Assembly (NCBI RefSeq): GCF_965363235.1 | Contig: NC_134839.1 | Location: 71,872,910-71,936,909, forward strand | Reading direction: 5' to 3' | Length of the DNA stretch: 64,000 nucleotides | DNA from: Mytilus galloprovincialis | Lineage: Eukaryota; Mollusca; Bivalvia; Mytilida; Mytilidae | Part shown: positions 1 to 64,000 of the stretch, in pieces | Layout: every line of letters starts with the position of its first letter | Numbering within the stretch: position 1 is the first letter of the stretch | Translations under genes and position numbers: made by a program | Notes under the pieces: generated by a model | What the model saw: the letters and a program-made list of their open reading frames with translations, nothing else | Databases searched by the model: none | Told to the model about the DNA's origin: nothing

Positions 1-1002
1 AAACATAATGCCCCTCTACTATCGTAGGTGGAGCATAAAAAGTTGTGCCAAATACGACTTAGGTTATCTGCCTGGGATAAGAAATTACTAGAGTATTTAG
101 AATATAATTCAAACTTTTGAAAACAGTAAAATTATCAAAATGATCATATATAATTGGTATACATGTCAACACAGATTAAAAACGAACACTTAAAAAACAA
201 CCTAAGTCAGCACACAAAAAAACAGCACAACAGAGCCATGCATTGTATGATCGACACACAAACGTAACGTCACAGGTAAATTTCTGAAAAAAAATTAGAA
301 AAAATGATAGGATACAGTTCAAGATAAGGTTTGCAATAATATATTCTATTATAATATTATTGTGTTAGTAGTAAGAAAATTTTATTGTATTATCTAGCTT
401 TGTTGGTACTTCTTCTAAATCAAACTGTAAACCAAATACATCGTGTAATAGTAGTTGCCCCAACATTTAATATTATAAATGAACTTAGTGATTAATTATC
501 CTTCACACACGAACAGAAATTATAGTTAGAATAACAACTACAAACGATAAGATATTTAACAATATCCGATCAGTATAACAAATAAAACATAAACACGGTT
601 TTAAAGCAATGCGAATTGACATTCAGCAAAACAGTCACAATCGGGAATAGGTCATGTCATTTTTAATTTTCCCTCCTAATAACTTTGTTGGATCAGTTTC
701 TGTGTAAGGAGCACACTCCTGTATATGAAGCCCGTATAGTGTGTCATGATCCGTAAAATTTGACATTGAATCAATTATTTTTTTATCTCAAATCTCTTCA
801 AATAGCTTTGTTGAAGGGTTGTCTCATTGGCAACCACAACAAATCTGTTTTCGTAAATTTTAAAACGTTTTCATCCACCCGTGGACATTGGTTCCAACCG
901 ATAAGTAAATTTTGACCAAGATCCTCTTCAAACATTATGAAGTCCCAGACCCTTGGTGAGTTGTCTAAGTAATTCTTATCAAGTTATGCTGGCAAGAATG
1001 GT
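1..1002. other. AT-rich upstream region, no gene recognised
   Basis: I see no convincing exon, RNA gene or complete repeat here. A short stretch near 810-835 resembles the 'GTCTCATTGGCAA' tail found in several dispersed repeats of this window. The promoter or further 5' exons of the CARD-like gene at 1003 could lie here but cannot be delimited from sequence alone. Confidence 0.5.
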
Positions 1003-1377
1003 ATGAGACGACAGGTATTGTTTTTTATGGATAAAATATCTGTAAAATATCTTACAGATAGTTCTGATTACCAATTGGAGGACGAACTGGTACAAGAATT
1101 GTTTTCTAAACAGTTTATCGGTGATATGTCAAGAAAAATTGTCGGTATTCAAAATGTTGTTCAGAAGTTTATCGAAACAAATACTATGTCTGATGATGAG
1201 AAGAAATCTCTTCTAGAAAAGAAGGTTGCTGACATCAAATTTAGTAAGCTGATAAAGGTTGTTACTAAACACTGCGAAAACAACAATATTCAGGTTTTGA
1301 AGAGTTTCATTTGCGCACTTGAAGAAACTAAGAATAGTGAACTAGCAAAACAGCTGACCTTGGTGTATGATGAACGG
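1003..1377 (+). CDS. CARD-like exon 1
   Basis: This exon holds 125 codons if ATG 1003 is used. Amphipathic helices cover residues 10-110 and the spacing of hydrophobic residues fits a CARD or related death-fold domain. The exon ends at CGG|GTAAGA in phase 0. An upstream exon cannot be excluded, because ACAG|GTATTG at 1011-1020 could also serve as a splice acceptor. Confidence 0.5.
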
Positions 1378-2994
1378 GTAAGATCTCAATTCTGATGATT
1401 AATCAGTTCACGTTATTAACGAACCCATATATCTAAACTATATATTTTGTCACATGTTTCATTGTTAATGCATCTCTGTTTGCAATGAAATTGTAAACTA
1501 CAGCAACAAATCTCCATTTGAATGCGTGCTTTTGGCATCGAAAAAAGACCGTACTACGCCGAGTGACCGATATTTATTTATGATTAGTCGAAAAGATAAT
1601 AATAATAAACTAGACGTATTAATTTTAGTGTTTTTTTACTAAAAAAAAATGAGTACTGAAAGAAAGGAACAACAGATATAAATTGTCCTACATATTGGGA
1701 TAAAACGCAAAACCAAATGAGTCTTAAGGGCACAAATATTTCAAGTTGTTCTTTTAAAAACGTCAAAGTTTACAAGAATACTTCTCACAATCTGTCATTC
1801 TAGAGCGTATCTTGTGAACATAGATATATCTGTTATGATAATTTCTTGATAAAGTGTTTCTATTGACCTTGAAGCTATGGCATCAAATGTTAAAGTCATT
1901 TCTGCAAATGTTTTATGGCCATCACCATGATTTAGTCAAAATGTATGAGATATCCTTTGCTTTACTTTAAGTTGTTTTCAGTGAATTCAGTATACTTATT
2001 TGTAATTTTCGTATCAGTCTCATACATGAAACCTAGCTGCGGAACCGTGGTCCTTTTGATATTTATTGACATTTTACGGACTATCTAAGGTACGCGAACT
2101 GTCGAAAAATTTATGATTCGCAAATTGTTAAATAAAAAGGACCTTATGAGCTACGGTTCCGGTGCTACACCGAAACTCGCATTTCTCACATTTCAATTTT
2201 GATTAGAACACAACATAAGTATTCTGTACAATTTTCCTTTTCAATTGAACTTTTTTTTTATTTGTTAGGTGAATTCCCTTTCAATTCTGAATCGATTATC
2301 AAAGGAAAAATCGTTGGTGGGCAACCTAAAAAATGAAATAAAGCGTCTCCAACTCACATTAGAGGACAGAGAATACGAGTTACAAAAACTAAAACAGGAC
2401 AAAAAAAGATTAGCTGAGAACCTGAAGACCACTGAAAGCGATCAAAAACAAGCTATGCGGCTTCTAAGAAAAGAGTTGCAAGGCAAAATTTCTATAAAAG
2501 ACGAATATATTTGAGCAGTTGGAAAGGAGTTGGAAGATCTTTCCCAGAAGAGGGACGATCTTGAAAAAGAAGTTGATACCAAGTCACTTGTCATTGAAAA
2601 GAGAGAAAGTGAATTACAAAGGAAAGAGAAGGAACTACAAATGACCATTAAAGAAAGCAATCACATCAGTGGCGAGATTCAAAGAATGAAAGAAAATTTT
2701 GTTTACGCTATTGGCGAAGAAAAGGAACAACTTACAAAAGAGATAGAAAAGCTCGAAGATAGAATTGCAGAGAAAGAAAGTACAATTCTCAATCTTCGAA
2801 GAAATCAGACTCTAACAAGAGGAGAAATTGAAGAAGAATTGAAAAATATAATGGGTGGTCAGGAAAGGAAAATCGATGAACAGATTGCAACTATTCAGAA
2901 CCAAAATGAAAATATACGCCAACAAAATGAAAAGATTGACGTTTTAACCAATGCTGTTATGAAACTAGTTAATCATATTGAGAAAAAACAGTGA
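1003..2994 (+). CDS. CARD-like plus coiled-coil protein, two exons, in-frame TGA
   Basis: Two exons can be joined: 1003-1377 and 2269-2994. The donor CGG|GTAAGA and the acceptor TTTGTTAG|GTG keep the reading phase at 0. The first exon encodes an all-helical domain of about 115 residues with a pattern typical of death-fold CARD modules, including the stretch KSFICALEETKNSELAKQL. The second exon encodes about 240 residues rich in K, E, Q and L in heptads, a long coiled coil ending at TGA 2992-2994. The order CARD then coiled coil recalls the CARD9/CARD11 adaptor family, but I do not claim orthology. Translation starts at ATG 1003 or ATG 1027; the second gives MDKISVKYL. The frame is broken by TGA at 2512-2514 while coding character continues on both sides, so the gene is either a pseudogene, a truncating allele or carries a sequence error. 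The protein would be an intracellular signalling adaptor if functional. Confidence 0.5.
1378..2268 (+). other. Intron of the CARD-like gene, with a fold-back segment
   Basis: The intron runs from GTAAGA to a T-rich tract ending in TTAG. Within it, about 2037-2172 forms an imperfect inverted repeat: GCGGAACCGT followed by GGTCCTTTT on the left is matched by AAAAAGGACC and ACGGTTCCG on the right. This looks like a small fold-back transposon. Confidence 0.5.
2269..2994 (+). CDS. Coiled-coil exon 2 interrupted by TGA at 2512
   Basis: The exon begins directly after the acceptor AG at 2267-2268. It is open except for TGA 2512-2514, which falls between ...KDEYI and AVGKELEDL... in one unbroken frame. 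Residues before and after the stop share the same coiled-coil composition. The stop would be a single C-to-T change from CGA (Arg), a CpG-type transition, which suits a recent nonsense mutation better than long decay. Confidence 0.6.
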
Positions 2995-3146
2995 CTCGTA
3001 CTATTGGTAGGTATGATTGCCAATCCGACAACTCTCAACTAGAGAAGCCTATACATATGATTATATAATAGATTACAATAAGAAACTATTCAGTTATTAT
3101 CAGTTTTGCAATTTATTGTAAGAACTTCCAACTTTGACTCATAGGA

Positions 3147-3152
3147 AATAAA
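3147..3152 (+). promoter_or_regulatory. Possible polyadenylation signal of the CARD-like gene
   Basis: AATAAA lies about 150 bases after the stop codon at 2994 in an AT-rich 3' flank. It is placed sensibly for a polyadenylation signal, but the hexamer is common by chance in such sequence. Confidence 0.35.
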
Positions 3153-3182
3153 AAACGATATGATTTAAATCATAAATCAGAT

Positions 3183-3385
3183 AGTATCGAATTCATAACA
3201 GTGTGGCTATGGACATTGATTGGCGCACTTTAATATCCCATTGACTGGGACAGATTAGGTGAACGATCGTTTATAACGCCCATTGCTCACGACGTCCTTA
3301 ATATAAACATTTAAACCGTGGGGTCACCAAAGGTTCTCAACGCCTATATAAAATAATTCGAAATACTAATCAGGAATTTGTGTTT
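3183..3385. repeat. Single-arm copy of the fold-back element at 6.8-7.2 kb
   Basis: This stretch matches one arm of the palindromic element at 6811-7214. Shared landmarks are CAGTGTGGCT, CCCATTGACTGGGACAGATTA, GGGGTCACCAAAG and ATTAATCAGGAAT-like wording, in the same order. The second arm is missing, so it is a solo or half copy. Confidence 0.75.
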
Positions 3386-3931
3386 TGATTTATATTGATT
3401 AATTAAACGTCCTTTACTTGTGTTTTTGTTATGTTTCGACAATCAATTTTCATAATAAGATATCGCAAAGCCATGTTCTTTCAGAAAAAAGAATGACTTA
3501 CTGAATGCATGTATTGATTGATTATCTTTTTCGGATTTAACAATTGCGATTGTCGAGTTATGTAATCTTTTAACTTTTATCTGGTCTAATTTTATTTTAG
3601 AACGAATGCATAATCCACTTTCAAAAGTTGTGCAAATACGAAACATAAAGACAAAATATACTTCTGCCCTGTCTTTTTCGTACTTGAAAGTTATTGGATA
3701 GTAAGAAAGCTATTTGGATTAAACCTTGTGAAATTTGCATGCATTTACGTTATTGTATTGGCAAAATGTATCATTTGGTGTATATAGGAAACTTAAACCG
3801 TTCTGCTATACTGCTACTATACTTGTGAAAAACACTTGGCAACAGAAACGCATTCATCTTATCTATATAAAAAAATCGACCCAATTTACATAGAAATGGA
3901 CGTCTTCGTGCATTTGTGATCGCAAATAAAA
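3386..3931. other. Gene-free AT-rich stretch
   Basis: No exon, RNA gene or recognisable repeat was found between the half fold-back copy and the next palindrome. Confidence 0.5.
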
Positions 3932-4048
3932 TATGTTCCGGACCTTATGAGTATTTGGACCATACGTGTATGGTTAGACCATACTAGTATACCCTTATGG
4001 TCATGATATATGCGTATGGTCCAAATACTCATATGGTCCGGAACACAT
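3932..4048. repeat. Short palindromic (fold-back) element
   Basis: The left arm 3932-3965 (TTCCGGACC then ATGAGTATTTGGACCATACG) pairs with the right arm 4013-4048 (CGTATGGTCCAAATACTCAT then GGTCCGGAA). About 30 of the arm bases pair. The loop of roughly 47 bases contains further GGTC/GACC repeats. This fits a fold-back MITE-like element. Confidence 0.8.
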
Positions 4049-6810
4049 ACATGATATTCTGTGCGTTGTCGGTCGTCTATTAATTTTTTTCTTTTGTTGA
4101 TGGATTTGACGTCTTTCTGTGAGTGATTATTTGTTCATGACTTGAAACTTACTTGCAAATAATTTAAAAAACAAGACTTGATTTATAAAAATGTCCAAAA
4201 AAACCATGATTTTTTTTTAAACATACATCACATCCATTGCAAAAGGCTAAAATTCGCCAGGTCTTTAATTTCAACTAAGTGAGTTGACTAAATTAATGTT
4301 GCGGACCATTTTCCAATTTCCATGCGGTATCCCTATTTTTTTTCTCGCTCATCTTTTATGTTTGTTTTTTTTTCATCCCAAGACCTCTTGGAGCTTTCAT
4401 TCTATAAAGTGTGTATTTTGCTAATGGTCGAAGGCCATACGGGGACCTATAGCTTGATAACGCCTGTTGGTCCCTGGAAAGAATGTGTCTGATTGTCTAT
4501 CACACTTCATATTCTTATTTTAACATGCAGTTATATCTATGATAAGAATGAAAATTGAATTGTCATTGAGACAAAAACCCAACCAAAGAGCAAAAAAAAA
4601 AAGAAAAAAAAAAGCCCAAGGTAACATGTAGATCTTTCGTATCAAGGGAATTGCTATAAATATATTTATTTCAGGTTAATAGTATTAGGCCATATTCAAG
4701 TTATAAAATAGATCTTGTCGTCAACTTTTGCAACCAGCTTCTATGTTTCTATAATGCACTGTTCATCTTTTTTGGGCTTCGACTTTTCCATTGGACAGAC
4801 AATTTTGTTTTCGACTGTTTTAAAAAGATGCATTTTTTTACAAAATCATACAAGTAAGGAGTCTCTGGCCTTTGGTAGTGTTGTATGTTAATTAATGTTT
4901 GTTTATTTATTTAGGAAATAAGTATGACGTACATTTTCACTGAACTAGGACACTTTTTATAATAGTTTTTCGATATCGCTAGGGCAAAAATAATCACGAA
5001 TATAATGCCTACCCATGCATTGAAAAAAACGGGTATAAACTACACAGTGCAGCTTCCAACAAGAATACAAGATTTATTGATTTTCAAAATGCGACCAAAA
5101 TTAAAAATTTGCTCGCAGCGGAAAAAAATCAACAGTTTGATTTTCATTGAAATAAAATAATTGTTATGATTTACACACCGTTACTTTTTCCAATATAAAT
5201 ATTCGAACTATTTTGTTTGTTGTTTCCTTTATAAATTTACATCATTTTTAAAAAGACCACGCGTCTTCGATATTTAGAAGACTATAAAAGCGATGTTCAT
5301 TATCTTTCTTCTGCTTAAGTTTAATTTAGTTATTTTGTGTCATAATTGCCATCTCGTATGTTTTAAATTTGAATAAAGAAGATTCAGGTTGTCTTATACG
5401 TCAATGATACACACAAAAAAACACGATAACAAATAAAATAAGGTGCAACATTCATTCTCCATGAAAAGAATACATCACATGGATGTAATTTTTGTAAGAA
5501 AAATACCAATTTCGTGAGAAGTTGTGTGTTGGACTTGAAGAGCCAAGGCAAACTGACAAAAATCTGAATGAACGAATCGATTTATGGTATATAAAAAAAA
5601 AAAAAAGCCCACATGGTTAGCATTGAATAAATACAAGGCCACTCTTAAATGATCACAACGTAGAAGTTTTTGTTCTCTTAATCAATAAGATATTTTCTGA
5701 AATAACGCGGGTCCCTATTAACTTAAAAGTGTTTTGGGTTTTTTTTTACCATGAATAAACTTTTTTTTTATTATTATTTATTGATATCAGCTCTGGACAT
5801 TAATATTCTTAAAAGTGAAACTGTTGTAAGTGATGGTATAACAATTATTTAAAATAAATTCCTTAAATGATTTGTGAAAAGAAAGTTTCATTTTATGTAT
5901 CAAAATTTGTAACAAATGATTATTTAAATCCCCACTTGAAGGCCTCCGATAGACTGAGTGAGCATAAAATCATCGCCCACGACAAACAAGTTAAAGGTAA
6001 ACTTTTCAGTACAATTACTAATAAACGTTTTACTGTCGACCACACTGTTACGAATTTCGTTCTATCATCAATGAACATTTTACAATTGCTTAATGATTTC
6101 CTTTTGTGATTGAGTGGGAATAGTTCATTTTGTACTATTTCGGATATCATTTCAGAACACTTGGTGCCTTGTAAATTATGAATGTTGTTAATAAAGAAAT
6201 CGTTATCTTGTAGAATGAGGAGGGCACGACTGACTCTTTAGTTGAAATAAGTGTTTTAAATCTAATGTTAACTCATGCAAACTTTTATATATAAAGCGTA
6301 TAAAACAATGTTGGAGTTTCGTTTAGCGTGTTTTTCATAACTTAATATATCAATCAGTATACCAATTATGGATTTAGTGTAGACATCATATTAAGCAGTC
6401 TGAGAAAAACCTGACCTTGTGAAATTCCAAAATATAAATATTCGACAAGATGGTGATCCAGTTAAATACATTTGTCTGCTCTATGGTCGGGTTGTTGTCT
6501 CTTTGGCACATTCCCCATTTCCATTCTCAATTTTATAGACATCAACTTTCAAGTTATGTATTAAAGTATTGAAAATAAAATCAGTTTTAGTGCAAAAAAA
6601 AATAACATTTTTAAATTTTTAGGACGCAACGTCACATCACGTTCACGAAAGAAGCAAAACATTGTTTTTGTTGCTGTTCTTAATCATAGAGTCACAGTGA
6701 ATTGTACATGGAACATCAATTCTACCTCAGTTACTTGAAGTTCAAAACGGTCACTAACATATGTTTAATGATTTATTAGATATTGATTAAGGTGCAGCTG
6801 TGGATTTAAC
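4049..6810. other. Gene-free stretch with repeat fragments
   Basis: No exon is supported. 4415-4500 resembles part of the dispersed element seen complete at 28490-28862 (GGTCGAAGGCCATACGG and following). 6445-6530 holds a tail containing GGTTGTTGTCTCTTTGGCAC that recurs in altered form near 60655, so it is a dispersed repeat end. Poly-A and poly-T runs are frequent. Confidence 0.5.
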
Positions 6811-7214
6811 TAGAATCATATTCAAAACAGTGTGGCTGTGGCCATTGATTGACGACCTAGATTATCCCATTGACTGGGACAGATTATGTGAAAGTTTGTC
6901 TGTAACGACCACTGCTCACTATGTACTTGTTAAAGACACTTAAACTGTGGGGTCACCAAAGTTTCTCAACACCTAAATGAAGTTATTCGAAAAATTAATC
7001 AGGAATAACACGATGTTATGATTTATACCAATAATATAAATCAAAACATAAAGGTTATTCCTGATTAATTTTTTTTTATTGAAGGCGTTAAGAACCTTTG
7101 GTTACCCCACAGTTTAAATTCTATAATAAGTAAGTAGTGAGCAGTGGTCGTTACAGACAAACGTTCACCTAATCTGTCCCAGGCCACAGCCACACTGTTT
7201 TGAAGATGATTCTA
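6811..7214. repeat. Large fold-back element, arms about 180 bp
   Basis: The left arm, about 6811-7015, carries TTCAAAACAGTGTGGCTGTG, GGGGTCACCAAAG and ATTAATCAGGAATAA. The right arm, about 7045-7214, carries the reverse complement of the same landmarks in reverse order: TTATTCCTGATTAAT, CTTTGGTTACCCCAC and CCACAGCCACACTGTTTTGAA-like wording. The arms even share the outer TAGAATCAT. The loop is about 30-40 bases. A hairpin of this size suggests a fold-back transposon, or a head-to-head pair of the element at 3183-3385. Confidence 0.85.
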
Positions 7215-10200
7215 AAACCTTCTAGTATATTTCTATTCAACTCACCAATAAATTTACAATGACCGTGTTTTAACTTACGAGCTTTATACACAACATCATC
7301 TTAAACATTTGCAATGCAATATCCCGTTTTTAGTAAGATTTCTACAGGTAGTCAAACTTTAACATCAAACCTATATATTTATGGGGGAAAAATGAAAAAA
7401 ATAGAGTAAAACCATATTCAACTTATTTTCCCGTGTGTGAATGTCGCATGAACACATTTATTATCTTTATATGCAACAGGTAAGGTAAGAAAAAGCTTAT
7501 GCCAATCATGAAAAAATGTCAAAAACATTAACTAATATGCATTAAGGACTGATACTTTAGAAAATATATACCTTCTAGTTGATTTCTAACAGTAAAAAAG
7601 ACAACCTGACCAAACATTGTAAAAATGTAATTCCTAGAATTTAAATAATAATATCAAAAAAGCTACGACAAACTATTAGTCTATTAATTCTTTCCTATAG
7701 TACTGTTAATAGTTATATCGCTGTATATGTTAGGGTGAATATAGTAGATTAGTCTAAATATATCCAAATTGATAGCTTATGAAACTACGGTTAAATGATA
7801 TCGAGCACAGTTGGTTTAAAATGGTTTTGTCTCAAGGGTTGTGTCTCTTTTTAAGTCCATTTTGGTGCTATAGCTCGACTTTTAAATTCTTTGCATTGAT
7901 CCTTTATGCTTAAGGTAAATAAATATAGAAAAAAAAACCGATCCGGACTCACAAATTGTTTATACTTTCATATGGTTAAGAACTCTTTGTTCTGAATGTT
8001 AATACATACATTTTAGCGGTGTCGTTAATACAAGTAATTAGATCTAATAATGCTATATACCATATACGTTTCTTAAAATTGAAAATGTTGGTAAGAAATA
8101 AAAACGATTTTCAAATTAATAAACACCAATAATTGACCCTATCTCTCTTTGTTAAGATTTGTATTCAAATCTTAAGTTTAATTCTAAATTAATTCAAACG
8201 TGTTTCAATATTCCAGATTCACATGATTGGTGCTTGTTAGCCATTGAAGTTATCATTGTTTTATCTTATTGTCCTTATTATGTTATTTTGGAATCTTAAA
8301 AGTTGCTGCCTATATTTATTAATCTCATTGTAGATTGTAAGACAGTGTTTTGTAATAGGTTTAAATAACTAACAAGAACTTCCTTGTCAGGTAAAAGATA
8401 ATTTAGGGACATACCCCGATTACATTTACTTCCTGGATGGTAAAATACTTTTTAAAACCTAATAATAAACCTTACACATACAAGAAGAAGGGTCCGAATA
8501 TGGGTCTTTTCTGTTCTTTATTTTAATGTTTTAAATCTCTTCTATTCTTTATTTTATTTTCGGCCCTTTATTTTTCAATTGAACATCACGAATCAGACTC
8601 GGAGTTCTATATTTCAGCTGTTTCTGCTCTACCAGTGACACCAGGTAAAACTTGCAAGTAATCATGGTGATGATTTGGGTTTTTCTTATATTCATACTGA
8701 TTTCTCCCTGTAGTTCAGGCCACAGTAGTAACACTCACCATGCACGGATAACTTAGCTGTACATTGAAAATTCAAAATTAATAACAGACTAAACGTACAT
8801 TCCGAAAGATCATAGCAACTGCATGATATATAATTTCAGGGTGAGAAATGGTGGTCATTTAATTTGAGAAAATGTTATCGTTTTATACGGAGTATATTTT
8901 ACACGGTCATTTTAACTACTGTTAACCACTATTCTTTATATATGTACCCATTGTTATAATTACAAACCTATCCCGGTAAAGATATTGTTATAAACAAAAA
9001 ACGTAGCGACGCTGATGCTGATGGATCTCGACTATCCAACGTTTGGCGTGAATCGTGATACTTGTAAAACGTCAATGGCTTTATCCTATATATCTTCACT
9101 GGGTTTCCAAAATGTCATATATGACTTTTTGGGCTAAACTACTTTTTGACACAAATTGTCTTGGCGGGAGAAAATCTTTTATTTTCCAAAATAGCACAGT
9201 TAGACAATCAAAACATTTGAAATAAAATATTTTACAAAATTGCCAATCTCAGTTGTTTGTAAAGTTTGCTTCCAAAATGTTGTATGAAATCTTGAAAATT
9301 GTTTTACAATGACTTTATGAATCAAATACTTGTACATTTTATTATTTCTGTGAACATAAATGAAATTTTGGGGTAATCCAGAAATGTCAAAGTTTTTTAT
9401 GTTGCTGCCATCTACAAACATGTTTAAGTTCCCATATAACATTTTGGAAGCATGCATTTTGACTAAATTTTCAAAGCCTGTTTGTCAAATGATTTTATTT
9501 TTAGCCCATTCAGCTTTTTTGTGTGGAAATAAACGTATAGTACTAAGAAAGAGGAAATTAAATGTCACGAACGCATTGGGGAAATCCCTTTTTCTATGTA
9601 AAGAGCATAGTTATTAAAATTTCAGATTAAAAGAAAACGCTTAAACTCGTCCATTTATATGAGCTTAACGAAATGTTGCTGATCCGTTCAGAAGATTGAC
9701 CCCACTTTTAAGTCTACTTCTTCACCACTGACAACTATTTGATTTTAGTCCTATCAGTGAATCAAATACACGAGATATTGACCCTAACTCTTTTCTTGTG
9801 TGTGTTCTAGAATGAACTTACGAAAAATATTTACTGTACACTTTTATTTCAGGCTAAATGGGATGGGTGCTATATGAGGTCTCAAACATATATTATAAAT
9901 AGGAAGATGTGGTATGATTATCAATGAAAAATCTATAAAAATCAGTTGAAAAGGGCTTAACTCATCAGATGGATGCAAAACAGGAATACATCTAATAACA
10001 CAGAATGGACGTGGCAGGGTACTTATATAGCCCAACAACAAAAGACTTTTTAGGTATACAGATCTGAGAGTACTCGCAGTTACTTAGAACTTATTTAAAG
10101 CCAATATGATTAATTGATTAGTGAAAACTTATTTCATTTCATATCTTTTCTTGACAATGTTTATTGTTTGATTGTATTTTGAGGTCCAGTTTGAGTATGG

Positions 10201-11035
10201 ATTACATAATTTGGAAACTCTGAATGCCTGAATTTTATGTTTTGCTTAACAATTGTTGTTGGTTTGCTAACTCATCCACAGAAGGACATGAATAAAAAGC
10301 ATGTATAACTATACAAATAGTTAATCAGGACGACCCAAACAGTCACTGACAAGTAATAGAGAGGAACAACGTAGATTCAAACAAATGAAATATAAAAAAA
10401 GAAACATATCCCCATTTTAATTTTACTAGAAATACACCAGCCTTTCAATTTAGAGTATGCACAAGTGCAATTACAAAACAATTTTCTTGGAATTCACACA
10501 TGTATAAAGTAACAAGAGTGCAAACGCTGACATGTCTCGCCTGCTTTACGTATTGCGATTGATCTTGTCTAAAGTCTGTAATATGAAGGTATTACTACAA
10601 GTATCACAAAAACTTGACATCACCAATGATCCTTTTAAATTAAGTCTAAGTCAGGTTATACCCGTCAGACAGAAATATTAATCATGTACACTTTACAAGT
10701 TACATTTAGCACGCCTTTTACGACTTAACGTATTTGATTCACGAATAGCGTAGAAGTAAATCACTCGAAGATCGAAGTAAAAATTACCATTCATGTTACG
10801 ATCATTCCATACACCTTATATAGTTAGCCTTTAATATGAGAGAAAGAAAATTACGCAAAATGAACATGACCAATGACCATAAAAATAAGTTCGAGGTCAG
10901 CTGAACCCTGCCAGACAGACATGTATGGGTCTTGCTCATTGATGACGGTCGAACTGTGACCTGAAGATGCTAATTTCGGTGTCATTTGGTTACTTGTTTT
11001 GATTGCCTCATTGGCAATCATACATCATCTTTTTT
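7215..11035. other. Gene-free stretch, minor repeat fragments
   Basis: No exon or RNA gene is supported. 8549-8734 reads on the minus strand as a segment I recall as widely dispersed in mussel DNA, but no second copy lies in this window. 10975-11035 holds a CTCATTGGCAATCATAC tail that occurs in several repeats here and directly abuts the family A element. Confidence 0.45.
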
Positions 11036-12821
11036 AGCTCACCTGGCCCGAAGGGCCAAGTGAGCTTTTCCCATCACTTTGCGTCCGGCGTCCGTCGTCG
11101 TCCGTCGTCGTCCGTCGTCCGTCGTCGTTAACTTTTACAAAAATCTTCTCCTCTGAAACTGCTTGGCCAAATTAAACCAAACTTGGCCACAATCATCATT
11201 GGGGTATGTAGTTTAAAAAATGTGTGGCGTGACCCCGCCTACCAACCAAGATGGCCGCCATGGCTAAAAATAGAACATAGGGGTAAAATGCAGTTTTTGG
11301 CTTATAACTCAAAAACCAAAGCATTTAGAGCAAATCTGAAATGGGGTAAAATTGTTTATCAGGTCAAGATCTATCTGCCCTGAAATTTTCAGATGAATCA
11401 GACAACCCGTTGTTGGGTTGCTGTCCCTGAATATGTAATTTTAAGGAAATTTGCTGTTTTTGGTTATTATCTTGAATATTATTATAGATAAAGATAAACT
11501 GTCAACAGCAATAATGTTCAGCAAAGTAAGATTTACAAATAAGTCAACATGACCGAAATGGTCAATTGACCCCTTTATGCGTTATTGCCCTTTATAGTCA
11601 ATTTTTAACCATTTTTCGTAAATCTTGGTCATCTTTTAGAAAAATCTTCTCCTCTGAAACTACTGGGCCAAATTAAACCAAACATGGCCACAATCATCAT
11701 TGGGGTATCTAGTTTTAAAAATGTGTCCGGTGACCCGGTCAACCAACCAAGATGGCCACCATGGCTAAAAATCGAACATGGGGGTAAAATGCAGTTTTTG
11801 GCTTATAACTCAAAAACCAAAGCATTTAGAGCAAATCTGACATGAGGAAAATTGTTCATCAGGTCAAAATCTATCTGCCCTGAAATTTTCAGATGAATCG
11901 TACAACCTGTTGTTGGGTTGCTGCCCCTGAATTGGTAATTTTAAGGAAATTTTACTGTTTTTGGTTATTATCTTGAATATTATTATAGATAGAGATAAAC
12001 TGTAAACAGCAATAATGTTCAGCAAAGTAAGATTTACAAATAGGTCAGTTGACCAATTTAGGAGTTATTGCCCTTTATAGTCAATTTTTAACCATTTTTC
12101 GTAAATCTTAGTAATCTTTTACAAAAATCTTCTCCTCTGAAACTACTGGGCCAAATTAATCCAGACTTGGCCACAATCATCATTGGGGTATCTAGTTTAA
12201 AAAATGTGTCCGGTGACCCGGCCAACTAACCTGGATGGCCGCCACGCCTAAAAATAGAACATAGGGGTAAAATGCAGTTTTTGGCTTATAACTCAAAATC
12301 CAAAGCATTTAGAGCAAATCTGACGGGTGAAAAATTTTATCAGGTCAAGATCTATCTTCCCTGAAATTTTCAAATGAATCAGACAACCTGTTGTTGGGTT
12401 GCTGCCCCTGAATTGGTAATTTTAAGGAAATTTTGCTGTTTTTGGTTATTATCTTGAATATTATTATAGATAGAGATAAACTGTAAACAGCAATAATGTA
12501 CAGCAAAGTAAGACCTAAAAAGAAGTCAACATGACCAAAATGGTCAATTGACCCCTAAGGAGTTATTGCCCTTTATATAATCATTTTTTTTTAACAATTT
12601 TCACAAAATTTGTAAAATTTTACTAACATTTTCCACTGTAACTACTGGGTCAAGTTCATTATAGATAGAGATAATTGTAAGCAGCAAGAATGTTCAGTAA
12701 AGTAAGATCTACAAACACATCACCATCACCAAACCACAATTTTGTCTTGAATCCATCTGTGTCCTTTGTTTAGTATTCACATAGACCAAGGTGAGCGACA
12801 CAGGCTCTTTAGAGCCTCTAG
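11036..12821. mobile_element. Family A repeat, copy A1, hairpin ends and about 500-bp tandem core
   Basis: The left end is a hairpin at 11036-11066 (AGCTCACcTGGCCC gaa GGGCCAaGTGAGCT) followed by a GTCCGTCGTC microsatellite. The core holds three tandem units starting near 11141, 11642 and 12125, each opening with AAATCTTCTCCTCTGAAAC, so the period is 480-500 bp. The right end is a hairpin at 12802-12817 (AGGCTCTTTAGAGCCT) followed by CTAG. A second copy lies inverted at 48990-50764 and diverged copies lie near 14.4-16.0 and 20.3 kb. No transposase is encoded. Two terminal palindromes, a hairpin near CTAG and a tandem core suggest a non-autonomous Helitron/Helentron-like element; that class assignment is an inference. 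Confidence 0.85.
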
Positions 12822-12939
12822 TTTTATATGTCCGCCTTACAATAATTACAAACACTAAATCTAGTTTAGATATTGCTTATAGTTTCTGAGAAATTGGCAC
12901 AACCACTAAAATTTTACAGTGTAATGTTTTTATAACATC

Positions 12940-12945
12940 TTTATT
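12940..12945 (-). promoter_or_regulatory. Possible polyadenylation signal of MyD88
   Basis: On the minus strand AATAAA lies about 320 bases beyond the MyD88 stop codon. The sequence between, 12946-13264, would be the 3' untranslated region and holds no other recognisable feature. Confidence 0.4.
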
Positions 12946-13264
12946 TATAAAAAAAAAACAGTATTCATTCTTAATAACCAATATACAAAAATAACAATGA
13001 AACGGTATATATTTATATCGTACAAAATCTGAACGGTAAAATATTCAACTATAATATATGAGTTAAATTCACATAAGTAGTCTTTCATTCCACACAAGAG
13101 TCGACAGTTCCTGTATGGGTCTACAGTGTTATAACACATCCATTTGGATGTTTGGATTTCTTTAATGATCTCTAAGTGATAAATGGACGGATACACGTCT
13201 GTATCAGATTTTTCTGACAAACATCGATCTTCAATTAAATCTAAATACGTTGACACATTCTTCA

Positions 13265-13587
13265 TCAAGTTTTCTTCTTCTTTTCTCCTTTCTTTCCTTT
13301 CTTTTCTTCTTCTTCTTCGGGTGGAAATTCTTGACATGCAACACCAATTCCATACAACAGATGTTGCACATGCTTACTGTCATATTTCATATTCTTTAAG
13401 TCATCAATTGTACACTGCCAATCCTGTATACTTGGGACGAGAGGGCACTTGATAGTGGCGGCTACTCGGGGCCAAACCCATTCTCGTTGCATGGGGTTTG
13501 TAAAATTAACTGTACCCACAAAGTTCAATATAAGTGGAATTTTTACATTGTCTAATAATATTGGTATAATACGTTTTGTTTTTGCAC
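13265..13587 (-). CDS. MYD88: MyD88 exon 5 (TIR C-terminal part and tail)
   Basis: The acceptor ATTTTAG|GTGCA opens this terminal exon. It encodes the box 3 region and a charged tail of about 17 residues, five glutamates then mainly lysines with glycines, before TGA at 13265-13267. The tail is encoded by a purine-rich near-microsatellite and may vary in length between individuals. Confidence 0.95.
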
Positions 13588-16500
13588 CTAAAATTGAAAA
13601 TAAAAAAAACCAGTTATGAATATTTTTTAAGCAAAACTAAAACCCAAAAGAAGAAATGATTTCCAGTTTTTCATTTCAATGTTTTTTATTCTATTGCTGT
13701 CGGGACGTTAAATCCTCTATCTCCTTTAACTAAATATTTAAATAATTAAAGTAATACTGAAAGGAAATAAGTACATTTACTTCTCATATCTGTCTGTAAC
13801 ACAAATATTTGGTGATTGGATTGCCCTCCCCCTTTTTAACTTCGAATTTATCATCGCATCATTTGTAACCACTTTTTAATGTCTAGATATTTTTTGGCAA
13901 TTTAGGTATTGTTATTTAACTTTTTCATTGGTCGGTGATTTACACATCTCCTGTTGTTCTTTTCTGATTATTATAAATATTCAATAACTGTTATAGGGAA
14001 CGTCGTGCTCATAACTGTTTAAAATCATAACTCTCTTCTAAATTCATTTTACTCTCTGGATAAAATTTCGAGTCAATGAAGCTAGTAGAATTTGAAAATA
14101 TCACAAAGTCTAATAAGATATACTTCAAAATATGTTTAACGTTTTAACCTTAAAAAAATAAAACATAAAAGAAGAAATAACAGTAAACAATTCCTACCTG
14201 GTGATAAGGACTGTGCTAATTTTAATGCGAAATCACAATCTTCGCTGTCCTCGAATCCTCTAGACAGTACCACTATAACTCTCCGACATCTGCAATGATA
14301 AACAATAACGAGAAACATAAGTCTTTACCCTACATCTCGTATTATTAATACAATTAGGGAATTTTTTTTTTTTATTATAACACGTTTCCCTCTATTTCTA
14401 GTTAAACAGACTAAAGGCTCTAAAGAGCCCGAGTCTATCACCTTGGTCTATGCACATATTAAACAAATGACACTCTCTAACATTATAGACGGGAATGATG
14501 ATTAGAATCCCTGTTTTGTTAATCTTCTATTACTGATCATTGAGAATTTCTAGTTTGTTAATCTTCTTTTACTGATCATTGAGAATTTCTAGTTTGTTAA
14601 TCTTCTATTGCTGATCATTGAGAATTTCTAGTTTGTTAATCTTCTATTACTGATCATTGAGAATTTTTAGTTTGTTAATCTTCTATTACTGATCATTGAG
14701 AATTTCTAGTTTGTTAATCTTCTATTACTGATCATTGAGAATTTCTAGTTTGTTAATCTTCTATTACTGATCATTGAGAATTTCTAGTTTGTTAATCTTC
14801 TATTGTTGATCATTGAGAATTTCTAGTTTGTTAATCTTCTATTACTGATCATTGAGAATTTCTAGTTTGTTAATCTTCTATTACTGATCATTGAGAATTT
14901 CTAGTTTGTTAATCTTCTATTACTGATCATTGAGAATTTCTAGTTTTTCTCTATCTTCTTAAGTTTTTGCTCAAAACACAAAAGAGGGTTTTAAAAATCT
15001 TCATTTAAGGCCGGCTAATACTCCTATAAAGAGTGACAGTCTACTGGCTATATCAGCAAACTTTGACTCAATTTGTAGAGTTCAGCATTCTGAACATTTC
15101 CGCTCATGCCAGATTTCTCTATTTATAACGGTTTTCAAAATAATAGACACAACTTGCATGTTACCCCTATATTTTAATTTCAGCCAAGTCGGCCATCTTG
15201 GTAATCGGGATCAACCGGGTTGCTTGTTGTTATTCGTAAAAGATCTTAAAACAATTATACAAATACCTTTACAAGTAATGTTACCTGTTAGCAATCATTT
15301 CTGCTGTTACTACATATTTCTCATCGCCAGCGAGATCGTCCCTACCAGGAACATATAACCTTATATTATGATCTTCTCCTTCTAAAATGTTCACCATATC
15401 TTTCATAAACTGGATATCTCGTTCTGTATTACCATAAACAACGAAAGCATCGTACCTGTCACTTTCTTCAAAATAGAAAGAAAATAAAATGTTTCATTTA
15501 ACAGTACTAATAAAAAGTAATATGTTTTATTACGGCATACTCTAATAAGAAAAGCATTTAAACGAAACAAAAAAGGCCTCATGATTTTCCCAGATACAAT
15601 TTCCACAATTTCAGTACTATGCAAGGGCCATGAAGAGAGGCGAAAGACACCAGAAGGACATTCAAACGTATAAGTTAAAAGCAAATTGATAACGCTATGG
15701 CTAAAAAAGAAAAAAGACCAATAGACAAACAATAGTACACAATGCACAAGTTGAACATAGACAATCAAAGTCTGAGCAACACGAACCCAATTAAATTGAC
15801 GTTTTAGGGAAATCAATGATAAATACTTAAATGCTCTATTTTTAGGTATGTCAGCCATTTTGGTCGACAGGCTGTAAAATGGGAGATGTTTTATGAAATA
15901 GACACGCCAATGGTCATTGTGGCCATGTAATTTCAGAGAAGATTTTTGTGAAAGATACCGACGAGGTCAACTGGCAACTCAAACGACGGACGTCAAGTGA
16001 TGGGAATAGATTATTCTGCGTTTTAGGCCAGGTGAGGTAAAAGCACAATACAAACATCTTTTCATTTCTTTTTAAACATTTCAGATATAATTTTTCGTCG
16101 TCTTTTTGCTACAGAAACACTTTTTTCCTCATTTGATAGTCATTTTATCCAGGATATAATTAAAATGATACTACGTCTTACCTGGTACCTTTGGTTTTGG
16201 TGGCAGTGGAGCACGAGCTGGTTGTTTAGAATGCTCTACATCTCTTCCTGAAATATTGACAAATCCGTCAATAAGACAATTGATATATGAAAAAATATAT
16301 CAGAAACACGGGTAATTAAACCTTCCCCTTTATACCAATAATTACAAAATTTTGTCATGCCAAAAAAAGTAGAATATATTTTGGCCAAATGTTCCAAAAA
16401 ATAAAAAGAATGAAGTGATAATTACTTTTAAAATTTGTTATTTGTAATATTTGTAATGGTGACCAAAACTTTTCATCAGTGTATTATACCTTGAATACTG

Positions 16501-18321
16501 TTAAACAACAGTGCAACCCTTACCATGAGGTAACGTATTTGTTATGAGCTCTACACCATAGGTATTTGGGTACAGGAATATTTTTGTAGCCTTCCCCCTT
16601 TTTTCCAAAAATCCGGTCCCATCCCCCATTAATTTCGATTATTTTTGTGTTTTACTGTATAATGTGAACATATATATACTAGAAATAACTTGTGTTTGTT
16701 ATTTCCTATCAACTCCAAGTTTACTATTCACAGCGGTCACTGGTATTTTATATAGAGTATACTAGTATTTAAGTTTTTATATTCAATCAAATTTCTTTGA
16801 GCCAAAAAGTGTGGGGACATGGAGGAAAATCCGCCACACTTTCAATATTGGGAGAGGGGCAACACTATGTTTTGATAGTATGATAATAACCACCTTTGAC
16901 AATCCTATGCCAGTATCATCTATATCGTGCTTTGTAAAGATTGCATAGACTTTAAATATAAAAATAACTTCAATTTAAGTACACATATAACATTCGTTTA
17001 TGTGATACCAATCTTCTTGTTTATTTCTAATTTAATCTATTAACTAAGTTTGCTTAGTGTAAAATTTAAATGGCACATGTACTTCCTTAATGGTATACAT
17101 GTAACAAAAGAAATATAGGACACAATCAAACTTATACGACTTCCTGAAAACATGTCGTTTGGAACTTCCTGGATAAAAAAACATATTAAATTGGAGGATA
17201 AGATTTTGGATATTAAATTTTAATATTAACATTGAACAAAAAATAATTAAGAATGAATTTTATTAGTTCACCTTATCATAAACCGAGACATACAGAATCA
17301 GTCCACCATATTTGACCTACACTAGTAAATCGGAAATACTTTCGATTTTATGTAAAACTTGAAGTGGCTAGGCATTTAGGGTAATGATGTGAATTAAATT
17401 GCACTCGGTTGGATTAAGGATAGACTAAGGACAAATATGATGCAAATATACGCATTATATGTTATAGATATCTTATAAAACCTATGCTTTCATACACAAT
17501 TAATATCTAATCGGGGTGAATATTGTACAGACAATTATAAGCTATTTTTTGTAGACAGCATATTTTCTCTTCTTAACTTCTACATATTTGTTGTTGGGTT
17601 GATATCTGTTTGGCATATATATGATATACTTTCATTAATATATATATATATATCTAACTGTCATCGACCAACGATGGTTCAACTTAAGTTACATACAACA
17701 AAAATATATAACTATTTATATATGAGCCTTAATTGTTGCTAATCAGCTTAATAACTGACATTTCATATGTACAGAAAACAATCACCAACAAGTAAAAACT
17801 CAAAGAAAAACGCTTACTACTTCTGCTATTTAAAACTAATGAAGAATTCGAATAATACAGCAGACTAGGAAGTAATATACATTTATTTGATTTTCTTTAA
17901 TGTGTATGAGTAGTGTGTTTGTGTTTTTGTGTGTGTGTTGTAGTTCAATATAGAAATAATACGTACTTATACTTTTTTCGCTATCCAACACAACATCTGG
18001 TCTCTGTATCTCTACAAGATACTTTAACAAGGTGTCAACTGTTGGGGACATCTTTAGTCTGGTACTCCAGTCGTTAAGAAGAGCGGTAGTTGGACTTTCA
18101 TGTTGTTCAAATTTTCTCATTTCCTTTGTCATGTATCCCGTTCTTTCTGCAAGTCCATACCAGTCATTGCTATATTCCCCTAAAACAAACCCTTCTACAT
18201 CAAGACGTTGTGACAATTGCTTTGTCGATGTCGCTCTCAATATTTTGAGCGGAACGTCTTCACAATACGCTATCAAGTTCTGAATTATTCTTTCATCATC
18301 TGAAATTGGTTCATCAGCCAT
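13265..18321 (-). CDS. MYD88: MyD88, Toll/IL-1 receptor signalling adaptor, five exons
   Basis: Exons 17967-18321, 16182-16247, 15285-15465, 14198-14289 and 13265-13587 join in phase to 1017 bases, 338 residues and TGA. All introns are GT-AG. Residues about 20-118 form a death domain with the MyD88-type core DWYGLAERTGYMTKEMRKFE and TVDTLLKYLVEIQRPDVV. A short proline-rich linker, residues 119-141, replaces the intermediate domain. The TIR domain starts near residue 142: box 1 is YDAFVVYG (145-152), box 2 is RDDLAG (182-187), and box 3 reads WVW (268-270) within NFTNPMQREWVWPRVA, close to the vertebrate MyD88 pattern. The tail, about 322-338, is a run of E then K residues. The protein bridges activated Toll-like receptors to IRAK kinases in the cytoplasm through its death domain. 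Length is in the usual range for MyD88. Start ATG 18321 is the first in frame before the death domain. Confidence 0.96.
14198..14289 (-). CDS. MYD88: MyD88 exon 4 (TIR core)
   Basis: This 92-base exon, acceptor ATTGCAG|ATGTCG and donor ACCAG|GTAGG, encodes CRRVIVVLSRGFEDSEDCDF and the following helix, the central strand and helix of the TIR fold. Confidence 0.95.
14512..14945. repeat. 39-bp minisatellite, about 11 copies
   Basis: The unit TAGTTTGTTAATCTTCTATT continues with ACTGATCATTGAGAATTTC, giving 39 bases repeated end to end with only a few substitutions (for example TTGCTG or TTGTTG for TTACTG). The unit contains the palindrome TGATCA. The array lies in MyD88 intron 3, inside the diverged family A copy. 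There are no spacers, so it is not a CRISPR array. Confidence 0.95.
15285..15465 (-). CDS. MYD88: MyD88 exon 3 (TIR boxes 1 and 2)
   Basis: This 181-base exon, acceptor TTTTGAAG|AAAGTG and donor AACAG|GTAAC, encodes residues 142-200 with TIR box 1 (YDAFVVYG) and box 2 (RDDLAG). It lies between two halves of a family A repeat in the same orientation, described separately. Confidence 0.95.
15540..15800. repeat. Dispersed repeat fragment in MyD88 intron 2
   Basis: Wording such as GAAGAGAGGCGAAAGACACC and AACGCTATGGCTAAAAAAG belongs to a repeat I recall as common in mussel DNA. No second full copy lies in this window, so the call rests on recognition rather than internal comparison. Confidence 0.45.
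16182..16247 (-). CDS. MYD88: MyD88 exon 2 (linker)
   Basis: This 66-base exon lies between the acceptor TTTCAG|GAAGAG and the donor CCAG|GTAAGA. It encodes a proline and basic linker, RDVEHSKQPARAPLPPKPKV, between death and TIR domains. Both phases match the flanking exons. Confidence 0.88.
16248..17966 (-). other. MyD88 intron 1
   Basis: The intron is AT-rich. It contains a (TA)n microsatellite at about 17637-17656 and a GT-rich run near 17900-17940. I see no exon and no clearly delimited transposon. Confidence 0.6.
17967..18321 (-). CDS. MYD88: MyD88 exon 1 (death domain)
   Basis: This exon encodes residues 1-118 plus one base. The donor chosen is ATAA|GTACGT; a competing donor in the same phase, AAAA|GTATAA, would remove two residues and cannot be excluded. 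The sequence begins MADEPISDDERIIQNL. Confidence 0.93.
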
Positions 18322-19284
18322 TTTAATAAGATCTTGAAATAGAAAAGTTCACAGTAACCAACTTCCAGATGAAAAACGGAACTATTGTAAAAGTCTTCCG
18401 GTTTAGTTAAATATGGTTACCTCAGTGGAAATCCAAGTTATATCCGATATATATTTATCAATACGAATTTAAAGTTTTCATTACGTTATATGTCTATATT
18501 TAGTTTTGTATGCCAGGTATACGCAGAAAATTCAGTTTAAACATGTTTGGAATTAATGAGTCGAACGATTTCACTGAATATGTTTGCTCGCAACCTCCAT
18601 GTTACTTTAGATGATTATTCGACATTGATTTGAAGCTGTTACAATGAAAATTAGAAAAATAAAATACGTGTATTTCAACTAAAAAGTCTTTTCTAGTACA
18701 AAAGTCAAGAATAAAAGATGGAAGAATTTGTCGGAAGTATTTCAAAAACGTGGGCGCTCATAAAATGATGAAACGGAAATAAATTCCAAATATGGGTAAA
18801 AGTCTCTTTAGTATAGGTCGCTGAAAGACGCAGTTCATTCATAAAAAATATACATGTATATCCTTAATTGTTTTCTTGTTTACACAAACATTACAAATAG
18901 TTACAAACATCCTTCATAAAATTACAACAGTTGTTAAACTATTTTACTTTTCTACATTTCCTAAAACGTTTTCCTTGTTCTGGTCAATAGAAGCGGAAAA
19001 TCTACAACGTGTTAAATCTGTAACTCCGGTCGACGAACTCGTACGATTATTATTGTGTCAATATCAAATGTGACTAATAATGACCTAGCTACGCAACTGG
19101 TGATTTTCTGAAAATAGCCAAATAATCGTTCCCGGCTTGCTGATGCTGAATTTAGTAAAATATTATGCTTTTGTTTTAACCTCTGAAACTAGAAAGGCAT
19201 TTTTACCATGAAAATTCGATGGTACAATGGAAACGATTTGATTTTTGATTTTTGGTGTTTTAACGCTACTTTTCAGACAATTTC
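18322..19284 (-). promoter_or_regulatory. Upstream region of MyD88
   Basis: This is the 5' flank of MyD88 and should contain its promoter and any 5' untranslated exon. No TATA box or other core element can be assigned with confidence. No other gene is seen here. Confidence 0.35.
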
Positions 19285-19487
19285 GTGGCGGCCAGGTTTT
19301 ATTGGTGGAGAAAGCCGGACTACCCGGAGAAAACCACCAACCTTTGATAGGAAACCTCAGAAGCCTTGGCAATTAAGATTGGAGTCGAGGGCACCCGCAA
19401 CAGCGGGGTTCGAACTCACAACCTCAGTGTTGACTGTCATGGCTAGTGATTACAGTAAAAACTATACTTAGACCGCTTCGCATCATG
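19285..19487 (-). mobile_element. tRNA-derived SINE
   Basis: On the minus strand the head resembles a tRNA of the Ser/Leu type. GCGAAGCGGTCTAAG at 19481-19467 stands for the A box region. GAGTTCGAACCCC near 19400 is a clear B box. The body contains the reverse complement of TACCCGGAGAAAACCACCAA, a sequence I know from SINEs of many invertebrates. The TSD could not be defined. Confidence 0.65.
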
Positions 19488-19525
19488 TGATCAGAAATAA
19501 CTTTATTTTCAATTGTGATAAATAA

Positions 19526-19772
19526 GGGACGACATCAAAAGTTCAATGAAGGATAAAAAACTTAATTCACATAGTTTTTTCACTGACCCCCCCCCCCCCC
19601 CTTCCACACCCCCTCTTAACTTAATTTGAGAAAAATTGATTTACCTATGTGGATATATGTAAAAATCAATGTCGGATAAGCAAATCTTGCAGCCGTTCAA
19701 CCCCCCCCCCCCCCCAAACTATTTGAATTAAGTTTTTATTTTTATCTTACATTGATCTTTTGATGTCGTCCC
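19526..19772. mobile_element. 247-bp MITE with inverted ends and poly-C runs
   Basis: The left end GGGACGACATCAAAAG (19526) is repeated inverted at the right end CTTTTGATGTCGTCCC (19757-19772), and similarity continues for about 45 bases to AAAACTTAATT. TAA lies on both outer sides and may be the target duplication. The interior contains two long C runs, near 19587 and 19700, that could form quadruplex structures on the other strand. Confidence 0.85.
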
Positions 19773-19936
19773 TAAATTAAACATCTTTTTTAGACACAGT
19801 TATTATTATCTATTTAGTCGTTTCGGGTGAGTTTGTTAAGAAAGGACCTTACTTACAACTTATATGATTATAGTCTCATATTCGCCATTACATAATAAAC
19901 AACCAAACAACCTCAACTAAATGTGCATCTTCCTTT

Positions 19937-20010
19937 TTAGCTCATCGTAAGCATCCGTATAGTCGTCGTCGTCCCTCATCTCCTCTGAATCTACAAGACC
20001 AAACTTAAAC
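19937..20010. repeat. Family A end fragment
   Basis: TTTTTAGCTCAT is followed by a GTCGTCGTC run and CTCCTCTGAA, which is the left terminus of family A in shortened form. Confidence 0.5.
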
Positions 20011-20349
20011 AGAACGAACCTTACGATTAATAGTATAAAGGTTGCATTTTTGTTCCTGTCAATATATCAGTATGTAGTATATAAAAAGTGCTGAAGCTAA
20101 AGTGGCATATTTTTATTTACAGCATCCGTTGAATTTATTTTCACCAATCCTGCTAGTCTTACGGGAGCCATCATGATATTTTTAATCATTATGAGAAATC
20201 TGTTTCACAAATGACAGTGTCCGGCTAATCATCGGATTTTATCTCTCGCCATGAGCAACACTACGAAGCCTTCAGTGTAAAAGTAACTGCTTACACTTTA
20301 GGACAAATTGAGAACACCCCCGTTATATTTTTTTTATTTTTCTCTCTTT

Positions 20350-20640
20350 TTTTTTTTTTAGCTCACCTTGTCACATGTGTGATTTTTTTCATCACATGGC
20401 CCTAAATGACAAATTTTACTCTTTTGTTTTTATTTTTGCCTTTTTATCTTGAAAACTTTAAAAGATACAGAGAAACATTAAATTGCAAAAATGTTCAGAA
20501 AGATAAGTTATACAAATTACAAATTGTCGAAACCGTCAACCAACTCATAATTGGAGTAATTGCCCTTTGATGATGATTTTTACCAATTTTTTGCGTTTTT
20601 TGCCTTATATCTAAAAACATCTTACAACAGATGGAAAATT
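20350..20640. repeat. Diverged family A fragment
   Basis: The left part TTTTTAGCTCACCTTG is followed by a different palindrome (CACATGTG and CATCACATG). The core words AAAATGTTCAGAAAGATAAG and GGAGTAATTGCCCTTTGATG match the family A unit. The copy is truncated before the second terminus. Confidence 0.6.
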
Positions 20641-21204
20641 AACTCAAATAAGCAAAAACGAGCGCCAAGACAAAATCTATAATTAAATAAATATAAAAGA
20701 ATTCGTCTGGCGTCTCCAATGTGTGTTATTGCCCATGAACAGGGGCGGATCCAGGATTTCTGGTTAGGGGGGCGCAATTTTTTAAAGTAGAATTATTGAA
20801 ATATTCTTCAAAATTGGTGAAATTTAGAAATCGAAGTATAGTGTGGTAAAATTAGCGAGAAATTAAAGTTTCAAGCTGAAACTGCCTCAATCCCGCACCT
20901 GACAACAAACTATAATCATCGTATAAATTTACAAGAAATATGTGAGCTTATATTCATTGAGACTACCCCCATATAGTTCCCAGAAAACGGGACTGAAGAT
21001 AATAAGCTTATAGAGACAGGTCTCAATCTGGAGTACACAAGCTGACCCTCCATATAAAAAAATCTAGCGAATGTTATGTCAATGGTTGCTTGGAAAACTG
21101 GTGTTGCATTCATATATATTAATCAATCGAATATCTTCAGGGGGAACATGCAATAATGACGTACTTGTAATAAATTTGTATGCTTTCTAGTGGATCATCC
21201 GGAC

Positions 21205-21265
21205 CAAATAACAAGCGACTGACTGACGGATGGACGGACAGAGGTAAAACAATATGTCCCTGTTC
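21205..21265. repeat. Fragment with GACGGA microsatellite, related to family C end
   Basis: GACTGACTGACGGATGGACGGACAG-type wording followed by AGGTAAAACAATATGTCC resembles 30258-30316 at the right end of the family C element. It looks like a partial copy of that element type. Confidence 0.5.
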
Positions 21266-22480
21266 CGCGGAGAACCACCAAGTTATGATGGTAAGGTCTC
21301 CTACAAATCTACAACAATCTCCTAACTTACGCACTAAGGGATTCATATTGCATATATGAGTGAGTTTATAAAGCTACAGTTATAAAGCTGCAGCCCCACA
21401 AACAGAAGCTGAAGATCATGCGAACATTTTATTTTGATTCTGTGTTTCTGTGCAAACCAATTTACAATTAAGACACCAGCACTTGTTGTAAAATTATCTA
21501 TATAGCAATATCAGGTAATATCTTTTAAAACTAGACCTTGAAAGACATGGTGCTGGTAGTTGTGACATAAAGAAATACAGGAACACCACAAACATATATT
21601 ATTTTGCACATGGTCTTGATGTGTCTATAGCTAAGCCATTTGTACATGGTTTCAATAATGTGAAATTTAACTGCCTTAATTAAGAATTACTTTAACATCC
21701 CATAACACCAGCCCTGCAAACTTGGTTAAGACGATGGAAATGTGAAGAGTTGACAGATATAGACGGGTGGACCGATGGACGCAAAGTGAGACGAGACAAA
21801 TCACAATTGCTCACCTGACCAATATTTACTAGTATTATATTTTGCAAACGAAAATTTCTACTATTACCAGCGATTTTGAATTGTCCTTTCATAATATCTG
21901 TTTTTTTTTTTACTTTTGATTTTCTGAGGTCGTGCCAGACTTTACTGTATTCTCCACAAACAACTAAAATCAGAATGAGATGCATTTACGAAGTGTTTAT
22001 TTTCTTTGGATCCCAAGTATGTGATACGGTAATAATTCGGCTAAATTTTAGGTTGCAAGTGAGAAATAAATATAGACACAGGGATACAAATTAATAAACT
22101 AACCTTTCGCTTGAGACAGTATTTCTATCTTTCATTACGAATATTATGAAAGAATCCCACCTACCGACTGTTTTCCTGACCGTGCCATAATGGAATTGTG
22201 AAAGTGAGTAAGGAATGTATTGGAACTTCATTTAACAAAGAAATTGATTATAAAAACCGCAAATACAAGGTAGCATATGTTTTTACTTTAACTGCTAAAA
22301 ACCTATTAAAGTTGTCTTCAAACGCAGCTCGATCCGCGTTTGACACCTTCCTTTGAAATAATTTATAGAACTTTAATAAATCATAGGTCAGTTGATAAGT
22401 AATCACGTTGATTCTGTTAAACTGACTGTTTTCTATACTTTGAATGTTAAAAAAAGATGGAATGGTCTCTTCTGATACTT

Positions 22481-24537
22481 AAACCAGATGCTCCGCAGGG
22501 CGCAGCTTTATACGACCGCAGAGGTTGAACCCTGAATGGTTGGGGCAAGTATGGACACAACATTCAAGCTGGATTCAGCTCTAAATTTGGATTGTGATGA
22601 AATAGTTGACACAGCATAGGTTTCTGACACAGAATGAATGTGGTCTAATGAACTTAAAATATTGTTTTTGCCTTTGAGCAATTCACTATGCTGTTGAATA
22701 TTAATCCTCTCAAAAAAATGTTTGAAGAAATTTTCTTTTTATTTATGAAATCTGAAATGAGAAAAATTTAACCCCCCCCCCCCCCATTTTTTTTCACATC
22801 CCCCTTTTCCTTTTTCTAAAACTGATTTCAATTCAAATTTCTAATGGAGTTTGCAACAATAACTACTCATTTAAATACATCATAAAATATTAAAATGTAA
22901 AATAAAGTGCTTGTTATCACTGAATGGTAAAGATTGTTTTAATTTATCAGTTGGTAGTAAAAGTGAATATAAATTGTATATTGTATAAAACAATAATTTA
23001 AGTTGATTCAACTACTATTCTGGACAAAGAAAGATAACTCCAATTGAAAATTTCTTGCTATTGCACAATATTGTGCAATTAGATATTTCTTGCTATTGTG
23101 CAATACTGTGCAATTGAAAATATTTGCTATTGCACAATACTGTGAAATTGAAGATTTCTTGCTATTGCGAAATACTGTGCAATTGAAAATTTCTTGTTAT
23201 TGTACAATACTGTGCAATTGAAGATTTCTTGCTATTGCTGAATACTGTGCAATTGAAAATTTCTTGCTATTGCATAATACTTAATATAATAATTTTGGAT
23301 CCTGATTTGAACCAACTTGAAAACTGGGCCAATAATCAAAAATCTAAGTTCATGTTTAGATTCAGCATATCAAAAAAGCCCAAGAATTCAATTTTTGTTA
23401 AAATCAAACTTAGTTTAATTTTGGACCTTTTTGACTTTAATGTAGACCAATTTGAAAACAGACCAAAAATTAAGAATCTACATACACAGAAAGATTTGGC
23501 ATATCAAAGAACCCCAATTATTCAATTTTTGATGAAATCAAACAAAGTTTAATTTTGGACCCCGATTTGGACCAACTTGAAAACTGGGCCAATAATCAAA
23601 AATCTAAGTACATTTTTAGATTCAGCATATCAAAGAACCCCAAGGATTCAATTTTTGTTAAAATCAAACTAAGTTTAATTTTGGACCCTTTGGACCTTAA
23701 TGTAGACCAATTTGAAAACGGGACCAAAAATTAAGAATCTACATACACAGTTAAATTCGGCATATCAAAGAACCCAATTATTCAATTTTTGATGAAATCA
23801 AACAAAGTTCAATTTTGGACCCTTTGGGCCCCTTATTCCTAAACTGTTGGGACCAAAACTCCCAAAATAAAACCCAACCTTCCTTTTATGGTCACAAACC
23901 TTGTGTTTAAAATTTCATAGATTTCTATTTACTTATACTAAAGTTATGATGCGAAAACCAAGAATAATGCTTATTTGGACCCCTTTTTGGCCCCTAGTTC
24001 CTAAACTGTTGGGATCTCAACTCCCAAAATCAATCCCAACCTTCCTTTGTGGTCATAAACCTTGTGTTTTATTTTCATTGATTTCTTTTCACTTATACTA
24101 AAGTTATTGTGCGAAAACCAAAAATAATGCTTATTTGGGCCCTTTTTTGGCCCCTAATTCCTAAACTGTTGGAACCAAAACACCCAAAATCAATCCCAAC
24201 TTTCCTTTTGTGGTCATAAACCTTGTGTCAAAATTTCATAGATTTCTATTTATCTAAACTAAAGTTATAGTGCGAAAACCAAGAAAATGCTTATTTGGGC
24301 CCTTTTTGGCCCCTAGTTCCTAAAATGTTGGGACCAAAACTCCCAAAATCAATCCCAACCTTCCTTTTATGGTCATAAACCTTGTGTTAAAATTTCATAG
24401 ATTTCTATTCACTTTTACTAAAGTTAGAGTGCGAAAACTAAAAGTATTCGGACGACGACGACGACGCAAGACGACGACGACGCCAACGTGATAGCAATAT
24501 ACGACGAAAAATTAAAATTTTTGCGGTCGTATAAAAA
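22481..24537. mobile_element. Family B repeat, copy B1
   Basis: The left end is AAACCAGATGCTCCGCAGGG followed by TTATACGACCGCAGAGG. The right end is GACGACGACGACGC, then ACGACGAAAAATT and TTGCGGTCGTATAAAAA. ATACGACCGCA is thus present inverted at both ends. The body holds a 35-bp tandem array at 23041-23275, about two 250-bp repeats opening with TTTTGGACC (23290-23800), and about four units of roughly 180 bp (23815-24440) with CTAAACTGTTGGGACC and ACCTTCCTTT. No long ORF is present; the short open frames are products of the repeats. The same element recurs at 47408-48984, 38464-39215 and 63619-64000. Confidence 0.85.
23041..23275. repeat. 35-bp tandem array with TTGCACAATATTGTGCAA palindromes
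   Basis: About seven units of TTGCTATTGCACAATACTGTG plus GCAATTGAAAATTTC repeat with a period of 34-35 bases. One unit contains the perfect 18-base palindrome TTGCACAATATTGTGCAA. The ATTGCRCAAT core has the form of a C/EBP-type bZIP site. Confidence 0.85.
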
Positions 24538-24601
24538 TTGAAGACAACCCATGCTTTGCAAATTTTAGGGGGGCGCATGCCCGCGTCTAAATCCGCCCCT
24601 G

Positions 24602-25360
24602 ATGAATGACGATTGTTATTGTACTTTTGAGGTTATGCATTACATGGTATAAAATAAAAGAGATACATAAACAATTCAAATCACAAACATGATAAGCAAG
24701 GCATTTTTAACATATCACATTTCGCTTATATAGAAGGTAGGCTGTCACTCTTTATATTAAATTATTTCCGATGAAGTATGCGTGATCTTTTATTAAGGAT
24801 AATTTAGTTCATGTAATAAAACAAGATGGATAAATCGCAGAAAAGTGTTCTCAATTTTTTTTTCGTAAAAAGACTATGTCGTCGGCTACGGCAAGTGCAG
24901 AGGATGATGCACAGATCCTCGGACATGTTTCATCTGAAATTGAGCCTAGCGGAGCGATGGCTTCCACAACTGACTAACAACATAACTGACAACTAAACCA
25001 CCATATCCTGATATCGTTTCCTTTGACATGAAAGACGACGTGAAAAAAAACTAATCTGTAATAGAGTGTGATCATTCCTAGGCTTATCAGTAAATTCCAG
25101 TTTCTATCTAGATCCACATATTAATTTTATTTTCAATAAAAGAACAAAGTTCCTATGTCTCCTGCATTGCACATATTTTATGTAACCAAGGAACAAGGGC
25201 AATAACTAATAAAAAATAATGTTTTTCCTTTTCCTTTTAAGTTTAATGGAGAAATAAAAGCTTCAGAGAAAATACAATGGGATTTCCGTTATAATTTATA
25301 TTTCAAAATGTCAAAGCTTAGGACTTGTTTCGAAATTGTCATTGCTGATGATATAACAAT
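24602..25360. other. Gene-free stretch
   Basis: No exon, RNA gene or clear repeat was found between the composite element and the CACTA-like element. Confidence 0.5.
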
Positions 25361-25400
25361 CACTACTGGACGAAAAAACGTCTGTCCATACCAGTAACAG

Positions 25401-25795
25401 TCGTTCTAAGACTGATAATGTTTGTTAAAGTTGTAACAGTTGTTAAATTTCACTGCTGCAGTTTTTTTGTAACTGTCCCAACTTTAAAAGTGTTTGTCTA
25501 CAACATAAATCGACTGTAACAACGCAAGAAATAACTGTCACCGTTATTAAAGGACTGATACAACTATTTCAAAGTTGTAACAGTTGATTTACAACTGTCC
25601 CAACTCGAACAACGTTGCAACAGTCATAAATAAACTGATTAAACGCCTAAAGGGTTGTCACAGTCGTAATAAAACTGATGCAACCATTTGAAAGTTGTAA
25701 CAGTCATTTAATTACTGTACCAACACGGAAAACGTTGAAACAGTCATAAATAAACTGTTTAAACGCAGAAAAGTTGTAACAGTTAAAATATGATA
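25401..25795. repeat. Left subterminal repeat array of the CACTA-like element
   Basis: GTTGTAACAGT and its variants (GTTGCAACAGT, GTTGTCACAGT, GTTGAAACAGT) occur at least seven times, alternating with the inverted form ACTGTCCCAAC at irregular spacing of 20-60 bases. In CACTA elements such arrays bind the transposase. Confidence 0.75.
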
Positions 25796-26879
25796 GCTAC
25801 AACCATTGTATAGGCATAGCTAATTTATAAGCGTAGCAACTTCCAAACATTGATCTTCATGTACACTTAAAAGTCACGGATACAAAATGTCTAACAGTCA
25901 GGGATATAGGTTCAATTATTTGTAAAAATAAAAATTTACTGTGTGAAATATAAGGTTGTGACAAAGAGAAACAACTATCACTCCAATGTAATACATTAAT
26001 TTTAGATAGATATTGATTTAAAAAAAAAAGTATTTTGAAATATTTGCCGCTGAACACATTTTTGTATTCCTCGGTTATTTAGTGAATGTGCTGAATTTAT
26101 ATATTTTTTTAACACTTCCTCGCCCTTATCTCTTCGAACCAATAAAATTGGAACCAGCACTAGATACCTGCAATTTCACTAGATAAAAGATATATCTACT
26201 AACAGAAAAATCGAAAAACGTTACCCAATATATTTGTTACCAAATGTATCTTTATAACTGAATTAAAAGTTGACAATTTTTATATCATCTAAATAACAAT
26301 TTAATTATTTTTCTATTAAATTAGTTAGGTGTAAAATCATTCATGCATACACGGTTGTTTTCAATACCCGTAGTTTTACGAATCACATCACTTCATAATA
26401 ACGCTGAATATACATGATATACTCTAAACCTAGCGGGGAACTCCTAATACACGCACTTGTCAAACTTGTCCCCACATAAAACTGCTTTATATTTTCTTGA
26501 GGGCTTATTTCACACACTAATTTTTGGGGGGCTACATTTCTTGTAAAATTATAAATATTGCCGTATAATCATTTTGATTTCTATACATGTAAAAAAAAAT
26601 CAGACATTTAACACATCTTTTGCAGCTATGGAAAACAAATCTTAAATCTATCTGAATTTAATTTATTTTATTTTACCGTATTTTATTTTTGAATAGGTCA
26701 ATATTAACTCGACTTTGTATTGTACATTGTACGGAATGGTCTATTTGAAGTTCAATTGTAATTGATACACATGATACAGGAAAATAGCACGTCAGCAGGT
26801 CCGAGACCACAATTGTCGTCCCTTGATTTTCGTTGTTCACGAATATAGTCCCTAGTGTTAACAGTGGGTTACTTGCCAA

Positions 26880-27470
26880 TAATTTTTATACCCCTTCCAA
26901 ATTTATTTCTCCGAGTTTAATGCCTCAAATTGTAAGTAGGGGGGTGAAATTACACTGTAAAAAAATTTGGGTCCAGAATTTTACAGGAAAGTAGTGATTT
27001 GGTCCAGCTGAAAAAGGTTAAAAATTAGCACTTCGGAAGCTGTCAAAAGATTTCAAGACACCCTAAACACAAAATTGTCCATATTTTGAGTTAGAGGCGA
27101 TGAAGTTTTCTATAATTTTGATATAATTTGTCCCAAAAGTAGTACAACACACTGTAAAAGTTTCATTGGGAAAGCGCAGGTGGGATTTTTTTTATTTTCA
27201 TTTATGTTCTAAAAGAAATGCACTACGAATTAATTGTGTTCTCGGACCAGCATTCATGATTGAGGTAAAAAAAATATTATCACTCGCGAGAAAAATTCAT
27301 ATTTTCACCGGATTTTTCGCAAAGAATTTACCATACATAATTTATGTAAATACTAGTAGATGGACGTACTGTTCAAGACCCGACAAAATAACTAGCGCAA
27401 GTGAAAGTTCAAATGTTCAAAACATGAAAACTCGCATTGTTTAAGACAGGGAAATCAAATCTTAATTTTT
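26880..27470. repeat. Unclassified segment inside the CACTA-like element
   Basis: The text from TACCCCTTCCAAATTTATTT through GGTCCAGAATTTTACAGGAA to CGACAAAATAACTAGC is non-coding and less AT-rich than its surroundings. I recall it as a dispersed mollusc repeat but there is no second copy in this window to prove it. Confidence 0.35.
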
Positions 27471-27795
27471 TTATTTTTTTCACATCACTTTTTAGAACTT
27501 GATGTATTCTTTAGACTCCGGTCTTATTAAATTCCAAAGACTGACATCGGATTCTCTTGTGTGGTTTCAGTTGATCAGATGTACTAACGTTTATCCAAAA
27601 TATTTTCCCATTTCAATTGTTTAAATTCAAATTATTTAATCCCATAAATGCTTGTACAATAATGACATATTATTCAATCAGTAAAGAAAACTAACAATGT
27701 TACTAGATAGATAGATAGATAATTATGTACAGACAATATTTTGGGTCCCTTTATATTTTTTTGTTCGGTGTGAGCCGAGGCTCCATGTTGAAGGC

Positions 27796-27953
27796 CAAGG
27801 AGCGGATCCAGCCATTTTAAAAAGGAGTTGTTACTAACCCAGGACAAAGGGGTGTTCCAATTACATGTGCCCATTCAAATGCCTTGATCGTCCAAAAAAG
27901 GGGGGTTCAAACCCCCGGAACCCCCCCCCCCCCACCCCCTGGATCCGCGCCTG
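27796..27953. mobile_element. 158-bp MITE with GGATCC inverted ends
   Basis: The left end AGCGGATCCAGCCATTTT and the right end TGGATCCGCGCCTG are inverted copies. The body (GGGTGTTCCAATTACATGTG, AAATGCCTTGATCG, GGTTCAAACCCCCGGAACCC) matches 34559-34729 along its length, proving a family. Confidence 0.8.
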
Positions 27954-28319
27954 AGGCTATACATTGACCTATAATGGTTTAATGCGTTATACATGTATAA
28001 CTTTGTAATGCTTATTGTGTTTATGGAAAACAATGGGAAAATGTTGCTTAACATCTTGTGATATAAGAAGGCATTTATTCAAAAGCAGATAGAATTGATT
28101 TGTAGAAAAACATGAATATTAAAGGGCAGATGATCAACTATTATAGTACAAGTCTTTGATTAACCACAATATTATATTTGTCATCACTGACGTATCAATG
28201 TTGCTTTTGTATACATGGTATAAAAATCCAACTTGGGTTTCTCATCTGAACTTGTTTACACGGTGTTACATTATCTAATATAGCTAGGCCTGTTATAGGT
28301 TTTTCATTATCACACTTAT

Positions 28320-28862
28320 GGGGAACTGATTTTGCTCATTGTTGAAGGATGTACAGTTACTAACAATTACATCACTTCACTTGAAGTTCCTCCATCGTTC
28401 AATTTTCATCCATGGAGATCCCTGTCTTGGTTTACGGTTGATGGTTGTCTTATTGAAATTCATACCACATCTCCTTATTCTGGTTATCATACAGTATACA
28501 TGTTATACCAATGTCCCAGGTTAGTGGGAGGGTTGGGAACTCGCTAACATGTTTAACCCCGCCACATTATTTATGTATGTGCCTGTCCCAAGTCAGTAGC
28601 CTGTAATTCAGTAGTTGTCGTTTGTTTATGTGTTACATATTTGTTTTTCGTTCATTTTTTTAAATAAATAAGGCCGTTAGTTTTCTCGTTTGAATTGTTT
28701 TACATTGTCTTATCAGGGCCTTTTATAGCGGACTATGTGGTATGGGCTTTCCTCATTGTTGAAGGCCATACGGTTACCTTAAATTGTTAATGTTTGTGTC
28801 ATTTTGGTCTTTTGTGGATAGTTGTCTCATTGGCAATCATACCACATCTTCTTTTTTATATG
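28320..28862. repeat. Dispersed repeat, tandem pair of related copies
   Basis: CTCATTGTTGAAGG(ATG/CCA)TAC(A/G)G occurs at 28336 and again at 28752. The tail GTCTTATTGAAATTCATACC at 28446 matches GTCTCATTGGCAATCATACC at 28823. The second copy ends with CACATCTTCTTTTTTAT, and tails of the same kind occur near 820, 10990, 32005, 36795 and 44045. This is a SINE-like or LINE 3'-end family of the region; no RNA polymerase III promoter was confirmed. Confidence 0.6.
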
Positions 28863-29564
28863 TTATACAAGACTAAAATACCTAGTATTATAAAATGAAT
28901 TATAACAATTGTTAATAGTTGTCAGACTTGTTATCAAAAAGCAGCTACTGTACATGTGTATAATCAAGATGTAGACATGATCACTGGTGTCAGATGTAAA
29001 CAAGAGTGACTGTGCAAATTCTGAAATGTTATCTCTGCTTTGCCTACATGTATGAAGGTTTTACTACATGTACAAGTATCACATAAACTTTCAATTTTCA
29101 TTAACCTTTGAAAATGAAGTTGCAGTCAAATTAACCATGCCACACCCTACAAACTGACATTCCATACCCATGATACCCAAAATTTAGTGATTTATACTGT
29201 CTGTGAAATAGACTTAACATTCTTAACATCCAAACCATGAAAACTAACTTATGAATATCCAATAATATGCCAAAAATAGTGATCCTATACATGTCATGCA
29301 TGTACATGTAGTTTATACTGTAGCATCTGAGAAACATTTGGAAATAGATCAAACCAAAAAAACTAAGCATTGTTCAATGAACCATGACATTTTCATTAGG
29401 GTCAAAGTCTGATGTAAGTCTTGCAATTAGACATATTCACCTTACACTCATTTCATAAACCAAATATAGTTGACCTACTTTTCCTACTGCTTGTAGTATT
29501 TTTAAACATGTGTGAGAAACAAACTTGACAAACAAGTGAAACTGCGAGCTACTGCTCACTGATG

Positions 29565-30352
29565 ATACCCCCGCCGCAAGTGGATAATATTAATAGTGTA
29601 AAAATATGGAAGTGTTCGGTAAACAGGAAGTTGTCGAGTGATGAATCTGAAAACGCATCACACGGTATAGCTGACTTATAAAAATCCTGAAACCAAATTT
29701 CAGAAATCCTTGTATCGTAGTTCCTGAGAAAAATGTGACGAAAATTTTTAACTTGGTTATCATGTGTAAAATCATACAAGTGTTCGGTAAACAGGAAGTT
29801 GTCGAGTGATGAATCTGAAAACGCATCACACGGTATACCTGACTTATATAAATCCTGAAACCAAATTTCAGAAATCCTTGTATTGTAGTTCCTGAGAAAA
29901 ATGTGACGAAAATTTTCAACTTGGCTATCATGTGTAAAATCATACAAGTGTTCGGTAAACAGGAAGTTGTCGAGTGATGAATCTGAAAACGCATCACACG
30001 GTATAGCTGACTTATATAAATCCTGAAACCAAATTTCATAAATCCTTGTATTGTAGTTCCTGAGAAAAGTGTGACGAAAATTTTCAACTTGGCTATCATG
30101 TGTAAAATCAGACAAGTGTTTGGTAAACAGGAAGTTGTCAAGTGATGAATCTGAAAACGCATCACACGGTATGGCTGACATATATAAATGTTGATACCAA
30201 ATTACAGAAAGGGTGGATGTGTAGTTCCTGAGAAAAATGTGACGAAAGTTTCATGGGACGGACTGACTGACTGATGGACGGACGGACGGACGGACAGACA
30301 GAGGTAAAACAGTATACCCCCCTTTTTTAAAGCGGGTTTAAAGCGGGGGTAT
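29565..30352. mobile_element. Family C repeat with inverted ends and 168-bp tandem core
   Basis: The ends are ATACCCCCGC (29565) and GCGGGGGTAT (to 30352). The core has units of exactly 168 bp starting near 29612, 29780, 29948 and 30116, each with GTGTTCGGTAAACAGGAAG. A GACGGA/GACGGACG microsatellite at 30258-30302 and AGAGGTAAAACAGTATACCCC precede the right end. Because 168 is divisible by three, open frames of about 200 codons run through the array on the minus strand in two frames; this is not evidence of a protein. Confidence 0.85.
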
Positions 30353-33300
30353 AATTACATGTAACTGAAGTAACCTTAATCACTGATCCATGAAATGAAG
30401 TCAGGATCAGGCCAGGCCAACCCTGCCTGACAGACACTGAGACATGTACACCTTTCAAGATACCATAACAATTAATCCAGTAACTCAATTAATATACATA
30501 CGTTATACATTTAAGACTTCAAGTGTATTTCACTGTGACTGTTCAAACAGTAATATTTTTTTGTAAACAGTTACATGTACATGTAGTGTACCATGAAAAC
30601 TAGGTGAAGTGCAATGAACAAATCAATAACAGAAACTTCATAACATTTTAAAGGAAGTATCCAGGCATTTCAGCTTCTAAAATGTATCTGGTGAAGCTTA
30701 AATACAAAACGGTACGCTGTAGCCACTGCCAGATTGTAATACATATTTCTTGGCTTGCATGCATGTACTTCAACTTTTGTTGCAGGAGGGATAATAAAAT
30801 TATACTTTAATGTACGTGCATGGTTTATTTGTTTCAAAAACCATGAACACTTGGCCACTAACATGACTATTCATGCTAATTAAGATTTTTATCTAATTCT
30901 AATTCAGACTTTAATAATTTAAGTACAGCAAGCAGTCATTTGACTCGTAAACAATTGACACGGACTGCACGAGACCCTCATAGTTGGTTAAGATGTGTTT
31001 ACACACCCTGGACATGCTGGTGGTAGTTAACAATTGCAATGCCAACATAAACTTCAGATGTGATATACATGTACTGTTTTGTTAATTTCACTGAAACTAG
31101 AAATTCACATTATCCATATTGTTATTATATTAAAATGACTGATTATCCACTAATTAAAAGTATTCATGAACTCAGATATGATGCACTATTATTAGTAGTA
31201 TTCACTGAAACTATGCATTTTCATTATTCCAAATTGCTATTTCAAATGAATAGTTATCCTGGGTATTCATGGAATTCAGAAATAATGTACTTGTATGATT
31301 GCACTATTAATATTCACTGCAACTACGAAATTTTGTTATTCCAAATTCACAATTGATCATGATAATCCAAGGTAATTAGTCCTCCAGTAATGTGGTCCTC
31401 CTTTAATACAATTTGTAATTTTCCTATTTGTACAAGGCACAATTTTCTTCTTGTCCAATTTAATCAGAACATCACATTATCATCATGGAATAATGCTGCA
31501 CGCCATATTTATAATTTCCAAAAACAATAGATAACTAGCATTAAATAATGAATTAATCCATTGTTTCACAATTTGCAGCTATACAGCGACTCAGTGACAT
31601 CTATATTTTCTATATGCATCAAAGTGCACATGTACTAGCAGGTGTCATATTTTATTAAAGTGGGAATCATGGTCAAACCAATACATATTCAGTATGATTC
31701 TACAAAATAAAATATACATTTAGACTCAAGTACAGTAAATGTTTAACTAATAATAAATATATAATACTACATGTATATACATTGTGCAATAATAAAAAAG
31801 TTAATTACAATAACTGTATTTACCTAGATAAAACTAGCACTTCTCATTTGATTGACCAAAAAATTCTAGCACTAATACAATTCTATTTTCAAGTCCCTAT
31901 TAACAAGAAAAATAAATCTTTTAAGGGGGTCTAAATTCTATATAGTGTTGTCTTTTTTCCTGCATTAATGATTTGTTAAGTGTGATTGTGTACTTTCATT
32001 GAAGGGTTACTGTCTCATTGAGGCTCACACCATACTTTTTTTCATCAATTCTTTAAAGTCAGACATCATGGACATAGTTATTCCTCTCTAAAACACAACA
32101 GGTTATTTCTTTTGTTTATTTTAATTATGTTTATGATTTAATATGAAATATACTGATACTACAAACATGACAAAGAAAAGTTTAAGGAACGAAAAAATAA
32201 AATAAATAAATGCCCTGTTACTATATACATGTAGATGATATTGACTTTACCTTTGTCCAGTGCATATAATGAATAAACCTTTGTGATGTAAAAATATTGT
32301 TCCAAGACTTAACCATCCCAGTTAATGTTTTAAATCCTTGAGTTTAATAATTTTTACATCTTTTGTGTTACCCTGAATACTTTTTACTTATTCATTTGTT
32401 ATAACAGCTTGCATTAAATAATGCTTTGCAGCTCACTTTTTTATTTAATTTAGTTATTTACCCAATTTTATTTTAATAAATCAATATTCAGATTACTTTT
32501 AAAATTTGCATTTTAATATCCAAAATAATATATATCCTGCTGTTTCATATTTTTCTTAAATTATAATTATTTTTGAAAAAGTTTTGAAGAGGACAATTTT
32601 AATCATGATAATTTGTGAACATTATTATAAAATTGTATCATTATACCAATGACAGATTAAATATCATCCCCCAGGGCAATAAACTATTGTGTCTTAATTT
32701 GTATATTAGCTAGATCATGTATATAAGAATTTCTGATTATTACCTATCGCATATCCAGTGTTAACATCATGAACATCCTGATTATTACCTATTTTAATGT
32801 CACATTTGCATGGTCATATTCAGTAAATACAAATATTTTAATTGTTAATTTTGAATTTTAATTAAAAAAATTTGTTTTAGACTAAATTAGTAGATACAAC
32901 ACATACAATGCAGTTAACACAGTATAAATTTTATGAGAACTTACTGGATAATACTATATCTATAAAAAATATTTTGAGCTTCATAAAATACTTTAAAAAA
33001 GTTTATACCATGTTAACATAAAAAAATATGCATACAGATAGATTTTTTTGTTATGTTTTCCTGACATATTGAATGTTTACATAAAATAATTATCATGATT
33101 ATGTACAAAATGCAAAAAATCTGCAGTCGTATGTGAATGCACATGATCAAAGGAGATGTGGGATATATCAATGATGCATCAACCCAACAGTTTAATAGGC
33201 AACAATAAAGTAACCAAAACACAATTGAATGCGTGTCGAAAAATATATATGACTTATGATTAGAAGGTCCTTAATCATTGCGGAATAAATATAATGACCA

Positions 33301-34150
33301 TTGAATGTTACTACTTGTAAGTTAGATAACATGTAGGGCACAAATGAATTTTGAAAAACAATGCTAACAGGGCACAATTTATATAAAAATTTCACATGAA
33401 AATATATAGTTTGGGTTCAAAGTATTAACAAATTATAGTGATTTAATATAAATTCTATGTTAAATCTAAAAAGAATAAAATTATGATGCTAGCTTTGCTC
33501 TTTTAATATGTGTTTTTTAAACAATGTAGTACATGATAAAACAATTACTATTTGAATTAGCACAATTTGTTTAATCAACTGTGTTTAAATGGCAACTGTT
33601 TATGACTCTGTGCCTTGTTCATTGTTGTTTCAGGAACATTAATTTAATAATATTGTTTTATTTTGATGATTAATGCTATTTTAAACCATTTTTTAAATAT
33701 TTATTCACTTTCAATGCCTGGCATATGCATGCTATTATCAAATATATTAATGTTTTGTTGTCCATGATTTGAGAACTATTTAAAATCTAAATGAAAATGG
33801 ACACTTGCTAAATAAGTCACTATTCAATCTTAAAGTTAATAATTTTCTTAACATTTTATGATCAAATCATATGTGTTTGTACTATGCATGTTTTTTTATT
33901 GAAATCGTGACGTCACAATGCATTCTAAATAGAACAAAAACTATCAGCTGATAAAACAAAACTAGGGAAATACTAGTAATCCAGCATAAGCATGATAAGA
34001 AACACATTTATATAGATACGTACATGTAAAGTTAAGATCGGTTGGTTGCTGGTTATAAAATGTCCAGTGACAAGTATTTCATGCAAATTTATGACCCGAG
34101 TTAGCAATACATTACCATACAATATGTACACTACATGATGTATAGGTCAG
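30353..34150. other. Gene-free AT-rich interior of the CACTA-like element
   Basis: No exon is supported. 31080-31350 contains three diverged units of about 113 bp opening with TTCACTGAAACTA (near 31087, 31200 and 31312). The rest is plain AT-rich sequence without recognisable repeats. Confidence 0.5.
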
Positions 34151-34558
34151 CATGGTCAGTGGCAGATCCAGAACTTTTCATAAGGGACAGGGCCCCTGAC
34201 TGCCCTTAGGGGCACTGATCCAGTCATGCTTGAGTGATTCCCTATATAATCGACCAAATTATTCCCACAAAAAAGGGGAAGATATAGAGTAACCTTTTAT
34301 GTATTCCACTCAGGGTGATGTATGCAAAATAATTAAGGGATTAAATGACATACACATGATAATAGGGGGGGGGGACGGTGTCCTTCGTGACTTTCAATGA
34401 TTTATTATGAAGCACAACTTTAACATTGAAGCTTAAAGGTGGCTCAAAGCTTATATTTTCCCTGGAACATGCAACTATGCACGAGTGTGGTAATATAGAA
34501 CGTCGATTCATAGCTATATATAGCCTATCGGAGTATCTCAATATAGATTCCGTAGGAT

Positions 34559-34729
34559 CAGTGGCGGATCCAGCCATTCTAAAAAAAGGGGGGGTTCCAA
34601 CCCAGAACGAAACAGGGAGAATGGGGGGGGGGGGTCCAACTATATGTCCCCATTTAAATGCATTGAGCGGCCAAAACAAAGGAGGTTCGAACCCTTGGAA
34701 CCCCCCTCCCCCTTTTGGATCCGCCAATG
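34559..34729. mobile_element. 171-bp MITE, same family as 27796-27953
   Basis: The left end CAGTGGCGGATCCAGCC and the right end GGATCCGCCAATG are inverted. The interior is shared with 27796-27953. A G run (34624-34633) and a C run mark each half. CAG(T/G)GGCGGATCC ends are typical of hAT-like MITEs. A further end fragment lies at about 34158-34240. Confidence 0.85.
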
Positions 34730-35569
34730 AGAACACATTGTAAGGTCTGTAAGCCGACAAATGTGCACATTTTCCCTTCAAAATTATGAATCCATGATTA
34801 TTCGATAGACATGCTTTAAAATATTGATAATTTCTACTCACCGATTGTATTTTCCAGCTCAGATTAATGAACATGTGGTCTAACATCTGTAGTTACCTGT
34901 GTAAAAATATAGTTTGCCGACCCGAGGTCCCGTTTTTTTTGTTTTTTTGCCGACAAAAAATTAAAGTGGATAAATCGTTTACGGTGAAGAATTGTTTTCC
35001 GTTATTAATGAAACTTGACAGATTTTACTAATTATTTTTTTAATCATCGGAAATTTCCCTCTTGGTGTGATTCGAATTGAAACGGGTTTATTATGCTGTA
35101 CAATATTGGTAACTTAGTCATAATCTTTAAATTTATTTCAGGTACACCCTTGTACATTTTTCTATTGCGCAGAATTTATCAAATATGAATTTGAATGAAT
35201 CCATTATCATCTTCTCATTCTTCTGCAATAATATTAAAACTCTATTTTAAACGAAAGCTTCTGGTTTTTAAAACCAGTTATGAACGAAAATGTTATAAAA
35301 CAGATATTATAAAATAAAAAGTAATGATATCAAAAGGATTATTTAAAGTCAAACGCACATGACTGTCAAAAATGAACGGACAATGCTACGGCAATAAATG
35401 GAAAACGACAAAAGACAAACAACGATCGCAAAATAAGTGAATAAGCAGCAAAACAAGTTTACAATCGCACGAAGGACGATAATAGTATAAGTAATGGACT
35501 ATTTCACAACAAAATCAAATCTTGAGAGCCGGGTGAGACGTGATTTTTTTTTTACACTGATGGACTACC

Positions 35570-36060
35570 GTTACGCTAAAATATTTGTATTAAAACATTT
35601 ACCGACTGTATCAACCTATGAAGTGTTTGTTTTAAACATTTAACGACTGTGTCAACCTTTTATAAGTTGTAATAAACATTTAATGACTGTGCCAACCTTT
35701 AGAAAGTTGTAACAAACATTTAACGACTGTCCCAACTCTAAAAACGTTGTGACAAACATTTTTTGACTGCATCAACGTCTGAAAAGTTGACACAAACAAA
35801 TTTTAACTGTCCCAACTATTAAAAGGTTGGGACGGACATTATGCAACTGCCACAACTATTAGAAAGACTGTAATAAATAGATTTTGACTGTGACAACACC
35901 GTAAACCACTGCAACAGTTCTGAAATGACTGATGGTAGCATTTTTTTACTTTCACAACCCGTAGCAAAGTTGGGACAGACATAAATGAACTGTTGCAACG
36001 AAATATGACAGATTTGACAGTCATTAATTGTCTTTTACAGACTAAGACAGTCGTACAACG
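35570..36060. repeat. Right subterminal repeat array of the CACTA-like element
   Basis: The same half-sites as at 25401-25795 recur, chiefly as GACTGTCCCAAC, GACTGTGCCAAC and AAGTTGTAACAAAC, with a looser period near 60 bases. The composition and the outer 45 bases show that this is the partner of the left array. Confidence 0.75.
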
Positions 36061-36101
36061 ACTGTTACTGGTATGGACAGTTGTTTTTTCGTCCAGTAGT
36101 G

Positions 36102-38463
36102 AATCTGCATGGCAAGAATTGTACACATGAGAGTGCAAACAAGACCGGATGGACGGACACCAGGTATTTCGATGATGTCCCGCGTTAATGGGATCACTTC
36201 ATTTCCTATATTCCGAAGTGCCGCTGTGATGGTGCCGTTTTTTGAGAAATGCTAGGAAAGGGGATCACTTCAGTTCCTTTATACAGAAGTGCCGCTGTGA
36301 TGGGGCCGTTTATGAGATGTCAAATATAAGATTGGTAGGAAACTTTTACATCAAATAAATAAACTATGAATTGCATTCAATTCGAGAATTTCGAGAAAAG
36401 CATTAATATATTGTTTGAAATATAATTTTATGAATTGGTGGGTATTTTGAAATTAAACAAACATCTAACCAATGACGGATTCTAGGGGAGTACATGTGCT
36501 TACAGGAACAATGTCTGAAAAAATACAATTTTCTGCATAAAATAGTCAAAAAAAAAAAATTTCGCCTCGCTCCGCTCAGCGAAGGCATCCACATCATTTT
36601 AACCCTGGCTACGCCACTGGTATTGTATTATGAAAATTATTGATGTTGTAATGTTTTTGCGCTTTGGGGTCCATAATTTGAAATAAAATCTTCCTATTCT
36701 TCTCCTTCTTTTTGAAATTACGGAGTATTTGTAATGAGAAAGATATTTTTTACCAATACAGAATTGCTAACATCCATGTCATTTGAAATTTAGTGGATAG
36801 TTGTCTCATTGGAAAATCTTTTTCAGCATCATTATTTTTCCCCACGTGACTGTATGTGCCATTTCAGATACAACGGTGCGAGTCGTTTGAGCGGTTTTAA
36901 TATTTTTATATAAAGTTATACACGTTTTTAAGATCCTTTCTGTTTTTTTCACGGCTTATTGTAATCATTTTCTTCAAAATATCTCGTTTAAAGATTCAAA
37001 CCATACTTACCAAATCCTACATCAACATACCAGTACCCCAAACCATGGTCCATTGAAACGTTTACTGTTCAACAGTTGTTATAAGGAACCGTTTCTAGTA
37101 ACATCGAAAAAATAAGTTTCAAAGATTTGTATGGTTATTGCACTTTCTCTAATAAAGTGAACAAATCTATTTTGAACAACTATTTTACAAGAACTGACGA
37201 CGCAAACTGGTCAAAAGGCAGCCTTTTATTTATTTCTGTGAACAAGTATTTATATAAATATCGCGCTTATTTTAAAATGTTAATTAATCATAGCATAATT
37301 AATCTACGTGTTTTCTACTGTGGTGACACTTACGGAGACCTGTATTTATAATAACATGTAATCTTGACATTTCCCGGTAGGTTATGAAGACATCACTGAA
37401 CAATTTATTAAAGTTGTTTTCTCTACAATGTTGTAAAATACAATTTACTATTTCACCAAATCAAACAATACTTTTGATTGGTCTAAAAAACACAAGGTGT
37501 ATAACGTTGTCATAATATGGAGCTTAGCAAGTTACATGTAGCCAATGATAGAAGACATGTATATATGTTTGTGTTTATTGTTGTTAATATGTTAAGTTAT
37601 GTGCGTTTTACATATGACAAGCATATTTCAATCATTCGATCGGTTAGTTCTGGAGGCTTGTCAATTATGTTATTATATATATGTCTTTAACTATTAGAGT
37701 TCATTTACATTTCTTTTACGGTGCCTTGTACAAGTTTCTTTGTTATAATTGGAAGAAAACAGTTAGTGCGATGTTCATTAGTCCTAACGTACTAGGTGGG
37801 TAGTATTTCTTCGTTCGTCAAAGTGTTAGAAAAAAGGTTGAACGAATACATATATTAGTGTTCTCTGTATAGGCAGCAATTGCTTACCATGTCTACCATA
37901 TCGGGTTTATTTGGCATATTCGTGTTTCAAATTATAATTTGCTTCAACAATAATGTTTATACAACTATAATTGGTTTTATCAAGATCTCTATAATCAACT
38001 GCAACTTTCAAGGTCACTGCTACTTTTACTAGACTGAAGTTAAGACTGTGACATAATAAATTTGGGTTCCATATGTTGTCTTGTACTGTTTGTCCAACTT
38101 TCACTAAACGATCCCATATACCCATATTGAAGTTAAGGTTATTAGGTCAAATGTCAAGGTCACAAAAATAATTGCCAAATTTAGTTTCCTGATGTTATGC
38201 TTTGAATGTTTGTCCTAATGTGTATCAAGCTTTAATAAACATGATAAATAATGGGCAAATAAGATGAAAATACAATTGATTTTTAGGTCACTGGATAAAT
38301 AATCGACAACTGATAAACTGAAATTTAGACAAAATTTGATTTCAGATCACTTTTTGATCACAGGTTATCCAAACTTATCTTGATAATTCCCATTTCGAAA
38401 GAAACGAGGCCCTATTGATTTTGCAGAAGCAGGTCTTGGTTATTTGTTCCTAAAATAAAAAAT
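36102..38463. other. Gene-free stretch with a short tandem duplication
   Basis: Around 36195-36315 two units of about 75 bases share GGGATCACTTCA, GAAGTGCCGCTGTGATGG and GCCGTTT. Near 36600, CCCTGGCTACGCCACTGG resembles a hAT-type terminus. No exon is seen. 37900-38300 contains several AAGGTCA words of no clear meaning. Confidence 0.5.
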
Positions 38464-39215
38464 AATAAATTGCTCCGCCAAGTGCAGCTACACACGACTG
38501 CACAGAGATCCAACCTTTAAAATTTTATGCAATACACTATGCTGTTGCATATTTACCCCAACCCCCCAAAAAATAAATGGTATCCCCCTCCCCAATTTCT
38601 TTTTACCCCCCCCCCCCCAAACCCCCTCCAAATTTTTTTTCACATCCCCCACCCTTGTTCCACAAAATTTTTCTTTCCTTCAAGTTATGGTCATTATTTC
38701 AATTCAAATTTCCATTGGAGATGCAACCATAATTACCCATTCAAATACATCTTTTAATTTAAAAGTCTTATACATGAAAATTAATACATCAGCATAAATT
38801 TAATAGTTACTTTTTAAAAGTAAATTGACAGCTAACCACCTCAAGAAAATACAATATTTCTCTATACATCATTTTAAAGCAGTTTAAGGGAGGTAATCCA
38901 ACATATTATGTTTGGATTACTTTTGGATTACCTCCCTTACACTGCTTTAAAATTATCTTAATAGTCCATTAACCAAGAAACCCTTGCTTTCCCCCTTTTT
39001 TTGCCCATAATTACTAAACTGTTAGAACCATAACCCCCAAAATCAATCCCAACCTTCCTTTAGTGGTTATAAACCTTGTGTTAAAATTTTATTGATTCCT
39101 ATTGACTTATACTAAAGCTTTTATCCATAAATCATCTGTCTTCGGAAAGACGATGAGGACGACGTGATACCAATATACGACCAAATTTTTTTCAATTTTT
39201 GCGGTTGTATAAAAA
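38464..39215. mobile_element. Family B repeat, short copy B3, with a hairpin
   Basis: It opens with TGCTCCGCCAAGTGCAGC and ends with TTGCGGTTGTATAAAAA, matching the termini of B1. The core words CTAAACTGTTAGAACC and ACCTTCCTTT are present, but the 35-bp array is missing. In its place 38876-38952 forms a long hairpin: AAAGCAGT...AAGGGAGGTAATCCAA pairs with TTGGATTACCTCCCTT...ACTGCTTT. Confidence 0.8.
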
Positions 39216-40366
39216 CATGCCCAAGTATATCAAAAGTAAGATGGTGTGAAGAAATGTCCAAGTGTTAAATGGAGGAAGAGCATTAGACAGATTGGGATCT
39301 TTAGGGATTTGTACTAGAAATAAAACATTTTTACATCAAGTACATGCAAAAAAATGATGTCTGCTGTCAATGTATATCTAACAAGAGAGCAAAAACTGCC
39401 CATCTGTTAGTCATTTAATTGCTTCTGCTACCTGAACTTTTGACTGTGGGGTGACCTAAATATTATTATGGAGCATTTTCACCCCAAGGTGAAACATCCA
39501 AACTTCCATAAGTCATTGGACAATTTTTATGAAAATGAACAGTTGGTAGATCTCAACTTCTTAACATGCCTGTTTTTTAAGATGTTCTCTATCTTTTTAG
39601 CAGTTTTCAAGATTGGACAAAAAAAAATATCCCCATGTTCTTTTTAATTTTTGCAAAACTCAATGGATGATACTGGATGCCAAGTGAGATGGAAAGCCAA
39701 AAGGGCAAGGTGAGCTGAAAAGCAGAATTACCATTTTTCATGAACATGAGACTGCTTATAGTTTGATAAGGAATAGTGAAATAACTCAAGTGTGCTACAA
39801 CATATAGATAGGCAACAGTATACCAAAACTTTAAGTTAAGTGACAGTGTTTACAATTATTTGAACTTGACTATCAAACAATATCAAGTTTAAGAGCAACC
39901 CAATCTCTTTTTTGTGCATACCCAGATAATATTATAACATTTTCTTTTATATTCTATGTATCATTGTATAATTATAGATTTATAATATCCTATAGACAGA
40001 AGAACAAAACTTACAAACATCATCTTTTTTATAATTCTGAATTATTTACAATCAAAGATTAGGATTTGACTTTTTCTTAGATTTTTACCATCATGTCCTG
40101 TTTGCTGTTGCTAATCAGATTTTTAAAGTCCTTAGATAATTTAATCATACAAATTTTGATGACAATAATTGTCACATTTATAAAAGTTCTAAAATACTTC
40201 TTTCCTACAGATCATACATGAATCTGTGAAGCATTTGAACCCTATGAGCTCAAACAGCTTCTTTGAAATTGAATATATTAATAATGATTTCAAAGGGTTG
40301 GTACTGTGAGCATTCAATTTTCAATGAACAGCTGTATACAAGAAAATACAAAATAAATGTAGCACT
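39216..40366. other. Gene-free stretch downstream of PSMA2
   Basis: I see no exon or repeat with a second copy here. It lies beyond the 3' end of PSMA2. Confidence 0.5.
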
Positions 40367-40372
40367 TTTATT
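40367..40372 (-). promoter_or_regulatory. Possible polyadenylation signal of PSMA2
   Basis: Minus-strand AATAAA lies 36 bases beyond the PSMA2 stop codon, a plausible distance for a short 3' untranslated region. Confidence 0.45.
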
Positions 40373-40407
40373 TTATCTATTAAACAATAATGAGATGAAC
40401 AATGTTG

Positions 40408-54640
<14,233 letters not shown>

Positions 54641-54720
54641 TGCTGTATTTTGTTGGGAGACCGGCAGAAATGAAAGCAAATCGTCGATTGGACCAATTAA
54701 GAAAATTGACCAATCAACAG
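54641..54720. promoter_or_regulatory. Probable PSMA2 promoter, possibly bidirectional, with CCAAT boxes
   Basis: ATTGG at 54687-54691, CCAAT at 54693-54697 and CCAAT at 54710-54714 lie 47-75 bases upstream of the PSMA2 start codon. Clustered CCAAT boxes in both orientations are typical of NF-Y-driven, TATA-less, often bidirectional housekeeping promoters. The human PSMA2-MRPL32 pair shares such a head-to-head arrangement. The MRPL32 transcription start was not located. Confidence 0.5.
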
Positions 54721-55419
54721 AAGTCTTCTTTCGGCTTTAGAGGAAATACTGGTTCAATTTTAATTAACTTATCGTCGTTCGGATCCAGTAGAAATAAATA
54801 TGAGCTTGCTATCACGGCTTCATCTTTCAGTTCAAAGACTTGAGCTGTATTTACAAAAACTAACAGCAACGTACATAAATAACCAAAGTAAGAATTTAAA
54901 AAAAATCCTGATTGGTCTTTGCAAACTCCTTTGATTACAACTAAGACAGTAAGAAAATTCACCAAGGAAAGAGGCCGTTTCGGCCTTGTTTGATTCGTCC
55001 TTGGTCGTTTCGGCCATAAAAAAATAAATATTTTGCTGTATTAAGCCTTTGAGCAGTTCTCATGAAAGTTTGGTGACTGTTTTATATTTATTTACCGTAA
55101 ATAAGTATTTTTATAAATTGGTTTACTACCTTAATTTTGGCCCTTAAAATCTGAAATATTTTCACTGTAATCATGCATATATGGTAATATTAATGTAGTG
55201 GAAACTTGATTACAATATATGTGAAATGTCCTATTGTTTCAGTTTAAATAAAAAACAAATATTTTAACAATTGCGTCTGACATTAGCTTTGTAATAACTT
55301 ATTGTGATGTCATAATGAAGGAAAATTTTGTAAAATCCTGTTAATTAGCAGTCTTCTGCAAATTTGATGACAGTTTTCTGCAAAATTAGCACTGGGGCCA
55401 CCTTTTGCCCACTTATATT
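54721..55419. other. Region between PSMA2 promoter and a decayed retroelement
   Basis: The missing first exon of MRPL32 is expected near here, but no frame is convincing. ATG 54670 opens 57 codons (MKANRRLDQLRKLTNQQKSS...) on the plus strand, but it overlaps the CCAAT boxes and shows no clear similarity to L32. 54970-55015 has a GTTTCGGCC direct repeat. Confidence 0.4.
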
Positions 55420-57610
55420 TTAGCTGAAATATTTAGTAAAATTGAGAAAAGAAATTGGGAATGTGTCAAAGTGTGAACAACCCGACCATAGAGCAGACAA
55501 CAGCCGAAGGCCACCAATGGGTCTTCAATGTAGCAAGAAACTCCCCTACCCGGGCGTCCTTCAGCTGGCCCCTTAAAAAATATGTATACAAGTACAGTGA
55601 TAATGGACGTCATACTAAACTCTGAATTATACACAAGAAACTAAAATTAAAAATCATACAAGACTAACAAAGGTCAGAGGCTCCTGACTTAAAAAAGGCA
55701 CAAAATTGCGGCAGGTTAAACATGTTTATGAGATCTCAACCCTCCCCCTATACCTCTAGCCAATGTAGAAAAGTAAACGCATAACAATACACACATTAAA
55801 ATTCAGTTCAAGAGAAGTCTGAGTCCTATGTCAGAAGATGAAACAAAAGAAAATAAATAAAATGACCATTATACATAAATAACAACAGACTACTAGCAGT
55901 TAACTGACATGCCAGCTCCAGACCTTAATTAAACTGATTGAAAGATTATGTCTTCATCATATGAATATCAGGCACAATCCCTCCCGTTAGTGGTTTAGTA
56001 TCATACTATCATAAATTATATGAGAAGAACATAACCGGTGTCATGCCAATAACTGTTTTTTTAATAAATGTGTTCAGTTCCGATGCAAAGACCCTATAAG
56101 TGAATTAATATTAAAGCAAAAATATGCAATCTTTAATGATCTAACAACAGTATCGTAACTATATCCCTTCTTAATAAGTCTTTTTAAAGGTTTTGTAAGC
56201 TTTTGAGGTGAATACTGACATTTTTGTGCTTTGTAAAGAATATTACTATGAAAGATTGGATGTGAAATACCTGAATGTATAGGCTTGTTGAGTTATATTT
56301 ACAAATTATTTCCTTATACCAATGATAAAATTAAGTAATGTTTTGACTAGTTTGTGATAATGAAAACCGTGGTGTAATAATTTTTTAGTAATACATAAAT
56401 TTCTCTCACCAAAATCTAATACGTTGTTACAAACACGAGCGATTCGTACTACAAAGTGAGATATATAAACATCATGAGATGGGGACAAAGGAACATCACC
56501 ATCTAAAAATAGATAGTTAACGATAGGAAATGAAAAATCATCTCTTTTATTATAAATTTTTGTATTAAGCTTCCCGTTAATGATATAGATATCAAGATCG
56601 TGGAAAGGGCATTGGTCATTGTTAGTATTAGCTTTATTTAAAGTAAGTTAAACAGGATAAATTTCTTTAGTATACATACTGAAGTTGTCATTATTAAGAG
56701 CCAATGTATCATCCAAATACATTTGTATCTAAAAGTATTGTTAAATTTTTGTATCAAATGTTGTTTCGATGGGTCTTTGCTAATTTTAGTCATAAATTGT
56801 AACTCATAACAATACAAAAACAGGTCTGCAATAAGTGGTGCACAGTTAGTCCCCATTGGAATTCCAATAACTTGACAATATACAGATTCTCCATAGTGAA
56901 CAAAGATGTTATCAAGTAAAAATTCAAGCGCATATATAGTATCAAAGCATGTCCAATTGACATAGTTCTTTTGTTTATTGCTGCTAAAAAATGACCTAAA
57001 AGAGTTTGAACATACATTGTATGTACTCGCATTCTGACTTTTTAAAATGCCCAGTTAATAAGGGATGTGAATTTTTTCTTAATAAGAATATGAGGCAAAG
57101 TGGTATATAGGGTAGAAAAATCAAAACTTTGAACAGATTTAAAATTACCAATATATGCATGCTATTTATCAAGTACTTTCAATGAATTTTTGACACTCAA
57201 AAAAAAAAATAATTCCACTATTTTCAAAGGTCTTATTTGAACAATTTATAATCAGGTTTTTGATTGTACTAAGTGTACTAGTAAGTAGAATAGACAATTT
57301 AGTTGTGGAACAATGGCTTGAAGATGAAATAAATCTATATTTGTAAGGTTTTTTGTGTAGCTTCGGAAGCCAGTACATAGTTGGGACTTTCATTGTATTT
57401 GGTTATGCTTGTAAAGAAGTAGCTAAAAGTTTGTGTTTGTTGCAGATGTCGTTTTCTGAAAATGAAGTCAGTTGGAATGTTGGTGAATTCGTTATTTCCT
57501 TTTGCAGAACCTCAATATAATATTTACGTCAAACAAAAATGATATTATTAGAAGCTTTATCAGCCGGGACGAAAACAAATTCACTTTTCAATAAATAGTT
57601 TAATGGTCAA
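55420..57610 (-). pseudogene. Decayed reverse-transcriptase element, possibly Penelope-like
   Basis: Reading on the minus strand from 57610, fragments in shifting frames give FVFVPADKASNNIIFV, then YWLPKLHKKPYKYRFI, MGTNCAPLIADLFLYCYE and HDVYISHFVVRIARVCNNV. These are in the order of one reverse-transcriptase ORF family that I know from molluscs and corals; assignment to Penelope-like elements is tentative. Frameshifts and stops break it at several points, and the catalytic YLDD-type motif near 56700-56730 is damaged. The non-coding 3' part, 55420-56170, has the sequence of the same dispersed element. It lies upstream of the first recognised MRPL32 exon. Confidence 0.65.
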
Positions 57611-58046
57611 GAGGTGGGTCCACATACAAAATCATTAATGAGATGGAAAAGTGAATCTTTTCCTATTTTAAGCTAATGTATTTATTTAATAATTTATACA
57701 TGTTATTTATATGAAGCAAATATACAACTTCTGTTTTATACTTTTAAATATCATACATTTTGCAATGCATACAATGTACCTATTAGATTTACTTTAATAA
57801 CTGAAGTTAGAAAATAACACCTTTACTGGACTGTTTTATTTTGGTTCCTGGCTTTACTCCTTTCTGATATGATATTGTGGGGTTATTGAAGTTATTTGTT
57901 GAAAAAGTGAAGGGCATATCTTGCACTCAAAGTGCAACTGTTTATTTAGTTTTCTACACACAGTTTATTTTCGAAATAATTTTGATCCTTTGTGTTCTAT
58001 TAATATATTATGTATATCAGTATATTTATATGATTTCTACTTTCAG
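57611..58046 (+). other. Gene-free stretch before the MRPL32 exon
   Basis: AT-rich sequence without a recognised repeat. It ends with the polypyrimidine tract and acceptor of the MRPL32 exon at 58047. Confidence 0.6.
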
Positions 58047-58298
58047 CACATTTTGGCTTAGCTCTAGATACACCTCCAACAAATGAAAGACTAGACAATG
58101 GCAACACTCAGCAAAGGTCGATTTTGGATCAAATTTTTTCTCCAATAGATTATGCAGTACCTAAATTTAGACGATCTCGTGAACGTAGAATGACAAGACA
58201 GTTTGGTAAACATCAAATGGAAAGATATATTGATATCAAGAAAAGTTTAATCATGTGTCTTGAATGTGGTCATTGGCATGAAAAGAGAACAATTTGTG
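58047..58298 (+). CDS. MRPL32: MRPL32 internal exon
   Basis: 252 bases: two bases finishing a codon, 83 codons from HFGLALDTPPTNERL to KRTIC, and one base of the next glycine. It carries the first CxxC and the first cysteine of the second pair. Confidence 0.92.
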
Positions 58299-60024
58299 GT
58301 AAGTTGTGAAGGTAACGCAAGAAGAGGAATACTCTGGATTTATTTATTTTTGTGGGTATCATTATTTTTGGATTGAGTAAAACCTGCATATTTCATGGAT
58401 ATTTGATTTTGTGGATTTGAAAAAAATCTGTATACAAGACTATAGAAAGTTTGTTATTTGTTGTGCATTTAATTTTGAGTTCACCTGTAACAACGAAACC
58501 CATGAAAAATGGTATCCCATGAATACTAATAAATCCACAGTCAAATGACAGTAACGTGACGGTACCCAAATTGCACCTATTTTGACAGTTTTTTCATCTA
58601 CGTTTTTTTATGATGAAAACAAAAATGTCCATTCTGTGTTTATTTTGTAGCCCTATCCTTCTTTATTATAAAGGTACACCAATTTGATTTTTATTCCATA
58701 TGGAATCATAGAAAAATTGGTCTAAACTGACCTCCAAACCATCAATGATTCTGAAATGAGGAGTACCCAAATTGCTTCCATGCTTAAATTCACATAGTCA
58801 AAAGTCTAATAACAGAGCTTTTGTTTTAATTTCTTTAAATATTTTGAACAATTGGATATTAGTCCATGCTTACTCTTCATTATTTTTTAAATGGATACTT
58901 GTAATATATTGTATTTGCTCATTTTAAAAAGATGACGTTTTGATGACGTCGCATGGCGACGTTTCAGTACATTTTGCTTTTTCAGTTAATACTTCATCTG
59001 TTGATAGATACTGTGAACGTTTTGTGCATATCTAAATAGTTTTACCTATGTTGAAAGATGTGCTAAGTATCAAATCATAAAAAAACAAATTGTTTAGTCT
59101 CTAGAAAATCTTGTAAGATTTTCGCTGCTTGTTTTGCTAAATAGGTGCAATTTGGGTACTCGGTGCAATTTGGGTACCGTTACGTTAGATGTTTTATTTA
59201 TTCATGTTGTTCATGACACAATTAAAAAAGAAAAATAGCATCACTTTTATTTCTGTTTTTCATCTCAAAATTACAGTGAGGTCTTCTGCTACCTCAAAGC
59301 AAAAGCTTACTTGAGAACCTAGCATCTGTATAAGTTGAAGTTTTTAGAGATGGCCTTGCCACTGCCATGCAGATTAGAAACAAAAGAACGAGACCAAACA
59401 TTTTGAAAACTATGGAGCACCTTAAATTAATGCAAGATAATTTTCAATGACCTGGGCATAAAATACTGTATCAACATGATCAATAGAGCAAATAATTTGG
59501 ATGGACTGTTTAACAAACATACAGACCAAAATTTGAAGTGGAATGTATATGTATTTCAATAATATAAGTATGCCATATATATAGCAGTAAAATAATGAGA
59601 TACAACAAGTATAGTGCCACTTTCCACAACAGTCAAACAGCATATCAGACAAACTCTGTCAATGTAATGAAAAAAAGAAGCAATATGGTGTAGGATTTAT
59701 CTGACAAAATCTGTACATGCTCTTGCTAAGATGAAATGAGTAATCAATTATAAATTTTATCCTGTATGTTAAGGATAATATATATCCTGTTGCTTTTTTT
59801 CAGGTAGTTGTTATGAAAGAGTTAGAGAAGAAACAAAAGAGATGAAAAAAGAATTGGGTGAGGCCATGGAGTATACACCTGATCAGAAAGAAGTCATGTT
59901 TGTTTATGATGGTGAAGATAAACCACCTACATTCGAAGGAAAACATATTGTGGAAATGAAAAAGCCTAGACCCAAGTGGTTTGCAGATGCTCTGTTGACA
60001 AAAGTGAAACCATCAAATAATTAA
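58047..60024 (+). CDS. MRPL32: MRPL32, mitochondrial ribosomal protein bL32m, 3' two exons
   Basis: Exons 58047-58298 and 59804-60024 join in phase (acceptors TTTCAG, donor TTGTG|GTAAGT) and encode the last 156 residues. The hallmark is the zinc-binding ribbon CLECGHWHEKRTIC-GSC with two CxxC pairs, as in L32 proteins. It is preceded by SILDQIF, which corresponds to the SLLDSIF segment of vertebrate L32 at the start of the mature part, and followed by the helix SCYERVREETKEM and a C-terminal KPRPKWFADAL. The protein is part of the large subunit of the mitochondrial ribosome; in other eukaryotes its N-terminus is processed by the m-AAA protease. The presequence-encoding first exon is not identified. 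Two bases at the start of exon 58047 complete a codon from that missing exon. Confidence 0.93.
58552..59186. mobile_element. 635-bp element with inverted ends in the MRPL32 intron
   Basis: The left end TAACGTGACGGTACCCAAAT continues TTGCACCTATTT. The right end, read on the minus strand, begins TAACGTAACGGTACCCAAAT and then repeats ACCCAAATTGCACC a second time. The arms match over about 30 bases. No ORF is inside, so it is a MITE-like non-autonomous DNA transposon. Confidence 0.85.
59804..60024 (+). CDS. MRPL32: MRPL32 terminal exon
   Basis: 221 bases opening after a T8-CAG acceptor. It encodes SCYERVREETKEMKKELG through KVKPSNN and stops at TAA 60022-60024. It supplies the last zinc-binding cysteine. 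No canonical AATAAA is close by; ATTAAA overlaps the stop codon. Confidence 0.93.
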
Positions 60025-61132
60025 AAATATATCAAATTTTTATTATGTTTTACTTAAGCATTTACCTATCTGACTTGGAGATTTATTTCCACTATACTTC
60101 ATATTTGCTATATATTTTATACATGTATGTCTGTCCCTTTTAAAATATTCATATTCATTAAGAGTGTCTGCATATTTTATTTTCTGCCAAACATTGTCTA
60201 AATGGTTTACTTTCTTCTGGCTGTGATTAATAACAATAACGGTACCAATTTTTCTGCACCATTTATGTTCAGAGTTCTGAATGACATATTTATGTTCAAA
60301 ACAAAAAACCAAATGATATTATAATCACAGCATATTGTTCTAGACTGACCTTCATCAGTTACGCTCATGTCCAAAAGTTGGATAAAGCCTCAATGGTCAT
60401 TTGATTAAAACCATTGTTGGCCTTAAAAAAAAATTGAACGGAGTAGTTGCTTCTTCTTTTTTAAGCACACAGTTTTGAGGATTAAATCAACCTAATATAC
60501 CAATCTCTGACAACAAGACCACTGGACGTTAAGTAACCAACAATCAATCAATCAATCAAATAACAAGTTGCAATTAACTTTGCATGATGGGAAACAGATT
60601 TTCTCACTGTGTTGAAGATCCATTGGTGACCTTTGGCTCTTTTCTGTCCTTTGATCGGGTTGTTATCTCTTTGACACATTCCATAATGCCATTCTCAATT
60701 GTATTCATATTTACCAATTAATGTTACTACAGTACCAGTATACATAAAGTTATCAACTGACTGAACAGGTCTAAATGTAGGTCAAAAGAATAATTTCAAG
60801 GTTCAATAATAATGCTTACTTATTTGTTAGTTTAATCTCAAGTTCACTCTTTACTTTGATATATATAGGTCAGAGCTATAGTGTGACCTAGATCTCATGT
60901 TTAATGGTTATCAGAGGTTTTATCTTAAGTAATGTGTAATCAATACAAATTTCTAGTTTGGGATAATATACTGGGGTATTCAAAAACATAGGTTATAATA
61001 ATGGTTCAACCATTTATTAACTGATCAGTATAAAAATGTAAAACTGTTATAGAATTGATATGAAGTGCTATGTGTAGCATTAGACAAAAATAATTGTTTT
61101 TTTGTCAAGCCTGCGACTTTTGTGGCTTAAAG
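60025..61132. other. Gene-free flank downstream of MRPL32
   Basis: 60640-60710 contains TGATCGGGTTGTTATCTCTT and CATTCTCAATTG, a tail also present in altered form near 6480. (AATC)n-like wording lies at 60540-60558. No exon is seen. Confidence 0.5.
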
Positions 61133-62636
61133 CTGTAGCCACTAGATCACTAGGGATAGTGATCTAGTGGCTACAGTTAACTTCTTAAAAGCTTTATATT
61201 TTAGAAGGAAGGTGGAAGACCTGGATACTTCATTAATTGTATATAGGTACCAGTCTTGTATTACAACTCCAGTTTCCAGTGCATGTCAAAACTTGGAGGG
61301 AAACAAAAAAGTGCATTTTTTTCTGAATTTTTTTCTGAACTCAATTTTTTCTGTTTGATTATAGGTTTATGCTGAATTGAAACATATATATAGACTTTAA
61401 AAAAATCTTGCATCTTTTGGGGGATATCAATCCAGGAAAGTGGAAGGATATCATGTTTACTGGAAGTGGTGCGGCCTAGTAAAAACAGCAAACAGAAAGT
61501 AGAAAAGAAATGTTTTGACTTCAGGATTACACAATTTTTTATTCTTCGTGGCATGACCGACTTTTTTTTCTTCGATTAAATCACAATTTCACATTAGTAC
61601 ATACATGATATGAACATGAAAAACATTTTCTGTGTAGCATTTTTTATTTTTTTTTTTCAAAGATCAGCTGTTTTGCATGTAAGCCTATGGAGCAGTCAAT
61701 TACAAGACTGCAACCTATAGATGCCTTATGTTAAGAACTTTCCATCTGTCACATGTCCATTGTCCTTGACCTCATCTTCATGGTTCAGTTACTAGAAAAA
61801 AATTTGAACATTTTTTGTAATTTTATTTTCTCTCTTATTGTGAGCAAAAAAGATAGCTATATTTGATTGTTGGTACCTTTCTAGGTGTAGGTCCTCATGC
61901 CTGTCAGACACTTCACTTGACCTCTACCTTATTTCAGGAATCGGTGAACAAGGTTAATTTTTGGTGGTCGAATCTATCTCAGATTCTATAAGCAATAGGT
62001 GTAGTATATTTGGTGTATGGAAGAATTGTAAGGTGTACATGTCAACTGGCAGTTGTCGTCTGACTGTGACCTCCTTTTCATGGATCAGTGGTTATAGTTT
62101 AATTTTTTGTTTGTTCTGTTTTTCTTATACTGTTTGTTATAGGTCTACTATATTTGGTGTATGGAATGATTGTAAGGTGTTCATGTCAAAATGGTGGTTG
62201 TTATCTGACCTTGACCTCATTTTCATGGTTCAGTGGTCATAGTTAAGGTTTTGAATTTTGGTCTTTTTATCTCATACTTTATGCAATAGGTCAACTATAT
62301 TTAGTGATATGGAAATATTGTTAGCTGTATATGTCTGTCTGGCAGGTATCAGCCGACCATGACCTTATTTTGGTGATTCATTGGTCAATGTTAAGTTTTC
62401 TTGGTTAAGACTGTTTCTTAGAAACTATGAGCAATAGGTCAACTATATTAAGTGTATCGAATGATTGTAAGGTGTACATGTATTTCTCATTTGGTTTATC
62501 TGACCCGACCTCATTTTCTTGGATCATGTGCAAGTTTATGTGATTGTTGTAGTAAAACTTTATATTAAGGACTATCGACATCTTTACTAAGCATTGATAT
62601 TATGTAACATAATATCAAGTGTTAGTAAAGAAGTCG
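61133..62636. mobile_element. Family E repeat with hairpins at both ends and 145-bp tandem core
   Basis: The left boundary is a perfect hairpin: 61133-61152 pairs with 61157-61176 around GGGA. The right boundary is an imperfect hairpin at 62575-62636, with TTGATATTATG pairing with CATAATATCAA and TCTTTACTAA with TTAGTAAAGA. Between them, about 61730-62530, lie four to five diverged units with a period of 144-148 bp (landmarks ATTGTAAGGTGTACATG near 62027, 62170, 62318 and 62464; CTCATTTTCATGGTTCAGT). That both hairpins belong to one element is an inference. Confidence 0.6.
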
Positions 62637-63618
62637 AGACATTTCAGTGTTTGCACTGTTGTTTCTATGTTGTGCTGTCTTGTAGGTCTCGCATAAATCT
62701 ACCCTTTACCACATTTTTTTCAAAATTGCATTACTTCATTAGCATGCACTGATTAAAATTATTCATGTGGCAAACTGTCTGGTAATAACCTAAAATACAT
62801 GCACCTTTCACTATCTTGGCAGATGGAGAAAGCAACAATAAAATTTTAACATTTTATTCAGGTTAAATGACTAGATCAATATATGTCATTAGGCCTTCTA
62901 CATAAAATATCTCTTTAACAATTGAAGAAAAAAAGGTTAAACAATGCACTTTTTAATTATGAGCACCCATACTTCACAACTACTCAAATTCCACTTCACA
63001 CATTTCTCAAAAACAAAAAACTGTCCATTACAAAATAAAGGTAATTTAGTGGAGATATCGTCATAAAATATCATACTTTCCCATTTGAATCCTTGTAATT
63101 CATTATTATTGTAGTAAAGTATAAATACAATTAAATAGTATGTCTGGATCTTAAATAATTAAAAGGAAAGATAATTTTAATTTCAAATGATGAACAAGGT
63201 TTGTCAGAATAAGAGTTAGGTATGTTCATTTGTGAAAAAAAAATATCATTTTATGACAATAATTTAAAGCCAACCAGATACATGTAAACATGTATATTAT
63301 TGGTTACCGTAAATACTTGGCTGCTTATATCATTCTGCAGACATGAAAATTCATAAGTAAAAGAACACATTATACTAATCTCAATATACTTCTTACAAAT
63401 AGATATTTAATTAACTCTGAACAAAAATTCATAACGGGTCCTGCGGACTCCTGTGTGTCGCCTACAATTGCTGCTGTCAGTGTAAAAGTGTAATGTTGTA
63501 TTAAAAAGTGAGTCCATTTATCAGTAAAATACAATATTTACCAAAAAACTCCAACTTTTCTTTTTCTTGGTCTTGAGGACACACTTCTGTCCAAGTTTCA
63601 TAACAATCAATGAAGGTT
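62637..63618. other. Gene-free stretch
   Basis: AT-rich sequence without exon or repeated element that I can recognise. 63430-63460 (GGGTCCTGCGGACTCC) is a short palindrome. Confidence 0.5.
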
Positions 63619-64000
63619 AAACCAGGTGCTCCGCAGGGTGCAGCTTTATACGACCGCAGAGGTCGAACCCTGAACAGTTGGGGCAAGTATGGACAAAACA
63701 TTCAAGCGTGATACAGCTCTGAATTTGGATTGTGATCAAATTTTTGACATTACATGGTTTTTTTTTACACAAAACAAATGTCAAGATTTTACAAATCAAT
63801 TAAAGATTTCTTCTTCAAACTTTTTAAATCTAAAATTAAATAGTTGACACAGCATAAGGTTTCTGACACAGAATGAATGTGGTCTAATGAACTTAAAAGT
63901 TTTTTTTTGCCTTTGAGCAATTCACTATGCTGTTGAATATTAATCCTCTCTAAAAAATGTTTGAAGAAATTTTCTTTTTATTTATGAAATCTGAAATGAG
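63619..64000. mobile_element. Family B repeat, copy B4, cut by the window end
   Basis: It opens with AAACCAGGTGCTCCGCAGGG and follows B1 through GGGGCAAGTATGG and GACACAGAATGAATGTGGTC. An insertion of about 100 bases near 63745-63840 is absent from B1 and B2. The right part lies outside the window. Confidence 0.88.

Follow-up and report, generated by a model that had tools for sequence, protein, structure and literature searches.

Experimental knowledge of CACTA elements comes mostly from plants. In the excerpts available from the plant literature, En/Spm-type elements are described as carrying CACTA termini, a 3-bp target-site duplication (TSD) and subterminal repeats, both direct and inverted, that extend over several hundred bases; their subterminal regions are asymmetric, their non-autonomous copies are mobilised in trans, and they can be large, as with the 20.5-kb Tgmt* (PMC2613891, PMC8978399). 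Among animals, SmTRC1 and the other TRC elements belong to the CACTA superfamily and have a Transposase_21 (PF02992) transposase; the available account gives them 2-bp direct repeats and termini with a CCC core, the Tribolium terminus differing from the CACTA core by a single mismatch (PMC1636069). EnSpm/CACTA repeats have already been annotated in bivalve genomes, where the accessible portions report them as counts or percentages (PMC8905726, PMC11373642), and the text available of one further article contains the word EnSpm once (PMC10137854). Titles and abstract openings of the papers listed in literature searches yielded no description of the family reported here.

We compared these systems with a locus of the mussel Mytilus galloprovincialis lying in a 64,000-nucleotide stretch of contig NC_134839.1 (hereafter the window). 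A complete CACTA element of 10,741 bp, apparently non-autonomous, spans window positions 25361-36101, bounds that an initial annotation made from the letters alone had placed exactly and that termini, TSD and alignment to other copies all support. Its left terminal inverted repeat (25361-25414, + strand) begins with CACTACTGGACGAAAAAAC and faces a right counterpart at 36048-36101 (- strand); in an end-to-end comparison, the likeness of the two ends reaches about 71 nt at 85%. The inverted ends of about 45 bases starting in CACTA that had been described are real, since a 45-base IUPAC pattern of the terminus fits both 25361-25405 (+) and 36057-36101 (-) with 0 mismatches; 100 shuffles gave no match with up to 3 mismatches allowed. 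The identical AAT claimed for the two flanks is present at 25358-25360 and 36102-36104 as an exact 3-bp duplication.

The target of this insertion is a dispersed repeat, as the joined 176-bp flank has at least 40 matches in the genome that cover 172-176 bases at 89-98% identity. Five empty paralogous sites were read, and the two closest among the matches listed join at an exact single AAT, as the initial annotation had predicted for an empty site. At the other three the junction differs, with a 4-bp gap.

Both ends are accompanied by arrays of half-sites, as had been noted. Allowing up to 1 mismatch, the motif GTTGNNACAGT has 25 sites in the 500 + 542 terminal bases of the element, compared with 23 sites across the remaining ~63 kb of the window and a mean of 0.2 (maximum 2) in mononucleotide shuffles of the terminal bases (n = 200). 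Fourteen of these sites form the left subterminal array (25430-25783), in which strands alternate at steps of ~20 bp from 25554 onwards and one step (25634) is empty. Of the 11 sites in the right array (35605-35999), the - strand carries 10, and the first eight of these are spaced 40-41 bp apart.

The element belongs to a large family of near-identical copies. Compared over 100 bases, the assembly contains at least 40 left ends with 99-100% identity and at least 40 right ends with 97-100%. Matches to the 19-bp terminus number 217 across the genome (up to 2 mismatches) versus 15 for a reversed control. Of the 40 left ends listed, 28 face a right end among the matches listed, 6.0-57.0 kb away; the other 12 had no partner among the listed right ends, and a wider listing of termini pairs some of them. 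Exact 3-bp TSDs of varied sequence (including TGA, GAA, ATG, AAC, CGA, CCA and GTT) bound 26 of the 29 facing pairs examined and were absent from three, an outcome that answers the initial proposal to check the ends for independence. Ten copies were fetched, and all share the interior of the window element (25861-35560). Nine of them, together with the window copy, lie 0.5-1.5% away from the majority sequence; measured against the window per 500 bp with gaps ignored, identity is 96-100% in nine and 92-98% in the tenth (E07). Interior order is the same in all ten as far as each was traceable, in a projection that by design retained only collinear matches; in the unfiltered list of pieces longer than 150 bp the order is also the same, except for matches among the end arrays, inside the tandem array and to a few short repeats. 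The shortest common size is ~9.3-9.6 kb, and pairs with ends 22.9, 27.1 and 57.0 kb apart also have matching TSDs; none of the genome's PF02992 matches is positioned inside these three. The family is young and recently active in an animal genome.

The window copy had been read as lacking a recognisable transposase, and this holds: the six frames of 25801-35702 gave no Pfam match at E ≤ 0.1. Differences among the family copies likewise carry no coding signal. Small gaps relative to the window numbered 103, 77 and 43 for length remainders 1, 2 and 0 modulo 3, with gaps common to several copies counted once per copy, and strong 3-base periodicity was not seen in the substitutions. Since neither the window copy nor the comparison of copies gave any sign of coding, the transposase appears to be missing from the whole family. 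The suggestion that this particular copy had been emptied therefore needs revision, as dozens of near-identical copies seem to be non-autonomous as a family.

The interior had also been said to host at least four younger insertions, a count that is borne out in part. The 450-bp segment at 26798-27247, with CAGCA on each side, is missing from all ten fetched copies and is proven to be a younger insertion. An 820-bp stretch with a 168-bp tandem array (29533-30352) is a probable second one, being missing from nine of the ten and present only in E08. At 500-bp resolution, no further stretch of the window copy is missing from most aligning copies. One fetched copy (E01) has a 908-aa open frame, which we weighed as possible cargo or a transposase gene and set aside. 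Because this frame starts within the right subterminal array, is followed by repeated blocks and gives no match to Pfam or PHROG at E ≤ 1 over the 902 residues from its first Met, it is most simply read as a nested insertion; the right end of E01 was not found within the ~27 kb read.

A candidate source of transposase lies in a larger relative in the same genome (C11:29849098-29874956). This 25,859-bp element has termini and an array register as in the window family, and encloses a 577-aa open frame matching Pfam Transposase_21 (PF02992) at 1.3e-26. The frame is the sole uninterrupted copy among the matches listed, and decayed copies lie at C12:39167022 and C10:48748322. With 39 of 115 first-look candidates in the copy search left unscored, there may be more copies of the helper. 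There are 49 PF02992 matches in the genome, and the long ones listed outside this frame and its decayed kin, many of them open, are at most 55% identical to it. Of the neighbouring facing pairs (<60 kb), 1 of 29 encloses a PF02992 match versus 0.013 expected, in a count that used 100 listed of 217 termini and 48 of the 49 matches (that on contig C278 was omitted). Compared with motifs I and A of TRC transposases, the frame matches the relaxed patterns DG..WPL, CxxC and PDGMH; it departs from the TRC description in motif I at the F/Y that follows DG, and in motif A at the residue preceding D and at LG.

The C11 element is flanked by TAT on both sides, but this duplication is weak evidence alone since the flanks are AT-repeat sequence. 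Identity to the window element is 78.7% (447 bp) at one end and 78.6% (556 bp) at the other, and at only ~79% the C11 element is not the immediate parent of the family. The array sites of the two elements nevertheless keep the same register. Core identity in the arrays is 212/225 (94%) as against 475/638 (74%) in the spacers (Fisher p 6e-12), a difference to be read with the core sites having been picked on the window element and with homogenisation of the array able to raise core identity. Away from the ends, the interiors are mostly unalike. We considered whether loss of internal sequence from the C11 element gave rise to the 9.5-kb family; the left and middle matches (~2.6-3.9, 8.1 and 14 kb) proved mostly non-specific, and most internal C11 matches sit where unrelated window sequence (1-25000, used as a control) matches as well. 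On the right, two blocks shared with copy E04 (113 bp at 72.6% and 48 bp at 87.5%) are ordered and have no control match, and a further two (67 and 75 bp) break that order. On these alignments, such a derivation is possible.

The assignment to the CACTA/EnSpm type made in the initial annotation thus agrees with the CACTA inverted termini, the unfixed 3-bp TSD, the subterminal arrays of direct and inverted repeats, the facing pairs, the empty sites and the same-ended relative enclosing a Transposase_21 (tnp2) frame; the window element itself has no such frame, as expected for a non-autonomous member. Against the plant elements as summarised above, the family is alike in termini, TSD length, subterminal repeats, their asymmetry and large size, and probably in the movement of non-autonomous copies in trans. 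It differs in its animal host, in its unit GTTGNNACAGT set on a regular 20/40-bp grid, and in a long common interior that has no detected coding and is no obvious deletion of the transposase-bearing element. With the TRC elements, as far as that account describes them, it shares an animal host and, in the C11 relative, Transposase_21 (PF02992), while its CACTA ends and 3-bp TSDs are those of plants, in place of CCC termini and 2-bp repeats. Unlike the repeats tallied in the accessible bivalve annotations, it is characterised by its termini, TSDs and a candidate helper.

Taken jointly, we consider it highly probable that the window element is a non-autonomous CACTA/EnSpm transposon, probably moved in trans by the tnp2-type transposase of a larger, same-ended element. 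Such a transposase would recognise the termini, and it or a partner protein would bind the GTTGNNACAGT sites at their regular phasing; pairing of the two ends would follow, and the element would be excised and reinserted elsewhere through a 3-bp staggered cut. The best candidate for the helper is the C11 element or an unsampled closer relative, and mobilisation by the former is predicted from sequence comparison. A more specific version, which we offer tentatively and consider somewhat more doubtful than probable, is that dozens of coding-free copies may depend on one surviving uninterrupted transposase frame, recognised through a grid of sites based on two helical turns, whose strands switch with each 20-bp step at one end and stay the same over 40-bp steps at the other; the grid would have been preserved as a quarter of the spacer sequence changed.

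Other explanations fit these observations less well. That the two ends are independent repeats, bracketing a 10.7-kb interval by chance or through an assembly artefact, might be suggested by their repetition genome-wide and by the left ends left unpaired among the right ends listed; the matching TSDs in most facing pairs and the existence of empty sites have already refuted this reading, and the constant interior order of the fetched copies also opposes it, leaving it next to no credence. It is very improbable that the window element is autonomous, with a transposase broken up into small exons or too diverged for profiles to detect: introns can be numerous in animal transposons and this interior is long, but the library that detects PF02992 in the C11 element found nothing here, most gaps have lengths not divisible by 3, and no strong 3-base periodicity is seen among the substitutions.

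An unlikely but more serious contender is that the mover is not of the C11 type and comes from another CACTA family or another superfamily with CAC ends. Such ends do occur in several superfamilies, for example Chapaev3 and Transib, and the many open, divergent PF02992 frames in this genome could offer other sources. Against this, the C11 match is the only PF02992 match that sits between facing copies among the 100 listed termini, and the window arrays are like those of the C11 element, the one relative with which they were compared, in motif, register and asymmetry. Transib makes 5-bp TSDs and Chapaev3 3-bp TWA, unlike the 3-bp duplications of varied sequence found among the 29 pairs examined.

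In termini and TSDs the mussel family resembles plant elements, and it brings together numerous non-autonomous copies of near-identical sequence, empty sites and a single candidate helper gene. With passengers, empty sites and candidate helper in the same genome, it allows direct tests of how helper and passenger are related and of what the subterminal grid does. For repeat annotation the family is also a warning, as a 9.5-kb repeat with no detectable coding can be a mobile DNA transposon.

Judged by its structure, the feature at positions 25361-36101 of the window (G000:C2:71872910-71936909, in an assembly of 1.38 Gb and 331 contigs) is a CACTA element, as the initial annotation had claimed. 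It starts with CACTACTGGACGAAAAAAC and closes with the reverse complement of CACTACTGGACGAAAAAAC, its inverted repeat spans 71 nt at 85% identity, and the reported AAT adjoins it on both sides. The genome-wide search for termini that had been called for places it in a family. Its left terminal 100 bases recur at no fewer than 40 places at 99-100% identity and its right terminal 100 bases at 40 or more at 97-100%, and similarity to the window begins at most 7 bases from 25361 in all eight left-end loci fetched. Among the matches listed, 28 of 40 left ends are paired with a right end that faces them, at a spacing of 6.0 to 57.0 kb. We took 20 kb from each of ten of the 40 listed left ends; six reached the facing end, the shortest two of these complete copies measure 9,411 and 9,508 bp, and several more of the listed facing pairs are spaced 9.3-9.6 kb apart. 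Interior order is kept in all ten copies as far as it can be traced, and divergence from the majority (substitutions only) is 0.5-1.5% in nine of them, 0.70% in the window copy and 4.1% in the tenth, E07.

The flanks of the copies show that this family has transposed. Independent occurrence of the two ends had been named as evidence against a transposon; instead, 26 of 29 facing pairs (28 from the end lists and one from fetched stretches) carry an exact 3-bp duplication of varying sequence, e.g. TGA, GAA, AAC, CCA or GTT. E07 is flanked by AT/ATAT rather than an exact duplication, and two other pairs showed none, one having a left flank that resembles a terminus fragment. The window flanks joined through a single AAT (176 bases) matched at least 40 places over 172-176 bases at 89-98% identity (373 first-look candidates). 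Of five such empty sites read, the two closest have the exact single-AAT junction that had been anticipated, and the other three have a 4-bp gap there. Because the joined flanks recur without the element, with a single AAT in the two closest, it landed in a dispersed repeat (window 25280-25360 and 36102-36199), whose unoccupied copies display the target site before insertion.

Several other features were observed in the window. An open frame at 17839-18348 (-) contains a Pfam Death domain (2.1e-10), and about 4 kb beyond it on the same strand lies a frame that we take to resemble a TIR domain (13268-13636) and that matches nothing in Pfam up to E 0.001; together they are possibly a MyD88-like immune adaptor gene, about 7 kb from the transposon. 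A 467-aa frame at 50857-52257 (+) with a reverse-transcriptase domain (RVT_1, 1.4e-37) was taken for a non-LTR retrotransposon. One repeat occurs twice (22480-23927 and 47407-48871; 96.9% over 1465 bp), each copy containing repeats of longer period besides a 35-bp tandem array.

The claimed absence of a recognisable transposase held in a six-frame scan of 25801-35702 (stops read as X), which returned no Pfam family at E up to 0.1. In the two shortest of the fetched copies, stop-to-stop frames reach at most 141 and 130 residues. Small gaps between the copies and the window, with shared gaps counted once per copy, leave remainders of 1, 2 and 0 on division by three in 103, 77 and 43 cases. Substitutions showed no strong 3-base periodicity in 95 sliding windows across the copies, the top chi-square (11.0) falling in the left terminal 600 bases. 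The proposal of at least four younger insertions was borne out only in part: 26798-27247, flanked by CAGCA duplications, is absent from all ten fetched copies, and 29533-30352, which holds a 168-bp tandem array, is absent from nine and present in E08, the copy nearest to the window copy (0.7% apart). In the copy E01, a 908-aa open frame (G000:C14, about 73369087-73371810; L009-L010) with no match in Pfam or PHROG starts within the right subterminal array, and long blocks of repeats come after it. At G000:C13:63489738-63546738, facing ends with matching ATA duplications lie 57.0 kb apart; the first 20 kb of this much enlarged copy contain tandem arrays and long frames, the latter read as a retroelement.

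The subterminal arrays described earlier comprise 14 GTTGNNACAGT sites (up to one mismatch) on the left and 11 on the right, against 23 in the remaining ~63 kb of the window. From 25554 onwards, successive left sites switch strand about every 20 bp, with one step unfilled; on the right, ten of the 11 sites share a strand, and eight of these are spaced 40-41 bp apart. In each of six further complete copies, 14 sites are retained on the left and 11 or 12 on the right.

A candidate helper was found on contig C11. A search for Transposase_21 (PF02992, tnp2) gave 49 matches in this genome and no match in any of 14 control genomes. When up to two mismatches are allowed, the 19-bp terminus occurs 217 times, versus 15 for a reversed control. 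The 100 listed, all exact, include 29 facing pairs of neighbours less than 60 kb apart; one of these pairs (C11:29849098-29874956; 25,859 bp, read in whole) encloses a PF02992 match, against a chance expectation of 0.013. This element is flanked by TAT on both sides, within AT-repeat. Its 577-aa frame matches Transposase_21 at E 1.3e-26, and relaxed patterns match residues resembling the motifs of animal members set out in PMC1636069, motifs I and A agreeing only in part with their published forms. A protein search with this frame (76 of 115 first-look candidates scored) gave one uninterrupted copy, long stop-bearing copies (94% and 89%), shorter pieces ranging from 57 to 98%, and remaining long matches at no more than 55%.

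The C11 element would be a likely helper of the window family. Its arrays share their register and asymmetry with those of the window element, and site cores are identical at 212 of 225 positions versus 475 of 638 in the spacers, as expected if the sites were kept by selection, to which array homogenisation could have added by raising core identity. Its ends are only about 79% identical to those of the window element (left 78.7% over 447 bp, right 78.6% over 556 bp) and the interiors are mostly unalike, so a closer, unsampled helper of the window family is possible. With the C11 element as helper, its tnp2 protein, alone or together with a second protein that binds the arrays, as reported for Spm (PMC2613891), would use the phased sites to pair the two ends and would excise the element, which would then insert at a 3-bp staggered cut.

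CACTA/EnSpm repeats have already been recorded in bivalve genomes (PMC8905726 and PMC11373642). The window family differs from the animal TRC group, whose elements are described with CCC ends and 2-bp direct repeats (PMC1636069). The points of moderate interest are the apparent helper-passenger pairing and the regular grid of putative binding sites.
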